Shown here one piece after another: positions 1 to 64,000 of a DNA stretch of 64,000 bases. The DNA comes from Alphaproteobacteria bacterium (GTDB lineage Bacteria > Pseudomonadota > Alphaproteobacteria > UBA9219 > RFNS01): positions 280,103 to 344,102 of the forward strand of contig WGMR01000007.1 in assembly GCA_016124955.1 (NCBI GenBank), written 5' to 3'. Position 1 is the stretch's first letter. Each line of letters starts with the position of its first letter. The notes below the pieces were generated by a model. It was not told where the DNA came from. It saw nothing but the letters and a program-made list of their open reading frames with translations, and did not search any database. A program made the position numbers and the translations under genes.

Positions 1-197
1 ACCTGCGAAATATCGCGCCCGACCTGCTGCGCCTGTGCATTGGTGCCGACAAAGAGCGGGATCGCGATCGGAATGGGTTCGACAACGCCGCGCGTGATAT
101 CGACCCGCAATTCGGCCCGTGCCGGAACCGCCAGCAGGATGATGGCGAACAGGGTGCCAAGGAAGCGAAGGGCGGGGAAGCGGGCGGGAAGGGGCAT
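1..197 (-). CDS. tolB: TolB, N-terminal fragment (periplasmic Tol-Pal protein)
   Basis: Only the first 65 codons lie in the window; the gene runs off the left edge. The ATG complement is at 195-197. The translation starts with a basic, hydrophobic signal peptide ending in an A-R-A type cleavage region, followed by a segment like the TolB start (E-L-R-V-D-I-T-R-G, then V-E-P-I-P-I-A-I-P). TolB is the periplasmic beta-propeller that links TolA to Pal during outer-membrane constriction. It lies downstream of tolQ, tolR and tolA on the same strand, the canonical order. The 125 nt between tolA and tolB show nothing obvious. Identity rests on a short stretch plus context. Confidence 0.85.
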   Translation of the reverse strand, partial: MPLPARFPALRFLGTLFAIILLAVPARAELRVDITRGVVEPIPIAIPLFVGTNAQAQQVGRDISQ

Positions 198-322
198 CGG
201 GAACCTCGCATAGGGTGGGCGCTCATGCCATAGCATAGCCTGAAACATGGCGGTAGTTTGACGTAATATGAAAGCCGCGCCGGGTCAATCTGGGCAGACT
301 TTTGCGGTCCCTTCCGGGGTGT

Positions 323-1126
323 TTAAAGCATGTCCCGCGGATCGAAATTGAAGCGTATGACCCGCCACTGGTTGTATTTGTCCGGCGGCAGCTCGAGCGG
401 GCTGCATTGCGGGTTGCGCAGTGCCCGCACCGCCGCTTCGGCCGCCGACCGGAAATAGGGGTCTGACAGGCGGCTGCGATCGACGATCTCGACCGTACGG
501 ACGGTGCGGTCCTGATTAACCTCGATCAGCACCTCGACCACCAGCTTTTCCGCCTCGCGCGCGCCGACGGGCATGTTCCAGCAGCGCGATATCTGTCGGC
601 GCAGGGCATCTTCTTCCGATATCATAAGCCTGTCGGCCAACGCCGGTGCGTTGCTTACCTGCGCGATCAGCTCGTCCAGCTTTTTGTCCGGCTTTTCGGT
701 TTTATCCGGCGGCGTTTCCTGTTTTAGCTTGGCGAGGTTCTTGAGCACGCTCGTCAATTTGTCTTCGGGCGGCTTTTCCTCTTTCTTCTTTTCCTTGGGC
801 TTGTCTTTCTTTTTGATTTCAGCGTCCGGTTTTTCTTCGGGCAGCGCTTCGGCCTCGATATCCTTTTTCTTGATCTCTTCCGGCGGCTTCTTGTTTTCGG
901 GCGGCGGCGTGGGCTTTGCCTCCTTCTTTTCCTGCTGCGGCTGGGGCGGTTTCTCCTCCTCCTTCTCGCGGATGCGGGTGTTGGTCATCTCGCCCACGGT
1001 CGCGATCTCGACCGGGATGATCATGGGCGGTGGCGGCAGCGGATCCATAAAGCGCGGCAAGCCCACCAGTACGATCAACAGAATGACGACGTGGAGCAGC
1101 GCTGACAGGGTGAGAGAATTGCGCAT
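323..1126 (-). CDS. tolA: TolA-like envelope-spanning protein
   Basis: A 267-aa protein with one N-terminal membrane helix (about residues 7-25), a proline-rich turn, a long Lys/Glu/Pro-rich linker (about 50-145) and a C-terminal TonB/TolA-type domain ending near F-N-F-D-P. In the Tol-Pal system TolA is the inner-membrane protein that carries proton-motive energy from TolQR to TolB/Pal at the division site. The KKK/EEK/PP repeats give the low-complexity spacer expected of TolA. It starts 24 nt after tolR and precedes tolB. Alternative: a TonB-like protein, but the tolQ-tolR-X-tolB context makes TolA much more likely. Confidence 0.88.
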   Translation of the reverse strand: MRNSLTLSALLHVVILLIVLVGLPRFMDPLPPPPMIIPVEIATVGEMTNTRIREKEEEKPPQPQQEKKEAKPTPPPENKKPPEEIKKKDIEAEALPEEKPDAEIKKKDKPKEKKKEEKPPEDKLTSVLKNLAKLKQETPPDKTEKPDKKLDELIAQVSNAPALADRLMISEEDALRRQISRCWNMPVGAREAEKLVVEVLIEVNQDRTVRTVEIVDRSRLSDPYFRSAAEAAVRALRNPQCSPLELPPDKYNQWRVIRFNFDPRDML

Positions 1127-1150
1127 GGCTGTGAAGGCCCGTCCCCGCTG

Positions 1151-1642
1151 TTACTTGGCCTTGTTCAGCGGGGTCCGGCCGGCCTTGCTGACGCCCGCCG
1201 GCCGCGCACGCGGCAGATCGGCCACCAGCGCGACCTTGCTGTAGCCCGCAGACGTGACCGTGCCCATGACTTCCATGATACGGCCATAGGAAAGATTTTT
1301 ATCGCCGCGCACGAAGATGCGCGCATCCGGGTTGACCCCGGAAACGCCGCGCAAGCGCATGACAAGCGTTTCCAGTTCGACCGGTGTTTCCTGCAAATAA
1401 ATGTTGCCCTTGGTATCGATCGTGATGATCAGCGGCTCTTTGTCCTGCGCGACCGACTTGCCTTGCGTTTTCGGCAGATCGACCGGTACGGAAACGGTGA
1501 GCAGGGGCGCGGTGACCATGAAGACGATCAGCAGCACCAGCATCACGTCAACCAGCGGCGTGACGTTAATTTCAGGGTTGCGCCGCCAGCTGCGCCGCCG
1601 CGATCCGCGCCCGTGGGAGGAAAGCTGGATGTTGCTGCCCAC
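1151..1642 (-). CDS. tolR: TolR, proton-channel partner of TolQ
   Basis: 163 aa with the ExbD/TolR layout: short basic cytoplasmic tail, one membrane helix (about residues 31-52) carrying the conserved Asp in L-V-D-V-M-L-V-L-L, and a periplasmic domain. I chose the GTG at 1640-1642 because GAGGGG lies 6-7 nt upstream and the protein then begins with the alphaproteobacterial form (M)GSNIQL. The frame stays open upstream to an ATG at 1696, but that extension does not look like TolR. With TolQ it forms the proton-driven motor of the Tol-Pal complex. The gap to tolQ (122 nt) is unusually long and carries a repeat-like element. Confidence 0.93.
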   Translation of the reverse strand: MGSNIQLSSHGRGSRRRSWRRNPEINVTPLVDVMLVLLIVFMVTAPLLTVSVPVDLPKTQGKSVAQDKEPLIITIDTKGNIYLQETPVELETLVMRLRGVSGVNPDARIFVRGDKNLSYGRIMEVMGTVTSAGYSKVALVADLPRARPAGVSKAGRTPLNKAK

Positions 1643-1720
1643 TATTGTCCCCTCAGGCGCCGGGTGCGGGCATGACGCCCGCTTGGACCGCGCCAATCGT
1701 GGTGCGGGCGCTCAGCGCGC

Positions 1721-1760
1721 TTTCTCGCTTCGCTCGTGGATTGTTTTGTAATGACACACA
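1721..1760. repeat. Degenerate GCGAAGCGA/CAATCC-type intergenic repeat
   Basis: Between tolQ and tolR the minus strand reads TGTCATTACAAAACAATCC followed by ACGAGCGAAGCGAG. This resembles the small palindromic element containing GCGAAGCGA and CAATCC that is dispersed in many bacterial genomes. A related core (GAGCGAAGCGGGG) is in the rpmI leader near 13310-13332. The resemblance is from memory; I count only these two partial copies here. Confidence 0.35.
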
Positions 1761-1764
1761 TGGG

Positions 1765-2514
1765 CTAACTGGCCAGCCTTTGCTCTTCAAGGTTACGGGA
1801 AAGCAGCGAGGCAAAATCGGACGCGAAGTTTTCGAGCCGTTCGTTATAGCGCCCCAGCTCGGTCGCGAACTTGTTGTAGGCCGCTGTGGCCGGGATGGCG
1901 GCGACGAGGCCGATCGCGGTTGCCAGCAAGGCTTCGGCGATGCCGGGCGCGACCACGGCGAGCGAGGTGTTTTGCGCGGCGGCGATGCCGACGAAGCTGC
2001 GCATGATGCCCCAGACCGTGCCGAACAGCCCGACGAAGGGCGCGACCGACCCGACCGAAGCGAGGAAGGTCATCCATGTTTCCACGCGCGCCATTTCGCG
2101 CCCGATCACGACCTGCATCACGCGATCGATGCGCGCTTGCAGGCTGTTGCGGGCGGCGGCGGTTGCCAGAAGGCCCTTTTCGGTCGCGGCGCGCCATTCC
2201 TTCATGCCGGAAACGAACACGGCCTGCATCGGGTCGCCCGGGCGTTTGCCGATCTTGTCGTACAGCTGATCGAGCGCGATGCCGGACCAGAACCTGTCTT
2301 CGAAATAGACCGCCTTGCGGTTGAGACGGCGCAGCTTGTACGCCTTGTCGAAAATGACGGCCCATGTGACGACCGAAACCACAAGCAGGCCGAGGATGAC
2401 GGCCTTGCCCACGGTATCGGCGTGCATGAAAAGACCTGAGATCGAAAGATCGGTCTGCGCGACCGACCCGGCGAGTTCCAGTTGATCGACCTGTTCGACG
2501 GGCTGTGCTTCCAT
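1765..2514 (-). CDS. tolQ: TolQ, inner-membrane motor protein
   Basis: 249 aa with the ExbB/TolQ/MotA fold: a first membrane helix at about 38-56, a long cytoplasmic segment, and helices 2 and 3 at about 147-170 and 190-212. The last two contain the family pattern G-L-F-G-T-V-W-G-I and P-G-I-A-E-A-L-L-A-T-A-I-G-L. The start is the ATG at 2512-2514 after a purine-rich GGAAACAGGGAA; an upstream in-frame extension encodes an Arg-rich, non-family sequence. It forms the proton channel with TolR that energises TolA. It sits between ybgC and tolR, in canonical order. Confidence 0.95.
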   Translation of the reverse strand: MEAQPVEQVDQLELAGSVAQTDLSISGLFMHADTVGKAVILGLLVVSVVTWAVIFDKAYKLRRLNRKAVYFEDRFWSGIALDQLYDKIGKRPGDPMQAVFVSGMKEWRAATEKGLLATAAARNSLQARIDRVMQVVIGREMARVETWMTFLASVGSVAPFVGLFGTVWGIMRSFVGIAAAQNTSLAVVAPGIAEALLATAIGLVAAIPATAAYNKFATELGRYNERLENFASDFASLLSRNLEEQRLAS

Positions 2515-2560
2515 GTTCCCTGTTTCCTTCGCTGGCTTCCTTGGTGACGTTTTGCCTTGA

Positions 2561-2998
2561 TTACGATGCGCCTTCCGCCGCCTGCGCCGCGAGCGTCGCG
2601 CGCAATGCGTCGGGCAGTTTCCGGACCTTGCCCGCCGGGTCGAGGCTGACCAGCCTGACCGTGGCTTCGACCAGCAAGCGCTCTTCATGGCTTATCGTTT
2701 GCCGCATGTCCAGCGTCGCTGCGCCTATCCCCGTTGCGGCGGTGCGGACCGTGAGCAGGTCGTCCAGCCGGGCAGGCGCCACGAATTCCAGTTCACAGCG
2801 TTTAACCGCAAAAACCAGGCCGAAATTATGGCGCAGATCGCGATGGTCGTGGCCAAGATGCCGCAACCATTCGGTCCGGCCGCGCTCAAGGAAGCGTAAG
2901 TAATTGGCATAATAGACTATTTCACCCGCATCGGTGTCTTCGTAATAAACGCGTATAGACAGTGCGGCGCCGGGATCAGCCATCGCTGTCATCGCCAT
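2561..2998 (-). CDS. ybgC: YbgC-type hotdog acyl-CoA thioesterase
   Basis: About 145 aa, hotdog fold. The segment [18 protein letters not shown] is the YbgC/4HBT signature with the catalytic Asp in [11 protein letters not shown] follows. YbgC proteins hydrolyse acyl-CoA or acyl-ACP thioesters at the membrane and are usually the first gene of the tol operon, as here. ATGs at 2998, 2992 and 2983 all overlap the 3' end of ruvB and none has a clear ribosome-binding site; I used the first. Translation is probably coupled to ruvB. Confidence 0.9.
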
Positions 2999-4052
2999 CT
3001 GCCTGCATGCCAAGCGCCAATTGCTCGAGCGCCCCGGCGGGCGGCTTCCGGCCAAGGCAGCGCCAGCCGCCTTCGGTCAGCATCCTGCCGCGCGGCGTGC
3101 GTTGCAGCATGCCCTGCTGGATCAGGAAGGGTTCGATCACTTCCTCAAGCATATCGCGCTGCTCGGCCAGTGCGGCCGCCAGCGTTTCCACGCCAACGGG
3201 GCCGCCGCCGTAATTTTCGGCGATCAAGCCAAGATAACGGCGGTCGAACGCATCCATGCCCGCGCGGTCAACTTCAAGCGCGGTAAGCGCGGCATCGGCC
3301 GCCTTGGCGTCCACGCTTTTTTGTTTGCTCATTTGCGCGAAATCCCGCACCCGGCGCAAAAGCCGCCCGGCCACGCGCGGCGTGCCGCGCGCCCGGGTTG
3401 CAATTTCGGCTGCGCCGTCCGCCGTCAGGTTCAGTTCAAGCAATTTTGCGGCGCGGCAGACGATAATTTCAAGTTCCTGCGGCGTATAGAATTGCAGCCG
3501 CAGCGGAATGCCGAAACGTTCGCGCAGCGGCCGGGTGATAAGGCCCGAACGCGTGGTCGCGCCGATCAGCGTGAAGGGCGGCAGATCGATCCGCACGCTG
3601 CGCGCCGCCGGGCCTTCGCCGATCATGAGATCGAGCTGGAAATCCTCCATCGCCGGATAAAGAATTTCCTCGACCGCCGGGCTGAGGCGGTGAATTTCGT
3701 CGATGAACAACACGTCGCGCGGTTGCAGGTTGGTGAGCAGGGCCGCGAGATCCCCCGCCCGCGCAATTACCGGGCCGGACGTGGCGCGAAAACTCACGCC
3801 CAGTTCGCGCGCGACAATTTGCGCCAGCGTGGTCTTGCCAAGCCCCGGCGGCCCGTAAAACAAAACGTGATCGAGCGCCGCTTCGCGCTGCCGCGCGGCG
3901 CCGATAAACACATCAAGGTTGCGGCGCAGCGCTTCCTGGCCAATAAAATCCTGCAGCGTTTGCGGGCGCAGCGCGACGCTTTCCGCTTCCGCCTCGCTTT
4001 GCGCGGGCGCGACGATGCGGTCCGGCGCGATTTTTGTTTTTGCCCCGCTCAT
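2976..4052 (-). CDS. ruvB: RuvB, Holliday-junction branch-migration ATPase
   Basis: 358 aa AAA+ helicase. It has Walker [10 protein letters not shown] (about residues 67-75), Walker [11 protein letters not shown], sensor I in L-I-G-A-T-T-R-S-G, and the C-terminal winged-helix with G-G-P-V-G-V-E-T-L. RuvB hexamers pump DNA through the RuvA-held four-way junction. Its ATG overlaps the ruvA stop by 4 nt (ATGA). The N-terminus is slightly extended, and the C-terminal tail (D-G-D-D-S-D-G) overlaps the possible ybgC starts. Confidence 0.97.
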
Positions 4053-4684
4053 GCCGCGTGTTCCTTGCCGGCCAGCTCGCCGAGGCTTGCGCGAATCAGC
4101 GCATCAAGCGGTGCGTTGGCGCCAAGCTTTGCGCGCGCGGCGGCTGCGGCTGCGAACGCTTCGGCCCGTTTGTAGCCGAGATTGAGCAGCGCCGAGACGG
4201 TATCGCGCTGCGCGTCCGTTTGGTTCGTGTCGCCCGCATCGCCGCCCGCGGCCGCGAGCCGGACAGCGCCGCCGCCCGCAAGCGTGCCCACTTTATCCTT
4301 CAATTCGGTCACCAGCCGCGCCGCCAGTTTGGGGCCGACGCCTTCGGCCTTGGTCAGTGCCGATTTGTCTTGTGCCGTGATCGCGAGCGTTAGTTGGTCG
4401 GGCGAAAGCGTACCGAGGATACCCAGCGCTACCCGCGCCCCCACGCCTTGCACGGTGGTGAGCAGGCGGAACCAGTCGCGCTCCGTGCCGTCGATGAAGC
4501 CGTAAAGGCTGATGGCGTCTTCGCGCACGATGGTCTCGACCAGCAGCGCGACCTGCGCTTCGCCGGGCCGCAACGCGCGCAGCGTGCGCGCCGAACAGGC
4601 GACGACATAGCCGACACCCTGCACGTCGATAAGCGCCTGCGCGCCCGAGACGTTTTCCAGCTTTCCCGTGAGCTTGCCGATCAT
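4049..4684 (-). CDS. ruvA: RuvA, Holliday-junction recognition subunit
   Basis: 211 aa from the ATG at 4684, which gives the family start M-I-G-K-L-T-G. Two helix-hairpin-helix signatures are visible ([10 protein letters not shown] and [13 protein letters not shown]), followed by an Ala-rich C-terminal RuvB-binding domain. RuvA tetramers bind four-way junctions and load RuvB. It overlaps ruvC by 4 nt and ruvB by 4 nt, so the three are translationally coupled. An upstream extension in the same frame encodes only ruvC-overlapping sequence. Confidence 0.97.
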
Positions 4685-5211
4685 CGCCCGGCCCCCGCCA
4701 CGCGGGCGATCAGGTTCGTGGCCGTGCGATGATGCGCGTGGCAAATGGCGATGGCGAGCGCATCGGCCGCGTCCGATGTTTCAACCCCCGCGCCCGGCAA
4801 AAGCAGCTTGATCATCACTTCGATCTGGCTTTTATCGGCATGGCCATAGCCGGTGACCGATTTTTTGATCAGGTTGGCGGCATATTCGTGCACATGCACG
4901 CCCGCGCGCGCCGGGCATAGCAGGGCGATGCCGCGGGCCTGACCGAGCTTCAGCGCGCTGGCGGCGTTGTTGTTGACGAAGGTTTGCTCGACCGCCGCTT
5001 CGTCCGGCCCATGGGCGGCGATAACGGCATCGAGCGCGTCCGCGATGGCGGCAAGGCGTTCGGCCACCGGCGCGCTTTCGCGCGGGCTGATGCAGCCGCC
5101 CGCGATAAAGGAAAGATGATTGCCTGAAACCGCAATGATGCCCCATCCGGTATGACGCAAGCCGGGATCGATGCCAAGAATTGTAACAGGTGAGGCGGCG
5201 GGTGCGGTCAT
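4681..5211 (-). CDS. ruvC: RuvC, Holliday-junction resolvase
   Basis: 176 aa. The RNase H-like catalytic residues are recognisable: first Asp in L-G-I-D-P-G-L, Glu in A-V-E-Q-T-F-V, and the C-terminal H-A-D-K-S-Q and D-A-A-D-A-L-A motifs. The ATG at 5211 follows an AAGGGAAG sequence; an upstream extension of 25 codons shows no family similarity. RuvC cuts the junction migrated by RuvAB. It is the first gene of ruvC-ruvA-ruvB-ybgC-tolQRAB. I found no GAAC-N7-GAAC LexA site in the 120 nt upstream. Confidence 0.95.
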   Translation of the reverse strand: MTAPAASPVTILGIDPGLRHTGWGIIAVSGNHLSFIAGGCISPRESAPVAERLAAIADALDAVIAAHGPDEAAVEQTFVNNNAASALKLGQARGIALLCPARAGVHVHEYAANLIKKSVTGYGHADKSQIEVMIKLLLPGAGVETSDAADALAIAICHAHHRTATNLIARVAGAGR

Positions 5212-5331
5212 GGCGGCTGCGGCTTCCCTTGCCCCGGCGCGGGGCGAATCAATATGTAAAACAGGCTTATGAAGCCAGTTTTGCACACATGGCGGGTATT
5301 TTGGAAGCGCCCCGAAAGGGCTGGTTTGCGG

Positions 5332-6267
5332 CTATTTGCCGACCGCGGCGGTCAGTTCCGGCAGGATCTGGAACAGGTCGCCGACAAGGCCGTAATCCGC
5401 CACCTGGAAGATGGGGGCATCCGGGTCCTTGTTGATGGCCACGATCACCTTGCTGTTGGTCATGCCCGCGAGATGCTGGATCGCGCCGGAAATACCGATG
5501 GCGACATACAAATCGGGCGCGACCACCTTGCCGGTTTGCCCGACCTGATAATCGTTCGGCACATAGCCGGCATCGACCGCGGCCCGGCTTGCGCCCACGG
5601 CGGCGCCGAGCTTGTCGGCCAGCGCATCGATAAGCTTGAAGTTTTCGGCGCTGCCCACGCCGCGCCCGCCGGAAATCACGATGCGCGCCGCGCCCAGCTC
5701 GGGCCGTTCGGATTTCGACAGTTCTTGCGAAACGAACTTGCTGAGCCCGGTATCGCCCTTGCCGGAAATTTTCTCGATCGCGCCGCTGCCACCCGTACCC
5801 GCACTTGCAAACGCGGTCGGGCGCACGGTGATCAGCTTGATCTTATCGGTGCTTTGCACGGTCGCCAGCGCGTTGCCAGCATAAATCGGGCGCACGAAGG
5901 TATCGGCGCCTTCGATCGCAATGATGTCGGATATTTGTTGCACGTCCAGCAACGCGGCGGCGCGCGGCATCAGGTTTTTGCCGAAAGACGAAGCGGGCGC
6001 CAGCACATGGCTGTAGCCGCCCGCAAGTTCGGTCACCAGCGGGGTCAGGTTTTCGGCCAATCCGTGTTCGTAAGCCGCATCGTCCGCCACCAGCACCTTT
6101 TCCACGCCCTGCAGCGCGGCGGCTTCGGCGGCCGCGCCATCGCAGCCATGCCCCCCGACAAGAACGGCAACGCCGCCCGCGCCCAGTTTGGATGCGGCCG
6201 CGACCACATGCGCGGTGACGGATTTAAGGTTTTTGTTGTCGTGTTCGGCGATGACGAGAACGGGCAT
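5332..6267 (-). CDS. etfA: Electron-transfer flavoprotein alpha subunit
   Basis: 311 aa. The N-terminal half has the ETF alpha start (P-V-L-V-I-A-E-H-D). The C-terminal FAD domain carries the family signature around [30 protein letters not shown]-like text and [12 protein letters not shown]. EtfA binds the catalytic FAD and, with EtfB, passes electrons from acyl-CoA and other dehydrogenases to ETF-ubiquinone oxidoreductase. It lies 3 nt after etfB and is surely co-transcribed. No dehydrogenase gene is adjacent. Confidence 0.96.
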
Positions 6268-6270
6268 GGG

Positions 6271-7020
6271 TCAGATCACCTTCGCTTCGTTTTTCAGTTT
6301 ATCGACCAGCGTAGCGACGTCCGGCACCTTGATTCCGGCCTTGCGCTTGGGCGGTTCGGTCACTTTCAGCGTTTTCAGGCGCGGGGCCAGATCGACGCCC
6401 AGATCGCCGGGCTGGATCACTTCGAGCGGCTTTTTCTTCGCCTTCATGATGTTGGGAAGCGAAGCGTAGCGCGGCTCGTTCAGGCGCAGATCGGTCGTGA
6501 TGATCGCCGGAGTCTTGACCTCGATCGTCTCAAGCCCGCCGTCGATTTCGCGCGTCACCTTGGCGGTGCCCCCGCCAAGTTCGAGCTTGGAAGCGAAGGT
6601 CGCCTGCGGCCAGCCCAGCAGCGCGGCCAGCATCTGCCCGGTCTGGTTGCAATCGTCGTCGATCGCCTGCTTGCCCATGATCACGAGATCGGGCTTTTCC
6701 TTTTCGATGATCTTTTGCAGCAACTTGGCGACCGCAAGCGGCTGCACTTCACCGTCGTGCGGCACATGGATCGCGCGGTCGGCGCCGATCGCCATGCAGG
6801 TGCGCAGGCTGTCGGCCGCTTGCGCCACGCCGATCGAAACCGCCACCACTTCCTTGGCGAGGTTTTTTTCGCGCAAACGCACGGCTTCCTCGACCGCGAT
6901 TTCATCGAACGGGTTGACCGCCATTTTCACGTTGGCGAGCTCGACGCCGGTTTGATCGGCCTTGACGCGGATCTTCACATAGGGATCGACGACGCGCTTG
7001 ATGGGAACGAGGATTTTCAT
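6271..7020 (-). CDS. etfB: Electron-transfer flavoprotein beta subunit
   Basis: 249 aa. It begins [13 protein letters not shown], the ETF beta start, and contains [16 protein letters not shown] and the [14 protein letters not shown] segment of the AMP-binding subunit. It pairs with EtfA downstream. The leader has a good Caulobacter-type promoter at 7074-7102. Confidence 0.97.
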
Positions 7021-7073
7021 GGCTTTAAAAGGTCTTTGAAGGGGTTTTGCGGGTTGCTTGTGGTGCGAATCAA

Positions 7074-7102
7074 GATTTAGCCGGTCTTGCGCCGTCTGTC
7101 AC
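7074..7102 (-). promoter_or_regulatory. Predicted promoter of etfBA
   Basis: On the minus strand GTGACA (7097-7102) and TAAATC (7074-7079) are separated by 17 nt. The -10 region reads GCTAAATC, an exact match to the Caulobacter housekeeping GCTANAWC element, with GTGACAG 14 nt before it. It would give a leader of about 45 nt before etfB. Confidence 0.55.
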
Positions 7103-7130
7103 CAGCTTGTTGGGCGGTTTGGCCCCGTTT

Positions 7131-7331
7131 TTACTGCTTTCCGGCCGTTATGGCCGCGAGCGCGAAAAAGGCGATCGCCAGCGCTTGCAGCGTCACGCGC
7201 ATCCGCATCAGGCGGTTACCGTATCGCTTGGCGAATTCGCCGCCCTTGGCCATGCTGAACAGGCCCAGAAAAAGCGTAGCCAGCACCGCCAGCATGGCGA
7301 TCCCGAGGCATATGGCGAAGAAAACGGACAT
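7131..7331 (-). CDS. HIG1-domain small twin-transmembrane protein
   Basis: 66 aa with two membrane helices (about residues 3-25 and 44-63) joined by a basic loop containing M-A-K-G-G-E-F-A-K-R-Y-G-N-R-L-M-R-M-R-V. This loop is the hallmark of the bacterial HIG1 twin-TM family related to mitochondrial Hig1/Rcf1, which associates with respiratory complexes. It is separated from etfB by a 110-nt gap holding the etfB promoter and is divergent from tsaD. A role near cytochrome oxidase is inferred from the family only. Confidence 0.85.
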   Translation of the reverse strand: MSVFFAICLGIAMLAVLATLFLGLFSMAKGGEFAKRYGNRLMRMRVTLQALAIAFFALAAITAGKQ

Positions 7332-7377
7332 GCGCGGAAATGTAGCCCTGCCCGCCCGGTTTGGCTAGTCTGGCCGC

Positions 7378-8421
7378 ATGATCGTCCTTGGCATTGAAAC
7401 CAGTTGCGATGAAACCGCCGTCGGCATCGTTGACGGCGCGCGCGCCGTGCTGGCGAACGAGATCGCCTCGCAAATCGAAGTGCACCGCGCCTATGGCGGC
7501 GTGGTGCCCGAAATCGCGGCCCGCGCCCATCTCGATCAACTTGGCGGTCTTGCCGCCCGTGCGCTTGCGGCTGCCGGGATGGGGTTTGGCGACATCGATG
7601 GTATCGCGGCCACCTGCGGGCCGGGGCTTATCGGCGGCGTAATGGTGGGGGCGATGTTCGGCAAGGGCATCGCGGCGGCGCGCAAGCTGCCTTTCGTGGA
7701 TGTGAACCATCTGGAAGCGCATGCGCTGACCGCGCGGCTGACGCATGACGTGCCGTTCCCTTATCTGCTGCTGCTCGTGACCGGCGGGCATTGCCAGCTG
7801 CTGCTGGCGCGCGGCGTCGGGGATTATGCGCAGCTCGGCGGCACGATCGACGATGCGGTGGGCGAATGTTTTGATAAATGCGCCAAGCTGATGGGGCTGC
7901 CTTATCCCGGCGGCCCGGCGGTTGAGGCGGCGGCGCGCGGCGGCATGCCGCGCATCGATCTGCCCCGGCCCATGCTGGGGCGCAAGGATGGCGACGCGTG
8001 CGATTTTTCCTTTTCCGGCCTCAAGACCGCCGTGCGACAGGCGTTCGAGGCCGTGCCCGCGCGGGATGAAGGTTTCGTGGCCGATCTTTGCGCCAGCCTG
8101 CAGCTGGCGATCGGCGACATACTGGTTGACCGGACGGAAAACGCACTTTCCCGCACGGAGGGGGACGGCGTAACCGCGCTTGTGGTCGCGGGCGGCGTTG
8201 CGGCCAATCAGGCGCTGGGCGCACGGCTGACCGCATTGGCGGGTGCGCGCGGGCTGCCATGCATTGTGCCGCCGCCGGCGCTGTGCACCGATAACGGCGT
8301 GATGATTGCGTGGGCAGGGCTTGAGCGTTTGCGGCTGGGGCTGACCGGCGCTTTGGATGCGCCCGCGCGGCCGCGCTGGCCGCTTAGCGAACTTGGTACG
8401 CGGCGATCGACGCGACAATAG
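7378..8421 (+). CDS. tsaD: TsaD, tRNA N6-threonylcarbamoyladenosine transferase subunit
   Basis: 347 aa, ASKHA-fold protein. It begins I-V-L-G-I-E-T-S-C-D-E-T-A and has the metal-binding N-H-L-E-A-H motif, T-G-G-H-C-Q, D-D-A-V-G-E-C-F-D-K and G-G-V-A-A-N. TsaD with TsaB/TsaE transfers threonylcarbamoyl to A37 of ANN-decoding tRNAs. Length matches the family. It is divergent from the HIG1 gene (46 nt between starts) and upstream of pyrE. tsaB and tsaE are not here. Confidence 0.97.
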   Translation: MIVLGIETSCDETAVGIVDGARAVLANEIASQIEVHRAYGGVVPEIAARAHLDQLGGLAARALAAAGMGFGDIDGIAATCGPGLIGGVMVGAMFGKGIAAARKLPFVDVNHLEAHALTARLTHDVPFPYLLLLVTGGHCQLLLARGVGDYAQLGGTIDDAVGECFDKCAKLMGLPYPGGPAVEAAARGGMPRIDLPRPMLGRKDGDACDFSFSGLKTAVRQAFEAVPARDEGFVADLCASLQLAIGDILVDRTENALSRTEGDGVTALVVAGGVAANQALGARLTALAGARGLPCIVPPPALCTDNGVMIAWAGLERLRLGLTGALDAPARPRWPLSELGTRRSTRQ

Positions 8422-8474
8422 ACGTAGCCGGGGCCTGCGCTTATAGTCGGCGGAAAAGAAGGGGGAGAAGGCTT

Positions 8475-9167
8475 ATGACAAAAATCACAGCGGGCGGCGA
8501 TTTTGCCAACAAGACCGCGGAGATATTGCTGCGGATCAAGGCGGTGCATTTCAACGCCGAAAAGCCTTTCATTTTCACTTCGGGCCGCGCGAGCCCGGTT
8601 TACATTGATTGCCGCAAGCCGATTTCCTTCGTCGCCGAACGGCGCGCGCTGACCGGTATGTTGCACGATAAAATCAACGCCGCGGCGGGCAAGGCCCCGT
8701 TCGATTATGTGGCGGGCGGCGAAACCGCCGGGATCGCCTATGCCGCATGGATGGCCGAAGCCTATAACCTGCCCATGCTTTATGTGCGCAAGAAGCCCAA
8801 GGGGTTTGGCCGCGGCGCGCAAATCGAGGGCGAGATGGAGGAGGGCAAACGCGCCCTTTTGATCGAGGATCTGACCACGGACGGCAAGAGCAAGGAAAAT
8901 TTCGTGAATGCGCTGCGGCAGGCGGGCGCCACGGTCGATCATGTTGCGTCCGTATTTTTCTATGGCGTCTATCCGATGGCGGAGCAGAACTTCAAGAGGC
9001 TGGACGTGCAGCTGCATTATCTGTGCACATGGTGGGATATGCTGGCCTATACCCGCGCCACCAAATATTTCGATGAAAACACGCTGAACGAAGTGGAAAA
9101 GTTCTTGCAGGATCCGGAAAGCTGGTCCCGCGCCCATGGCGGGAAGGAAGACGCGGCCGCTTCGTAA
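8475..9167 (+). CDS. pyrE: Orotate phosphoribosyltransferase
   Basis: 230 aa. The PRPP-binding signature is A-L-L-I-E-D-L-T-T-D-G-K-S, and early in the protein there is F-T-S-G-R-A-S-P-V-Y-I-D-C-R-K, typical of PyrE. It converts orotate and PRPP to OMP in pyrimidine synthesis. A strong GGAGAAGG precedes the ATG. The C-terminal region (L-H-Y-L-C-T-W-W-D-M-L) matches the longer alphaproteobacterial form. It converges on pheT with no gap: the pheT stop is immediately next to the pyrE stop. Confidence 0.95.
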   Translation: MTKITAGGDFANKTAEILLRIKAVHFNAEKPFIFTSGRASPVYIDCRKPISFVAERRALTGMLHDKINAAAGKAPFDYVAGGETAGIAYAAWMAEAYNLPMLYVRKKPKGFGRGAQIEGEMEEGKRALLIEDLTTDGKSKENFVNALRQAGATVDHVASVFFYGVYPMAEQNFKRLDVQLHYLCTWWDMLAYTRATKYFDENTLNEVEKFLQDPESWSRAHGGKEDAAAS

Positions 9168-11561
9168 TCAGGAGCGCAGCGTGCCGCCCGTGGCCTTTGT
9201 GACGGCGGCGGTGATTTTTGCGGCAATTTCCTCGATCTGCGCGTCGGTCAGCGAAGTTTCGCGCGGCTGCAAGGTTACGCTGAAGGCCAGCGATTTTTTG
9301 CCTTCCCCGACATTCTTGCCCGCATAAACATCGAACAACTGCACGTCCGCGATCAAATTCTTTTCCGCTTGCCGCGCGGCCTTGATCACGCGCTCCGCCG
9401 TCACGTCCGTATCGACCACGAAGGCGAAGTCGCGCGCGACCGGTTGCAGCGCGGGCAGATCGAGCAGCGAACGCGCCGTGCCTGCCGCCTTGGGCTGCGG
9501 CACGGCCGCGATCATGATTTCGCATCCCGTCATCGGCCCCTTGGCATCGCAAATCATCAGCACGCCGGGGTGAATTTCACCGAAATAAGCGAGCACGGCG
9601 GGGCCAAGCCGCAACGCGCCCGCGCGGCCCGGGTGGTACCAGGCGGGTGCATCCGCGGTGACCTGAAGGTTGGCAACAGGCGCGCCGCAGGCCGCGAGCG
9701 CCGCAAGCGCATCCGCCTTGGCATCATGCGCATCGACGGGGCGCGAAGGCTGCGCCCAGTGCCGGGGCGTTGCGCCCGCGCGCAGCGCGGCGGCCACCGT
9801 GCTTTGCCCTTCGGGCGTTGCGTCGCGCCATGCGGGGCCAACCTCGAACAAGCCAGCATCCGCAAAACCGCGATCGGCGTTGCGCTTGGCCGCGAGGATC
9901 AGGTTGCCGAGGATAGAGGGCCGCATCACGTCGAGCTCCGACGAGATAGGGTTCAGAAGCCGCAAGCTTTCGGGCACGCCGCCGAATTGCGCGGCGATGG
10001 CCGAAGGCATGAAAGACCACGTAACGGCTTCAAGCAGCCCTTGCGCCGCCAGCGCACGGCGTGCCTGCACGGCGCGGCGTTGCGGCAGCGTGATGGCGGA
10101 TTGCGTGACGGCGGCCGGCCTTGCAAGCGATTGCGCGGGCACATTATCGATCCCGTGCACGCGGATGATTTCCTCGACCAGATCGGCTTCGCCCTCGATA
10201 TCCGGGCGCCAGCTCGGCGCTTTCCATGCGCCGCCCTTCTGCTCGAACCCAAGTGCTGTCAGAATTTTTTTCTGCTCCGCCGCAGGCACATCAACGCCGA
10301 TCAGCGTTTTGCAGCGGTTTTCGCGCAGCGTGATGGTTCTGTCCGGCATCGGCGCGCTGCCTGCGACCACAAGATCGCTGATCTGTGTTTCCTTTGTGCC
10401 GCACAGGTCAAGGATAAGCTTGGTGGCCAGTTCGGCCCCCGGTTGCGTAAAGGCGGGGTCGATGCCGCGTTCAAACCGCCAGCGCGCGTCGGATGCGATA
10501 TCGAGCTGCCGGCCCGTGCGCGCGGTACGGATGGGGTCGAAATAGGCGGCTTCGATAAACACACCGGTGGTTGCTTCGGTGCAGCCGCTGGCTTCGCCGC
10601 CGATGATGCCGCCGAGCGAAAGCACGCCATTATCGTCCGCGATCACGGTCTGGCCTTCGGCCAGTTCGTAGGTTTTTTTATTGAGTGCCACGAGCTTTTC
10701 GCCCTTGCGCGCGAAGCGCAGCGAAAGATTGCCCTTGATCCCGGCGGCATCGAACACATGCAGCGGGCGCATGCAATCGAGCGTCGCGAAATTGGTGATA
10801 TCGACCAGCGCCGAGATCGGTCGCAGCCCCACGGCGCGCAACCTGTCCTGCAGCCATTTGGGGCTGGGGCCGTTCTTCACGCCCTTGATCATGCGCCCGG
10901 TGAAATGCGGGCACGCGGCGGCGTCTTCGGCCGGGAAGTTGAACGTAACGGCAATCGGGCTTTTGAAGGTTCCCTTGGCGGGTTTGATATCCTGCGGCTT
11001 CAGCGTACCGAGGCCCGCTGCGGCAAGGTCGCGCGCAACGCCGCGTACGCCCGCGCAATCGGGCCGGTTGGGCGTAAGCCCGAGTTCGATCACCGGGTCA
11101 TCGAGCCCCGCCCATGCGGCATAGCTTTTGCCGACCGGCGCATCGGCGGGCAGTTCGATGATGCCTTCATGGTCTTCGCCGAGGCCCAGCTCGTCCGCCG
11201 CGCACAGCATGCCCATGCTTTCGACGCCGCGGATCTTGCTTTTGCCAAGCGTGATGTTGAGGCCGGGGATAAAATCGCCCGGTCGGCTCAGCACCGCCTT
11301 CATGCCGGCGCGGCAATTGGGCGCCCCGCACACGACCTGTATTTTCTCGCTGCCCGTATTGACTGTGGCGATCTTGAGCCTGTCGGCATCCGGGTGTTTT
11401 TCGGTGGCCAGAACCTCGGCGATCGTGAAGGGCGCAAGCGATTTGGCGGGGTCGGTCAGGCTTTCAACTTCAAGCCCCAGCGATGTCAAACGCGCGCAAA
11501 CTTCATCCAGCGTTGCGGTGGTTTCAAGATGCTCTTTCAGCCATGAAAAGGTGAATTTCAT
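9168..11561 (-). CDS. pheT: Phenylalanyl-tRNA synthetase beta subunit
   Basis: 797 aa from the ATG at 11559-11561, giving the family start M-K-F-T-F-S-W-L-K. Domains are the N-terminal EMAP/tRNA-binding fold, B3/B4 editing region, B5 domain and C-terminal anticodon-binding (FDX-ACB) domain with S-L-A-F-S-V-T-L-Q. The subunit binds and edits tRNA-Phe with PheS. Its start overlaps the pheS stop by 4 nt (ATGA). The frame is open for 96 more codons upstream, but that part only shadows pheS. A long antisense open frame across it is a GC artefact. Confidence 0.97.
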   Translation of the reverse strand: MKFTFSWLKEHLETTATLDEVCARLTSLGLEVESLTDPAKSLAPFTIAEVLATEKHPDADRLKIATVNTGSEKIQVVCGAPNCRAGMKAVLSRPGDFIPGLNITLGKSKIRGVESMGMLCAADELGLGEDHEGIIELPADAPVGKSYAAWAGLDDPVIELGLTPNRPDCAGVRGVARDLAAAGLGTLKPQDIKPAKGTFKSPIAVTFNFPAEDAAACPHFTGRMIKGVKNGPSPKWLQDRLRAVGLRPISALVDITNFATLDCMRPLHVFDAAGIKGNLSLRFARKGEKLVALNKKTYELAEGQTVIADDNGVLSLGGIIGGEASGCTEATTGVFIEAAYFDPIRTARTGRQLDIASDARWRFERGIDPAFTQPGAELATKLILDLCGTKETQISDLVVAGSAPMPDRTITLRENRCKTLIGVDVPAAEQKKILTALGFEQKGGAWKAPSWRPDIEGEADLVEEIIRVHGIDNVPAQSLARPAAVTQSAITLPQRRAVQARRALAAQGLLEAVTWSFMPSAIAAQFGGVPESLRLLNPISSELDVMRPSILGNLILAAKRNADRGFADAGLFEVGPAWRDATPEGQSTVAAALRAGATPRHWAQPSRPVDAHDAKADALAALAACGAPVANLQVTADAPAWYHPGRAGALRLGPAVLAYFGEIHPGVLMICDAKGPMTGCEIMIAAVPQPKAAGTARSLLDLPALQPVARDFAFVVDTDVTAERVIKAARQAEKNLIADVQLFDVYAGKNVGEGKKSLAFSVTLQPRETSLTDAQIEEIAAKITAAVTKATGGTLRS

Positions 11562-12652
11562 TTGCCGCCGCCCCCGTTGCTGCCGGTGGCAAGGCTCGGG
11601 ATATCGAGCGCGCTGAAACCGTAATGCCTGAGCCAGCGCAGATCGGCTTCGAAGAAGGTGCGCAGATCGGGGATGCCGTATTTCAGCATGGCGATGCGTT
11701 CGATGCCCATGCCGAAGGCGAAGCCCTGGTATTTTTCGGGATCGAGCCCGCAATTGCGCAGCACATTCGGATGCACCATGCCGCAGCCCAGAATTTCGAG
11801 CCAATCGCCATGGTTGCCGAGCTTCAGCTTGCCGCCCGCCCGTGAACAACCGATATCAACTTCGGCTCCCGGCTCGACGAACGGGAAAAAGGAAGGCCGG
11901 AAGCGTGCGGGCAAATCGGGGATCGCGAAGAAGGTTCGCAGAAAATCCATCAGGCAGCCTTTCAGTTCCGCCATGGTGGTGGTTTCGTCGATCACCAGCC
12001 CTTCGACCTGATGAAACATGGGCGTGTGGGTCTGATCATAATCGCAGCGGTAGGTGCGGCCGGGAATAATGACGCGGATCGGCGGTTTGCCGTTCATCAT
12101 CGTGCGCACCTGCACCGGGCTGGTGTGGGTGCGCAGAACCGTGGTTTCCTCGGCGGTCTTCGGCAGGAAGAAAGTTTGCTGCATGTCGCGCGCCGGATGG
12201 TCGGGCGGGAAGTTCAGCGCACGGAAATTGTTAAAATCGCTTTCGATGTCCGGCCCTTCGGCCAGCGTGAAACCCATGGCGCCGAAAATTTCGATGATCT
12301 CGTCGATTGTCTGGCTGATAGGGTGGATGCGCCCGTCGGGCAGCGGTCGTGCGGGCAGGGTGATATCGATCTGTTCGCCCGCAAGGCGGGCATCAAGCGC
12401 GGCGCGGCCAAGCTCGGCCTTGCGCGCGTCAATCAGCGCCGTGATCTCGTCCTTGATGCGGTTGAGCTCGGCGCCGCGCTGCTTGCGCGCATCCCCGTCC
12501 AGCGCGGAAAGCTGCTTCATCAGGCCGGTGATCGCGCCTTTTTTGCCGAGCGCGGAAACGCGCAGCTCTTCAAGTGCGTCAAGCGTGGCGGCGCCGCCAA
12601 CGGCCGCCACCAGTTCGGTTTTTAATGCGGCTGGGTCGGAAGCGATGCTCAT
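11558..12652 (-). CDS. pheS: Phenylalanyl-tRNA synthetase alpha subunit
   Basis: 364 aa from the ATG at 12652; a GTG eight codons upstream is the alternative. It has the N-terminal coiled coil and class II aminoacyl-tRNA synthetase motifs: motif 2 around T-S-P-V-Q-V-R-T-M and G-R-T-Y-R-C-D-Y-D, and motif 3 G-F-A-F-G-M-G-I-E-R-I-A-M-L-K-Y-G-I. It charges tRNA-Phe in an (alpha-beta)2 complex. Co-directional with rplT (28 nt upstream), it belongs to rpmI-rplT-pheS-pheT. Confidence 0.97.
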   Translation of the reverse strand: MSIASDPAALKTELVAAVGGAATLDALEELRVSALGKKGAITGLMKQLSALDGDARKQRGAELNRIKDEITALIDARKAELGRAALDARLAGEQIDITLPARPLPDGRIHPISQTIDEIIEIFGAMGFTLAEGPDIESDFNNFRALNFPPDHPARDMQQTFFLPKTAEETTVLRTHTSPVQVRTMMNGKPPIRVIIPGRTYRCDYDQTHTPMFHQVEGLVIDETTTMAELKGCLMDFLRTFFAIPDLPARFRPSFFPFVEPGAEVDIGCSRAGGKLKLGNHGDWLEILGCGMVHPNVLRNCGLDPEKYQGFAFGMGIERIAMLKYGIPDLRTFFEADLRWLRHYGFSALDIPSLATGSNGGGGK

Positions 12653-12680
12653 TGCGCGTGCCGCCTGCGCTGCCACGGCT

Positions 12681-13046
12681 TCAGGCCGTCTTTTGCAACG
12701 CGGCTTGCGCCTGATCGATGATCGCCTTGAATGCGGCGGGCTCGTTGATGGCCAGTTCGGCCAGCTGCTTGCGATCGACCACGATGCCGGCGCGCTTCAT
12801 GCCGTTTACGAGCCGGCCGTAAGTCAGGCCGTGTTCGCGCGCGCCCGCATTGATGCGGGTGATCCACAGGCCGCGGAATTCGCGTTTGCGGTTGCGACGG
12901 TCACGGTATGCGTATTGCAGGCCCTTTTCGACCTTTTCAATCGCAACCCGGAAGCAGGTTGAAGCGCGGCCGCGATAGCCGCTCGCCAGCTTGGTGATCT
13001 TTTTGTGCCTTGCACGGGCGGTAACGCCCCGTTTAACGCGTGCCAT
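12681..13046 (-). CDS. rplT: 50S ribosomal protein L20
   Basis: 121 aa, very basic. It opens with [16 protein letters not shown] and has [11 protein letters not shown] and Y-G-R-L-V-N-G-M-K, all L20 hallmarks. L20 is an early 23S rRNA-binding assembly protein. It follows rpmI by 24 nt. In many bacteria L20 represses its own operon by binding the leader; the leader here is long enough, but I cannot show the site. Confidence 0.98.
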
Positions 13047-13070
13047 GATATGTCTCCTTCAGATGCTCTG

Positions 13071-13271
13071 TTATGCGTTGCGCAGGAAATGCTTCTTGAC
13101 GTTCTCGCCGTCCGTCTTGAACAGGATCAAGCCGGCACGGGATTCGCGGAGCATTTTCTGGGAACGTTTGCGCATGCCGTGGCGGCGATGCGTCGCGCCG
13201 GCCTTCACTTTGCCTTTGGCCGTGAGGCGAAAACGCTTTTTGGCACCCGAATGGGTTTTCATCTTGGGCAT
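13071..13271 (-). CDS. rpmI: 50S ribosomal protein L35
   Basis: 66 aa, with the L35 start M-P-K-M-K-T-H-S-G-A-K-K-R-F and H-R-R-H-G-M-R-K-R-S. First gene of rpmI-rplT-pheST. infC (IF3), which usually precedes rpmI, is absent here; a lysophospholipid acyltransferase gene lies upstream instead. Confidence 0.98.
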   Translation of the reverse strand: MPKMKTHSGAKKRFRLTAKGKVKAGATHRRHGMRKRSQKMLRESRAGLILFKTDGENVKKHFLRNA

Positions 13272-13309
13272 TTTGTTTCCTTTCGTAACTCATTTGGCGC
13301 CGCTGCCCT

Positions 13310-13332
13310 GTTTCCCCGCTTCGCTCGGAAAC
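13310..13332 (-). other. Hairpin in the rpmI leader
   Basis: GTTTCC (13310-13315) and GGAAAC (13327-13332) pair perfectly around an 11-nt loop whose minus-strand core GAGCGAAGCGGGG resembles the element in the tolQ-tolR gap. It lies inside the ~160-nt leader between the predicted promoter and rpmI and could be either a repeat or part of an autoregulatory leader. Confidence 0.35.
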
Positions 13333-13438
13333 AACTGCGACTGCGCCTGTTAAGCGGCCGGGCATGCCCGGCAGTGTGTTTTGTGGTGCGATTGCACCGA
13401 ATTCACCTGCCAAGCCCGGACGCGCTATGAAGGTGGCT

Positions 13439-13468
13439 CTTATAGCAGCCGTGCCGTTGGTTCCGCAA
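13439..13468 (-). promoter_or_regulatory. Predicted promoter of rpmI-rplT-pheST
   Basis: Minus strand: TTGCGG (13463-13468), 18 nt, TATAAG (13439-13444; context GCTATAAG). It sits in the 235-nt gap between plsC and rpmI. Transcription from about 13432 leaves a leader near 160 nt. Confidence 0.5.
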
Positions 13469-13506
13469 GCGCCGTTACCCACAGTATAACTTATTGATAT
13501 ATAAAA

Positions 13507-14238
13507 CTATTTATGGGAAGAGGGGCCGCCAACCTGCGCCACCAGCCGGTCGGTCGCCTGCTCCAGTGCCGCTTCGAGCTGCCGCATCATTTCCACCCGT
13601 TTCAGCCCGGGCGGGATGGCGGGCAGGATTTCCAGTGTGACCGTGCCGGGGTTTTTCAGAAACGCGCCCTTGGGCCAGAACATGCCCGAATTAAGCGCCA
13701 CTGGCACGACCGGAAGATTGAGGTTGTCGTACAGCGCGGCGACGCCGGGCTTATAGGGTTTATAGCTGCCGGGCGCGAGCCGGGTGCCTTGCGGGAAGAT
13801 GATGATCTGGCGGCCCTGCGCCGCGAAACGTGCCGCCGCCGCCAGCATGCGGCGCAGTGCCTTCGCGCCTGCGCTGCGATCGACCGGCACCATGCCCGCC
13901 TTCAGCGTGTACCAGCCCCACAGCGGGATCCAGACCAGTTCGCGCTTCAGCACGAAGACGGGGTCAGGCAAAACCAGATGAAGCTTGAACGTCTCCCACG
14001 CCGATTGGTGCTTTGCGGCGATGATGCAGCCTTGCGCGGGAAGGTTTTCGCGCCCGATAACCTTGTAGCGCAGGCCAAGAAAGACACGTTCGAACAGCGC
14101 AATGCCGGAAAGGTAGAAGCGCACCGTGCCCCGCATCACCGGGCGCGGCAAAATCAGTATGGGCAGGCAAGCAAAGCACAGCACGATATGCCAAAGATAA
14201 AAGGCTGTGCTGAACAGCAGTGCGCGCAGAACGGTCAT
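13507..14238 (-). CDS. plsC: 1-acylglycerol-3-phosphate acyltransferase (PlsC family)
   Basis: 243 aa from the ATG at 14238, which overlaps the ydcF stop by 4 nt. An N-terminal hydrophobic segment (about residues 7-30) is followed by the acyltransferase motif A-K-H-Q-S-A-W-E (the H-x4-D/E box), the K-R-E-L block, and motif III as F-P-Q-G-T-R with Gln in place of the usual Glu, a variant common in the alphaproteobacterial branch. It acylates lysophosphatidate to phosphatidate at the inner membrane. It is last in ftsE-ftsX-ydcF-plsC. Substrate could be another lysolipid. Confidence 0.88.
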   Translation of the reverse strand: MTVLRALLFSTAFYLWHIVLCFACLPILILPRPVMRGTVRFYLSGIALFERVFLGLRYKVIGRENLPAQGCIIAAKHQSAWETFKLHLVLPDPVFVLKRELVWIPLWGWYTLKAGMVPVDRSAGAKALRRMLAAAARFAAQGRQIIIFPQGTRLAPGSYKPYKPGVAALYDNLNLPVVPVALNSGMFWPKGAFLKNPGTVTLEILPAIPPGLKRVEMMRQLEAALEQATDRLVAQVGGPSSHK

Positions 14239-14828
14239 GAGGCGATGCGGTTCAATATTTTCTGGGCGCGGGCTGCGAGATATTTGTTGTATTCCGTGAT
14301 CAGCAGGCTGGCGGTGCCGCGCCGCTTCCACCATCCATCAAGCTGTACGTTATCGGGCCGCACTGCATAGGGGTAGATGGTAATGTTCGGCAGCGCGGCG
14401 TGGAATTCCACCAGCGCACGCCGCACATGGTAGTTGGCGGTCACGACCCGCAGCGAGGTGTATTGCTGGGCTTCCATCCATGCCGCAGTTTCGCTGGCGT
14501 TGCCGGTGGTATCGGCCGCTTCCTTGCCGAGATTGATGCAACAGCGGCGCTTTTCGGGATCGAGCGTAAGGCCGGCGAGCAAATCGGACCGCGGTGTTTT
14601 CGGATGCACGCCGGAAACGAAAAGTTTTTTCACCACGTCGCGCTGCAGAAGCTCGACCCCGGCAGCAAGCCGCTCGCTGCCGCCGGTCAGCACCACAGCG
14701 GCATCCGTTGCGGCAACGCCGAGTATGGGCATGTTCTGCGGCATGGTTTTGACGTCATAAACAAAGACCATGAGCCCGGCAGCCCACAGCCCGGCAAGAA
14801 CGGCGGCAAGAATAACGAGGCGCATCAT
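14235..14828 (-). CDS. YdcF/DUF218-family membrane-anchored protein
   Basis: About 197 aa. One N-terminal membrane helix, then a DUF218 fold with A-V-V-L-T-G-G-S-E-R-L near the start and T-A-N-Y-H-V-R-R-A in the middle, matching YdcF/SanA/ElyC proteins. Those proteins act in envelope homeostasis (ElyC in peptidoglycan precursor control), but the biochemical role is generally unknown. The first of two tandem ATGs overlaps the ftsX stop by 4 nt; the 3' end overlaps plsC. Location behind ftsEX supports an envelope role. Confidence 0.85.
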   Translation of the reverse strand: MMRLVILAAVLAGLWAAGLMVFVYDVKTMPQNMPILGVAATDAAVVLTGGSERLAAGVELLQRDVVKKLFVSGVHPKTPRSDLLAGLTLDPEKRRCCINLGKEAADTTGNASETAAWMEAQQYTSLRVVTANYHVRRALVEFHAALPNITIYPYAVRPDNVQLDGWWKRRGTASLLITEYNKYLAARAQKILNRIAS

Positions 14829-15790
14829 GGCATCGTCCGCAAGCTTGCCAGAACGCTTTGCCGCGCCGCCAGCAGCGCGGCGCCGTAAGCCAGTGCGGGC
14901 ACCAAAAGCATGGAAAGCACCAGCCGCGCCCAGGCCCAGAATGTGGGTGCGAACATAGAGGCCAGCGGCACATCGTAGCGCCCTGCCGCCAGCGCCATGC
15001 CGGTAAGCGCGGCAAAGCCCGCCGCGCCGCCGGCCAGCGCCGCGGGCGCCATAATACGCTTGATAAAGCGGCCGAATTCGCCGGCGATGTCGTTGTCGGA
15101 GGCGCCCATGATGTGCAGAAGTTCGACGATATCGTGATGGATGGCAAGGCCCGCGCGGCAGGCAAGCGCGACCGCGCCCAAAAGCGCCGCCGCCGCCAGC
15201 AGCGCCGCCGCCAGCGCGCCGCCCTGCAAAAGCCGCGCAAGCCCGGCAAGATCGCGCAGCCATGCGTTACGGTCATCGACATGTGCGCCTTCGATCCCCG
15301 CTGCGGCGATGATGGTTTCAAGTTCGGTAGCGTCCGCCGCCGGGCGGGGCGCGAGTGTGACATCAACCAGCATCGGCAATGGCAAATCCTGCGCCGCGAT
15401 ATCGGTGCCGAGCCATGGCTGCAACAATTCCTGCGCCGTTGCGGGCGGCAGCGGCGCGGCCACGGCCACGCCCGGCACGCCGCGTATGGTCTCGATCGCT
15501 TCCTTGAAACGCGCTTGCGCCTTTGCCGCGCTTTCGCCGGGGAGCGGCGTCAATTCAACCGTCAGCGCGCCATTTGTTTGTGTATCCCAGCGTGCGGCAA
15601 GGATATGCATGCCGCCCTGTGCCATCATCGCCAGCGTCGCGAGAAACACCATCAAGCCGAGTATTGCCATCAGCGGCCATGCGCTTTTGCCGCGCGCGAG
15701 CGGCAGGGCAGGCGGGGCGACGGGTCCGCGCGAGCGGTGCAGACGAACGGGTAGCGTAAATTTCAGCGCGGGAAAACGAATGTTCCGCAT
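14825..15790 (-). CDS. ftsX: FtsX, divisome ABC-transporter-like permease
   Basis: 321 aa with a cytoplasmic N-terminus, a first helix at about 40-60, an extracytoplasmic domain (about 60-185) and three C-terminal helices, the FtsX layout. The segment H-H-D-I-V-E-L-L-H-I-M-G-A-S-D-N-D-I-A matches the conserved coupling region. FtsEX couples ATP hydrolysis to peptidoglycan hydrolase activation at the septum. Its ATG shares one base with the ftsE stop (TAATG). Confidence 0.93.
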   Translation of the reverse strand: MRNIRFPALKFTLPVRLHRSRGPVAPPALPLARGKSAWPLMAILGLMVFLATLAMMAQGGMHILAARWDTQTNGALTVELTPLPGESAAKAQARFKEAIETIRGVPGVAVAAPLPPATAQELLQPWLGTDIAAQDLPLPMLVDVTLAPRPAADATELETIIAAAGIEGAHVDDRNAWLRDLAGLARLLQGGALAAALLAAAALLGAVALACRAGLAIHHDIVELLHIMGASDNDIAGEFGRFIKRIMAPAALAGGAAGFAALTGMALAAGRYDVPLASMFAPTFWAWARLVLSMLLVPALAYGAALLAARQSVLASLRTMP

Positions 15791-16485
15791 TACGCCACCG
15801 CCTCTTCGCGTTCGATGCGCAGCAGACGGCCGCCGTTCAGATGCAATTGCGGGTGACCGAAGCGTTGCAGCAGCGCGCTGCTGTGGGTTGCGATCACGAC
15901 GGTGGTGCCCAGCTTGTTGAGTTCCACGAACAGGTGCAACAAACGCACGGCGGCATCGTCGTCAACGTTGCCGGTTGGTTCATCGGCCAGCAGCAGGCGG
16001 GGCCGGTTGATTACGGCGCGCGCAATCGCGGCGCGCTGTTGCTGCCCGCCCGAAAGTTCGGACGGCACCGCATCGAGCGCGTCGCCGAGCCCGACCCAGT
16101 GCAAAAGTTCGCCGACATGGGCGCGGATCTCGGCCTCCCCGCCGCCAGCAAGGCGCAGCGGCAGCGCCACGTTATCGAGCACGCTGAGATGCGGGATCAG
16201 TCGGAAATCCTGAAACACCACGCCGATGCGGCGGCGGATCGCAGGCAGTTCGTCGCGCCCAAGATGCGCAAGGTCGCGCCCGAAGATATGGATCCGCCCC
16301 TTGGCCGGGCGCTGCGCCAGAAACATTAGCCGCAAAAGGGACGATTTTCCGGCCCCCGAAGGGCCGGTCAGGAAATGGAAAGAGCCGGGCTGGAGGGTGA
16401 AGGAAATATCGCTCAGCACCTCCGGCCCGCCTTGCGCCTGCGGCCCGGCGCCGTAGCGCATGGAAACTTTATCGAACCGGATCAA
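15790..16485 (-). CDS. ftsE: FtsE, divisome ABC ATPase
   Basis: 231 aa ABC ATPase with Walker A G-P-S-G-A-G-K-S-S, Q-loop V-F-Q-D-F-R-L-I, signature L-S-G-G-Q-Q-Q-R, Walker B L-L-L-A-D-E-P-T-G-N-V-D and the H-loop A-T-H-S. The Q-D-F-R-L segment and the partner ftsX identify FtsE. The only suitable start is a TTG at 16485 with GAAGGGCAAGAA just upstream. It is first in the minus-strand operon, divergent from the zinc-ribbon gene. Confidence 0.95.
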   Translation of the reverse strand: MIRFDKVSMRYGAGPQAQGGPEVLSDISFTLQPGSFHFLTGPSGAGKSSLLRLMFLAQRPAKGRIHIFGRDLAHLGRDELPAIRRRIGVVFQDFRLIPHLSVLDNVALPLRLAGGGEAEIRAHVGELLHWVGLGDALDAVPSELSGGQQQRAAIARAVINRPRLLLADEPTGNVDDDAAVRLLHLFVELNKLGTTVVIATHSSALLQRFGHPQLHLNGGRLLRIEREEAVA

Positions 16486-16581
16486 ATTCTTGCCCTTCCA
16501 TCATGCCTTGCTATGCAGCCTTATTATCATAAGCTGCGTGGCGCGGGCGTCCAGCCGCTATTGAGGGGTTTGTAACGCCGC

Positions 16582-16610
16582 TTGCTTGCTAAGTCATTCA
16601 TTTCTATAAC
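16582..16610 (+). promoter_or_regulatory. Predicted promoter giving a near-leaderless mRNA
   Basis: TTGCTT (16582-16587), 17 nt, TATAAC (16605-16610). The expected start point, about 7 nt downstream, falls at or just before the ATG at 16619, so the transcript would have almost no 5' leader. A GGAGG abuts the ATG with zero spacing and so is not a normal Shine-Dalgarno site. Confidence 0.5.
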
Positions 16611-16618
16611 ATTGGAGG

Positions 16619-17392
16619 ATGATTCTTGTCTGCCCCTCATGCGGAACGCGCTATGTCGTGAACCCGGCCGCCTTCACGGGCGGTGCCCGGCAGGTGCGTT
16701 GCGCGCGTTGCAGCCAGGAATGGCAAGCCGAGCCGCCGCCCGAAGAACAGGAATTGCCCGATGATTTGCCGCCTGTGGTCGAAACGCCGCAAGCTGTGAC
16801 CCCGATTCCGCCCGGCTCCAACCTGCCCGCTATCATCGGCAAGATCGACCGTACGCTTTTGCTCTGGAGCCTGGTGCCGGTTCTGATTTTCGCGCTGATG
16901 CTTTCCGCCGGGCTGTTTTTCGTTTATGGCCGGTCAACGATTGTCATTTGGTTTCCCGGCATGGTCGAAACCTATAACGGCATGGGCCTGCGTGTGGGCG
17001 AACTGGGCGCCGGGCTGGTGATACGCAATATCCGTTCCGAACAAAGGCTGGAAAGCGGCGCCATGATGCTGGCGCTGGATGGCGAGGTGGTTAACGGGGC
17101 CGCCTATATGCAAAGCGTGCCGATTATACAGGCCTCGGCGCTGGGCACCGATAACAAGCCGGTGGCGATATGGGAAATGTTCGCCAATCCGATTAGACTT
17201 GAGCCCGGCGGCGTGGCAACATTCTCGTCCACCGTCCGTTATCCGGAAGCGACCGTGGTCGAGGTGACACTAGCTTTCACCGAGCACGAGAAGCAGCAGG
17301 CGGAAGAAGAGGAAGAAAGCGCGGGCGGCGAAGGCGGCTCGTCAAAAGGAAGAAGCAACGCAGGAAGCCATGGCGGATCAGGACATCACTAA
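16619..17392 (+). CDS. MJ0042-type zinc-ribbon membrane protein (DUF3426-like)
   Basis: 257 aa. An N-terminal zinc ribbon has C-P-S-C (residues 5-8) and C-A-R-C (28-31). A Pro/Glu-rich linker, one membrane helix (about 78-102) and a DUF3426-like extracytoplasmic domain (about 110-220) follow; the tail is acidic then Gly/Ser-rich. Such proteins are conserved beside ftsEX or regulatory genes in alphaproteobacteria; I know of no firm function. The family start M-I-x-V-C-P-S-C forces the ATG at 16619. The 3' end overlaps the receiver gene by 23 nt. Confidence 0.82.
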   Translation: MILVCPSCGTRYVVNPAAFTGGARQVRCARCSQEWQAEPPPEEQELPDDLPPVVETPQAVTPIPPGSNLPAIIGKIDRTLLLWSLVPVLIFALMLSAGLFFVYGRSTIVIWFPGMVETYNGMGLRVGELGAGLVIRNIRSEQRLESGAMMLALDGEVVNGAAYMQSVPIIQASALGTDNKPVAIWEMFANPIRLEPGGVATFSSTVRYPEATVVEVTLAFTEHEKQQAEEEEESAGGEGGSSKGRSNAGSHGGSGHH

Positions 17393-17777
17393 GAAGGAAA
17401 ACGGCGCGCGCGTATTGGTGGCGGAAGACAACCCCGCCGTGCGCGAATTCGTCGTGCGCTCGCTCTCGGGTGCGGGCTACCAGGTCAAGCAAGTGGCGGA
17501 CGGCCAGCAGGCGCTTGATGTTCTCGCCAACGAACGCTTCGGTGTGCTGGTGACCGATATCGTGATGCCGAATGTTGACGGCATCGCGCTCGCGCTCAAG
17601 GCCGTGCGGCTGTTTCCCGATTTGCGGATCGTCATGATTTCGGGCTATGCGCAGGAACGCATGCGCGCTCACAATCTCGATGCGCTCGTGCACCGCGTGA
17701 TCGCCAAGCCCTTCTCGCTCGAGGAAATTTGCAGCGCGGTCAAGGATGCGCTCGCTACCCCGCCGTCCGGAACCTGA
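17370..17777 (+). CDS. Single-domain response regulator, CpdR-like
   Basis: 135 aa receiver domain only. The acidic pair is E19-D20, the phospho-acceptor Asp63 sits in V-T-D-I-V-M-P-N-V-D-G-I, and the conserved Lys113 is in A-K-P-F. The text around the Asp and the M-I-S-G-Y-A stretch resemble CpdR, which in Caulobacter delivers substrates to ClpXP when unphosphorylated. No output domain or histidine kinase is adjacent. It is coupled to the zinc-ribbon gene by a 23-nt overlap. CpdR identity is probable, not proven; another CheY-like regulator is possible. Confidence 0.75.
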   Translation: MADQDITKKENGARVLVAEDNPAVREFVVRSLSGAGYQVKQVADGQQALDVLANERFGVLVTDIVMPNVDGIALALKAVRLFPDLRIVMISGYAQERMRAHNLDALVHRVIAKPFSLEEICSAVKDALATPPSGT

Positions 17778-17787
17778 GGGGCGCGCC

Positions 17788-18657
17788 ATGAAGCAACCCG
17801 TCCGCAAGGCCGTTTTTCCCGTCGCCGGGCTTGGCACGCGCTTCCTGCCTGCCACCAAGGCGATGCCGAAGGAAATGCTGACGCTGGTCGATCGCCCGCT
17901 GATCCAGCATGCGGTGGACGAGGCGCGTGCCGCCGGGATTGAGCAATTCATCCTCGTCAACAGTCGCGGCAAGGACGCAATCGAAGACCATTTCGACAGC
18001 CACAACGATTTGCGCCGCGCGCTTGAGGCCCGCGGCAAGAAGCGCGAACTGGAACTTCTGAACAGCACCGATATCGAATCCGGCCAGCTTCTGTTCACGC
18101 GCCAGCGCGAGCCGCTCGGGCTCGGTCATGCGATATGGTGCGCGCGCCACCTTGTGGGCAACGAGCCTTTCGCCATTTTGCTGGCGGATGACGTCGTGCT
18201 TTCCGAAACGCCCTGCCTGAAGCAAATGATGGAAGCCTATGACAAGGTGGGCGGCAATATCGTCGGCGTGGTCGATGTGCCGCGCGAACAGACAAACCGT
18301 TATGGCATTCTTGATATTGCTTCGGAAGAAGACAACCTCGCCCGTATCAAGGGGCTGGTCGAAAAGCCGGCGCCGGATAAGGCGCCTTCGACCCTTTCGG
18401 TGATCGGCCGTTATATTCTGCAGCCCGAAGTGTTCAAATACCTCGATGAAAAGCGCACCGGTGCGGGCGGTGAAATCCAGCTGACCGACAGCATGGCGAA
18501 GCTTATCGGCACGCAGCCCTTCCACGGCTTGCGTTACAGCGGCAAGCGTTTCGATTGCGGCGACAAGGTCGGCTTTATCGAAGCCAATGTCGCTTTCGCG
18601 CTCGTGCACCCCGAAATGGGCGCTGCCGTTCGCGAAGCCTTGAAAAAGATCGTTTAG
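17788..18657 (+). CDS. galU: UTP-glucose-1-phosphate uridylyltransferase
   Basis: 289 aa from the ATG at 17788, preceded by GAGGGG. Signature text includes V-A-G-L-G-T-R-F-L-P-A-T-K-A-M-P-K-E-M, G-L-G-H-A-I-W, V-E-K-P and F-D-C-G-D-K-V-G-F. GalU makes UDP-glucose for envelope polysaccharides and glycolipids. It lies 10 nt after the receiver gene. Its stop overlaps the ubiE stop on the other strand (18654-18657), a tail-to-tail overlap. Confidence 0.96.
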   Translation: MKQPVRKAVFPVAGLGTRFLPATKAMPKEMLTLVDRPLIQHAVDEARAAGIEQFILVNSRGKDAIEDHFDSHNDLRRALEARGKKRELELLNSTDIESGQLLFTRQREPLGLGHAIWCARHLVGNEPFAILLADDVVLSETPCLKQMMEAYDKVGGNIVGVVDVPREQTNRYGILDIASEEDNLARIKGLVEKPAPDKAPSTLSVIGRYILQPEVFKYLDEKRTGAGGEIQLTDSMAKLIGTQPFHGLRYSGKRFDCGDKVGFIEANVAFALVHPEMGAAVREALKKIV

Positions 18658-19499
18658 GCTTTCCAGCCGGTATGCGCGGCGGCGATGCCGCCCGCGTAAT
18701 CGGCCCAGCGCACGGCGCACAGGCCCGCGCGCTCCATGCGCGCGGCCAGCTCGGCCTGCTTCGGGAACTGGCGGATACTTTCTGCAAGGTATTGATAGGC
18801 CGCGCGGTCATGCGCCACCACCTCGCCAAGCCAGGGTAGAACCTTGAAGGAATAGAGATCGTAGGCGTTGCTGATTTCCCTTGCCACGGGGTTTTTCTTT
18901 CCGCGCATTTTCTGCGGCGAACCGGTATCCACTTCGCCGGAAAATGCGCCGGGGCTGAATTCGAGGCAGAAGAACCGTCCGCCGATCTTCAGCACCCGCG
19001 CGACCTCGGCCAGCGCATCATCAATATAAGTCACATTACGCAGTCCGAAGGCGATCGTGACCGCATCAAAGGAATTGTCGGGTAATGGCAGCTTTGCGGC
19101 ATCGCCCGTCAGCCACGTAATGGCGCGGCCCCGCCCGGTGTCGAGCGCGCGTGCCTTGCCGCGCGCCAGCATGGCGGGGTTGATATCACATACCGTCAGC
19201 TTTGCCGCGCCGCGCGTGCGGGCGAGGATGCGCAGCGCGATATCGCCGGTGCCGCCCGCGAGATCGAGGATGGTTTCGCCTGCCCGCGGCGCCAGCGACG
19301 CGACGAACCTGTCTTTCCATAAACGATGGATGCCGAGCGACATTAAATCGTTCATCAGGTCATAGCGCCCGGCCACCGATGTAAAAACACCGCGCACCAT
19401 GCCGGTTTTTTCGCTGCCCGCCACGGGGCGGGCGCCGAACCAGCTTTGTTCGGGGTTGCGGGCGGGCCGCGCGGCGGCTTTTGCAGATGTTTTTGCCAT
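18654..19499 (-). CDS. ubiE: UbiE/MenG-type demethylquinone C-methyltransferase
   Basis: 281 aa class I SAM methyltransferase. Seen are V-F-T-S-V-A-G-R-Y-D-L-M-N-D at the N-terminus, motif I L-D-L-A-G-G-T-G-D, the I-A-F-G-L-R-N-V box and the E-F-S segment. UbiE C-methylates the quinone ring in ubiquinone (and menaquinone) synthesis. It is about 30 residues longer than the E. coli protein, mainly from an extended N-terminus and a hydrophilic insertion at about residues 184-208 (T-G-S-P-Q-K-M-R-G-K-K-N-P). Head-to-head with mutM. Confidence 0.94.
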   Translation of the reverse strand: MAKTSAKAAARPARNPEQSWFGARPVAGSEKTGMVRGVFTSVAGRYDLMNDLMSLGIHRLWKDRFVASLAPRAGETILDLAGGTGDIALRILARTRGAAKLTVCDINPAMLARGKARALDTGRGRAITWLTGDAAKLPLPDNSFDAVTIAFGLRNVTYIDDALAEVARVLKIGGRFFCLEFSPGAFSGEVDTGSPQKMRGKKNPVAREISNAYDLYSFKVLPWLGEVVAHDRAAYQYLAESIRQFPKQAELAARMERAGLCAVRWADYAGGIAAAHTGWKA

Positions 19500-19545
19500 G
19501 GCGAAAGCCTACCACGGCGGCGCGGCGGATGCTATCTGTTGGCCT

Positions 19546-20382
19546 ATGCCTGAACTGCCCGAAGTGGAAACCACCTGCCGCGGCCTTGTCCGCGCGCTTC
19601 TCAACCGCAAGATTGTGCGCGCAGAACAGCGCCGCGCCGATCTGCGCTTTCCCATGCCGCGCGGACTGGCGCGCAAGCTGGCCGGGCGGCGCATTCAGGC
19701 TGTGCGGCGGCGCGCCAAATATATCGTCGTCACGCTCGATGACGGCATGGCGCTCTTGCTGCACTTGGGCATGTCCGGGCGGCTGGTGGTGGGGCTACCG
19801 GGCGCGCACGGCAAGCACGACCATGTCGTGCTGCATTTCGATGACGGCAAGGTGCTGCGTTTCAACGATCCGCGCCGTTTCGGCATGCTCGATCTTGTGC
19901 CGGAAAGCGCGCTTGTTTCGCATCGCTTGCTGCGGAACATCGGGTTGGAGCCGCTTGGGCGCGAACTGACGCCCGTGAAACTTCTGGCGATGTTCAAGGG
20001 CAAAAAAGCGGACATGAAGGCCGTGCTGCTGGATCAGCGCCTGATTGCGGGGCTCGGCAACATTTATGTATGCGAAGCGCTGTTCCTTTCCGGCATTGGC
20101 CCGAAGCGCCGTGCGGGCAGCCTGAAGCCGGCAGAAGCCGCACGGCTCGTGCCCGCTATCCGCAAGGTTTTGCGCGCCGCGATCGCGGCAGGCGGTTCAT
20201 CCTTGCGCGATTACGTGCAAAGCGACGGCGTGCTCGGTTCGTATCAGAACAATTTCGCGGTATATGGGCGCGAAGGGGAACGTTGCCGGGGATGCAGTTG
20301 TAACCCAACCAAGACCGGCGGCGTGCAGCGCTTCACGCAGGCCGGGCGCGGCACGTTCTGGTGCCCGCGGCGACAAGTGTGA
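19546..20382 (+). CDS. mutM: Formamidopyrimidine-DNA glycosylase with an atypical zinc finger
   Basis: 278 aa from the ATG at 19546, giving the catalytic start M-P-E-L-P-E-V-E-T (Pro2 is the nucleophile after Met removal, Glu3 catalytic). L-L-H-L-G-M-S-G, N-D-P-R-R-F-G and the H2TH motif G-L-G-N-I-Y-V-C-E-A-L-F are intact. The C-terminal zinc finger is odd: it reads C-R-G-C-S-C, a spacer about 6 residues longer than usual, then F-W-C-P-R-R-Q, so the fourth Cys is Arg. The DNA-binding Q-A-G-R-G-T is kept. It excises 8-oxoguanine. Confidence 0.93.
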   Translation: MPELPEVETTCRGLVRALLNRKIVRAEQRRADLRFPMPRGLARKLAGRRIQAVRRRAKYIVVTLDDGMALLLHLGMSGRLVVGLPGAHGKHDHVVLHFDDGKVLRFNDPRRFGMLDLVPESALVSHRLLRNIGLEPLGRELTPVKLLAMFKGKKADMKAVLLDQRLIAGLGNIYVCEALFLSGIGPKRRAGSLKPAEAARLVPAIRKVLRAAIAAGGSSLRDYVQSDGVLGSYQNNFAVYGREGERCRGCSCNPTKTGGVQRFTQAGRGTFWCPRRQV

Positions 20383-20396
20383 ACTCGTTGCCGTAA

Positions 20397-22367
20397 TCAG
20401 CGCACGGCCTTCAGTTGAAGCAATCTTTTCGTTACCAGGATCGTGCCCGCCACGCTTAAATGATCCTTGTCGCGGTACAGGCTTACGCCTTCGTCGGACA
20501 GGGATGTGCAGGTTGTTTCATTACAAACAGATTGTGCGCTGTCGATCACAATCAGATCAGGATAGCGGGCCTTCAGATCCCGGGCAATGGCGCGCATCGG
20601 CTTGGTCGGCGCCATGGCTTTTTCGCGGTCTGTGACGCAAGAGACGGGCGGCGTATCTTCCAGAAGCATCGGTCGCCCGGACTGTTTTCCGCCTTCACAT
20701 AACAGTGGATTGTAGCTTAGTTCTGGCGGCTGCAGTACGAGCACGACCTTCTTGCCGAGTTTTTCCAGAAGCGTAACCTCGGCATCCAGCCTGTCATGCA
20801 GGATAGCGGCCTCAGATTCGCTCTTTGTTTGCAGGGTCCAGCGCCCCACCAGCAGCACGGTTTTAATGGTGTCGGTTGTCGTTATCAGGTCTATGATGGC
20901 CTGCATCCTGTTGTTGATTTTCATGGTGCTCGGCTGCGAATCGTTCAGGCGGTTAGGCAAAATTGTATTGCCCACACCAAGATTGATTGTGCCCTTGCCG
21001 GTTTTTCTGCGATAATAACCGTCAAATGTTTGCCAAAGGGCGTGGGCGTGGCTGTCCCCCACTATGGCAAGGCGCACATCCTTCAAATCTTTTACCGACA
21101 TATTGCAATAATCCCAGCGCGGATCGACGGTGGGCAGGATGGCCGTGCAATTATTATTGGTGGAACGCGCGATGAAAAAATTGTTCAAGGCCATCTCTGC
21201 GCCTTTGGCGCCAGGAACCGCCGGTACGGCGCGGGCGGCCGGGTATTTGACGATCAGCGTGGCAGAGATTGTGAGAAAAAGGGCCGCCACGATGCCCAGA
21301 AACAGGCGCAAGCCAAACGGCGTGATGACTGAGCCGACCGGCCTTGCCCGGATCGGGCGTTCGATGAAAAAATAAGTCAGGCATGCGGGCGGGAATGCGG
21401 CCGCAAGGCACAAGACAAGCAGCAAGCCGCTTGGCGCCCCCATTTGCACGATGTGCGCATAAGACAAAAGCGGCCAATGCCAGAGATAAAGCGGGTACGA
21501 AATAAGGCCCACGAAAACCATGGCGGAATTTGACAGCACCAGTCTGTTGAACGGCGCCTGCGGCCCGGCGGCAATGATAAGCACGGTGCCGAGCACCGGC
21601 AGCAATGCTTGCCAGCCGGGGCTATAGTCTGTTTTATCAAGGCCAATGCAGGCGCCCAAAATCAGCACCATGCCGACCGTGGATTTTATCCAGGGGCTGA
21701 GCCGGGGTTTACCGGCCCCTTTCGTGCGCATTTCCATGACAACCAGCGCGCCGCCGGCGGCCAACTCCCACAGGCGGCTGGGCAGAAGGTAAAAAGCAGT
21801 ATCCCGGCTGCCATCGCCCAGGATTATGGCCACCAAGAAAGAAACAACCATGGCGGCGGCTATAAAGATTTTGATGTCGCCGCGCATTTTCATGCACAGC
21901 CAAAGGATAAACGGCCAGATAAGATAAAATTGCTCTTCCACGCCCAGAGACCAGAGATGCAACAGCGGCTTGAGCTGTGCGGGCGCATCGAAGTAACCGA
22001 CTTCGAGCCAGTTGAGGATATTGGCATAGAACAGGCTGCCGGCGACGATATGCTTGCGTAAACTGGCGAACTCGTCTGGCATAAGCATAAACCAGCCGGC
22101 GACGAGGCAGAACAGAAGCACCACGGTCAGCGAAGGTAATATCCTGCGTGCCCGGCGGAAGTAAAAATCGGCGATGTTGAAAACATGTGCCTGCTGTGCG
22201 CGCAGGATCAGGCCGGTAATGAGATAGCCGGAAATAACGAAGAAAACATCGACGCCGACAAAGCCGCCGGGAAGCAGATGGCTATCAAGATGAAAGGCCA
22301 GCACGACCAGTACGGCAACGGCGCGCAGCCCGTCGATATCGGGGCGGTAGTAAGACGGGGTTGTCAT
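20397..22367 (-). CDS. OafA/YrhL-type membrane acyltransferase with C-terminal SGNH domain
   Basis: 656 aa. The N-terminal acyltransferase-3 domain (about residues 1-360) has Y-R-P-D-I-D-G-L-R-A-V-A-V, F-F-V-I-S-G-Y-L-I-T, L-W-S-L-G-V-E-E-Q-F-Y-L-I-W-P and about ten membrane helices. The C-terminal SGNH-hydrolase-like domain has V-G-D-S-H-A-H and a late D-K-D-H-L-S motif supplying Ser and Asp/His. Such proteins O-acetylate (or otherwise acylate) surface polysaccharides or lipids. It converges on mutM (14 nt between stops). No glycosyltransferases are adjacent, so the substrate is unknown. Confidence 0.9.
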   Translation of the reverse strand: MTTPSYYRPDIDGLRAVAVLVVLAFHLDSHLLPGGFVGVDVFFVISGYLITGLILRAQQAHVFNIADFYFRRARRILPSLTVVLLFCLVAGWFMLMPDEFASLRKHIVAGSLFYANILNWLEVGYFDAPAQLKPLLHLWSLGVEEQFYLIWPFILWLCMKMRGDIKIFIAAAMVVSFLVAIILGDGSRDTAFYLLPSRLWELAAGGALVVMEMRTKGAGKPRLSPWIKSTVGMVLILGACIGLDKTDYSPGWQALLPVLGTVLIIAAGPQAPFNRLVLSNSAMVFVGLISYPLYLWHWPLLSYAHIVQMGAPSGLLLVLCLAAAFPPACLTYFFIERPIRARPVGSVITPFGLRLFLGIVAALFLTISATLIVKYPAARAVPAVPGAKGAEMALNNFFIARSTNNNCTAILPTVDPRWDYCNMSVKDLKDVRLAIVGDSHAHALWQTFDGYYRRKTGKGTINLGVGNTILPNRLNDSQPSTMKINNRMQAIIDLITTTDTIKTVLLVGRWTLQTKSESEAAILHDRLDAEVTLLEKLGKKVVLVLQPPELSYNPLLCEGGKQSGRPMLLEDTPPVSCVTDREKAMAPTKPMRAIARDLKARYPDLIVIDSAQSVCNETTCTSLSDEGVSLYRDKDHLSVAGTILVTKRLLQLKAVR

Positions 22368-22399
22368 AACCTCGTCTTACCGCAGGATTCAGGGCCGGC

Positions 22400-25300
22400 C
22401 TAGCTGATTTTCTTCAGGCTGTTTTCGATTTTGTTGACCAGCGGGTCGGCACTGTACTGCATGCTGTCGCCCGCGCTTTCAAGCTGCGCGATCAGTTGCG
22501 CCAGCGAGGTGATCAGCTGTTCGCCCTGCTGCTGCAACGTGCCGCGCATGGTCGAAGCCTTTTCCTGCAATGCGTCCATCGCATGGCTGACCGAAACCAC
22601 TTCGCCCCGTGCCGAGATCGCGCCGCGCGCCAGCGATTCGGTGGTTTCTTCCCACGTGCTGGTGGCATTGCGGACCATATTGGCCGCCGCTTCCGCCTGT
22701 TCGGCGAGGTTGCGGATCTGGTCTTCGGTGTTGTTGCTGATATCGGCCATACGGCGGGTGATCTGCTCGCCCATGTTGCTGAGCAGGTCGCGATTGATCT
22801 CCAGCTGCTTGCCGACGCCTTCGAAATGCTTGAGCGCCTTGGTGATATCGCTGCCGATCTTGCCGTCCTGCGCCGCAATCTGTTCGGTCGTGACCGTCAG
22901 GCGATCGAGCTGGTTGTCGAGCTGCTTGCCGAAGCCGTTCAGCAGCTCCGCCGCCTGTTCGGTCAGCGCGCGCAGGTCCAGCGTCTTGCGGGCCATCAGA
23001 TCGACCCCGCCTTCGCTTGCCGCACGGAAGCGGCCAGCCATCTGTTCGATATCCTCGAAAGTGCCCGAAGTCGCCTTCTTGATACCGGCATACATATCTT
23101 CCAGCTGTGTCGCCATCTGGGCAAAGCCGTTGTTGATGCTGGTGACCTCGGCTTGCAGCATGGTGCGGACCTTGTCCATCTGTTCGCGCGATCCGGCCGT
23201 GGCGGTCTGGATCTGGCTTTCGCTGCGCTTGGTGGCTTCGGCCAGAAGGCCGATTTGTTGCTGCAGCGCGACGCTGCTGCCGCCAAGCCGTTCGGAAACC
23301 ACGCTTGCCTGCACATCGAGGTTTTGCAGCTGCACGCCGAACTTGGTTGCCGCCGTTTCGGCGGATTCGCGCAAGCTGGTGAGCCGTTCGCCTGCCAGCA
23401 GCACTTCGGCCACCGTGGCGTTGGCCTGTTGCAGCAATTTCTGCTGCTCGGCCGAGAAGTTGCCGGTGCCGTCCTGCATCGCATCGACCTGTTCCGCCAT
23501 CAGCTTCGCAAAATAGGTGATCGATTCCTTCGCTTCTTCCGCAGCCGCCTTCACGCGCAGGCCGAGCTGACCGAGCACACCGTTGGCCGCATGCGCGGTT
23601 TCGCTGAACAGGGTGGTAGAAGACCCGAGCGTTTTGGCAACCTGTTCCGCATGCTGGCGCAGATGGGTCGTGGTCGCTTCCATCTGGGAAACCGAATTGC
23701 CGATGATCGCGGGAATGCGTTCGCCTTCGCCGCGCAGACGTTCGGCCGTGCTTTGCAGCCTGCTTTCGGCTTCGCCGATGCGCTGGCTGGCGGTGGCGGC
23801 CTGGCCGGCCGCAAGTTCGGCCTGATGCGTCAGTTCCTGCAAATCGCGCTGCACAGCGGCGCGCACGGCGCCGATGCGTTCGATCATCTCGGCGGTGGTT
23901 TCGCCGGCGTTCGATTCGCTTTGCAACAGCTGGCTGTTCAGTTCGCTCAGGCGCTGGCTTGCCTGCTGCGCCACGGACGCGATGCTTTGCGTGCGCTTGG
24001 CGGCTTCGCCTTCCACGCTCGCAAGCTGTTCTTGCTGTTCGCGCAATTGCGTGCCGTAGCCGGAAAGCGCTTCGGTCGCGCGCGCGGCCAGCTGGCTAAG
24101 CTCGCCGGTCTGTTCGACCAGCATGCCGCTGGCATCGCGGGTCGAGGATGCGAAGCGGGCGGAAGCCTGGTCGATGCTTGCCAGCACGTTCGCGGTCTGG
24201 ATCTTGAGCCGTTCGCCGCTGCCGTCGATCTGGCCCAGCATGGTGGCCAGCGTTTCGGCGGCGCGCGCGGTTTCGGTTTGCGTCTGTTCGCGGATCTTCT
24301 GTGCCTGGTCGGCCAGCGATGCGGTGACGGAAAGCACGGCGCGGACCTGCTGTTCGGCCTGCTGCGCGCTGGTGGTCAGGGTGCCGGCCTGGTCGGCGAA
24401 GCCGGCGCCGGTGGTACGGACGGCCGCGAGCGAGCTTTGCGTCTGTTCGTTGAACTGCGCAAGCTGGCGGTTCATGGCGCTGAGCGTTTCGCTCAGGCGG
24501 CCTGCGGTGCGTTCCGCCGCTTCGGACGAAGAGGCGTGTGCCATGCCGAGCCGCTCGAACATCGCGACCAGCTCTTCCTTCTGGTTGTCGTTGGCAGTGC
24601 GGACGCTGGTCTGCTGTTCGGCGATCTTCAGTGCGGCCTGTTCCAGCGCGTTGAGCTGGCTGTTCAGGTTGCCGCTGATGGCGCTGAGGGCGCTTTCGGC
24701 ATCACGCGTCAGGCGTTGCAGCTGTTCGGCGCCTGCGCCGAGGTTGCTGCCGATCTTGGCGGACATTTCATCGAAGCGGCCCGAAGACTGCTCCGCGCCC
24801 GAAAGCGCGGTTTCCACGGTTTGCTGCAGCTGCTTGCTGGTTTCCTGCAGCTTGCCGACGGCGCCGTTAAGCTGCTGTACGAGATGCGCGCTTTGTTGTT
24901 CCATCGCGATGCGGATCTGCGCCGTATGTTCGGCCAGCGAACTGGCGGACCCGGCAAGGCTGCGAAGCTGTTGGTCGCTCTTGCTTGTAAGATCGAGCAG
25001 GCGCGTGCCCTGTTCGGCCATCGCCGTACCGGCCTTCTGCAACGATGCGGTTGCGGTTTGCGCGCCCTCGTTGATCGTGCCGGTGTGGCGTTGCAGCGCC
25101 ATATTGGCCTCGTCGAGCCGGTTGAGGCTTTGCGAAACCGAATTGGCCACGGTTTCGTGCGCGCGTTCGCTGCGGTCGGAAATGGTTTGCAGCTGCGTCA
25201 CCACGCGGTTGCTGGAAGCGGAAATGGCCGTGCCGATTTCCTGCAGCCTTTCGTTGCTGCGATCGATCAGGCTGATGCGGGTATCCAGCGTGGTTTCCAG

Positions 25301-27895
25301 CGCGCCGGTTTCGGCGTTGCTGCGGTCGATGCTGGCGCGGATCGCGAGCACCTTTTCCTCGATCGCCTGCGCGATGTTCTGGGTCACGTCCTGGAAGCGG
25401 GTGGCGACGCGTTCGATCAGGCCATAGGCCTCGCCCGCGCGTTCCTTCACGGTATCACCGACGCCGTTGAAGGTCGCCTGCGCCTGTGACAGATCGCCGA
25501 TCAGGTCTGCGGTCTGCTTCTGCATCAGTGCGCGCGTGTGAGCGGCGTCGTTCTGCAGCGTGCCGGTGACGCTTTGCAGCTGCGCCGCGCCCTGTTGCGC
25601 CACCTGCGTCAGCTGGGTCACCTGTTCGGACACCTGGCCGCCGACGGTGCGGAGCTTCACGACGGTTTCGTCGGCGCCCCGGTTGAAACCGGTGATTTCG
25701 TCCTTCAAGCGCGCGCTCATTTCGTCGAATGCGCGGTGGGTATCGGCCAGCGCGCCTTGCTGCGCCGCCTGGATGCTGCCGAGGCGGCCAAACAGCGTAT
25801 CGACCGTCTGCAGCGCGGTGACCGCGCTGTGATCGATTGTCATGCTGAGATCGGCGGTGCGATCGGTGGTTTGCAGCATCTTCTGCGCGGCGCTGTCGAG
25901 CCCGCGCTGGTAGTCGGCCAGCTGTTCGCTGCCCTGCTGCGTGGTGTCGATGATGCGCGCCAGCGCCTTGCTGACGGGTTCGAGGCCCGCGCCGGAAAGC
26001 TGGGCCAGCCGGTTGCCGGTTTCATCGAGCCGGCTTTCGGTTTCGCCAAGAAGGTTGGTGATCCCGGCAACCTGCAGACGGAAATTATTCTCGCTTTGCG
26101 ATGTGCGGTCGGAAAGCTGCACGAGCACGTCGCGCAGGCCTTGTTCGGCTTCGCGCGCGCGGTCGGCCAGCGTATCTTCGTGGCGCGCGAGCGCCTCGGT
26201 CGCCAGCGAAAGCGATTGCACGCCGTTCTGCGCCACTTCGGCGAGGCGGGCGATGACTTGCTGGTTTTGCGTCGCGCCCTGGCTGAAGCGATCGACCGTA
26301 TGGTCGGCCAGCTCGGTCACCTTGTCGCGCAGGCCCGCGAGCTTGTCCTGGAATTCTTCCATCGAACCCACAGCGGCATTGGCGCGGTCGGAAACGTCGC
26401 GGCCGGTCGAGCGCGCATGTTCGTCGATCGCTTCGAGCTGCAGGATCATGCGGCTCAGCTTGTCGCCGGTCTCGCCAAGGCGGGCATTGCTGTTCTCGGT
26501 CAGGTCGCGCACGCGCTCGGCCGCGCCTTCGTAGCGGCCGGTGGCTTCGGAGACCTGTTCGTTCAGGCGCGCGGCTTCGTCGCGGATGCCGGTTGTGATA
26601 TCGCGCAGACGCTCGATCCCCGCATTGGTGGTGCCATCGAACTTATCGACGGATTTACCGAGAATGTCGGTCAGCGTTTCGGTGGTGGCGGCAATGTGGT
26701 TGACGAGCGATTCAAGCTGCCCGCGGCGCTGCAGCAGGTTGCCGTCGGCTTCTTCGATACGGCCGCTGAAGCTGGTCAGAAGGTTGTGGATCTGATCGGC
26801 CTGCGCCGTAAGGGTCGCACCGAGGCGCCCCGCCTGCTGGCTGGCTTCGCTTTCGGTTTCGGCAAGGCGTTCAGCCGCCGCGCGCAGCGTGGCTTCCGCT
26901 TCTTCGACGCGCCTCGGCAATGCGCTGGCGAGCTCTGCGATACGGTCGCCCTGCGTTGAAAGCAGGTCGGCCGCACGCACGGCTTCGCCGCGCGCGTCCT
27001 GCGCCTTGTCGTAGAACTGTTCGATCTGCAGCTCGACCGCGCGGGTGCTTTCCGCCAGCTTGGCGCTGGCGTTGTCGGCGGCGGCCAGCAAATCGGTTTC
27101 CTGGTTGCGGATCGCGTCGCGCAGCTGCGCGCCGTTTTCGTTGGCCGAGGTGATCGCCTTGGTGATCTGGGTGCTTTGCGTGTCGATATCGGACAAAAGC
27201 TGTTCAAGCTGTTCGCGCACGGAAGCCGTGTTGCGGCCAAGCGCATCGCCGGTTTGCGTCAGGCTGCCATCAAGCGCGCGCAGGTTTTCAAGCCGCTCTT
27301 CGATCAGGCGGTCGAAATCCTTGGCGGCCGCCACAACTTCGCCGGCGCGGCCGACATTGCCCTTGCTGCGTTCAAGCAGATCGACGATGTCCGATTTTTC
27401 AGTCTGCAGCTTTTCAAGCAGTGCGCCGATTTCGGTTTGGCCGAGCTTGCTTGCGTTCTTCAGCAAAATAAGCTGCTGGCGCACGGCGAGATTGAAGCGC
27501 TTGATGCGCGCTTCGGCCGAGCCCTGCTCGTTCAAAATCATGCCGAGCTGACGGCGCAGCGGTTCCGTCGCGGTCTGCACATCGGCGGCGCGCTGCAGAT
27601 AGGCGGCGACCATCCAGATGAAAGCAACGGGCGAAACCACGGCGGAAAGACCGAGCGCCCAGCTGGTGAGCGGAATGCCCGCGAAGCTTTTTGCCGCGCC
27701 TGCGCTGATCAGCACCAAAAGAACGAGCGCGAGCCAGCCGGCGGAGCAGCCGACGCCGAGCCAGAAGGGAAGCGTGGAATAATTTCGGGTTGGCGGCGCG
27801 TGTTCGAAGAACCGGGGTTCGGTGCGCGCGATCTGCTTTGTTTGGGTGCCGGTCTGCTGGGTTCCGGTTTGCTTTTGAGCAGAAGTGTCAGCCAT
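22400..27895 (-). CDS. Giant two-TM coiled-coil protein (apolipoprotein-like repeats)
   Basis: 1831 aa from the ATG at 27895. A short polar, Gln/Thr-rich cytoplasmic tail (1-40) is followed by two close membrane helices (about 44-66 and 76-100) and then about 1730 residues with almost no proline, rich in Ala, Gln, Glu, Leu, Ser and Thr. That composition predicts a nearly continuous helical rod, with recurring patterns such as L-x-E-x-T-x-R-L and D-R-A/S-x. I recognise no enzymatic motif. The topology recalls Caulobacter TipN (two N-terminal helices plus a long coiled coil, a pole marker), but this is twice as long and I see no firm sequence match. Single-gene unit between an acyltransferase and mutS. 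Confidence 0.8.
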   Translation of the reverse strand: MADTSAQKQTGTQQTGTQTKQIARTEPRFFEHAPPTRNYSTLPFWLGVGCSAGWLALVLLVLISAGAAKSFAGIPLTSWALGLSAVVSPVAFIWMVAAYLQRAADVQTATEPLRRQLGMILNEQGSAEARIKRFNLAVRQQLILLKNASKLGQTEIGALLEKLQTEKSDIVDLLERSKGNVGRAGEVVAAAKDFDRLIEERLENLRALDGSLTQTGDALGRNTASVREQLEQLLSDIDTQSTQITKAITSANENGAQLRDAIRNQETDLLAAADNASAKLAESTRAVELQIEQFYDKAQDARGEAVRAADLLSTQGDRIAELASALPRRVEEAEATLRAAAERLAETESEASQQAGRLGATLTAQADQIHNLLTSFSGRIEEADGNLLQRRGQLESLVNHIAATTETLTDILGKSVDKFDGTTNAGIERLRDITTGIRDEAARLNEQVSEATGRYEGAAERVRDLTENSNARLGETGDKLSRMILQLEAIDEHARSTGRDVSDRANAAVGSMEEFQDKLAGLRDKVTELADHTVDRFSQGATQNQQVIARLAEVAQNGVQSLSLATEALARHEDTLADRAREAEQGLRDVLVQLSDRTSQSENNFRLQVAGITNLLGETESRLDETGNRLAQLSGAGLEPVSKALARIIDTTQQGSEQLADYQRGLDSAAQKMLQTTDRTADLSMTIDHSAVTALQTVDTLFGRLGSIQAAQQGALADTHRAFDEMSARLKDEITGFNRGADETVVKLRTVGGQVSEQVTQLTQVAQQGAAQLQSVTGTLQNDAAHTRALMQKQTADLIGDLSQAQATFNGVGDTVKERAGEAYGLIERVATRFQDVTQNIAQAIEEKVLAIRASIDRSNAETGALETTLDTRISLIDRSNERLQEIGTAISASSNRVVTQLQTISDRSERAHETVANSVSQSLNRLDEANMALQRHTGTINEGAQTATASLQKAGTAMAEQGTRLLDLTSKSDQQLRSLAGSASSLAEHTAQIRIAMEQQSAHLVQQLNGAVGKLQETSKQLQQTVETALSGAEQSSGRFDEMSAKIGSNLGAGAEQLQRLTRDAESALSAISGNLNSQLNALEQAALKIAEQQTSVRTANDNQKEELVAMFERLGMAHASSSEAAERTAGRLSETLSAMNRQLAQFNEQTQSSLAAVRTTGAGFADQAGTLTTSAQQAEQQVRAVLSVTASLADQAQKIREQTQTETARAAETLATMLGQIDGSGERLKIQTANVLASIDQASARFASSTRDASGMLVEQTGELSQLAARATEALSGYGTQLREQQEQLASVEGEAAKRTQSIASVAQQASQRLSELNSQLLQSESNAGETTAEMIERIGAVRAAVQRDLQELTHQAELAAGQAATASQRIGEAESRLQSTAERLRGEGERIPAIIGNSVSQMEATTTHLRQHAEQVAKTLGSSTTLFSETAHAANGVLGQLGLRVKAAAEEAKESITYFAKLMAEQVDAMQDGTGNFSAEQQKLLQQANATVAEVLLAGERLTSLRESAETAATKFGVQLQNLDVQASVVSERLGGSSVALQQQIGLLAEATKRSESQIQTATAGSREQMDKVRTMLQAEVTSINNGFAQMATQLEDMYAGIKKATSGTFEDIEQMAGRFRAASEGGVDLMARKTLDLRALTEQAAELLNGFGKQLDNQLDRLTVTTEQIAAQDGKIGSDITKALKHFEGVGKQLEINRDLLSNMGEQITRRMADISNNTEDQIRNLAEQAEAAANMVRNATSTWEETTESLARGAISARGEVVSVSHAMDALQEKASTMRGTLQQQGEQLITSLAQLIAQLESAGDSMQYSADPLVNKIENSLKKIS

Positions 27896-27943
27896 GACTG
27901 CCTCGAAAAAATGAGCGGAAAACAAAAAGGTAACGGTTTGCTG

Positions 27944-28001
27944 CAACCGGCCTGGAACCGGTTGGCTGGCATACCGCCATCGAAACGATAGGCACTTTAT
28001 A
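27944..28001 (-). promoter_or_regulatory. Leader hairpin and possible -10 of the giant gene
   Basis: In the 186-nt gap upstream, CAACCGG (27944-27950) pairs with CCGGTTG (27958-27964). A TATAAA (27996-28001, minus strand) is a plausible -10 with no good -35. Nothing else is recognisable in the gap between this gene and mutS. Confidence 0.3.
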
Positions 28002-28081
28002 GAGTCTGTTGCCGGAATGGAAGTGATTCGCGAACCCTAAAGCCATGCGGAATCAGCGTGTTAACCATAAAAGCGCATGTG

Positions 28082-30784
28082 CTAGGCCAGCTTCTTCAAC
28101 CTGTACAGTTCTTCCAAGGCTTCTTTGGGCGTGAGATCGTCCGGGTTGATGGCCTTCAGCGCTTCCAGCGCCGGCGCGGCACGCGCGGCGGCGTTTTGTG
28201 CGGCTTGCTGCGCCTGAATTTGTGAAAATTCCGGCATTTGCGTGGCCAGCGCGCCCGCATCCCTGCGCTTGTCGGAATTTTCCAGCGCCGCCAGCACCGC
28301 TTCGGCGCGTGCGGTCACGGCGGCGGGCAGCCCGGCCAGCTTTGCGACATGGATGCCGTAAGACCGGTCGGCCGCGCCTTCCGCGATCGCGTGCAGGAAT
28401 ATGATTGCGCCCTCCCATTCCTTCACGGCCATCGTGCGGCACACAAGCGCGCCTAGCCTGGCTTCCAGCGCGGTCAGTTCGTGGTAATGCGTCGCGAACA
28501 GCGCGCGGCAGCGGTTCGCTTCATGCAGATGTTCGATCACCGCCCAGGCAAGCGAAAGCCCGTCAAACGTGGCGGTGCCGCGGCCGATCTCATCGAGGAT
28601 CACGAAGCTGCGCGCGCTTGCCTGGTTGAGGATCGCGGCGGTCTCAACCATCTCGACCATAAACGTGGACCGCCCGCGCGCCAGATCGTCCGCCGCGCCG
28701 ACGCGGCTGAACACGCGGTCAACGATGCCGATTTTCGCCGCGCTTGCGGGCACGAAAAATCCGGCCTGCGCCATGATGGCGATCAGCGCGTTTTGCCGCA
28801 GAAACGTGGATTTTCCCGCCATGTTCGGCCCCGTCAGCAACCAAAGCCGCTGCGCGGGCGCCAGCGAACAATCGTTGGCGACGAAGCTTTCATCGCCCGC
28901 CGCGCGCAGCGCCTGTTCCACGACCGGGTGGCGCCCGCCGGTCACGGCGAAGTTTGTGTCTGCTGTGATAACGGGACGGCAATAACCCTGCTGCGCCGCC
29001 AGTTCGGCCAGCGCGGCGGCGACATCCACCAGCGCGATCGCCTGCGCCGTGGCGCGCACGGCGGCTGCGTTTTCCAGAACCATGGCGGAAAGTTGGGCAA
29101 AAATTTCCAGCTCGACCGCCAGCGCACGCCCGGCGGCGTCAGATAATTTGCGTTCAAGTTCGGTCAGCTGCACGCTGGTGAAGCGCACGGCGGTTGCCAG
29201 CGTCTGGCGATGGATGAAAATATCTTTCATCTGCAACAGCCGGTCGGCGTTGCCGGGCGTGACCTCTATATAGTAGCCGATCACCTGATTGGCGCGCAGC
29301 TTGAGCGATTGCACGCCGGTTTTCTCGATATAATGTTTTTGCAGCGCGCGCATCATTTTGTCGCTGTCGTCGCGCAGCGCTACCAGCTCATCAAGCTGCG
29401 CCGAAAAGCCGGGCTGGATGAAGCCGCCCTCGCGCGCCAGTGCGGGCAGCTCGTGCATCAAGGCGCGATCAAGCTTTTCGATCAGCCGCGCATGCCCGCC
29501 AAGATCGCCTGCCGCCGCGGCCAGATCGGGCGGCAGCCCGGCTTTTTCCGCGCCGAGCAGACCGGCGCGTAACAATGCCGCCTGCTGCAGCGCGGTGCGC
29601 ACGGCGGCAAGATCGCGCGGGCCCCCGCGGCCGAGCGCGAGCCGCGCGAGCGTGCGTTCAAGTTCCGGCGTTTCGTGCAGCGCCGCGCGCAGCGTGCGGC
29701 GCAAATCCGGCTGTTCATGCAAAAACGCCACGCAATCCAGTCTGCGGTTGATGGCGGCTTCGTCAGTCAGCGGCGCGGCCAGCCGCGCGGCCAGAAGCCG
29801 CGCCCCGGCGCCGGTAACGGTGCGGTCTATCGCGGCGAGCAGGCTGCCTTCGCGCGCGCCTTGCTGCGTGCGTGTCAATTCAAGGTTGCGCGCGGTCGCT
29901 GCGTCAATCGCCATCACCGCGTCTTCCTGCACAAGTTGCGGACGCGCGAAGTGCCGCACTTCGCGTTTCTGCGTCAGCTCAACGTAATCGAGCAGCGTGC
30001 CGAGCGCGGCCAGCGCGGCGCGGGAAAGATCGCCGAACGCGTCCGTCGCCGCGACATTATATATGGCGCAGATGCGCCGGGTTGCATTATCGCTGTCGAA
30101 ACGCGCGCCGGGCAGCGGCGCGAGCTGCGCCCGCCACGGCTCCAGCGCGCTTTTCAGTTCGGCATGTTCAAGCAGCCTTTGCGGCACGAGGATTTCGCCC
30201 GGCGCGAGCCGCGCCAGCGCCGCGGCCAGCGCGGGCGCCTCAAGCTCCTGCACCTGCGGCTGCGCCGCCGCGAGATCGAGCCAGGCGAGCGCGAGCCTGC
30301 CCTTTTCTTCTGCCACGCATGCAAGGTGGTTGCTGGCGCGCGCTTCAAGCAGGCTGTCTTCCGTCAGCGTGCCGGGCGTGATGATGCGCACGACCGCGCG
30401 CTCCACAATCGCCTTGCTGCCGCGCTTCTTTGCCGTCGCCGGGTCTTCCATCTGTTCGCAAATGGCGACGCGGAAGCCCTTGCGGATCAGGCGCGCGAGA
30501 TAGGCTTCGTGGCTGTGCGCGGGCACGCCGCACATGGGGATATCCTGACCCTGATGCTGGCCGCGGCGGGTCAGCGCGATATCGAGCGCGGCCGAGGCCT
30601 TTGCCGCATCGTAGAAGAATAGTTCGTAAAAATCACCGAGCCGGAAAAACAACAGCGCATCCGGGTGCGCGGCCTTCAGCGCCAGATATTGTGCCATCAG
30701 CGGCGATGTATCATTGTCTTCGGTCGGGCCGGGCAGCCCGGGCAGGGTGCCTGTTTCCTGTTTTTCGCGTGCGTGCCGGGCCAT
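28082..30784 (-). CDS. mutS: MutS, DNA mismatch-recognition ATPase
   Basis: 900 aa from the ATG at 30784 (a TTG one codon upstream is less well spaced from GGGGA). The mismatch-reading motif is R-L-G-D-F-Y-E-L-F, the ATPase has Walker [10 protein letters not shown] and Walker [11 protein letters not shown], and the domain order (mismatch binding, connector, lever, clamp, ATPase) fits MutS1. It starts mismatch repair with MutL, which is not here. Divergent from pdxJ. Confidence 0.97.
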
Positions 30785-30836
30785 CAATATCCCCGAAATC
30801 CGGTAAGGAATTCAATTGGCAAGCCGCCGGTCGCTG

Positions 30837-30866
30837 TTGTGGCTGGCGGCTGGCTCGTGTTAAATC
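30837..30866 (+). promoter_or_regulatory. Possible promoter of pdxJ-lepB-rnc-era
   Basis: TTGTGG (30837-30842), 18 nt, TAAATC (30861-30866; context GTTAAATC, close to the alphaproteobacterial GCTANAWC). It lies in the 121-nt gap between divergent mutS and pdxJ and would leave a leader of about 33 nt. Confidence 0.4.
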
Positions 30867-30905
30867 TCGTGGTCTTTATAGCATCACGGACGGCGGGCAC
30901 AAACC

Positions 30906-31646
30906 ATGCGGCGTTTACGGTTGGGAATTAATATCGACCATGTCGCCACTTTGCGTAACGCGCGCGGCGATGTGCACCCGGAAATCATGCGCGCCGCGCA
31001 CGCCGCGCTGGCGGGCGGGGCCGATAGCATCACGGTGCATCTGCGCGAAGACCGCCGCCATATCCGCGACACCGATGTTGAACGGCTTTGCGCAGCGCTG
31101 GGCGCGCCGATCAATATGGAAATGGCCGCAACCGCGGAAATGGCCGCGATCGCGCTCAGGCTGAAACCGCACGCTGTGTGTATTGTGCCCGAACGGCGGG
31201 AGGAATTGACGACCGAAGGCGGGCTGGATGTGAAAGGCAAGATCGGCGCGCTGCAGCCTGTCGTTACGCAACTTGCGGCGGCGGGCATACAGGTCGCGCC
31301 GTTCATCGACCCGGATATCGCGCAGGTCGATGCGGTCAAGGCCGCGGGCGCGCAGGCGCTTGAATTTCACACCGGCGTTTATTGCAACGCGCGGGGCGGC
31401 GCGCAGACGGCGGCTTTGAAACAGATTACCGATGCCGCGCGCCATGCCGCCGCCATTGGCATTGAAGTGCATGCGGGCCATGGGCTGAATTTTGACAATG
31501 TCGGCCCCATAGCCGCGATTGCCGAAATCGAGGAGCTGAATATCGGCCATTATCTTGTGGGCGAGGCGCTGTTCACCGGGCTCGAAGCTGCCGTGCGGCG
31601 CATGCGTGCCGCTATGGACGCGGCGCGCGGAGGCAAGCCCGCTTGA
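30906..31646 (+). CDS. pdxJ: Pyridoxine 5'-phosphate synthase
   Basis: 246 aa TIM barrel. L-G-I-N-I-D-H-V-A-T-L-R-N-A-R-G, V-H-L-R-E-D-R-R-H-I and the late H-A-G-H-G-L-N are PdxJ signatures. It condenses 1-deoxyxylulose 5-phosphate with aminoacetone phosphate to form PNP (vitamin B6). Usually acpS follows it in alphaproteobacteria; here lepB follows directly after 32 nt. Confidence 0.97.
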   Translation: MRRLRLGINIDHVATLRNARGDVHPEIMRAAHAALAGGADSITVHLREDRRHIRDTDVERLCAALGAPINMEMAATAEMAAIALRLKPHAVCIVPERREELTTEGGLDVKGKIGALQPVVTQLAAAGIQVAPFIDPDIAQVDAVKAAGAQALEFHTGVYCNARGGAQTAALKQITDAARHAAAIGIEVHAGHGLNFDNVGPIAAIAEIEELNIGHYLVGEALFTGLEAAVRRMRAAMDAARGGKPA

Positions 31647-31678
31647 CGTCATAAGGCGCAAGGGGCAGTTTGCCAGCC

Positions 31679-32470
31679 ATGACCCAGCCCAATACCGAAG
31701 AAAACCGGCCCGTTACGTCCGACGCGACCCGTAAATTCGAAAAGGATTACGGCGAAGGCAGCGCGATCCGTACCGTGATTTATGCGATCCTGATCGCGGT
31801 GGTGATACGCACCGTGGCGTTCGAGCCCTTCAATATCCCCTCCGGCTCCATGATGCCGGGGCTGCAGGTGGGCGATTTCCTGTTCGTTTCCAAATTTTCG
31901 TACGGCTACAGCAGCCGCTCGACCGTGCTGGGGGCGATCCCGCTCGAAGGGCGCTTGTTCGGCAAGCAGCCCGAGCGCGGCGATGTGATCGTGTTCAAGC
32001 TGCCGCGCGACCCGAGCATCGATTACATCAAGCGGCTTATCGGCCTGCCGGGCGATGTGATCGCGGTCCGGAGCGGCGAGGTCTGGATCAACGGCGCGCC
32101 GCTGCCGCGGGAACGCATCGGCCCCGTGATGATGGAAGACAAGGCGGGCATGCCGATGCGCCCGGCCATCGAATGGCGTGAAACCATGCCGAACGGTAAA
32201 AGCTATGTGGTGCTTGAAGAATACGAAAACGCGCCGCTTGATAACGCCGGGCCGTTCCGCGTACCCGAAGGGCATTATTTCATGATGGGCGACAACCGCG
32301 ATAATTCGCAGGACAGCCGCACGCGCAATGTCAGCTATGTGCCTTATGAAAACCTCGTGGGGCGCGCGGAATTCACCTTCTTCTCGCTCAGTGCCGCCAC
32401 GCGGTTCTGGCAATTCTGGAAATGGCCGTGGTCGGTCCGCTGGGACCGCATGTTCCAGCAAATTCAATAG
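31679..32470 (+). CDS. lepB: Signal peptidase I
   Basis: 263 aa. One N-terminal membrane helix (about 30-48) is followed by box B with the catalytic Ser in I-P-S-G-S-M-M-P, the Lys box D-Y-I-K-R-L-I-G-L-P-G-D, and box E G-D-N-R-D-N-S-Q-D-S-R. It cleaves signal peptides of exported proteins on the periplasmic side. I used the ATG at 31679; a TTG three codons upstream has better spacing from AAGGGG and may be the real start. Confidence 0.95.
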   Translation: MTQPNTEENRPVTSDATRKFEKDYGEGSAIRTVIYAILIAVVIRTVAFEPFNIPSGSMMPGLQVGDFLFVSKFSYGYSSRSTVLGAIPLEGRLFGKQPERGDVIVFKLPRDPSIDYIKRLIGLPGDVIAVRSGEVWINGAPLPRERIGPVMMEDKAGMPMRPAIEWRETMPNGKSYVVLEEYENAPLDNAGPFRVPEGHYFMMGDNRDNSQDSRTRNVSYVPYENLVGRAEFTFFSLSAATRFWQFWKWPWSVRWDRMFQQIQ

Positions 32471-32472
32471 CC

Positions 32473-33174
32473 ATGGCCGGCGCCGAACCAACCAGCGTCA
32501 ATGTCACAGTGCTGATGCGCGCGCTTTCGCACCAGTTCGCCGCCATGGATTTGCTTGAAGCGGCGCTCACCCACCCTTCGCTTTCCGCGCCGCGCCGCCC
32601 GTCCGGCGCGCCGGCCTATGAACGGCTCGAATTCCTCGGCGACCGGGTAGTCGGGCTCGTGATCGCGGCGTGGCTATACCGAATGTACCCGGATGCGAGC
32701 GAAGGCGACCTGGCGCGCCGCCATACCGGCCTTGTAAACCGCGATGTGCTGACGCGCGTGGCCGAAGGCCTCGATCTCGATCGCTATCTGCGCGTGGCGA
32801 AAAGCGAACGCGTGGCGGGCGGCACGGTTAACGCCGGTATATTATCGGACGCGTGCGAAGCCGTGATCGGCGCGCTCTATCTCGATGGCGGCATGGAAGC
32901 GGCCGAGCGTTTCATCCATAGCGCATGGGAACCGTTGCTCGATGCTGCGGCGCGTCCGCCGATCGACCCCAAGACGGAATTGCAGGAATGGGTGCAGGCG
33001 CGCAGCATGCCGCTGCCGGCCTACCGCGTGGTTTCCAGCGAAGGCCCGGCGCACGCGCCTTGCTTCGTGGTCGAAGTGACGATCAAGGACCACGATCCGG
33101 TGACGGCCGAGGGGTCATCCAAGCGCATTGCGGAAAAGGAAGCGGCCGCAAGGCTGCTGAGGATGCTGGCATGA
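32473..33174 (+). CDS. rnc: Ribonuclease III
   Basis: 233 aa from the ATG at 32473, two bases after the lepB stop. The RNase III signature Y-E-R-L-E-F-L-G-D-R-V-V-G and the second acidic cluster S-D-A-C-E-A-V-I-G-A-L-Y-L are intact. The C-terminal double-stranded-RNA-binding domain ends G-S-S-K-R-I-A-E-K-E-A-A. It processes rRNA precursors and structured mRNAs. Its stop overlaps the era ATG. Confidence 0.96.
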   Translation: MAGAEPTSVNVTVLMRALSHQFAAMDLLEAALTHPSLSAPRRPSGAPAYERLEFLGDRVVGLVIAAWLYRMYPDASEGDLARRHTGLVNRDVLTRVAEGLDLDRYLRVAKSERVAGGTVNAGILSDACEAVIGALYLDGGMEAAERFIHSAWEPLLDAAARPPIDPKTELQEWVQARSMPLPAYRVVSSEGPAHAPCFVVEVTIKDHDPVTAEGSSKRIAEKEAAARLLRMLA

Positions 33175-34067
33175 CGGGCAAAACACGCTGCGGCTATGTC
33201 GCGCTGATCGGCGCGCCGAATGCGGGAAAATCCACGCTTGTGAACGCGCTGGTTGGGCAAAAGGTTTCGATCATCAGCGCCAAGCCGCAAACCACGCGCA
33301 TGCGGATCCTTGGTGTCGCGACGGCGGGGGATACGCAGCTTTGCCTGCTCGATACCCCCGGCGTCTTCAAGCCCAAGCGCACGCTGGACCGCGCCATGGT
33401 CGGCGCCGCGTGGCAATCGCTTGACGATGCCGATGCCGTGCTGCTGGTGATTGATGCGCAGGCGGGGATCGATGCTTCGATCGAGGCGCTGATCAGCCAG
33501 CTCGAAGCCGCGAAGCGGCCCGTGATCGCGGTTCTGAACAAGGTTGATCTTGTGAAGCCGCATGAAAAGCTTTTGCCGCTTGCGGATAAACTGGCGGCGC
33601 ATGCGATCATTGAACAAACCTTCATGATCTCCGCGCTCAAGCGTGACGGCGTTGCCGATCTGCGCGCCGTGTTGGCGCCGCGCATGCCCGAAGGACCGTG
33701 GCTGTTCGATAAGGACCAGTTGACGGATCTGTCTTCCCGCCTGTTCGCGACCGAAATCACGCGCGAACAGTTGTACCTTCAATTGTCGCAGGAACTCCCC
33801 TACGCCGCCGCCGTGATTCCCGAAGCATGGGAAGACCAGCCGGACGGCAGCGTCCGCATTACGCAAAATGTGGTGGTGACGCGCGAAGGGCAGAAGGGAA
33901 TTGTGGTCGGCAAGGGCGGCGCGCGCATCAAGGCGATCGGCACGGCCGCGCGCGGGCAGCTTGAAAAACTGCTCGGGCAGCGCGTACATTTATTGCTTGA
34001 AGTGAAGGTCGATGAGAAGTGGCAGGAACGGGGCGATTTTTACCGCCTGTTCGGGCTTAAGCACTAA
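33171..34067 (+). CDS. era: Era, GTPase for 30S assembly
   Basis: 298 aa from the ATG at 33171 (ATGA overlap with rnc). G1 is G-A-P-N-A-G-K-S-T, G3 L-D-T-P-G-V-F, G4 N-K-V-D, and the C-terminal KH domain has I-V-V-G-K-G-G-A-R-I-K-A-I-G. Era binds the 3' end of 16S rRNA during small-subunit assembly. recO, which usually follows in alphaproteobacteria, is absent; an AT-rich gap follows instead. Confidence 0.97.
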   Translation: MTGKTRCGYVALIGAPNAGKSTLVNALVGQKVSIISAKPQTTRMRILGVATAGDTQLCLLDTPGVFKPKRTLDRAMVGAAWQSLDDADAVLLVIDAQAGIDASIEALISQLEAAKRPVIAVLNKVDLVKPHEKLLPLADKLAAHAIIEQTFMISALKRDGVADLRAVLAPRMPEGPWLFDKDQLTDLSSRLFATEITREQLYLQLSQELPYAAAVIPEAWEDQPDGSVRITQNVVVTREGQKGIVVGKGGARIKAIGTAARGQLEKLLGQRVHLLLEVKVDEKWQERGDFYRLFGLKH

Positions 34068-34549
34068 CCTTGCGGCGGGCCATTCAGACCAAGGCTGCGC
34101 CGCATACGGACTTGCGGGCGCTGACCTAGCGGCAACACATAGGCATCTCGGTCAGCTACGTTATCTGATGCTATGCGCCAGCTGAAATTTGTGGACGCAG
34201 GTGCATACTGGCCGGAGTTTTTTTTGTTTCTCCAGCGGATAAATCTATTCACGATCCATGAAAACCAAGCTTTGTGGTGTTTTCTTGGCCCCGGCTTTAT
34301 TACATCACCCATAACAACCTGCTCAAATCATCGTTTGCGTCAATATCCTCATAATGTCGCACAGCGTGCCGAAAGTAATTACGATAACTTTCATGAAATG
34401 ACTATTTTCTAATAACAAAAAAACGGTAAGTTGGCGCACCCCATTGCGCCACCAGTACCGGCATGGTAGAAGCGCGCGGGCGAAAGAAGAATCTGTCGCC
34501 CAGGAAACGAATAATAACGTATTTTCAATGCACTAGAGGTTCATTGCCC
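34068..34549. other. AT-rich non-coding gap between era and atpH
   Basis: About 480 nt, clearly lower in GC than its surroundings. Two small open frames exist (34064-34312 minus, 82 codons; 34173-34412 plus, 79 codons), but neither has a recognisable product or convincing ribosome-binding site. The minus frame starts ATG-GGT with a weak AGGTTGTT and ends tail-to-tail with era, so it is not fully excluded. TTGCGC-17-TAGAAG near 34444-34472 is a weak promoter candidate for atpHA. The gap may be decayed DNA where recO normally lies. Confidence 0.45.
34432..34451. repeat. Perfect inverted repeat upstream of atpH
   Basis: TGGCGCA (34432-34438) and TGCGCCA (34445-34451), 7-bp arms with a 6-nt loop and no T-run, so not a terminator. 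It overlaps the weak -35-like TTGCGC and could be an operator for atpHA or a relic. Confidence 0.4.
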
Positions 34550-35146
34550 GTGACGACAGTGACCGCAGAACAAGGACAGGGGAAGGCCCCCATCGTGGCC
34601 GGCGCGGCCGCCCAGCTGGCGCGCCGTTATGCCGTCGCTCTTTACGATCTTGCAGATGAACAAAATGCGATCGATGCCGTCGCATCCGATTTTCGCGCCA
34701 TCCGTCAGCTGGTCGCCGCCAGCGCCGAGCTGCAGGCCATTATGGCCAATCCGCGCTTGTCGCGTTTGCAGCAGATGAAGGCGATGCAGGCACTGGCGCA
34801 AGCGGCGCAGTTCCAGAAGCTGACGCAGAATTTCCTCGGTCTTACGGCGCAAAATCGCCGCACCGCGCTTTTGCCGGTGATCACCGAAGCCTTTCTCGGC
34901 GAAGTGGCGCGGCGCCGCGGCGAAACCATTGCCGCCGTGACGAGCGCACAGAAACTTTCCCCGCAGCAGGCGGAGGCGCTGACGGGCGCCCTGCAAAAGG
35001 CGGCGGGCGGCAAGATCCAGATCACGTTCAGCGAAGATCGCGATCTGCTCGGCGGTTTCACGGTTAAACTGGGCTCGCGTTTCGTCGATGCGTCGCTCAA
35101 GAACAAGCTGGCGCGGCTCGCGCGTCATATGAAGGAGGCAGCATAG
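34550..35146 (+). CDS. atpH: F1 ATP synthase delta subunit
   Basis: 198 aa from the GTG at 34550; a TTG two codons earlier sits closer to GAGG and is equally possible. The N-terminal [12 protein letters not shown] and C-terminal [20 protein letters not shown] are the delta (OSCP) signatures. Delta links F1 alpha/beta to the Fo peripheral stalk. It precedes atpA by 2 nt, but atpG, atpD and atpC do not follow. Confidence 0.95.
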
Positions 35147-35148
35147 TC

Positions 35149-36678
<1,530 letters not shown>

Positions 36679-36710
36679 GCGCAAACGCCCGGCGATTACG
36701 AACAAAGAAA

Positions 36711-36748
36711 AACCCCGCCTCCGGGAAAACGAAGGCGGGGTTTTTTTT
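36711..36748. terminator. Strong bidirectional terminator after atpA
   Basis: AACCCCGCCT (36711-36720) pairs with AGGCGGGGTT (36733-36742) around a 12-nt loop, followed by T8 (36741-36748) on the plus strand. On the minus strand the stem is followed by GGGGTTTTTCTTTG. It can therefore end atpHA and the small convergent ORF at 36771-36926. Confidence 0.93.
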
Positions 36749-36770
36749 ATTCTGGACTCACTGAATCACT

Positions 36771-36926
36771 TCAGCCTTTAGGCATTGGTCTGCCCCAAGG
36801 GCCGGCAAGGTCGTCAATAGGGCCGGAATCGGGTTCTGCTGGTTTTGGTTCCGGCTCTGACGCGAGCGTAACGCGCCCGGCGGTCCGCAGCTGTGCGGCA
36901 ACCGGCTTCATCGATATCGTTCTCAT
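36771..36926 (-). CDS. Small proline-rich ORF, 51 aa, function unknown
   Basis: 51 codons from an ATG at 36924-36926 with an excellent GGGAGAG three bases upstream, ending in TGA at 36771-36773. The N-terminal third is basic (M-K-P-V-A-A-Q-L-R), the middle acidic and Pro-rich (E-P-E-P-K-P-A-E-P), and the tail G-P-W-G-R-P-M-P-K-G. There are no Cys, TM segment or known motif. It has its own promoter candidate (36986-37014), a 5' hairpin and a shared terminator, a full transcription unit. A secreted or modified peptide is conceivable, but no processing genes are nearby. Confidence 0.55.
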   Translation of the reverse strand: MRTISMKPVAAQLRTAGRVTLASEPEPKPAEPDSGPIDDLAGPWGRPMPKG

Positions 36927-36950
36927 AATCTCTCCCAGCAAAAATTTTTA

Positions 36951-37014
36951 CCTGAATCCGTAAAACCGCGTTTCAGGGCACCAAGAAATAAAAAATCCTG
37001 GGTGATTCAGTCAA
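36951..37014 (-). promoter_or_regulatory. Promoter and 5' hairpin of the 51-aa ORF
   Basis: Minus strand: TTGACT (37009-37014), 17 nt, TTATTT (36986-36991). The expected start near 36979 places CCTGAA/TTCAGG (36951-36956 with 36972-36977) as a hairpin at the very 5' end of the mRNA, just before the ribosome-binding site. An upstream TATAAT near 37020-37030 lacks a well-spaced -35. Confidence 0.45.
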
Positions 37015-37133
37015 CGAAATTATATGCTGCAACTGCGAAATGCAGCGCAACTTTATTGCGTTTAAGGCCCGTATTTTTGTGCGACGCAAAATAGCATGGT
37101 TAAAGCCGGGTATGGTGGCTGCGGTGATGGCTG

Positions 37134-38039
37134 CTAGGAGATTTGCAGTTTCACTCGTGCCCCTACCTCGGGCAATTGGTAACCCGGTCTCGTAGCCGCA
37201 GGCAGGTCGCGCAAATTCAACACCATTGGTACGCTGCCGCCGTCAATCAGGGTCGAGCTGGAATTCAGCGTGAGGACATTCTTGTGCTTCTTGTCGTCGA
37301 AGAAGGTCTGCCGCACCACGGCCCGGAAGGAAGGGAAGAATCTCTGCGATTGCCGCCCGCCAATTTCAAGGGAAGCTCTTGCAAACGCAATTTTGATGGA
37401 CTTTCCTTCTGCCTTTTCCAGCCTTGCGCGGTCGGCTTGTGAAAGATACAGGCCAACATTGCCAAAATTATCGACCCTGAACACATGGGTAACATCGGGA
37501 GGTGCAGGCACGCTGGATGCGATATCCATAGGCTCCAGTTTGTCGTCAGCCATTTGTTGCGCGCGGGTTTCCGGTTGGGAAAAGCGCAGCGTTTCCTCCG
37601 GCAGCACCTCGAGCGAACGGAACTGGCTGCTGGTATGGTTGGTATTGGTAAGCCGGTAGAGGCTTTTGATCTGGTCCCGGACATATGAAAGCTCGTACCC
37701 GTTCAGGGTGCCGCAAATGACCGTGCCGTCCTTAAGCTCGGCGCATACGAATTCTTTGCGATGGTTCCCCTTTTTGCCGTTGGTTTTGTCCTTGTCTGGC
37801 GGCGCGCAATTGACGGCAAGCACAAGCTTTTCGGGCCGGGACTTGTTGGTGACAAGCTCGGAAACAATCGTGCCGATATCAATCGTGGTGTGCGCGGGCG
37901 TTACATGTAGATCGGCATCGCGGATGCCAAGCTTGCCCATCCAGTGCGTATAGGCGTCCTGTATCTTGGGGACGGCGTTGATCACATCGGTCGTATCGGT
38001 GATGTGGCGTATGCTGGTTCTTGAATATGCTGCGCTCAT
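37134..38039 (-). CDS. Degenerate SAM-hydroxide adenosyltransferase (DUF62)-like protein
   Basis: 301 aa from the ATG at 38039 after GTGAGAA. By eye it follows the two-domain SAM hydrolase/chlorinase (DUF62) fold: I-T-D near residue 14, D-I-x(n)-K-L-V-L-A-V (54-76) where the family has the V-V-D-P-G-V-G loop, G-T-L-N-G (110-114) for G-P-D-N-G, and in the C-terminal domain V-D-N-F-G-N-V (189-195) for the family D-x-F-G-N. The V-D-P-G and F-H-G-R-D catalytic loops are replaced (N-C-A-P-P; F-R-S-L-E). Active family members hydrolyse SAM to adenosine; this one may bind a ligand without catalysis. A predicted terminator and structured RNA lie directly upstream. Confidence 0.55.
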   Translation of the reverse strand: MSAAYSRTSIRHITDTTDVINAVPKIQDAYTHWMGKLGIRDADLHVTPAHTTIDIGTIVSELVTNKSRPEKLVLAVNCAPPDKDKTNGKKGNHRKEFVCAELKDGTVICGTLNGYELSYVRDQIKSLYRLTNTNHTSSQFRSLEVLPEETLRFSQPETRAQQMADDKLEPMDIASSVPAPPDVTHVFRVDNFGNVGLYLSQADRARLEKAEGKSIKIAFARASLEIGGRQSQRFFPSFRAVVRQTFFDDKKHKNVLTLNSSSTLIDGGSVPMVLNLRDLPAATRPGYQLPEVGARVKLQIS

Positions 38040-38135
38040 GGTTCTCACAATCGTTTTGCGCGCCACAAATGCGTGGACGCGCGGGTTCACCTTGCGGGAA
38101 CAGACCCAGCGCAAAGAACAACGATATGTGAGGCT

Positions 38136-38189
38136 ATAAAAATAGCTTCGGCACAGCGTGGCCCTGCTGGGGACCACAGTGCGGAAGCT
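38136..38189 (-). terminator. Rho-independent terminator upstream of the DUF62-like gene
   Basis: AGCTTC-x-GCAC (from 38189) pairs with GTGC-x-GAAGCT (to 38144), an 11-bp stem with one mismatch closing an inner GTGG/CCAC, CCC/GGG hairpin. On the minus strand it is followed by ATTTTTAT (38143-38136). It could end readthrough from the CxxC gene, end a small RNA, or act as an attenuator for the DUF62-like gene about 97 nt downstream. Confidence 0.7.
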
Positions 38190-38288
38190 CTGATATTCTA
38201 TCGGGGCTTACTGGCTGCGGCGCTTTAGCTATCGGTAACGCGGCAGCAAGCTGCTCCCATCAAATTCCGCGGTTCCGCCGAAACGGAA
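38136..38288 (-). ncRNA. Candidate ~150-nt structured small RNA or attenuator leader
   Basis: A strong promoter (38296-38325) and a strong terminator (38136-38189) bracket about 150 nt with no open frame. Besides the terminator there are local hairpins GTTCCG/CGGAAC (38272-38277 with 38284-38289) and GCAGC-TT-GCTGC (about 38243-38254). It does not match by eye the conserved parts of 6S RNA, SRP RNA, tmRNA, RNase P RNA or the riboswitches I know. Either a stand-alone sRNA or the regulatory leader of the DUF62-like gene. Confidence 0.5.
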
Positions 38289-38295
38289 CATTCGT

Positions 38296-38325
38296 TCTAT
38301 AGGAAATTCGGCCACCCGCCGTCAA
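38296..38325 (-). promoter_or_regulatory. Strong promoter of the candidate RNA
   Basis: Minus strand: TTGACG (38320-38325), 18 nt, TATAGA (38296-38301). TTGACGG is an exact fit to the alphaproteobacterial TTGaCgS element. It starts only 14 nt after the stop of the CxxC gene, so this is a separate start site, not the CxxC gene's own promoter. Confidence 0.65.
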
Positions 38326-38338
38326 GCAGTCTGTATGG

Positions 38339-39889
38339 TTAATTTTGCAGCATGGCGCCGACCCATGCCAGCCATGCGGGCTGTGCCGGGCCGAGCAGGG
38401 CAAAAAGTAAATAAACGACAAGTATAAGCGCCATTGTGGTCATGCCGATTTTGCCGCTCGGCGGCGTCGCCATTTTGCCCGCTGCCGCACCCGGCCCGAA
38501 CCGCCGCGTTAGCGCCATGCGCCCCGCGCGGCCGACCGCGAACCAGCCAAACCCCATCATAACCGGTGCCGCCACAAGCTCGGCCGCCACGCGCGCGGAA
38601 AGCGGCAAGCCGGCAAGCGCGGGCGTCATGAACAGGGCGGCAAACGCCCCGCATGCCAGCGCGACGCTGCCGCCAGAGGCAAGCCAGCGCGCCTTCAACG
38701 TCACCTGTTTCAGCGCGCGCGTGACGTTCTGCATAATCTCCGTGGCACAATTGCGCGAAAGCGCAATCGGGTGCTGGCGCAGCAAATCGCGCGCTTCCCG
38801 CTGCCCCGCGAGCGTGATGCGCAGCGCGTCTTCGATCACCTTTGCCTTGCAGGCATCCTGCAGCATATCGCTGCCCTCGGCCGCCATGGCAAGCGCCTTG
38901 CGCGCGGCCTTGAGCGTGGCATCAAGGAAGGGCGGCACATCAAGCAATGCGCGGCGGTTGCCGAAAACCGTGACGCGCATGCGCTTGTTGAGGATCGAGA
39001 GCGCCATTTCCGCCGCCGGGAAAGCGGCCGTGTAATGCAGACGCTGCACGCTTCCCCCGGTTTCGCCGTCACGCACATAGGAAATATCGGCGTGCCCGCG
39101 CGCCAGCAGATCCGGCCCGTTGCGGCCGATCAGGTTGCGGATAGCTGACGGAACATCCGCGCCGTGATTGATGGCGAAGCTGACCTCGACGCTGTAATTG
39201 AGCTTCACGAGATCGGTGATCATGCCGGTGCCGCGGCACCCGGTGCACTGCATGCCGCCGCTGCCCCTGCATGTAGGGCAGGCGGTCGCGCCGCGGCCCT
39301 GACACGTGCGGCACCCGACGCTGCGCGCGCCACGGCACGTTATGCAAGGTTGCTGCCCGTTGCCGCCCGGCTGCATGCCCGTGCCCTGGCAGGCGGGGCA
39401 TATTTCTTGCCCGCGCGCCTGGCATTGGTTGCAGGGCATGGTCTTGTTGCCATGACAGGTGGGGCAGGCGCTTGCCCGCGCGCCGCCGCATTCAACGCAC
39501 GCTTCGCTGGCCGCCAGCTGTTCGGTGCGCTCGTCCAGTTCGAAGCGCAAACCTTCCGCCCCCCAGCCTTGCCCGGGCATTTTGTGCAATTCGCCTTTGA
39601 TCGCATCGAACCAGCTTTGGGTGGCGGTAAACTCCTTTTGCTGCTTGGTCAGATGCTGCTGCATTTCGGCTGTGGACGCGAAGTTGTGTATCTTGCGGCC
39701 CTTCACTGTGCCCGGCTGGCGCCCGGCCTGCGCCGAAACATGCGGCGTGAGCGTCATGGTTGCCGTCAGTTCGCAGGCCCGTTCCTCGGTGCTGAGAAGC
39801 TGGATGATCTCGCCGCTCGCGCCGTTGGACGAAGCGAGCGCGCGCAGGCGGGCGAGGGCGGCATCGGTAAGCGGGACGGGTGTGTTCAT
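38339..39889 (-). CDS. Membrane protein with eight CxxC motifs (double DnaJ-type zinc region)
   Basis: 516 aa from the ATG at 39889 (a TTG precedes it). An N-terminal region of about 130 residues of no known family is followed by eight CxxC motifs at about residues 131, 142, 153, 164 and 182, 193, 204, 215. Each group of four has an exact 11-residue pitch, with C-x-x-C-x-G-x-G text like the DnaJ central domain (which has four). A mixed domain (220-400) and three hydrophobic segments near the C-terminus (about 405-430, 440-460, 480-512) complete it. Likely binds up to four zinc ions and sits in the inner membrane; function unknown. No J domain or DnaK gene nearby. Confidence 0.75.
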   Translation of the reverse strand: MNTPVPLTDAALARLRALASSNGASGEIIQLLSTEERACELTATMTLTPHVSAQAGRQPGTVKGRKIHNFASTAEMQQHLTKQQKEFTATQSWFDAIKGELHKMPGQGWGAEGLRFELDERTEQLAASEACVECGGARASACPTCHGNKTMPCNQCQARGQEICPACQGTGMQPGGNGQQPCITCRGARSVGCRTCQGRGATACPTCRGSGGMQCTGCRGTGMITDLVKLNYSVEVSFAINHGADVPSAIRNLIGRNGPDLLARGHADISYVRDGETGGSVQRLHYTAAFPAAEMALSILNKRMRVTVFGNRRALLDVPPFLDATLKAARKALAMAAEGSDMLQDACKAKVIEDALRITLAGQREARDLLRQHPIALSRNCATEIMQNVTRALKQVTLKARWLASGGSVALACGAFAALFMTPALAGLPLSARVAAELVAAPVMMGFGWFAVGRAGRMALTRRFGPGAAAGKMATPPSGKIGMTTMALILVVYLLFALLGPAQPAWLAWVGAMLQN

Positions 39890-39969
39890 CAAGGATTGCG
39901 TTGCCGTGGCGGGACGGCTCCATCATACACAATCATCGCGGCAACGAAAGCGGCGGCATCCCGCCTTTT

Positions 39970-42822
<2,853 letters not shown>

Positions 42823-42837
42823 GGCCCGAGATGTTTA

Positions 42838-42852
42838 GAACAAAACAGGTAC
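42838..42852 (-). promoter_or_regulatory. Putative LexA (SOS) box of uvrA
   Basis: Plus strand GAAC-N7-GTAC, one mismatch from the alphaproteobacterial LexA operator GAAC-N7-GAAC (GTTC-N7-GTTC on the other strand). It lies 16 nt upstream of uvrA, which is commonly LexA-controlled. Sequence match plus gene identity support it. Confidence 0.5.
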
Positions 42853-42909
42853 ATCGCTCAAGGGCTTGTTTTGGCGGCAATTATCCCTTTGAGAAGCCTG
42901 CGTTTTACC

Positions 42910-44526
42910 CTATGCCGCCACCTTTGCCTGTACGTTCGCGCGCAGCAACCGGAACACCATGCTGTCGCCCAGCGCATCGAACGAGGCATCGATGATATTG
43001 GTCGAAACGCCAACCGTGAACCAGCGTTCGCCGCCCGCAAGATCGCTGCTTTCGATCATGACGCGCGGCGCGGCGCCCGAAGCGTCGGTCGCGCGCAGGA
43101 TGCGCACGCGGTAATCAACCAGCTTCATATCTTTCAGCGCGGGATAGATGGGCTCAAGTGCTTTGCGCAGCGCGCGATCGATGGCGTTGACCGGGCCGTT
43201 GCCATCGGCGGTGGTTTTGAAAACCTTGTCGCCGATGCGCAGCTCGGCCGTGGCTTCGGAGACGATCATCAGCTCGCCCGCCTTGTTGTGGCGGTGCTCG
43301 TCGGTTACCGAAAAGCGCGTCACTTCGAAATAATCGGGCACGAGCCCGAGCATACGCCGTGCCAGCAATTCAAAACTCGCCTCCGCGCCGTCATAGGCAT
43401 AGCCTTCATATTCGCGGCGTTTCACAAGCTCGACCAGCTCGGTCACATGCGGGTCCTTCGGATCGGCCTTCAGGCCGATTTCCCCGAGCCGCGAAAGGAT
43501 GTTCGAACGTCCGGCCTGGTCCGAAACCACGATCGTGCGCCGGTTGCCGACCGCAGCGGGATCGATATGTTCGTAGCTGGCCGGGTTTTTGGCGACCGCG
43601 GAAACATGCAGCCCGCCCTTGTGCGCAAACGCCGCGGCGCCGACATAGGGCGCATGCCTGTTTGGCGCGCGGTTCAGCATTTCATCGAACTGGCGGCTGA
43701 TCTGTGTCAGCTTGCCAAGCGCGTTCGGCTTCAACGCGGTTTCATAACCCATCTTGAGCGTCAGCGTGGGAATGAGCGTGACAAGGTTGGCGTTGCCGCA
43801 GCGTTCGCCCAAACCGTTCAATGTGCCTTGCACCATGCGGCAACCCGCGCGCACGGCCGCGAGCGAATTGGCGACCGCATTGCCGGTATCGTCGTGGGTA
43901 TGGATGCCCAGCCCGCCATCGGGTGTGCCTGCGGGGAATTTCCCCGCCACGGCGGAAACGATTTCATCCACCTCATGCGGCAGCGTGCCGCCGTTGGTAT
44001 CGCATAGCACCAGCCACCGCGCGCCCGCTTCGTGCGCCGCCTGCAGGCACGAAAGCGCATAACCCGCATCGGCCTTGTAGCCGTCGAAGAAATGTTCAGC
44101 ATCAAACAACGCTTCGCGTCCGCGCTTCACGGCTTCGGCAATGCTGTCGCGGATCAGCGCGAGGTTTTCATCCCCCGTGGTGTTCAGCGCAACCTTGACC
44201 TGGAAATCCCAGCTTTTGCCGACAAGGCACACGGCCCGGGTGTCGGCATTAAGCACCGCATTGAGACCGGGGTCGTTCGCGGCGCTTTTGCCGGGGCGGC
44301 GCGTCATGCCGAAAGCGGTGAAGGCGGCATTCTGGCACGCGGGCGGGGCGGCGAAGAAAGCATCGTCGGTCGGGTTGGCGCCGGGCCAGCCGCCTTCGAT
44401 GTAATCCATGCCCAGATCGTCAAGCATCGCGGCGATCGCGCGCTTGTCGGCAACCGAAAAATCCACCCCGGATGTCTGCGCCCCGTCGCGCAGCGTTGTA
44501 TCGAATAGATAAAGACGTTCAGCCAT
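42910..44526 (-). CDS. cimA: (R)-citramalate synthase
   Basis: 538 aa from the ATG at 44526 (start M-A-E-R-L-Y-L-F-D-T-T-L-R-D-G-A-Q-T). The HMGL-type TIM barrel has D-T-N-G-G and H-T-H-D-D-T-G-N-A-V-A-N, and the C-terminal LeuA-dimer domain (about 400-530) is present. The G-V-D-F-S-V-x-D-K segment after the active-site R-D-G and the overall length fit CimA rather than LeuA. It condenses pyruvate and acetyl-CoA toward isoleucine. No leu or ilv genes are adjacent. Confidence 0.9.
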   Translation of the reverse strand: MAERLYLFDTTLRDGAQTSGVDFSVADKRAIAAMLDDLGMDYIEGGWPGANPTDDAFFAAPPACQNAAFTAFGMTRRPGKSAANDPGLNAVLNADTRAVCLVGKSWDFQVKVALNTTGDENLALIRDSIAEAVKRGREALFDAEHFFDGYKADAGYALSCLQAAHEAGARWLVLCDTNGGTLPHEVDEIVSAVAGKFPAGTPDGGLGIHTHDDTGNAVANSLAAVRAGCRMVQGTLNGLGERCGNANLVTLIPTLTLKMGYETALKPNALGKLTQISRQFDEMLNRAPNRHAPYVGAAAFAHKGGLHVSAVAKNPASYEHIDPAAVGNRRTIVVSDQAGRSNILSRLGEIGLKADPKDPHVTELVELVKRREYEGYAYDGAEASFELLARRMLGLVPDYFEVTRFSVTDEHRHNKAGELMIVSEATAELRIGDKVFKTTADGNGPVNAIDRALRKALEPIYPALKDMKLVDYRVRILRATDASGAAPRVMIESSDLAGGERWFTVGVSTNIIDASFDALGDSMVFRLLRANVQAKVAA

Positions 44527-44622
44527 GACCAAAATCCCGTATAACGGCAAAAAAGAGCGCCGGGCCTTTTAAAGGGGCCGCGCAGAAACTACCGAATTGA
44601 TGGAAAGAAAGATATATCCCGC

Positions 44623-44721
44623 TCAGGCGGGAATAATCGGAATAATGGCCGCGATCACGAAGATCACGCCGGTCAGCATGAGGTGGGAGAAATCAAAAGC
44701 ATCTGAATTCATTTTCATCAT
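44623..44721 (-). CDS. Tiny hydrophobic ORF, 32 aa, putative single-TM peptide
   Basis: 33 codons with stop from the first of ATGs at 44721, 44718 and 44712. A polar start (M-K-M-N-S-D-A-F-D-F-S-H) is followed by about 18 hydrophobic residues rich in Ile (T-G-V-I-F-V-I-A-A-I-I-P-I-I-P-A). This looks like a single-pass micropeptide such as those that associate with respiratory or transport complexes; I cannot match it to one. AAGGGG is 12 nt from the first ATG and about 21 nt from the third, so the start is unclear. A CCCGC/GCGGG hairpin with a T-rich tail spans the stop codon (44617-44630). Confidence 0.4.
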   Translation of the reverse strand: MMKMNSDAFDFSHLMLTGVIFVIAAIIPIIPA

Positions 44722-44759
44722 AGACAAAGCTTACCCCTTTTTCTGTGCATAATGCAAGC

Positions 44760-44777
44760 GTAACATATGGTAACATA
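44760..44777. repeat. Tandem GTAACATA direct repeats, 10-nt pitch
   Basis: GTAACATA at 44760-44767 and again at 44770-44777, exactly one helical turn apart, in an AT-rich stretch about 40 nt upstream of the 32-aa ORF. The layout suits a regulator binding one face of the helix. Confidence 0.4.
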
Positions 44778-44869
44778 CGGAAAAGAAACAATATTTTATC
44801 AACAGTTATTACCGGCGCTCGCGCGTTGCAAGGAATGTTTAAGGATTAACCGTAAAAACCCCGTCCGTT

Positions 44870-44886
44870 TTACCCATCTTGGGTAA
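44870..44886 (-). repeat. Inverted repeat after the GNAT-like gene
   Basis: TTACCCA (44870-44876) and TGGGTAA (44880-44886), 7-bp arms with a 3-nt loop, 12 nt past the stop of the GNAT-like gene. On the minus strand ACGGACGGGGTTTTTA follows, so it may be a weak terminator. The rest of the 371-nt gap between cimA and this gene holds the 32-aa ORF and the direct repeats. Confidence 0.4.
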
Positions 44887-44897
44887 TGCCGGCGGCT

Positions 44898-46268
44898 TTA
44901 TGCCGCAAGCACGCGCAACGGCGGCCTGAGGCTGATGCGCTTTGCTCTGATGCTCAAGCGTCCCCTGCTGACCGACAATAATTGCGCGCTTGCTCTGGGT
45001 GGCGCATAGCAGGCACTAGGCGACAAAGGCGGTCCGGCCAGGCCAAGTTTTTCAAGCAAGTCATCCACCATGGTTTTGTATGCGCTGTTATGGTCTGCGC
45101 CCGCCGGGTCGTAGGTTCTGTTGTGCATTTGCAGAATGGTTTCGTCATCGCTCAAGGGCGTATCGGCATACAGCGTCTTCAGTTGCGTTATGCAGGCACC
45201 CCAGAATTGCAGGTATTTTTTGTCGTATCGATTATCCGCAACTGTCGCGATATCGGCGCTGCCAAGCCCCGCAAGATGACCCAAAATTCGCCGCGCCGTC
45301 GGGTCTTCCTCGGCCGCATGCGGGTTGCTGGTGGCATGCTGGATATAGAAGGCGCGCAGGTGATTATTGATATGCGATGCTGGCACGTTGCTTACATCAC
45401 CGGCCCGGTCGCCGAGCGCAAAGGCGCCATCCGTATTCTGCACAATATTGCGGCGGCGCACATTGAGACTTAAATATTCACAAGGCCCGCTGCCGGGGTC
45501 GAGTTCTGGTTGCGCATAAGGCATATCAAGCCTTTTAAAGCCCATGCTCCGCCACATATGGAGACGGTCAACCGCGTCGGCGCTGTCGCTTGCGTAGCCG
45601 CCGGTTGACATTTCTTCAGGATTGTTAAATTCGGCGATGTCGAGAAAATGTCCATAAGTTCTGAGCGTTTTTGGTGCGGTCTTGGCCAGATATTCCATGA
45701 CCATTTGATCGCGGAGTTTGACCAGTTGCGAAGCAAGCTTCATGCCGCGATATTCTGGTGCGAGGAAATAATAGGTGCTGTGCACCGTTGGCGGGCCGTT
45801 TTTGTGTATGTAAAGGCCGAAATTGACGCCACCGATTTTTGTGCCGTCTGGTGCGTATAGCGTGGTGCAGAATTCCCGATATTTGCCGTCACCGATAGCG
45901 CGCAGGATTTTTTTGTCGAAATTATTGTTGAAAAGGTTCCGGTGAAACCCTTCCTTGCTTTTACGCTCTTCCTGCAGCGGGAAACAGGGTTCGTAAATAT
46001 CGTAGAACTGATCCAGTTTCGCCAGCAGCGATTCGCCAAGAGGCTTGAAGAGGGAATCCGCAGCAAGCCTGAGCCATCGGTACACCGGTCCGAACAAACG
46101 CATCCTAGCATGCTCGCCATCCGAAACGACCGACTCGAGTCGCAGCCCGGCATGAAAATTTTCCACCGTGCCGTACATGGCAAGTATTTCCTGTTTTTTC
46201 CGGGCGGAAAGCGCTGCGTTTCTCTCAAGGGTGCTAGCTAGGCCGGAAAAGGTGGCTGTTTCTGTCAT
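44898..46268 (-). CDS. GNAT-fold acetyltransferase-like protein, substrate unknown
   Basis: 456 aa. A GNAT acetyl-CoA-binding motif A is visible as Y-F-L-A-P-E-Y-R-G-M-K-L-A-S-Q-L (about residues 167-182), preceded by strands G-G-V-N-F-G-L-Y and followed by helix V-K-L-R-D-Q-M. The N-terminal 90 residues and the C-terminal 200 are unfamiliar. The tail after about residue 415 turns Arg/Ser-rich. The DNA is lower in GC than its neighbours, with many Asn, Lys and Tyr codons, suggesting recent acquisition. An AT palindrome precedes it. Function cannot be assigned beyond likely acyl transfer. Confidence 0.6.
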   Translation of the reverse strand: MTETATFSGLASTLERNAALSARKKQEILAMYGTVENFHAGLRLESVVSDGEHARMRLFGPVYRWLRLAADSLFKPLGESLLAKLDQFYDIYEPCFPLQEERKSKEGFHRNLFNNNFDKKILRAIGDGKYREFCTTLYAPDGTKIGGVNFGLYIHKNGPPTVHSTYYFLAPEYRGMKLASQLVKLRDQMVMEYLAKTAPKTLRTYGHFLDIAEFNNPEEMSTGGYASDSADAVDRLHMWRSMGFKRLDMPYAQPELDPGSGPCEYLSLNVRRRNIVQNTDGAFALGDRAGDVSNVPASHINNHLRAFYIQHATSNPHAAEEDPTARRILGHLAGLGSADIATVADNRYDKKYLQFWGACITQLKTLYADTPLSDDETILQMHNRTYDPAGADHNSAYKTMVDDLLEKLGLAGPPLSPSACYAPPRASAQLLSVSRGRLSIRAKRISLRPPLRVLAA

Positions 46269-46287
46269 TCTGAAATATCCAATATAG

Positions 46288-46303
46288 ATTTATTTCAATA
46301 AAT
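46288..46303. repeat. AT-rich palindrome upstream of the GNAT-like gene
   Basis: ATTTATT-TC-AATAAAT (46288-46303), perfect 7-bp arms, about 20 nt upstream of the start at 46268. Its position overlapping the expected promoter suits an operator. Confidence 0.4.
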
Positions 46304-46414
46304 TCCTGGGTGTTATAAGGCCTTGCTGCTCAACCGGTAAAGAAAATAAATGATTTCCTGTGTGCGGGTGCCGCCAGGCCATGGGTTACTTGTTGGATTC
46401 ATTGCATTTACGGT

Positions 46415-46438
46415 CGTGGAATTTGCCGGATTTCCACG
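46415..46438. repeat. Inverted repeat upstream of ssb
   Basis: CGTGGAA (46415-46421) and TTCCACG (46432-46438) flank TTGCCGGAT. GCTAGACT at 46438-46445 resembles the alphaproteobacterial -10 element with TTGCCGG just upstream, though the spacing (8 nt) is short. It could be part of the ssb promoter or operator. No LexA-type GAAC-N7-GAAC is present. Confidence 0.35.
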
Positions 46439-46477
46439 CTAGACTGCGCATACATTGGAAAAACAGGAGATTCGAGC

Positions 46478-46960
46478 ATGGCAGGCAGCGTCAATAAGGT
46501 CATTCTGGTGGGCAATCTGGGCAAGGACCCGGAGGTGCGCACGTTTCAGAACGGCGGGCGCGTAGCCAGCTTTTCGGTCGCCACTTCCGAAAACTGGAAG
46601 GACAAGGCGACGGGCGAGCGCAAGGAGCGCACCGAATGGCACCGCATTTCGGTGCTCAACGAAAATCTCGTGAACATTGTCGAGCGTTACCTGAAGAAGG
46701 GCTCGAAGGTTTATCTCGAAGGCCAGCTCGAAACCCGTAAATGGCAGGACAAGGACGGCCAGGACAAATATTCGACCGAGGTTGTGTTGCGCCCCTACCG
46801 CGGCGAGCTCACCATGCTTGATGGCCGGAGCGGCGGCGGCGATGCCGCCAACGACAGCGCCTCGCTCGATGATCGTGGCGAAAGCCGTGGCGGCGGCGCG
46901 CGGGTAGCCGGCGGCGGCAAGGCCGCGGCGGCGGATCTTGATGACGAGATCCCGTTCTAA
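46478..46960 (+). CDS. ssb: Single-stranded DNA-binding protein
   Basis: 160 aa. OB-fold start [19 protein letters not shown], the [11 protein letters not shown] segment, a Gly-rich linker and the acidic C-terminal tip D-D-E-I-P-F that recruits repair and replication partners. A clear CAGGAG precedes the ATG. First of a plus-strand run into a MAPEG gene and dnaE. Confidence 0.97.
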
Positions 46961-46985
46961 CCGGGCCTGAAAGGGCAACCGGAAC

Positions 46986-47402
46986 ATGGCCGCATCGCTC
47001 TATATCGCATTATTCGCGTTCGCTTATGTTGTGCTCGCGCTTCACGTCATCAAAGGCCGCCGCGCCTTCAAGGTGGCGGTGGGCGACGGCGGCAACGACG
47101 TGCTGCGCATGCGCATACGCGCGCACGGCAATTTTTCCGAATATGTTCCGCTGTTTCTCCTTATGTTAATGGCGGCCGAATATAACGGGCTTTCCGCGCT
47201 GGCGGTGCATGGCTTCGGTGCTTTTTTTGCCGTCGCGCGCGGCCTGCACGTTTATGGCCTGTTGAAAGACGAAGCGTATGAAGGCGACAAGCGCGTGCGC
47301 GGCGGGCGCTACCGCTTCCGCGCCATGCAGGGCACTTTCGCCGTTATCGGGGTGCTTGCTGGCACCCTGTTGGTGCAGTTCGTTTCCCTGCAGTTCTTCT
47401 GA
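46986..47402 (+). CDS. MAPEG-family membrane protein (YecN-like)
   Basis: 138 aa with four hydrophobic segments (about 4-24, 56-72, 75-92, 113-135). The segment R-I-R-A-H-G-N-F-S-E-Y-V-P-L-F-L-L-M-L is the MAPEG signature (membrane-associated proteins in eicosanoid and glutathione metabolism). The bacterial members are trimeric membrane proteins of mostly unknown function, some with glutathione transferase activity. It is 25 nt after ssb and 5 nt before dnaE, so probably coupled to both. Confidence 0.88.
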   Translation: MAASLYIALFAFAYVVLALHVIKGRRAFKVAVGDGGNDVLRMRIRAHGNFSEYVPLFLLMLMAAEYNGLSALAVHGFGAFFAVARGLHVYGLLKDEAYEGDKRVRGGRYRFRAMQGTFAVIGVLAGTLLVQFVSLQFF

Positions 47403-47407
47403 ACGCA

Positions 47408-50400
47408 ATGAGCGAAACCGGCTTCATTCATTTGCGCGTTCATACCAGCTATTCGCTGGCCGAAGGCGCGATCAAGATCAAGGAAGACAAACCGAAAGAC
47501 GGCAGCAAGGCGGTGCGCGCCGATCTGATCGGCCTTTGCAAGGCAAACAACATGCCCGCCGTCGCCGTGACCGACAGCGGCAATCTGTTTGGCGCACTGG
47601 AATTTGCGATGGACGCCGCTGCTGCCGGCATTCAACCCATTATCGGTTGCAAGCTCGCGCTGGCGCGGCCCGATCAGGCGCAAGGTCCGGCGGGGCAGGT
47701 GGTGACGGACCGCATCGTGCTGATTGCACAGAACGAAGCGGGCTATAAAAACCTTGTTTGGCTCGTTAGCCATTCATTTCTCGCGGAAGATCGCGGCGTG
47801 CCGCATATAACGTGGGATGAGCTTGGCGAACGTGCCGAAGGACTGATCGCGCTAAGCGGCGGGGCCGATGGGCCGGTGGGGCGTTTGCTGCTTGATGGGC
47901 AGGAAGCGGCGGGTGAAGCCGCGCTGCAGCGCCTCGCAGGCATTTATCCCGGGCGGCTGTATGTGGAAATCATGCGCCATGCCGGCGGTGCGGTCGGCAA
48001 TGCCGAACAGAGGATAGAAGGCGCGCTGATCGATCTTGCCTACAAGCATAATCTGCCGCTGGTCGCGACCAACGACGTCTATTTCGGCACCGAGGATATG
48101 TACGAAGCGCATGACGCGCTTTTATGCATCGCCGACAAAGCGATGGTGGCGGAGCCCAGGCGCCGCCGCCTTACGCCCGATCATCGTTTCAAATCGGCCT
48201 CCGAGATGCGCGAGCTGTTCGCCGATTTGCCCGAAGCGTGCGACAACACGCTTGTGATCGCACGCCGCTGCGCGGTAATGCCGCAGCAGATCGACCCCAT
48301 TTTGCCCGCTTTCGAAACCACGGGCGGCCGCAGCGAAGCCGATGAATTGCGCGAACAGGCGCGCGCGGGGCTGGCCGGGCGCATCAAGGCCGCGGGCGTG
48401 AATGATAAGAAAGCCTATCTAGAACGTCTGGAATATGAACTGGACGTGATCATCAAGATGGGTTTCGCGGGCTATTTCCTGATCACATCCGATTTTATCA
48501 AATGGGCCAAGGGGCAGGGCATTCCGGTCGGGCCCGGGCGCGGTTCCGGCGCCGGTTCTGTGGTGGCGTGGTCGCTGCTGATCACCGATCTCGATCCGAT
48601 CCGCTTCGGGCTGCTGTTCGAACGTTTTTTGAACCCCGAGCGCGTCTCGATGCCGGATTTCGATATCGATTTTTGCCAGGAGCGGCGCGACGAAGTGATC
48701 GGGTATGTGCGCGATAAATACGGCGCCGACCGGGTCGCGCAGATCATCACTTTCGGCAAGCTGCAGGCACGCGCGGTGCTGCGCGATGTCGGGCGCGTGC
48801 TCGGCATGCCTTACGGATATGTCGATAAAATCTGCAAGCTGGTGCCGAACAACCCCGCCAACCCCGTCACGCTGGCGCAGGCGCTCGATAGCGAACCGCA
48901 GCTGCAAGCCATGCGCAGCGCCGACCCGGTGGTCGAACGGCTTATGCATATCGCGCTCAGGCTCGAAGGGCTGTTCCGCAACGCGTCCACCCACGCTGCG
49001 GGCGTGGTGATCAGCGACCGGCCGCTGACCGAATTGGTGCCGCTGTACCGCGATCCGGGCGCGGCGCTTCCGGCCACGCAATACAATATGAAGACGGTCG
49101 AGCTGGCCGGGCTGGTGAAGTTCGATTTCCTCGGCCTTAAAACGCTCGATGTGCTGCAGCAAACGGTCGATATCCTTGCCGCGCGCGGCGTGGCGGTCGA
49201 TCTGGCCGCGCTGCCGCTGGATGACGCGAAAACCTTCGCGCTCATGGCGCGCGGCGATACCACGGGCGTGTTCCAGCTAGAAAGTTCGGGCATGCGCGAT
49301 GTGCTGCGGCGGCTGCGCCCCGAACGGTTCGAGGAAATCATCGCGCTTGTCGCGCTCTATCGCCCGGGCCCGATGGATAATATCCCGAAATTCATCAAGA
49401 CCAAGCAGGGCGAGGAAAAACCCGATTACCTGCACCCGCTTCTGGAACCCGTGCTGCGCGATACCTATGGCATTCCGGTCTATCAGGAACAGGTGATGCA
49501 GGCGGCGCAGGTGCTGGCGGGCTACAGCCTCGGCAACGCCGATCTGCTGCGCCGTGCGATGGGCAAGAAAAAGGCTGATGAAATGGCGGCGCAGCGCGCC
49601 AGCTTCATTGCCGGCGCGAAAAAGAACAAGGTTTCCGAAGCGCAGGCGGGCGCGATTTTCGATCAGATCGACAAGTTCGCGGGCTACGGCTTCAACAAAA
49701 GCCACGCGGCGGCCTATGCGCTGATCGCGTACCAGACCGCGTATCTGAAAGCCAACTATGCGGTGGAATTTTTCGCAGCCTCAATGAATTTTGAAATGGG
49801 CGATACCGACAAGCTGAACATGGTGCGGCAGGAGCTGGCGCGTAACGCTATCGCGCTGCTGCCCCCCGATATCAACCGCAGCCACGCCGCTTTTGCGGTC
49901 GAGGAAACCGAAAGCGGGAAGAAAGCGATCCGCTACGCGCTCGCGGCGCTGAAGGGCGTTGGCGCGGCGGCTATGAAAAGCGTGGTCGCGGCGCGCGAAG
50001 CCGACGGCCCGTTCAAGGATCTGTTCGATTTTGCATCCCGCGCCGACCCCAAGGCGATGAACAAGAAACAGCTTGAAAGCCTGGCGGCTGCGGGCGCGTT
50101 CGATACGCTCAACCGCAACCGCGCGCAAGTGCTGGCGGCAGCCGAAATGCTTTCCCGCCATGCCAGCGCCGCCGCCGATGAACGCAGCAGCGGCCAGAAC
50201 AATTTGTTCGCATCCGAGCCGGAAGCCGCTGCGCGTCCGCAATTGCCGGATGCGCGCAACTGGGACGATCTGACCCGCTTGCAGCACGAATTCAATGCGA
50301 TCGGTTTTTATCTTTCCGCCCATCCGCTGGACGCCTATCGTGTTTTGCTTGAACGCATGAATGTTGTGCCCGCGGCCGGCGTTCCCTCCCTTTTGCGTGC

Positions 50401-50905
50401 GTCGGGGCCGAGCCGTTTCAAGCTGGCCGGTGTCGTTATGGGCAAGCAGGAGCGCACATCGAAATCCGGTAACCGCTTCGCCTTTGTGCAGATGTCGGAT
50501 GGCGGCGGCGCGTTCGAGGTCACGGTGTTTTCCGAACTTCTGGCCGCGAGCCGCGAACAGCTTGAGACAGGCAGCACGCTGCTGATCGAGGTCGATGCGC
50601 AAATCGGCGGCCAGCAAGGCGGCGACGATCTGCGCTTCATCGGCCGCACCTTCCAGCCGTTGAAGGAAGCGGCGGAGCGGATGTCGCGCGGCGTGCGCCT
50701 GCTTGTGCGCAATACCGAAGCGCTCGATGCGTTGCACAAACTGCTTGATGGGGCGCAAAAGGGACGGGGCAAGGTGCAGCTCGCGCTTGAGCTTGATGAC
50801 CTGAGCGAAGCCGAAATTGATTTGCCTGAAGCTTATCTTTTGAACGAATCCGTTAAAACCGCGCTGCGCCAGCTTCCGGGCGGCGTGGAAGTGCAGGAAT
50901 TCTAG
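47408..50905 (+). CDS. dnaE: DNA polymerase III alpha subunit
   Basis: 1165 aa, full length. An N-terminal PHP domain begins F-I-H-L-R-V-H-T-S-Y-S; the polymerase active site has G-P-G-R-G-S-G-A-G-S and M-P-D-F-D-I-D-F-C; then the beta-binding region, an HhH tandem and an OB domain (about 1000-1080, F-K-L-A-G-V-V-M-G). It is the replicative polymerase. Its start lies 5 nt past the MAPEG stop. No sign of truncation. Confidence 0.97.
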   Translation: MSETGFIHLRVHTSYSLAEGAIKIKEDKPKDGSKAVRADLIGLCKANNMPAVAVTDSGNLFGALEFAMDAAAAGIQPIIGCKLALARPDQAQGPAGQVVTDRIVLIAQNEAGYKNLVWLVSHSFLAEDRGVPHITWDELGERAEGLIALSGGADGPVGRLLLDGQEAAGEAALQRLAGIYPGRLYVEIMRHAGGAVGNAEQRIEGALIDLAYKHNLPLVATNDVYFGTEDMYEAHDALLCIADKAMVAEPRRRRLTPDHRFKSASEMRELFADLPEACDNTLVIARRCAVMPQQIDPILPAFETTGGRSEADELREQARAGLAGRIKAAGVNDKKAYLERLEYELDVIIKMGFAGYFLITSDFIKWAKGQGIPVGPGRGSGAGSVVAWSLLITDLDPIRFGLLFERFLNPERVSMPDFDIDFCQERRDEVIGYVRDKYGADRVAQIITFGKLQARAVLRDVGRVLGMPYGYVDKICKLVPNNPANPVTLAQALDSEPQLQAMRSADPVVERLMHIALRLEGLFRNASTHAAGVVISDRPLTELVPLYRDPGAALPATQYNMKTVELAGLVKFDFLGLKTLDVLQQTVDILAARGVAVDLAALPLDDAKTFALMARGDTTGVFQLESSGMRDVLRRLRPERFEEIIALVALYRPGPMDNIPKFIKTKQGEEKPDYLHPLLEPVLRDTYGIPVYQEQVMQAAQVLAGYSLGNADLLRRAMGKKKADEMAAQRASFIAGAKKNKVSEAQAGAIFDQIDKFAGYGFNKSHAAAYALIAYQTAYLKANYAVEFFAASMNFEMGDTDKLNMVRQELARNAIALLPPDINRSHAAFAVEETESGKKAIRYALAALKGVGAAAMKSVVAAREADGPFKDLFDFASRADPKAMNKKQLESLAAAGAFDTLNRNRAQVLAAAEMLSRHASAAADERSSGQNNLFASEPEAAARPQLPDARNWDDLTRLQHEFNAIGFYLSAHPLDAYRVLLERMNVVPAAGVPSLLRASGPSRFKLAGVVMGKQERTSKSGNRFAFVQMSDGGGAFEVTVFSELLAASREQLETGSTLLIEVDAQIGGQQGGDDLRFIGRTFQPLKEAAERMSRGVRLLVRNTEALDALHKLLDGAQKGRGKVQLALELDDLSEAEIDLPEAYLLNESVKTALRQLPGGVEVQEF

Positions 50906-50960
50906 GGACATTTTCGCGCCGCTTTACGCCGTGCCGCCGGCATGGCATTTATGGCGAGCG

Positions 50961-52808
50961 ATGGCGGTCGAACCTTTCATTCTTCTTGATGATGCGCGTA
51001 TGCAGGGCTCCGAACAGGGTCCGGGCTCGCTGCTGTTCACGAAACCGCGAAGCTGGATTACCGCCTATAACGCCGAAGATGTCGAAGCCGCGATGGCGCA
51101 GCTTGAAAAAGCGCGCATGCAGGGTTTCCATATCGCCGGGTGTTTTTCATACGAACTTGGCTATGCGTTCGAACCGAAGCTGGCGCGGCTTTTGCCGAAA
51201 AGCAAGGCGCCGCTGATTTCCTGCGGCATGTTTCAGGCGCCGCAAAAGCTGACGCCCGCCGCCACAGCCGATTATCTCGCGCGCATGGAAAACGGTCCCT
51301 GCCGCGTCGGCACCATGAAGCCGCAGGTCAGTGCCGCCGGCTATGTCAAGGCGATGCAGCGCGTGCTCGATTACATTCGCGCAGGCGATGCCTATCAGGT
51401 CAACCTCACTTTTCCGCTGCATGGCGAGGTTGAAGGCGACCCGGTTGCTCTCTATCGCCGGCTGCGCCGCCGCCAGCATGGCGGGCATCAGGCGCTCGTG
51501 CACGCGCCGGATGGCGGCTGGGTGCTTTCGCTTTCGCCCGAACTGTTCATGCAGGTCACGGGCGATCGCGTCGTCACGCGGCCGATGAAAGGCACGGCGC
51601 CGCGCGCGCCCGGCTATGATGAAGACCGTGTGCAGGCTGAAAGCCTCGTGCGCGATCCCAAGGCGCAATCAGAAAACCTGATGATCGTCGATCTGCTGCG
51701 CAACGATCTCGCGCGGCTTGCGCTGCCCGGCAGCGTGCAGGCCGGCCCGCTGTACCAGACGGAAACCTACCCCACGCTGCACCAGCTGACCTCGACCGTC
51801 ACCGCGCGGCTGCCGCCCGGCACGCGGCCGCTGGCGCTTTTGCGCACATTGTTTCCTTGCGGCTCCGTCACGGGCGCGCCGAAAATCAGGGCGATGGAAA
51901 TTATCCGCGAACTTGAAGCGCAGCCGCGCGGCGCCTATTGCGGGGCGATCGGTATGATTGCGCCGCCGCAAGCGACCGGCGCAGGCGACATGCTTTTCAA
52001 TGTCGCCATCCGCACGCTGACGATACGCGGCGGGCACGCGGTGATGGGCGTCGGCAGCGCGGTGGTGGCCGATAGTTCGGTCGATGGTGAATACGAAGAA
52101 TGCGTGCTCAAGGCCCGCTTCGTGACGCAGGATGTCCCCGCCTTCGATCTGCTTGAAACCATGCGTTGGCGCGAAGACGAAGGTTTTTATCTGCTCGACC
52201 GGCATCTTGCGCGGCTGCGGCAATCGGCTTTCTATTTCGGCTACGGCTTCGATGAGACGCGGGTGCGGACCGCGCTTGCGCGCGCGGTGCAGAATGCCGG
52301 GCACAAAAGCCTGCGCGTACGGCTCACGCTTGCCGAAGACGGCGCGCCGCGCGTGGAAGCCGGACCGCTAACCTTGATGCAGAACGCGATCCTGCGTTAC
52401 GCAATTGCCGACCGTCGCGCCGACAGCCGCGATCCGTTCCTGCGCCACAAAACCACCAACCGAGGAATGTATGAAAACGAGCTGGCGCGGCTGAAGGATG
52501 CGGCCGGGTGCGACGAGGTTATTTTCCTGAACGAGCGCGGCGAGGTTACGGAAGCCGCCCGCGCCAACGTGTTCGCGCGTTTCGGCGCCACGCTGTTCAC
52601 GCCGCCGCTTTCGTGCGGCGTGCTCGACGGCTGTTTGCGCCGTTCGTTGTTCGACGACCCGGAAATCACGCTAACCGAAAAAGTTCTGACCCCGGCCGAT
52701 CTTGAGGCCGCGGATGAAGTGCTGCTCGGGAATTCCGTGCGCGGGCTGATGACGGCGGTACGCATGGAGCGGCAAGCAGACGGCACAACCGAAAGGAAAC
52801 AGGCATGA
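50961..52808 (+). CDS. pabB: Fused aminodeoxychorismate synthase I / aminodeoxychorismate lyase
   Basis: 615 aa from the ATG at 50961 (a GTG ten codons upstream is the alternative). The PabB/TrpE-like part (about 1-400) has D-A-Y-Q-V-N-L-T, S-P-E-L-F, P-M-K-G-T-A-P-R, L-L-R-N-D-L and F-P-C-G-S-V-T-G-A-P-K. The C-terminal part (about 405-610) is a PLP class IV aminotransferase-like fold of PabC type with a T-T-N-R segment and E-V-T-E-A-A-R-A-N-V. Together they make p-aminobenzoate for folate from chorismate, with PabA elsewhere. The stop overlaps the next gene by 4 nt. Confidence 0.92.
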   Translation: MAVEPFILLDDARMQGSEQGPGSLLFTKPRSWITAYNAEDVEAAMAQLEKARMQGFHIAGCFSYELGYAFEPKLARLLPKSKAPLISCGMFQAPQKLTPAATADYLARMENGPCRVGTMKPQVSAAGYVKAMQRVLDYIRAGDAYQVNLTFPLHGEVEGDPVALYRRLRRRQHGGHQALVHAPDGGWVLSLSPELFMQVTGDRVVTRPMKGTAPRAPGYDEDRVQAESLVRDPKAQSENLMIVDLLRNDLARLALPGSVQAGPLYQTETYPTLHQLTSTVTARLPPGTRPLALLRTLFPCGSVTGAPKIRAMEIIRELEAQPRGAYCGAIGMIAPPQATGAGDMLFNVAIRTLTIRGGHAVMGVGSAVVADSSVDGEYEECVLKARFVTQDVPAFDLLETMRWREDEGFYLLDRHLARLRQSAFYFGYGFDETRVRTALARAVQNAGHKSLRVRLTLAEDGAPRVEAGPLTLMQNAILRYAIADRRADSRDPFLRHKTTNRGMYENELARLKDAAGCDEVIFLNERGEVTEAARANVFARFGATLFTPPLSCGVLDGCLRRSLFDDPEITLTEKVLTPADLEAADEVLLGNSVRGLMTAVRMERQADGTTERKQA

Positions 52809-53200
52809 GCGCGGAACTATACTGGCTGACCCTCGTTACACTCATGACCGGTCTTGTCTGGGCGCCCTATATCGTCAACCGGCTTGTTGAATATGGAAGT
52901 GCGGCGGTTATGAAGCCGCGTATCCCCGCCCCGCCGAAGGCGGCATGGGCGGCGCGCATGATGAAGGCGCATGCGAACGCAGTCGAAAACCTCGCGGTGT
53001 TCGCGCCGCTGGCGCTGGCGGTGCATGTTTCCGGCATGGGCAATGAAACCACGGCCATGGCCGCCATGCTCTATTTCTGGGCGCGGCTTGTGCATTTGGT
53101 TGTGCAGACGCTGGCGGTGCCGTTGTTGCGCACACTGGCTTTTGCGACAGGTTTTTTCTGCCAATTGACGCTGGCCTTGACATTGCTTGGCGTGATCTAA
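52805..53200 (+). CDS. Second MAPEG-family membrane protein
   Basis: 131 aa with four hydrophobic segments. W-A-A-R-M-M-K-A-H-A-N-A-V-E-N-L-A-V-F-A-P-L is a MAPEG signature close to bacterial inner-membrane members. It overlaps pabBC by 4 nt (ATGA), so it is translated from the same mRNA. It is only distantly similar to the MAPEG protein before dnaE. Function unknown. Confidence 0.85.
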   Translation: MSAELYWLTLVTLMTGLVWAPYIVNRLVEYGSAAVMKPRIPAPPKAAWAARMMKAHANAVENLAVFAPLALAVHVSGMGNETTAMAAMLYFWARLVHLVVQTLAVPLLRTLAFATGFFCQLTLALTLLGVI

Positions 53201-53275
53201 GCCAGGAATACGTCTAACATGTTGATAATAAATAGATATTTATAATCATCGGCGCTGGCGCGGTCGATGTAATCG

Positions 53276-53304
53276 TTGCATTTTCTGCCACGCCCCTCTA
53301 TAAA
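53276..53304 (+). promoter_or_regulatory. Strong promoter of rpsB-tsf
   Basis: TTGCAT (53276-53281), 17 nt, TATAAA (53299-53304), context CTCTATAAA. Transcription from about 53311 leaves a leader of about 135 nt. Confidence 0.7.
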
Positions 53305-53445
53305 CCGCCCTGCATGCAGGCGGCAGGTGCCGTTTGTATGACATCACATGCAGGCCGGGTTGTCCCAAAAGGCACCCTCCCATGTCCGGGGCGCAAGCAC
53401 CGGGAATGGCCTGCAGAGGCAACAACATGAAGGAGGAGTGCATCC
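53305..53445 (+). promoter_or_regulatory. Structured rpsB leader with long-range pairings
   Basis: Perfect 8-bp pairing TGCAGGCC (53349-53356) with GGCCTGCA (53408-53415), a pairing GGTGCC (53326-53331) with GGCACC (53371-53376) that crosses the first and would form a pseudoknot if both coexist, and a CCGCC/GGCGG hairpin around TGCATGCA near 53305-53324. AAGGAGGAG precedes the rpsB ATG. S2 represses its own mRNA in E. coli; an autoregulatory leader is a reasonable inference. Confidence 0.5.
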
Positions 53446-54231
53446 ATGCCGATGCCAACATTCACCATGCGCCAGCTTTTCGAAGCCGGCATTCATTTCG
53501 GCCACAACACCCGTCGCTGGAACCCGAAGATGCAGCAGTATCTTTTCGGCGTCCGCAGCGGCGTGCACATCATCGATCTTGAACAGACCGTGCCGATGCT
53601 TCATCAGGCGCTGCAGGTTCTGCGCGATACCGCCGCAGGCGGCGGCCGCGTTCTGTTCGTGGGCACCAAGCGCGCGGCACAGGAAAAGGTTGCGGAAACT
53701 GCGCAGCGTTGCGGCCAGTATTATGTCAACCACCGCTGGCTTGGCGGCATGCTGACGAACTGGAAAACCATTTCGCAATCGATCAAGAAGCTGCGCGAAT
53801 ACAACGAAAAGTTGGAAAACGAGGCGATGAAGCTGACCAAGAAAGAACAGCTCGATATCGCCCGCAAGCGCGACAAGCTGGAAAAGGCGCTCGGCGGCAT
53901 CAAGGAAATGGGCGGTACGCCCGATATCCTGTTCGTGATCGACACCAACAAGGAGCAGATCGCGGTCGAAGAAGCGACCGTGCTTGGTATCCCTGTGATC
54001 GCTATTGTCGATAGCAACAGCGACCCGGCGCATATCACCTACCCGGTTCCGGGCAACGATGACGCCATCCGCGCCATCGAGATGTATTGCGATCTCGCGT
54101 CGGCGGCGGTGCTTGACGGCATCGAAGCCGAGGTACGTGCCAGCGGCAAGGATGCCGGCGAAGCCGCCGTGGTGCCTGCCGCCAAGCAGGCGGGCGCGGC
54201 CGACGAAGGCCCGATCGCGGCTTCGGCCTGA
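53446..54231 (+). CDS. rpsB: 30S ribosomal protein S2
   Basis: 261 aa. [28 protein letters not shown] and [12 protein letters not shown] are S2 signatures. An Ala-rich C-terminal tail (about 240-261) is lineage-specific. First gene of rpsB-tsf-pyrH-frr; ribosome-binding site GGAGGAG 7 nt upstream. Confidence 0.98.
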
Positions 54232-54253
54232 TAGAAACTGCGCGCTACCGCGT

Positions 54254-54284
54254 GCCGCGCCGGACACATCATTCCGTGCGCGGC
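54254..54284 (+). other. Strong hairpin in the rpsB-tsf gap
   Basis: GCCGCG-CCGG (54254-54263) pairs with CCG-TG-CGCGGC (54274-54284) around ACACATCATT; a GGCGCC-GGC-GGCGCC element follows. There is no T-run, so it is more likely an mRNA stability or partial-attenuation element than a terminator. Confidence 0.4.
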
Positions 54285-54315
54285 GCCGGCGGCGCCACAA
54301 TGAACGGAGATAGCA

Positions 54316-55239
54316 ATGGCAGAAATTACCGCACAACTCGTGAAGGATCTGCGCGACAAAACCGGCGCGGGCATGATGGACTGCAAAAAGGCGCTTACCG
54401 AAGCGAGCGGCGATATCGAAGCCGCGGTTGACTGGCTGCGCAAAAAGGGCCTGTCGGCTGCCGCCAAGAAGGCCGGCCGTGCCGCCGCCGAAGGGCTTGT
54501 GGCCGTGGCCGCCGATGGCGCAACCGCCGCCATGGTGGAAGTGAATGCCGAAACCGATTTCGTCGGTCGCAACGAACAGTTCCAGAAATTCGCGCTTGCC
54601 ACCGCCAGGCTGGCACTGGCCGGCAATGGCGATGTCGAGGCGCTGAAGGCCACACAGTTTCCGGGTGCGAAGCATGCGGTCGCGGACGAATTGACCAACC
54701 TGATCGCCACCATCGGCGAGAACATGGGTATTCGCCGCGCCGCACGCCTGAATGTGAAGCAGGGCGTGGTCGCGAGCTATGTGCACAATGCTGTCGCGCC
54801 GGATCTCGGCAAGATCGGCGTTCTGGTCGCGCTCGAATCCGCCGCGCCCGCAGAAAAGCTGCAGGAGCTGGGCAAGCAACTGGCCATGCATGTGGCCGCC
54901 GCGCGCCCCGAAGCGCTGACGATTGCCGATGTCGATCAAGGCGCGCTCGAGCGCGAACGCTCGGTGCTGGCCGAACAGGCCCGCGCTTCGGGCAAGCCCG
55001 AAGACATCATCGCCAAGATGGTTGAAGGCCGTTTGCGCAAGTATTACGAGGAAGTCGTTTTCACCGAACAAGTCTATGTGGTGGACGGCGAAACCCGCAT
55101 CAGCAAGGTGATCGAAAACGCTTCCAAGGAATTTGGCGCGCCGGTCAAGCTTGCGGGCTTCACCCGCTTCCAGCTGGGCGAAGGCGTTGAAAAGACGCAG
55201 GACGATTTCGCCGCCGAAGTAGCAAAAATGGCCTCGTAA
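54316..55239 (+). CDS. tsf: Elongation factor Ts
   Basis: 307 aa. It has the N-terminal UBA-like domain with [15 protein letters not shown] and V-D-W-L-R-K-K-G, the core [11 protein letters not shown] and repeated dimerisation subdomains. EF-Ts recharges EF-Tu with GTP. ACGGAGAT lies upstream of the ATG. The 85-nt gap to pyrH holds a hairpin. Confidence 0.98.
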
Positions 55240-55241
55240 CC

Positions 55242-55268
55242 GCCCGGCAAAGGGGGTTTTCGCCGGGC
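55242..55268 (+). other. Hairpin in the tsf-pyrH gap
   Basis: GCCCGGC (55242-55248) pairs with GCCGGGC (55262-55268); the loop contains GGGGGTTTTC. A TATAAG (55292-55297) downstream could be a -10, but no good -35 lies at the right distance, so a separate pyrH promoter is uncertain. Confidence 0.4.
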
Positions 55269-55324
55269 ATGGGAATGGCGTAAATTCGTGATATAAGAGT
55301 GGCGGATCACCAAGGGGGCGCCTG

Positions 55325-56098
55325 ATGGCAAACAAAACAGTGCAAAAAAACGCCGCACCCGGTGTTCCCCTGAAGGCTATTTCCGGCTCCGCCCTTTATA
55401 ACCGCGTTCTCGTCAAGCTTTCGGGCGAAGCCCTGATGGGCAGCCATGAATACGGGCTCGATCCCATCGTGGTCGATCGTGTGGCGGGCGAGATCAAAAG
55501 TGTTATCGATATGGGCGTGCAGGTTTGCGCCGTGATCGGCGGCGGCAATATCTTCCGCGGCATTTCCGGCGCGGCCAGCGGCATGGATCGCGCCACGGCC
55601 GATTATATGGGCATGCTGGCGACCGTGATCAACGCGCTTGCCATGCAAAATGCCCTTGAAAAGGCGGGCGTGCCGACGCGGGTGCAATCCGCGATCCCGA
55701 TGTCTTCGGTGTGCGAACCCTATATTCGCCGCCGCGCCATGCGCCACATGGAAAAGAGCCGCGTGGTGATTTTTGCCGCAGGAACCGGCAACCCCTTTTT
55801 CACAACCGACAGTGCCGCGGCGCTACGCGCTTCGGAGATGCAGTGCGATGCGCTGCTCAAGGCCACCAAGGTCGATGGCGTCTATAGCGCCGACCCGAAG
55901 AAAGATAAGAATGCGCAGCGCTACGATCGGCTAAGCTATTTCGATGTGCTTTCGCAGGATCTCGAGGTCATGGACACCTCGGCCATCTCGCTGGCACGCC
56001 AGAGCAAAATTCCGATCCTTGTTTTCTCGATCTTCGAGCAAGGCGGCTTCGCGAATGTGATGCAGGGCAAAGGCAAGTTCACAATCATCACAGACTAA
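55325..56098 (+). CDS. pyrH: UMP kinase
   Basis: 257 aa amino-acid-kinase fold: [32 protein letters not shown] and [10 protein letters not shown]. It phosphorylates UMP to UDP. The N-terminal 24 residues are an extension beyond the usual start; AAGGGGGCGCCTG precedes the ATG. Followed by frr after 26 nt. Confidence 0.97.
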
Positions 56099-56124
56099 TC
56101 CATCCGCAATCCCCGGGGACAATC

Positions 56125-56667
56125 ATGACAGTGAATATCGACGAATTCGGCAAACGCATGGACGGCGCATTCGATGCGCTGAAGAAGGAATTCGGCAGCC
56201 TGCGCACCGGCCGTGCCTCTACCAATCTGCTCGAGCATGTCTCGGTCGATGCCTATGGCAGCGCCATGCCGATTAACCAGGTTGGTACCGTCGGCGTGCC
56301 CGAACCGCGCCTGCTGACCGTGCAGGTGTGGGACAAGGGGCTTGTGAAATCGGTGGAAAAGGCGATCCGCGACGCCGGGCTCGGCCTCAACCCGCAGCCC
56401 GATGGGCAGCTGGTCCGCGTGCCGGTGCCGGAGCTGAGTGCCGAGCGGCGGCAGGAGCTTGTGAAAATCTCGGGCAAATATGCAGAGCAGGCGCGTGTGG
56501 CAGTGCGCAATGTGCGCCGCGATGCGATGGATACTTTGAAAAAAGCCGCCCTGCCGGAAGACGATCACAAAAAGCTTACCGACAAGGTGCAGCAACTGAC
56601 CGACCAGCATATCAAGAAGATCGATGAAGCGCTGGCGGGCAAAGAAAAAGAAGTGACGCAGGTCTGA
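56125..56667 (+). CDS. frr: Ribosome recycling factor
   Basis: 180 aa. [24 protein letters not shown] and the C-terminal [11 protein letters not shown] are RRF hallmarks. With EF-G it splits post-termination ribosomes. GGGGACA precedes the ATG; uppS follows after 11 nt. Confidence 0.97.
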
Positions 56668-56678
56668 CGGAGCGAGTT

Positions 56679-57425
56679 ATGCAACCGGTTGACCACCCTT
56701 TCGACAAGGACGCGATCAAGACGCCGATGCATGTCGCCATCATCATGGACGGAAACGGCCGCTGGGCCGCGGCGCGCGGCTTGCCGCGCACCATGGGCCA
56801 CCGTGCGGGGATCGAAGCCGTGAAGCGCACGCTTGAAGCGTGCAAGAGCCTGCCGGTCAAATATCTTACGCTTTACAGCTTTTCCGCCGAAAACTGGCGC
56901 CGTCCGCTCGACGAGATCGAAGAGCTGATGCAGTTGCTGCGTTTTTATCTGCGCAGCGAGCTTGCCAACATGCATCGCAACGGCATCCGCGTCCGCATCA
57001 TTGGCGAACGCGATAAGTTGCCCAAGGATATCGTCGATATGGTCAACCATGCCGAGGAGCTGACGAAAGATAACCAGGCGTTGACACTTGTGATCGCACT
57101 TTCCTACGGCGCGCGGCAGGAAATTGCGGCCGCCGCCCGCGCAATCGCGGAAAAGGTCTCGACCGGTGCGCTGCGCCCCGCGCAGGTGGACGAAGGCGAG
57201 GTGATGGCCGCGCTTTATACGCACGATCTGCCCGATCCGGACCTGATCATTCGTACCAGCGGCGAACAAAGGCTTTCCAACTTCCTTTTGTGGCAATCGG
57301 CCTATGCCGAATTCTTCTTCACCGAAACACTGTGGCCGGATTTTGGCGCGCGCGATCTTGAAGCCGCGCTCGGCGAATTTCAGCGCCGTGAGCGCCGCTA
57401 CGGAGCAACCGTTGGGCAAAACTGA
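56679..57425 (+). CDS. uppS: Undecaprenyl diphosphate synthase (cis-prenyltransferase)
   Basis: 248 aa. I-I-M-D-G-N-G-R-W-A-A-A-R (catalytic Asp), G-H-R-A-G, and the late I-R-T-S-G-E-Q-R-L-S-N-F-L-L-W-Q block are diagnostic. It makes the C55 carrier for peptidoglycan and O-antigen. Its 3' end overlaps the cdsA start by 14 nt. Confidence 0.97.
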   Translation: MQPVDHPFDKDAIKTPMHVAIIMDGNGRWAAARGLPRTMGHRAGIEAVKRTLEACKSLPVKYLTLYSFSAENWRRPLDEIEELMQLLRFYLRSELANMHRNGIRVRIIGERDKLPKDIVDMVNHAEELTKDNQALTLVIALSYGARQEIAAAARAIAEKVSTGALRPAQVDEGEVMAALYTHDLPDPDLIIRTSGEQRLSNFLLWQSAYAEFFFTETLWPDFGARDLEAALGEFQRRERRYGATVGQN

Positions 57426-58248
57426 CGGGGTTGAGCTTTGGAAGCGTGTGCTTGCGGCGGCCGTTTTCGGGCCGCTCGTGCTGGCGGCAATTTATTTCGA
57501 CGGTTCTTTCTATAACGCTTTCATCATGGTGCTCGGCATGCTCGGCATGCGCGAATGGCTGCGCATGACGCAAAAAACCCCCTCGCGCCTGACCCGTGCT
57601 GCCGCCTATGGCAGCACCAGCATCATTATTATAGCCGGGCTGTTGCTGCCGATCGCCTGGGCGGCGCTGGGCGGTATTGTGCTTATGCTTATTCTTTTCG
57701 TGATCGCAGCGCGCAAGGATTGGGATGTGGCGGGCTGGATCGCGTTCGGTATTCCCTATCTGGCCGGCAGCTGCCTTGCGCTTTTGTATTTGCGCAACGG
57801 TACCGGCGCGGGGGCTGACGGCGGCCAGATCGGCATGGGGCTTACCTATTTCCTTGTGCTCACGGTTTGGGGCACCGATGTGGGCGCCTATGCCGCCGGC
57901 AAATTGATCGGCGGCGCCAAGCTTGTGCCGCAAATCAGCCCTTCCAAGACCTGGGCGGGCTTGTTCGGGGGCGTGTTTTGCGCGGTTTTGGCCGGTTATG
58001 CGGTGGCAAACGCTTTTGGGGTGCAGAACCCGCTGGTTGCTATATTATTGGCCGCGCTGCTGGCCGTGGTATCCCAGTTGGGAGATTTGTTCGAATCGTA
58101 CATCAAACGGCGGGCCGGTATGAAGGATAGCGGCGGGATCATCCCCGGCCACGGCGGGCTGCTCGACCGGGTCGATGGCCTGGTGTTCGCGGCCTCGTTC
58201 TTCGTATTGTTTCAGGTCATGGTAGGGACGGAATTGTCATGGTGGTAA
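57412..58248 (+). CDS. cdsA: Phosphatidate cytidylyltransferase
   Basis: 278 aa from the TTG at 57412, which has GGAG six bases upstream; no ATG fits the N-terminus ([12 protein letters not shown]). About eight hydrophobic segments and the CDS signature [13 protein letters not shown] followed by [11 protein letters not shown]. It makes CDP-diacylglycerol for phospholipids. Overlaps uppS by 14 nt and dxr by 10 nt. Confidence 0.93.
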
Positions 58249-59444
58249 AAACACAAGCTTTGCAGAAAGATTACCCCGCCGCAGCGCCCGCGCAGCGTAG
58301 CGTGACGATATTGGGCGCCACCGGTTCGGTTGGCTGCCAAACGATAGACCTGATCGAACGTTCCCCCGGCAAATACAGGGTGCTGGCGCTCACCGCATGG
58401 CGCAATGTTCAGAAGCTCGCCGAACAGGCGCGCAGCCTGAAGCCCGAAGTTGCGGTAATCGCAGACCCCGCCTGCTACGACGAACTTAAGGCCGCGCTCG
58501 CGGGCACCGGCGTGCGCGCCGCCGCCGGGCCACAAGCGGTTGTGGAAGCTGCGCAAATGCCGGCGGATTGGGTGATGGCCGCCATCGTCGGCGCTGCCGG
58601 GTTGCCCGCCACGCTGGCCGCCGTGCGCCGCGGCGCGGTGGTCGCGTTCGCCAACAAGGAAACGCTTGTATGCGCCGGGCCGCTGATGATGGACCTTGCC
58701 GCGCAATCCGGCGCGAAGCTTTTGCCGGTGGACAGCGAGCATAATGCCATCTGGCAGGTATTCGATTTCGATCGCAAGGAAGCAGTGACACGCCTGATCC
58801 TGACCGCTTCGGGCGGGCCGTTTCGCACCATGACGCGCGCCGACATGGCAGCGATGACGGCGGCGCAGGCGGTGAAGCATCCGGTCTGGACTATGGGCGC
58901 CAAGATATCGATCGATAGCGCGACCCTGATGAACAAGGGGCTTGAGGTCATCGAAGCGCATTTTCTTTTCGCCATGCCGGAAGAGAAGATAGACGTTGTG
59001 GTGCATCCGCAATCGGTGATCCACAGCATGGTGGAATATGCCGATGGCTCGGTGCTGGCCCAGCTCGGTACACCCGATATGCGCACGCCCATCGGCTATA
59101 CGCTGGCATGGCCTGAACGCATGGAAACGCCGGCCGCGCGGCTCGATCTCGCGCAGATCGGTTCTCTGACCTTTGAAGCGCCGGACCCGGAAAAATTCCC
59201 CGCCCTGCGCCTGGCGCGCGAAGCGATGCGTGCGGGCGGCACCGCGCCCGCCGTGCTCAATGCCGCGAACGAGGTTTCGGTGCAGGCGTTCCTGGACGGC
59301 AAAATCGGCTTTCTCGATATCGAGCGCATCAACGAAGCGACGCTGGGGCAGGTTCCGGCCGCGCGGCTCAGTGGGCTCGATGTGCTGGCGGAGGCCGATG
59401 CCGCCGCCCGCCGTCATGCCCAAACGCTGTCGGGCGGGAAGTAG
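58239..59444 (+). CDS. dxr: 1-deoxy-D-xylulose 5-phosphate reductoisomerase
   Basis: 401 aa. NADPH site [16 protein letters not shown], the metal/active-site [15 protein letters not shown] and [17 protein letters not shown]. It commits carbon to isoprenoids by the MEP route, which supplies UppS. The first 20 residues are a non-conserved lead. Overlaps cdsA by 10 nt. Confidence 0.97.
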
Positions 59445-59450
59445 GGCGCT

Positions 59451-60590
59451 ATGGAAGCGATGTTCGATATTCTCACAAACTATTTCATCCCGTTCGTGGT
59501 GGTGCTTACGGTTGTCGTATTCGTGCACGAATACGGTCATTACTGGGTCGCGCGCCGCTGCGGCGTGAAGATCGAAACTTTTTCGATCGGTTTCGGGCCC
59601 GAGCTGTTCGGCTGGACCGATAGTCACGGCACGCGCTGGAAATTCTCGGCCGTTCCGCTCGGCGGCTATGTAAAGATGTTCGGCGATGCCGACCCGGCCT
59701 CGACCCCCGATGCTGCGGTCAAAACCATGACGGATACGGAAAAAAGCGTCGCTTTCTATCATAAATCGGTGAACCGGCGTGCCGCCATCGTCTTCGCCGG
59801 CCCGGCCGCGAACTATATCTTCGCCATTATCGTGCTTGCCTTCCTGTTCGCGCTGGCGGGCCAGCCTTTTACCCCGCCGGTTGCGGGTGATGTGCTTGCC
59901 GGCGAACCCGCGGCCAAGGCCGGTATGCAAAAGGGCGACCGGGTACTGGCGATTGACGGCAGCCCGATCGAGCGGTTTGAGGATATCCAGCGCATCATCA
60001 GCGTCGCGCAGGGCCAGCCCGTGAGCCTGAAGGTGCTGCGCGGCGAAGCGGAAATCAGCATCAAGCTCACGCCCGCCATCACGAAGGTCAAAGATCATTT
60101 CGGCAACGAACACACCGCGGGCCGCATTGGCCTCGCGAGCACGACCGTGGAGATCAAGAAGCTTCCGCCGGGCGAAGCGCTGATCGGCGCGGCGCGGGAA
60201 ACCTGGCATATGACGGCGGTAACGCTGAAGGCGCTGGGCCAGATGATTGCCGGCACCCGCGACAGCGAAGAGCTGGGCGGCGTGCTGCGGATCGCTAAAA
60301 TGTCGGGCGATGTCGCCAGCCAGAAAAGCTCGGCTTCCTTTTTCTGGTTTGTGGCGGTGCTTTCGATTAATCTCGGCCTGATCAACCTGTTCCCCGTGCC
60401 CTTGCTCGATGGCGGGCATCTGCTATTTTATGCGGCTGAGAAGTTGCGCGGGCGGCCTCTGTCCGACCGGCTTCAGGAAGCCGGTGCGCGGGTCGGTCTG
60501 GCGCTGGTTTTGTCCCTTATGTTGTTTGCGACCTGGAACGATCTCGTTCAGCTTCAGGTCGTTAGTTATCTGAAAGGCCTGTTCTCTTGA
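59451..60590 (+). CDS. rseP: RseP-type site-2 metalloprotease
   Basis: 379 aa. Zinc-binding V-H-E-Y-G-H near residue 26 in the first helix, one PDZ domain (about 130-200, A-G-M-Q-K-G-D-R-V-L-A-I-D-G), and the third ligand in N-L-F-P-V-P-L-L-D-G-G-H. It cleaves anti-sigma factors or signal-peptide remnants inside the membrane. Its stop overlaps the bamA TTG start. Confidence 0.95.
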   Translation: MEAMFDILTNYFIPFVVVLTVVVFVHEYGHYWVARRCGVKIETFSIGFGPELFGWTDSHGTRWKFSAVPLGGYVKMFGDADPASTPDAAVKTMTDTEKSVAFYHKSVNRRAAIVFAGPAANYIFAIIVLAFLFALAGQPFTPPVAGDVLAGEPAAKAGMQKGDRVLAIDGSPIERFEDIQRIISVAQGQPVSLKVLRGEAEISIKLTPAITKVKDHFGNEHTAGRIGLASTTVEIKKLPPGEALIGAARETWHMTAVTLKALGQMIAGTRDSEELGGVLRIAKMSGDVASQKSSASFFWFVAVLSINLGLINLFPVPLLDGGHLLFYAAEKLRGRPLSDRLQEAGARVGLALVLSLMLFATWNDLVQLQVVSYLKGLFS

Positions 60591-62992
60591 TCCAGCTGGA
60601 ATTGCCGCTTTATCAGAAACCGCCCCTGCGCCGCCGGCTTGCCGGCGCGGCGCTGTGGCTTCTGGTGCCGCTGGCGCTCAGTCCTTCGATCGTGATCGCC
60701 GAAGATATTGTGAACCCGCCCGCGCCGGAAGCTGTGCCGGTCGAACCCGTGAACCAGATACCGCTGGTGCAGGTGGCCTCAGCCGAAGGGGTCATACGCA
60801 GCATCGATATCCGCGGCGCGCAGCGCCTTGAACAGGAAACCGTGCTTTCCTATTTGCAGCTCGCGCCGGGGGAGGAAATTGATCAGGACAAGATCAGCGG
60901 CTCCCTGAAATCGCTGTACGCGACCGGCCTGTTCAAAGATGTCGCCATGCATATGGACGGCGGCACGCTGGTGACGGATGTCGAAGAAAACCCGGTCATC
61001 AACAAGGTCATTTTTGAAGGCAACTACGAAGTTTCGGCGGAAGACCTTGAAAAGGAAATCCAGCTCAAGCCGCGTCTGGTTTATACGCTGCCGCGCGTTC
61101 AGCGCGACATGAAGCGCATTCTGGACGTCTATCGCAGCACCGGCCGTTTCGCCGCCACGGTGGAACCCAAGCTGGTCAAGCTGGAACAAAACCGCGTCGA
61201 TCTGATCTTCGAAATTACGGAAGGCGACCGCACCGGCGTGCACAGCATTGCTTTTGTCGGCAACAAGGAATTTTCCAGCGGTGATCTCAGCGAAATCATC
61301 TCGACCCGCGAAACCGCCTGGTGGCGCTTTTTCTCGAATTCCGATTTCTATGATCCCGACCGGCTGAATTTTGACCGCGAATTGCTGCGCAAATTTTATC
61401 TGAACGAAGGCTATGTCGATTTCCGCGTGGTTTCCGCGAATGCCGAGCTGACGCCGGACAAGAAGAACTTCTTCATCACCTTCACGGTGGAAGAAGGCGA
61501 GCGTTACCGTATCGGCAAAGTGATATTGAAGAGCCAGTTGAAAGGCTTTGATGCCGAAGAGCTGCGCGGCGACGTGACCGTTCAGGAAGGCGAATGGTAC
61601 AGCGCGGCCGAGGTGGAAAAGACCATCAACAAGCTGACCGCGGTGATGGGCGACAGGCAATACGCCTTCGTCGATATCGTGCCCGATATCGACCGCCAGC
61701 GCGATAGCAAGACCATCAATCTGACCTTCAGCATCAAGGAAGGCCCGCGCGTTTTCGTGCAGCGCATCGAAACCAACGGCAATCTCCGCACCATGGATAA
61801 GGTGATCCGTCGCGAAATCTTGCTGGCCGAAGGCGACCCTTTCAATATGTCGAAGCTGCGCCGTTCGGAACAGCGCATCAAGGATCTGACCTTCTTTGAA
61901 GATGTGAAGGTAACGCCCGAAGACGGCGCGCAGCCCGACCAGACGGTGATCAAGGTTGATGTGAAGGAAAAGGCAACGGGCGAACTATCCCTCGGTGCGG
62001 GCTTTTCCACCACCGACGGCGTGCTGGGTGACTTCTCGATCCGCGAGCGTAACTTTATGGGCAAGGGGCAGGACGTGCGCATCGGCACCACGCTGTCCAG
62101 CCGTACCAAGCAATTCGATTTCAGCTTCACCGAACCGTACTTCCTTGATCGCGACCTTGCGGCCGGGTTCGACGCCTTCCGCACCACGCGCGATAACCAG
62201 GACGAAAGCGCCTATGATGAAACCAACACCGGCTTTTCGCTGCGCCTCGGTTACCCGCTTTCCGAACAGCTGCGCCAGCGCCTGAGCTATACCTTCCAGA
62301 ATACCGAGATCAGCGACGTGCCCTCTACCGCTTCGCGTTTCGTCAAGGAACAATCGGGCACCACCAACACGTCCATGGTCGGGCAGGAACTGATCTACGA
62401 CACCCGCGACAGCCGCATTTCGCCGACCGACGGCTATATGATGAAGCTGACCACCGATTTCGCCGGCCTTGGCGGCAGCGTGAAATACATTCGCACCCGC
62501 CTGCTGGGCACAACCTATTACCCGGTCGCCGACGATTGGATCGTCAGCGCGCTGGCCGAAGGCGGTTATATATGGGGCCTTGATCAGAATGTGCGCATCT
62601 CCGACCGTTTCTTCCTCGGCGGCGAAACGCTTCGCGGCTTCCGCTTCGCGGGCGTCGGTCCGCGCGATTTGACCGGCGGTGCGGACGACGCGCTGGGCGG
62701 CGAACGCTATGTGCGCGGCAATGTCGAGCTGACCATGCCTTCGCCGCTGCCTGATGAGGTTGGCGTGAAATTCCATCTGTTTGCCGATGCCGGCACGCTC
62801 GGTAAGGTCGCGGCCACGCCGTTGCCGGGCGAAATATTCCGTAACGAAGAATCTGTGCGCATCAGCGCCGGTATGGGCATGACGTGGCAATCGCCCTTTG
62901 GCCCGATCCGCATGGATTTTGCCAAGGCGTTGCGCAAGGAAAGCTACGACAAGACCGAAGTGTTCCGCTTCAGCTTCGGCACGAGGTTCTGA
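60587..62992 (+). CDS. bamA: BamA, outer-membrane protein assembly factor
   Basis: 801 aa from a TTG at 60587 overlapping the rseP stop; AAAGG is 9-10 nt upstream. An N-terminal region with basic residues and a hydrophobic stretch is the signal peptide. Five POTRA domains (about 60-425, the first with I-R-S-I-D-I-R-G-A-Q-R-L) and a 16-strand barrel end in an aromatic F-R-F-S-F-G-T-R-F. It inserts beta-barrel proteins into the outer membrane. The stop overlaps the skp start by 1 nt. Confidence 0.97.
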   Translation: MIQLELPLYQKPPLRRRLAGAALWLLVPLALSPSIVIAEDIVNPPAPEAVPVEPVNQIPLVQVASAEGVIRSIDIRGAQRLEQETVLSYLQLAPGEEIDQDKISGSLKSLYATGLFKDVAMHMDGGTLVTDVEENPVINKVIFEGNYEVSAEDLEKEIQLKPRLVYTLPRVQRDMKRILDVYRSTGRFAATVEPKLVKLEQNRVDLIFEITEGDRTGVHSIAFVGNKEFSSGDLSEIISTRETAWWRFFSNSDFYDPDRLNFDRELLRKFYLNEGYVDFRVVSANAELTPDKKNFFITFTVEEGERYRIGKVILKSQLKGFDAEELRGDVTVQEGEWYSAAEVEKTINKLTAVMGDRQYAFVDIVPDIDRQRDSKTINLTFSIKEGPRVFVQRIETNGNLRTMDKVIRREILLAEGDPFNMSKLRRSEQRIKDLTFFEDVKVTPEDGAQPDQTVIKVDVKEKATGELSLGAGFSTTDGVLGDFSIRERNFMGKGQDVRIGTTLSSRTKQFDFSFTEPYFLDRDLAAGFDAFRTTRDNQDESAYDETNTGFSLRLGYPLSEQLRQRLSYTFQNTEISDVPSTASRFVKEQSGTTNTSMVGQELIYDTRDSRISPTDGYMMKLTTDFAGLGGSVKYIRTRLLGTTYYPVADDWIVSALAEGGYIWGLDQNVRISDRFFLGGETLRGFRFAGVGPRDLTGGADDALGGERYVRGNVELTMPSPLPDEVGVKFHLFADAGTLGKVAATPLPGEIFRNEESVRISAGMGMTWQSPFGPIRMDFAKALRKESYDKTEVFRFSFGTRF

Positions 62993-63597
62993 TGCCATCC
63001 CGTTTTCTTATTCTTGCCGCCGCCTTGTGCGCAGGTTTGCTGTCCGCGCCGCTTGCGCGGGCCGAGGCGGCCAAGGCAGCCGCGATGCCGCCTGCGGTGG
63101 TCGCGATTGTCGATGTACAGCGGATATTGCAGGAATCTTTGGCAGCCAAGGATGTTCAGCAACAGCTGGAAGCGCAGCGCGCCAAGTTCCAACAGCAAAT
63201 CTCGGAAGAAGAAAAACGCCTCGCGACGGCGGAAAACACGCTGAAGCGCGACCGCGAAAAGCTGACGGACGATGCCTATGCCGTGCGCGAACAACAACTG
63301 CGCCGTCAGTTCCTTGAAGTGGAGCGCGATGTGCAAAGCCGCCGCCGTGCGCTCGATCAGGGTTTCAATGAATCCATGGGCGCCGTCCGCACCAGCCTGC
63401 TCTCCATCGTGCCGAAACTGGCAGCCGAGCGCGGCGCCAACCTGGTTGTTCTGAAACAGCAGGCACTTTGGTTCGACGACCGGCTTGATATCACCGATGA
63501 GGTGTTAAACCGGCTGAATACGAAGCTTAAGACGGTCCCGGTGATGATTAAGCCGGTCGAATCCACATTCGACAAGGAAAAACCCAAGGATAATTAA
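62992..63597 (+). CDS. skp: Skp/OmpH-family periplasmic chaperone
   Basis: 201 aa from the ATG at 62992 (TGATG overlap with bamA). A signal peptide (1-22, ending A-R-A-E) is followed by a long, charged helical hairpin rich in Gln, Glu, Arg and Lys (about 55-140), the Skp tentacle pattern. It carries unfolded outer-membrane proteins to BamA. In the usual order lpxD follows; here it is a 108-nt gap and then fabZ. Confidence 0.9.
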   Translation: MPSRFLILAAALCAGLLSAPLARAEAAKAAAMPPAVVAIVDVQRILQESLAAKDVQQQLEAQRAKFQQQISEEEKRLATAENTLKRDREKLTDDAYAVREQQLRRQFLEVERDVQSRRRALDQGFNESMGAVRTSLLSIVPKLAAERGANLVVLKQQALWFDDRLDITDEVLNRLNTKLKTVPVMIKPVESTFDKEKPKDN

Positions 63598-63628
63598 TGG
63601 GTTAGACTGCAATCCGAGTATGTTGCAA

Positions 63629-63665
63629 GCGGCGGGCAATTATTGCACAAAATAAGGCCCGCTGC
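63629..63665 (+). other. Hairpin between skp and fabZ
   Basis: GCGGCGGGC (63629-63637) pairs with GCCCGCTGC (63657-63665), nine pairs including one G-U, around an A/T-rich 19-nt loop. No T-run follows. It sits where lpxD is normally found. Confidence 0.4.
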
Positions 63666-63705
63666 GCCGCCGTATGGCCTTTTACCGGGCAGGACCAAGA
63701 GCTTG

Positions 63706-64000
63706 ATGATGGACGGAAATACCGAAAAAAAGCACGCGGCCACGCGATCGGAAATCGATCTCGAAGGCATCAAGATGCGCATTCCGCACCGTGATCCTAT
63801 GCTACTGCTCGACAGCGTAATCGATGTTATCCAAGGCACCAGCTGCACCGGCATCAAGCATCTGACCGCCCAGGAACCCTATTTCGCCGGACACTTTCCG
63901 CAACGGCCAATTATGCCCGGCGTGCTGATCATCGAAGCCATGGCGCAGACGGCGGCCACGCTGGTGGTTGATAGCCTGTATAACGGCCGGCAGCACAACG
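63706..64000 (+). CDS. fabZ: 3-hydroxyacyl-ACP dehydratase FabZ, N-terminal part
   Basis: About 98 codons are in the window and the gene runs off the right edge. It starts at one of two tandem ATGs (63706, 63709) after AAGAG. I-P-H-R-D-P-M-L-L-L-D, the catalytic His in Y-F-A-G-H-F-P and the Glu in V-L-I-I-E-A-M-A-Q are the FabZ signature. It dehydrates 3-hydroxyacyl-ACP in fatty-acid synthesis and competes with LpxA for substrate. Confidence 0.92.
   Translation, partial: MMDGNTEKKHAATRSEIDLEGIKMRIPHRDPMLLLDSVIDVIQGTSCTGIKHLTAQEPYFAGHFPQRPIMPGVLIIEAMAQTAATLVVDSLYNGRQHN

Follow-up and report, generated by a model that had tools for sequence, protein, structure and literature searches.

The 64,000-nt window, by which we mean the whole stretch of DNA analyzed, carries on its minus strand a leader of about 150 nt that is a variant form of the SAM-II-type riboswitch. 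The aptamer core is known from SAM-II; the arrangement of added helices around it, here called P0, P3 and distal P2a, appears from sequence comparison and from the main-text accounts consulted to be the new part. With a probability of about 0.78, the leader would act in cis and attenuate transcription, with SAM turning the gene behind it OFF. SAM is the most likely ligand, OFF the most likely direction and the form with the short proximal P2 the most likely SAM-bound form. Of the options that the original prediction had left side by side, a stand-alone small RNA and a sensory leader, the metabolite-sensing leader with an attenuator is backed by the SAM-II-type core, the terminator and helices that covary in homologues.

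Promoter, leader and terminator

All features described below lie on the minus strand. The promoter (38296–38325), read from the sequence, consists of TTGACG at 38325–38320, an 18-nt spacer and TATAGA at 38301–38296, and a coordinate check confirmed its place ahead of the structured leader. It begins just past a stop codon, as had been noticed: the upstream gene (38339–39892) ends 14 nt ahead of the –35 box. The same prediction had ranked it among the best promoters in the window, a ranking that our scan does not bear out. Taken alone, it is an ordinary 9/12 match to the consensus and is missing from the output of a consensus scanner, for which 1.6 chance matches are expected per 5 kb, because the –10 box is without the final T. 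At the equivalent position in the copies from the same order, a TTGAC-N16..18 promoter was present in 13 of 25, against 0.4 in shuffled sequences.

The RNA starting at about 38289 contains three strong hairpin regions, in keeping with the several hairpins predicted, and its fold has a z score of –3.6, with no equally good fold among 200 shuffles. The strong terminator proposed for its end was likewise recovered. This intrinsic terminator (38136–38189) has arms at 38189–38170 and 38164–38144, followed by AUUUUUAU at 38143–38136; the stretch from 38189 to 38144 together with AUUUUUAU folds at –27.3 kcal/mol (z –5.4; 0/200 shuffles). A U-tract followed the RNA in 20 of the 25 order copies, compared with 2.7 in shuffles, and the predicted product of termination is an RNA of about 150 nt. 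RNA from the plus strand was rejected as a candidate: its fold is weaker (z –2.6) and it matches no Rfam family.

A SAM-II-type core with added helices

Searching the whole window with Rfam at gathering thresholds gave zero matches. With permissive filters, the sole match was RF00521 (SAM-II, or SAM_alpha; Corbino et al. 2005, PMC1273637) at 38280–38205, aligned from end to end with an intact pocket and scoring 19.9 bits against a gathering score of 36. The nucleotides of the SAM pocket, AUUUG, CUUGC and GCUAAAGC, are complete in the leader, and the features by which SAM-II is recognized, a P1 stem and a P2b pseudoknot with conserved AUUUG, CUUGC and GCUAAAG, are present. P1 is formed by CGCGG (38267–38271) and CCGCG (38239–38243), the latter placed by alignment and covariation, and is 100% paired in the alignment. 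L1, AAUUUG (38261–38266), would provide the third strand of the SAM-binding triplex, the role described for it in the structures of SAM-II and SAM-V (PMC6061858), and UUUGA is invariant in the 59 aligned copies. The 5' strand of P2b is GCUUGC (38246–38251; alignment and covariation); its 3' strand coincides with the pocket sequence GCUAAAGC (38222–38229), aligned to RF00521 and invariant in the 59 copies. The segment between the P1 3' and P2 3' strands has only about 9 nt (UUACCGAUA) in the window copy. This pocket suggests that the ligand is probably SAM. We consider it improbable that a SAM-II-like scaffold has changed its ligand, for example to SAH, methionine or another adenosyl compound: the score under the Rfam cut-off and the extra helices would suit such a change, and rare variants of another SAM aptamer have been described to switch ligand (PMC10853860), but the U, A and G positions contacting SAM in SAM-II and SAM-V are invariant in all 59 copies and the regulon is the usual one of SAM-II.

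The added helices surround this core. P0, a 5' hairpin (GUUCCGU-UUCG-GCGGAAC, 38272–38289), abuts P1, and a hairpin in this place, at a score of at least 4, was found in 91% of 115 copies against 35% of shuffles. P3 pairs CCGCAG (38215–38220), the antiterminator strand, with CUGUGG (38174–38179), which also lies within the 5' arm of the terminator; the first nucleotides of CCGCAG are also able to form proximal pairs with the linker ahead of GCUUGC. In nearly all copies, P3 begins directly after GCUAAAGCG. A perfect 6/6 P3 was present in 103 of the 115 copies in comparison with 11.6 in shuffles; this shuffle control is the fair test, as an earlier z score for the P3 duplex was inflated by strands having been selected for pairing. 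Double-sided changes occurred in all eight column pairs of P3.

Directly 3' of P3 follows a strand complementary to the linker. In the window copy, the linker UGGGA (38255–38259) pairs distally with UCCCCA (38168–38173), with one extra C, and forms what we call distal P2a; its 3' strand overlaps the 5' arm and the loop of the terminator, and the last GC of the linker can pair proximally instead. The two strands covary: they read CAGG/CCUG in this order, GGGC/GCCC in many Rhodospirillales-type genomes, CCCGG/UCGGG in Ancylobacter and CGGAG/CUCCG in another genome. Using one sequence per distinct linker, a test in which permutation removes relatedness only in part, we obtained a mean duplex energy of –7.01 kcal/mol against –4.86 kcal/mol for permuted pairs (z –6.8; 0/1,000 permutations). 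The test window had been chosen independently of linker pairing, and the signal was absent in five control windows. The automatic P3 finder had picked wrong strands in several long-loop copies, which were set by eye for linker testing. For the whole pseudoknotted structure, 94.7% of the cells were paired and every measure exceeded all 500 shuffles, including 12 pairs changed on both sides against 5.5 in shuffled alignments (0/500). Conserved compensatory pairing in homologues, the check that had been proposed along with the original prediction, was found, P3 and distal P2a both covarying strongly.

The contiguous P2a beside P2b is a different matter. Proximal P2 pairing is possible in 95.5% of the cells but amounts to just two to three pairs, and as it hardly varies, covariation speaks neither for nor against it; the P2a that covaries is the one distal to P3. 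In crystallized SAM-II, a 2-bp P2a suffices, and a contiguous P2a of 5 bp is reported for 60% of members (PMC6061858).

The resemblance to SAM-II thus extends over P1, the P2b pseudoknot, the L1 AUUUG and the CUUGC and GCUAAAG pocket, and further to the met regulon, a near-consensus promoter just upstream, a terminator platform and occurrence in Alphaproteobacteria. The window RNA differs in having P0 abutting P1, a covarying P3 directly past the P2b strand and a P2a formed distally, across P3, and in its contiguous P2a being cut to two to three pairs. SAM-V (RF01826), according to PMC6061858, shares the H-type pseudoknot and the SAM pocket, but its P3 lies between the P1 3' and P2 3' strands, whereas that of the window RNA comes after the P2b 3' strand. 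The SAM-V model left the window copy unmatched even at E ≤ 10. RF01726 (SAM-II long loops; PMC2864571), a variant of the SAM-II family, gave no match to it either; one relative, L066, scored 33.4 against the RF01726 cut-off of 44. The combination of P0, P3 and distal P2a was not found in the main-text accounts of SAM-II, SAM-V and tandem riboswitches that formed our scope (PMC1273637, PMC2258182, PMC6061858, PMC9481103 and PMC9373788). Sequence comparison shows the pocket, P0, P1, P3, distal P2a and the terminator, together with their overlap.

Copies in related genomes and the genes behind them

A DNA search of 59 related genomes gave 23 matches across 17 of them, and nearly every match showed the core CGCGG-AUUUGA-linker-GCUUGC-CCGCG-GCUAAAGCG. 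When the core alone was modeled, with P1 as the only paired element, 23 of 33 genomes in the order and 107 of 385 in the class had copies, and a pattern scan of named genomes returned 80 loci, including Nisaea, Ancylobacter, Ferrovibrio, Dongia, Thalassobaculum and Hwanghaeella. That pattern demanded GGCAGCUUGC, so the proximal GGC is enriched among these loci by design. The genome of the window itself has two further copies, one (L020) ahead of metF-metE and followed by a terminator, and one (L165) ahead of metA, with P1 as UGCGG/CCGCA and a platform that looks like the ribosome-site type.

The form with P0, P3 and distal P2a is widespread in Alphaproteobacteria and usually scores under the Rfam cut-off. 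Most listed relatives of the window copy, which is itself at 19.9 bits, scored 24–34 bits against RF00521, and one, L077, scored 36.8. At 18 loci of named records, picked by the core pattern, all pattern copies stayed under the cut-off; the lone RF00521 match there was a separate SAM-II copy upstream of the pattern copy at L115. With these loci including Nisaea, Ancylobacter, Ferrovibrio, Thalassobaculum, Dongia and Hwanghaeella, Rfam-based annotation seems blind to most copies of the form, and a model derived from the 59 aligned sequences would bring to light many methionine and sulfur genes under SAM control.

The copies mostly precede genes of methionine and sulfur metabolism, as is expected of SAM-II. 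By names assigned from reading the sequences, the class-wide downstream genes are metZ/metY (18), an OsmC-like family (15), cysG (13) and metN (9), with metA/metX, metE, metH and metQ among the others. This placement bears on whether the window RNA is a stand-alone, trans-acting small RNA whose resemblance to SAM-II is accidental. Having a promoter and a terminator of its own is what such an RNA would need, but the copies precede methionine genes that are read from the same strand, the terminator has a strand in common with the covarying antiterminator, and we regard this explanation as highly improbable. By analogy with the RZ small RNA of Sinorhizobium meliloti metZ (S. meliloti; PMC9373788), the terminated RNA of about 150 nt would also exist as a short RNA; the conservation is explicable without a stand-alone role.

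Some copies stand in tandem. The literature describes 44 SAM-II doublets, of which some combine a terminator on the first copy with ribosome-binding-site control on the second (PMC9481103). In our set, 22 of 90 class-wide copies have another SAM-II core no more than 260 nt upstream. The window copy differs in being single, and P0, P3 and distal P2a of a second copy are absent from the main-text description in PMC9481103. Tandem loci include L058, L068, L070, L072 and L115; in the first four of these, no CCACGG-type P3 is present in the first copy and a terminator-like U-tract comes after it, so that one gene is under double control. The OsmC-like family, the second commonest gene (L070, L071, L083, L089, L101, L108, L113–L115, L120, L128, L140 and L154), is thereby linked to SAM or sulfur control. 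We also observed very short cysteine-rich frames at the first start codon past the riboswitch, such as ...LCCCR-stop or MTMCCRRP..., in Ferrovibrio-type copies (L098, L129, L139 and L149) and in Ancylobacter-type copies (L100, L104, L111, L122, L127, L130, L133 and L136), most of the latter having metN after the frame. The pattern suggests a SAM riboswitch stacked upon a cysteine leader-peptide attenuator.

Direction of switching and the gene at this locus

In the window copy, the strand that completes P3 and distal P2a doubles as the terminator 5' arm. In class-wide copies it can act as an anti-Shine-Dalgarno strand; in L069, for example, GCGAUCUCCG can pair with CGGAGAUCGC beside the start codon. 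Pairing with the Shine-Dalgarno region was weakly above shuffles among 83 copies (mean z –0.5). Because the strand is shared with the terminator or the Shine-Dalgarno block, P3 and the gene-off state are alternatives. The P3 state was favored over the OFF hairpin in 75% of the 83 copies, the mean difference being about 3 kcal/mol with distal P2a left out of the sum. This modeled advantage is what a ligand-free ON state would predict.

In the mechanism that we propose, the linker would pair with the strand behind P3 when SAM is absent, P3 would form, and the two helices would keep the CUGUGGUCCC strand off the terminator so that the gene is read. SAM bound in the pocket of P1, P2b and L1 would favor the short proximal P2, made of the linker and the first nucleotides of P3; this would weaken P3 and distal P2a, and the terminator would form, leaving the gene OFF and an RNA of about 150 nt. 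Class-wide copies may use the same swap, with the anti-Shine-Dalgarno strand replacing the terminator. The anatomy offers a testable account of how a single exchanged strand could let a compact SAM-II aptamer govern terminators as well as elements that block the ribosome site. Work on SAM-II switching covers few organisms; the accounts consulted name a metX RNA from a metagenome and metA and metZ of S. meliloti.

OFF is preferred because the met genes behind the RNA should be repressed by SAM, because the S. meliloti metZ riboswitch is reported to be an OFF switch that terminates on SAM (PMC9373788) and because the proximal pairing is possible. Some observations sit less easily with this reading: the strongest covariation belongs to distal P2a, which with P3 opposes the terminator, and the window copy is far under the Rfam cut-off and followed by no recognized methionine gene. 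Were SAM to bind the fold with distal P2a and P3, it would turn the gene ON. The RNA would then represent a structurally distinct SAM-II subclass found across Alphaproteobacteria, in which SAM binds a three-way pseudoknot of P1, P2b, P3 and distal P2a that holds P3 closed and prevents the terminator or a hairpin blocking the Shine-Dalgarno sequence. Since the covariation evidence concerns the distal pairing, an ON switch keeps some probability: the P2a that covaries is the distal one, L1 docking stabilizes P2a in SAM-II and SAM-V (PMC6061858), and P3 and P2b occupy separate nucleotides, which lets all helices coexist. Induction by SAM would also be sensible for a SAM-consuming enzyme, and the gene in the window is distantly DUF62-like. 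Known SAM riboswitches, on the other hand, repress genes of methionine and sulfur biosynthesis and uptake, and the nameable genes behind this RNA are mostly of that kind, among them the metF-metE and metA of this genome; moreover, most copies favor the P3 fold even with no ligand bound. On balance, we judge an ON switch unlikely and retain SAM-induced termination as the preferred reading.

The gene that would be regulated in the window (37134–38039) encodes a 301-aa protein. Its frame is open upstream as far as a GTG at 38177, within the terminator, and the ATG at 38039 is likely its start codon. The earlier description of a degenerate DUF62 gene held in that a gene is present and weakly resembles DUF62 (SAM hydroxide adenosyltransferase), but not at the level of Pfam: the match to SAM_HAT_C (PF20257; E 0.062) has 14.1 bits, under the gathering cut-off of 25.5, and Pfam at normal thresholds gave zero matches for the protein. 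In an hhalign comparison with true DUF62 proteins (E 0.15), the GxxNG and DxxGN motifs aligned in order and the His of SFHGRD was missing. A PDB profile search with homologues of the protein returned zero matches, and an AlphaFold model from the single sequence was uninformative (pLDDT 35.5). Three other genomes of the order encode homologues, and in G002 and G005 these belong to units led by the same RNA. Control by SAM would fit if the protein is a relic of a SAM-cleaving enzyme.

The surroundings of the locus gave three minor observations. In G002 (contig C2, L016, about 1738–2526), a protein without a Pfam match is encoded between the riboswitch and the DUF62-like gene. The gene upstream of the window copy (38339–39892), also without a Pfam match, has DnaJ-like CxxCxG repeats and C-terminal hydrophobic segments, and a seemingly homologous gene stands ahead of the riboswitch in G002 (L016). 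Finally, a strong AAAAACCCCGCC...GGCGGGGUUUUU hairpin at 36708–36745 lies between the convergent atpA, which ends at 36678, and the riboswitch-led gene, and could serve as a terminator for both.
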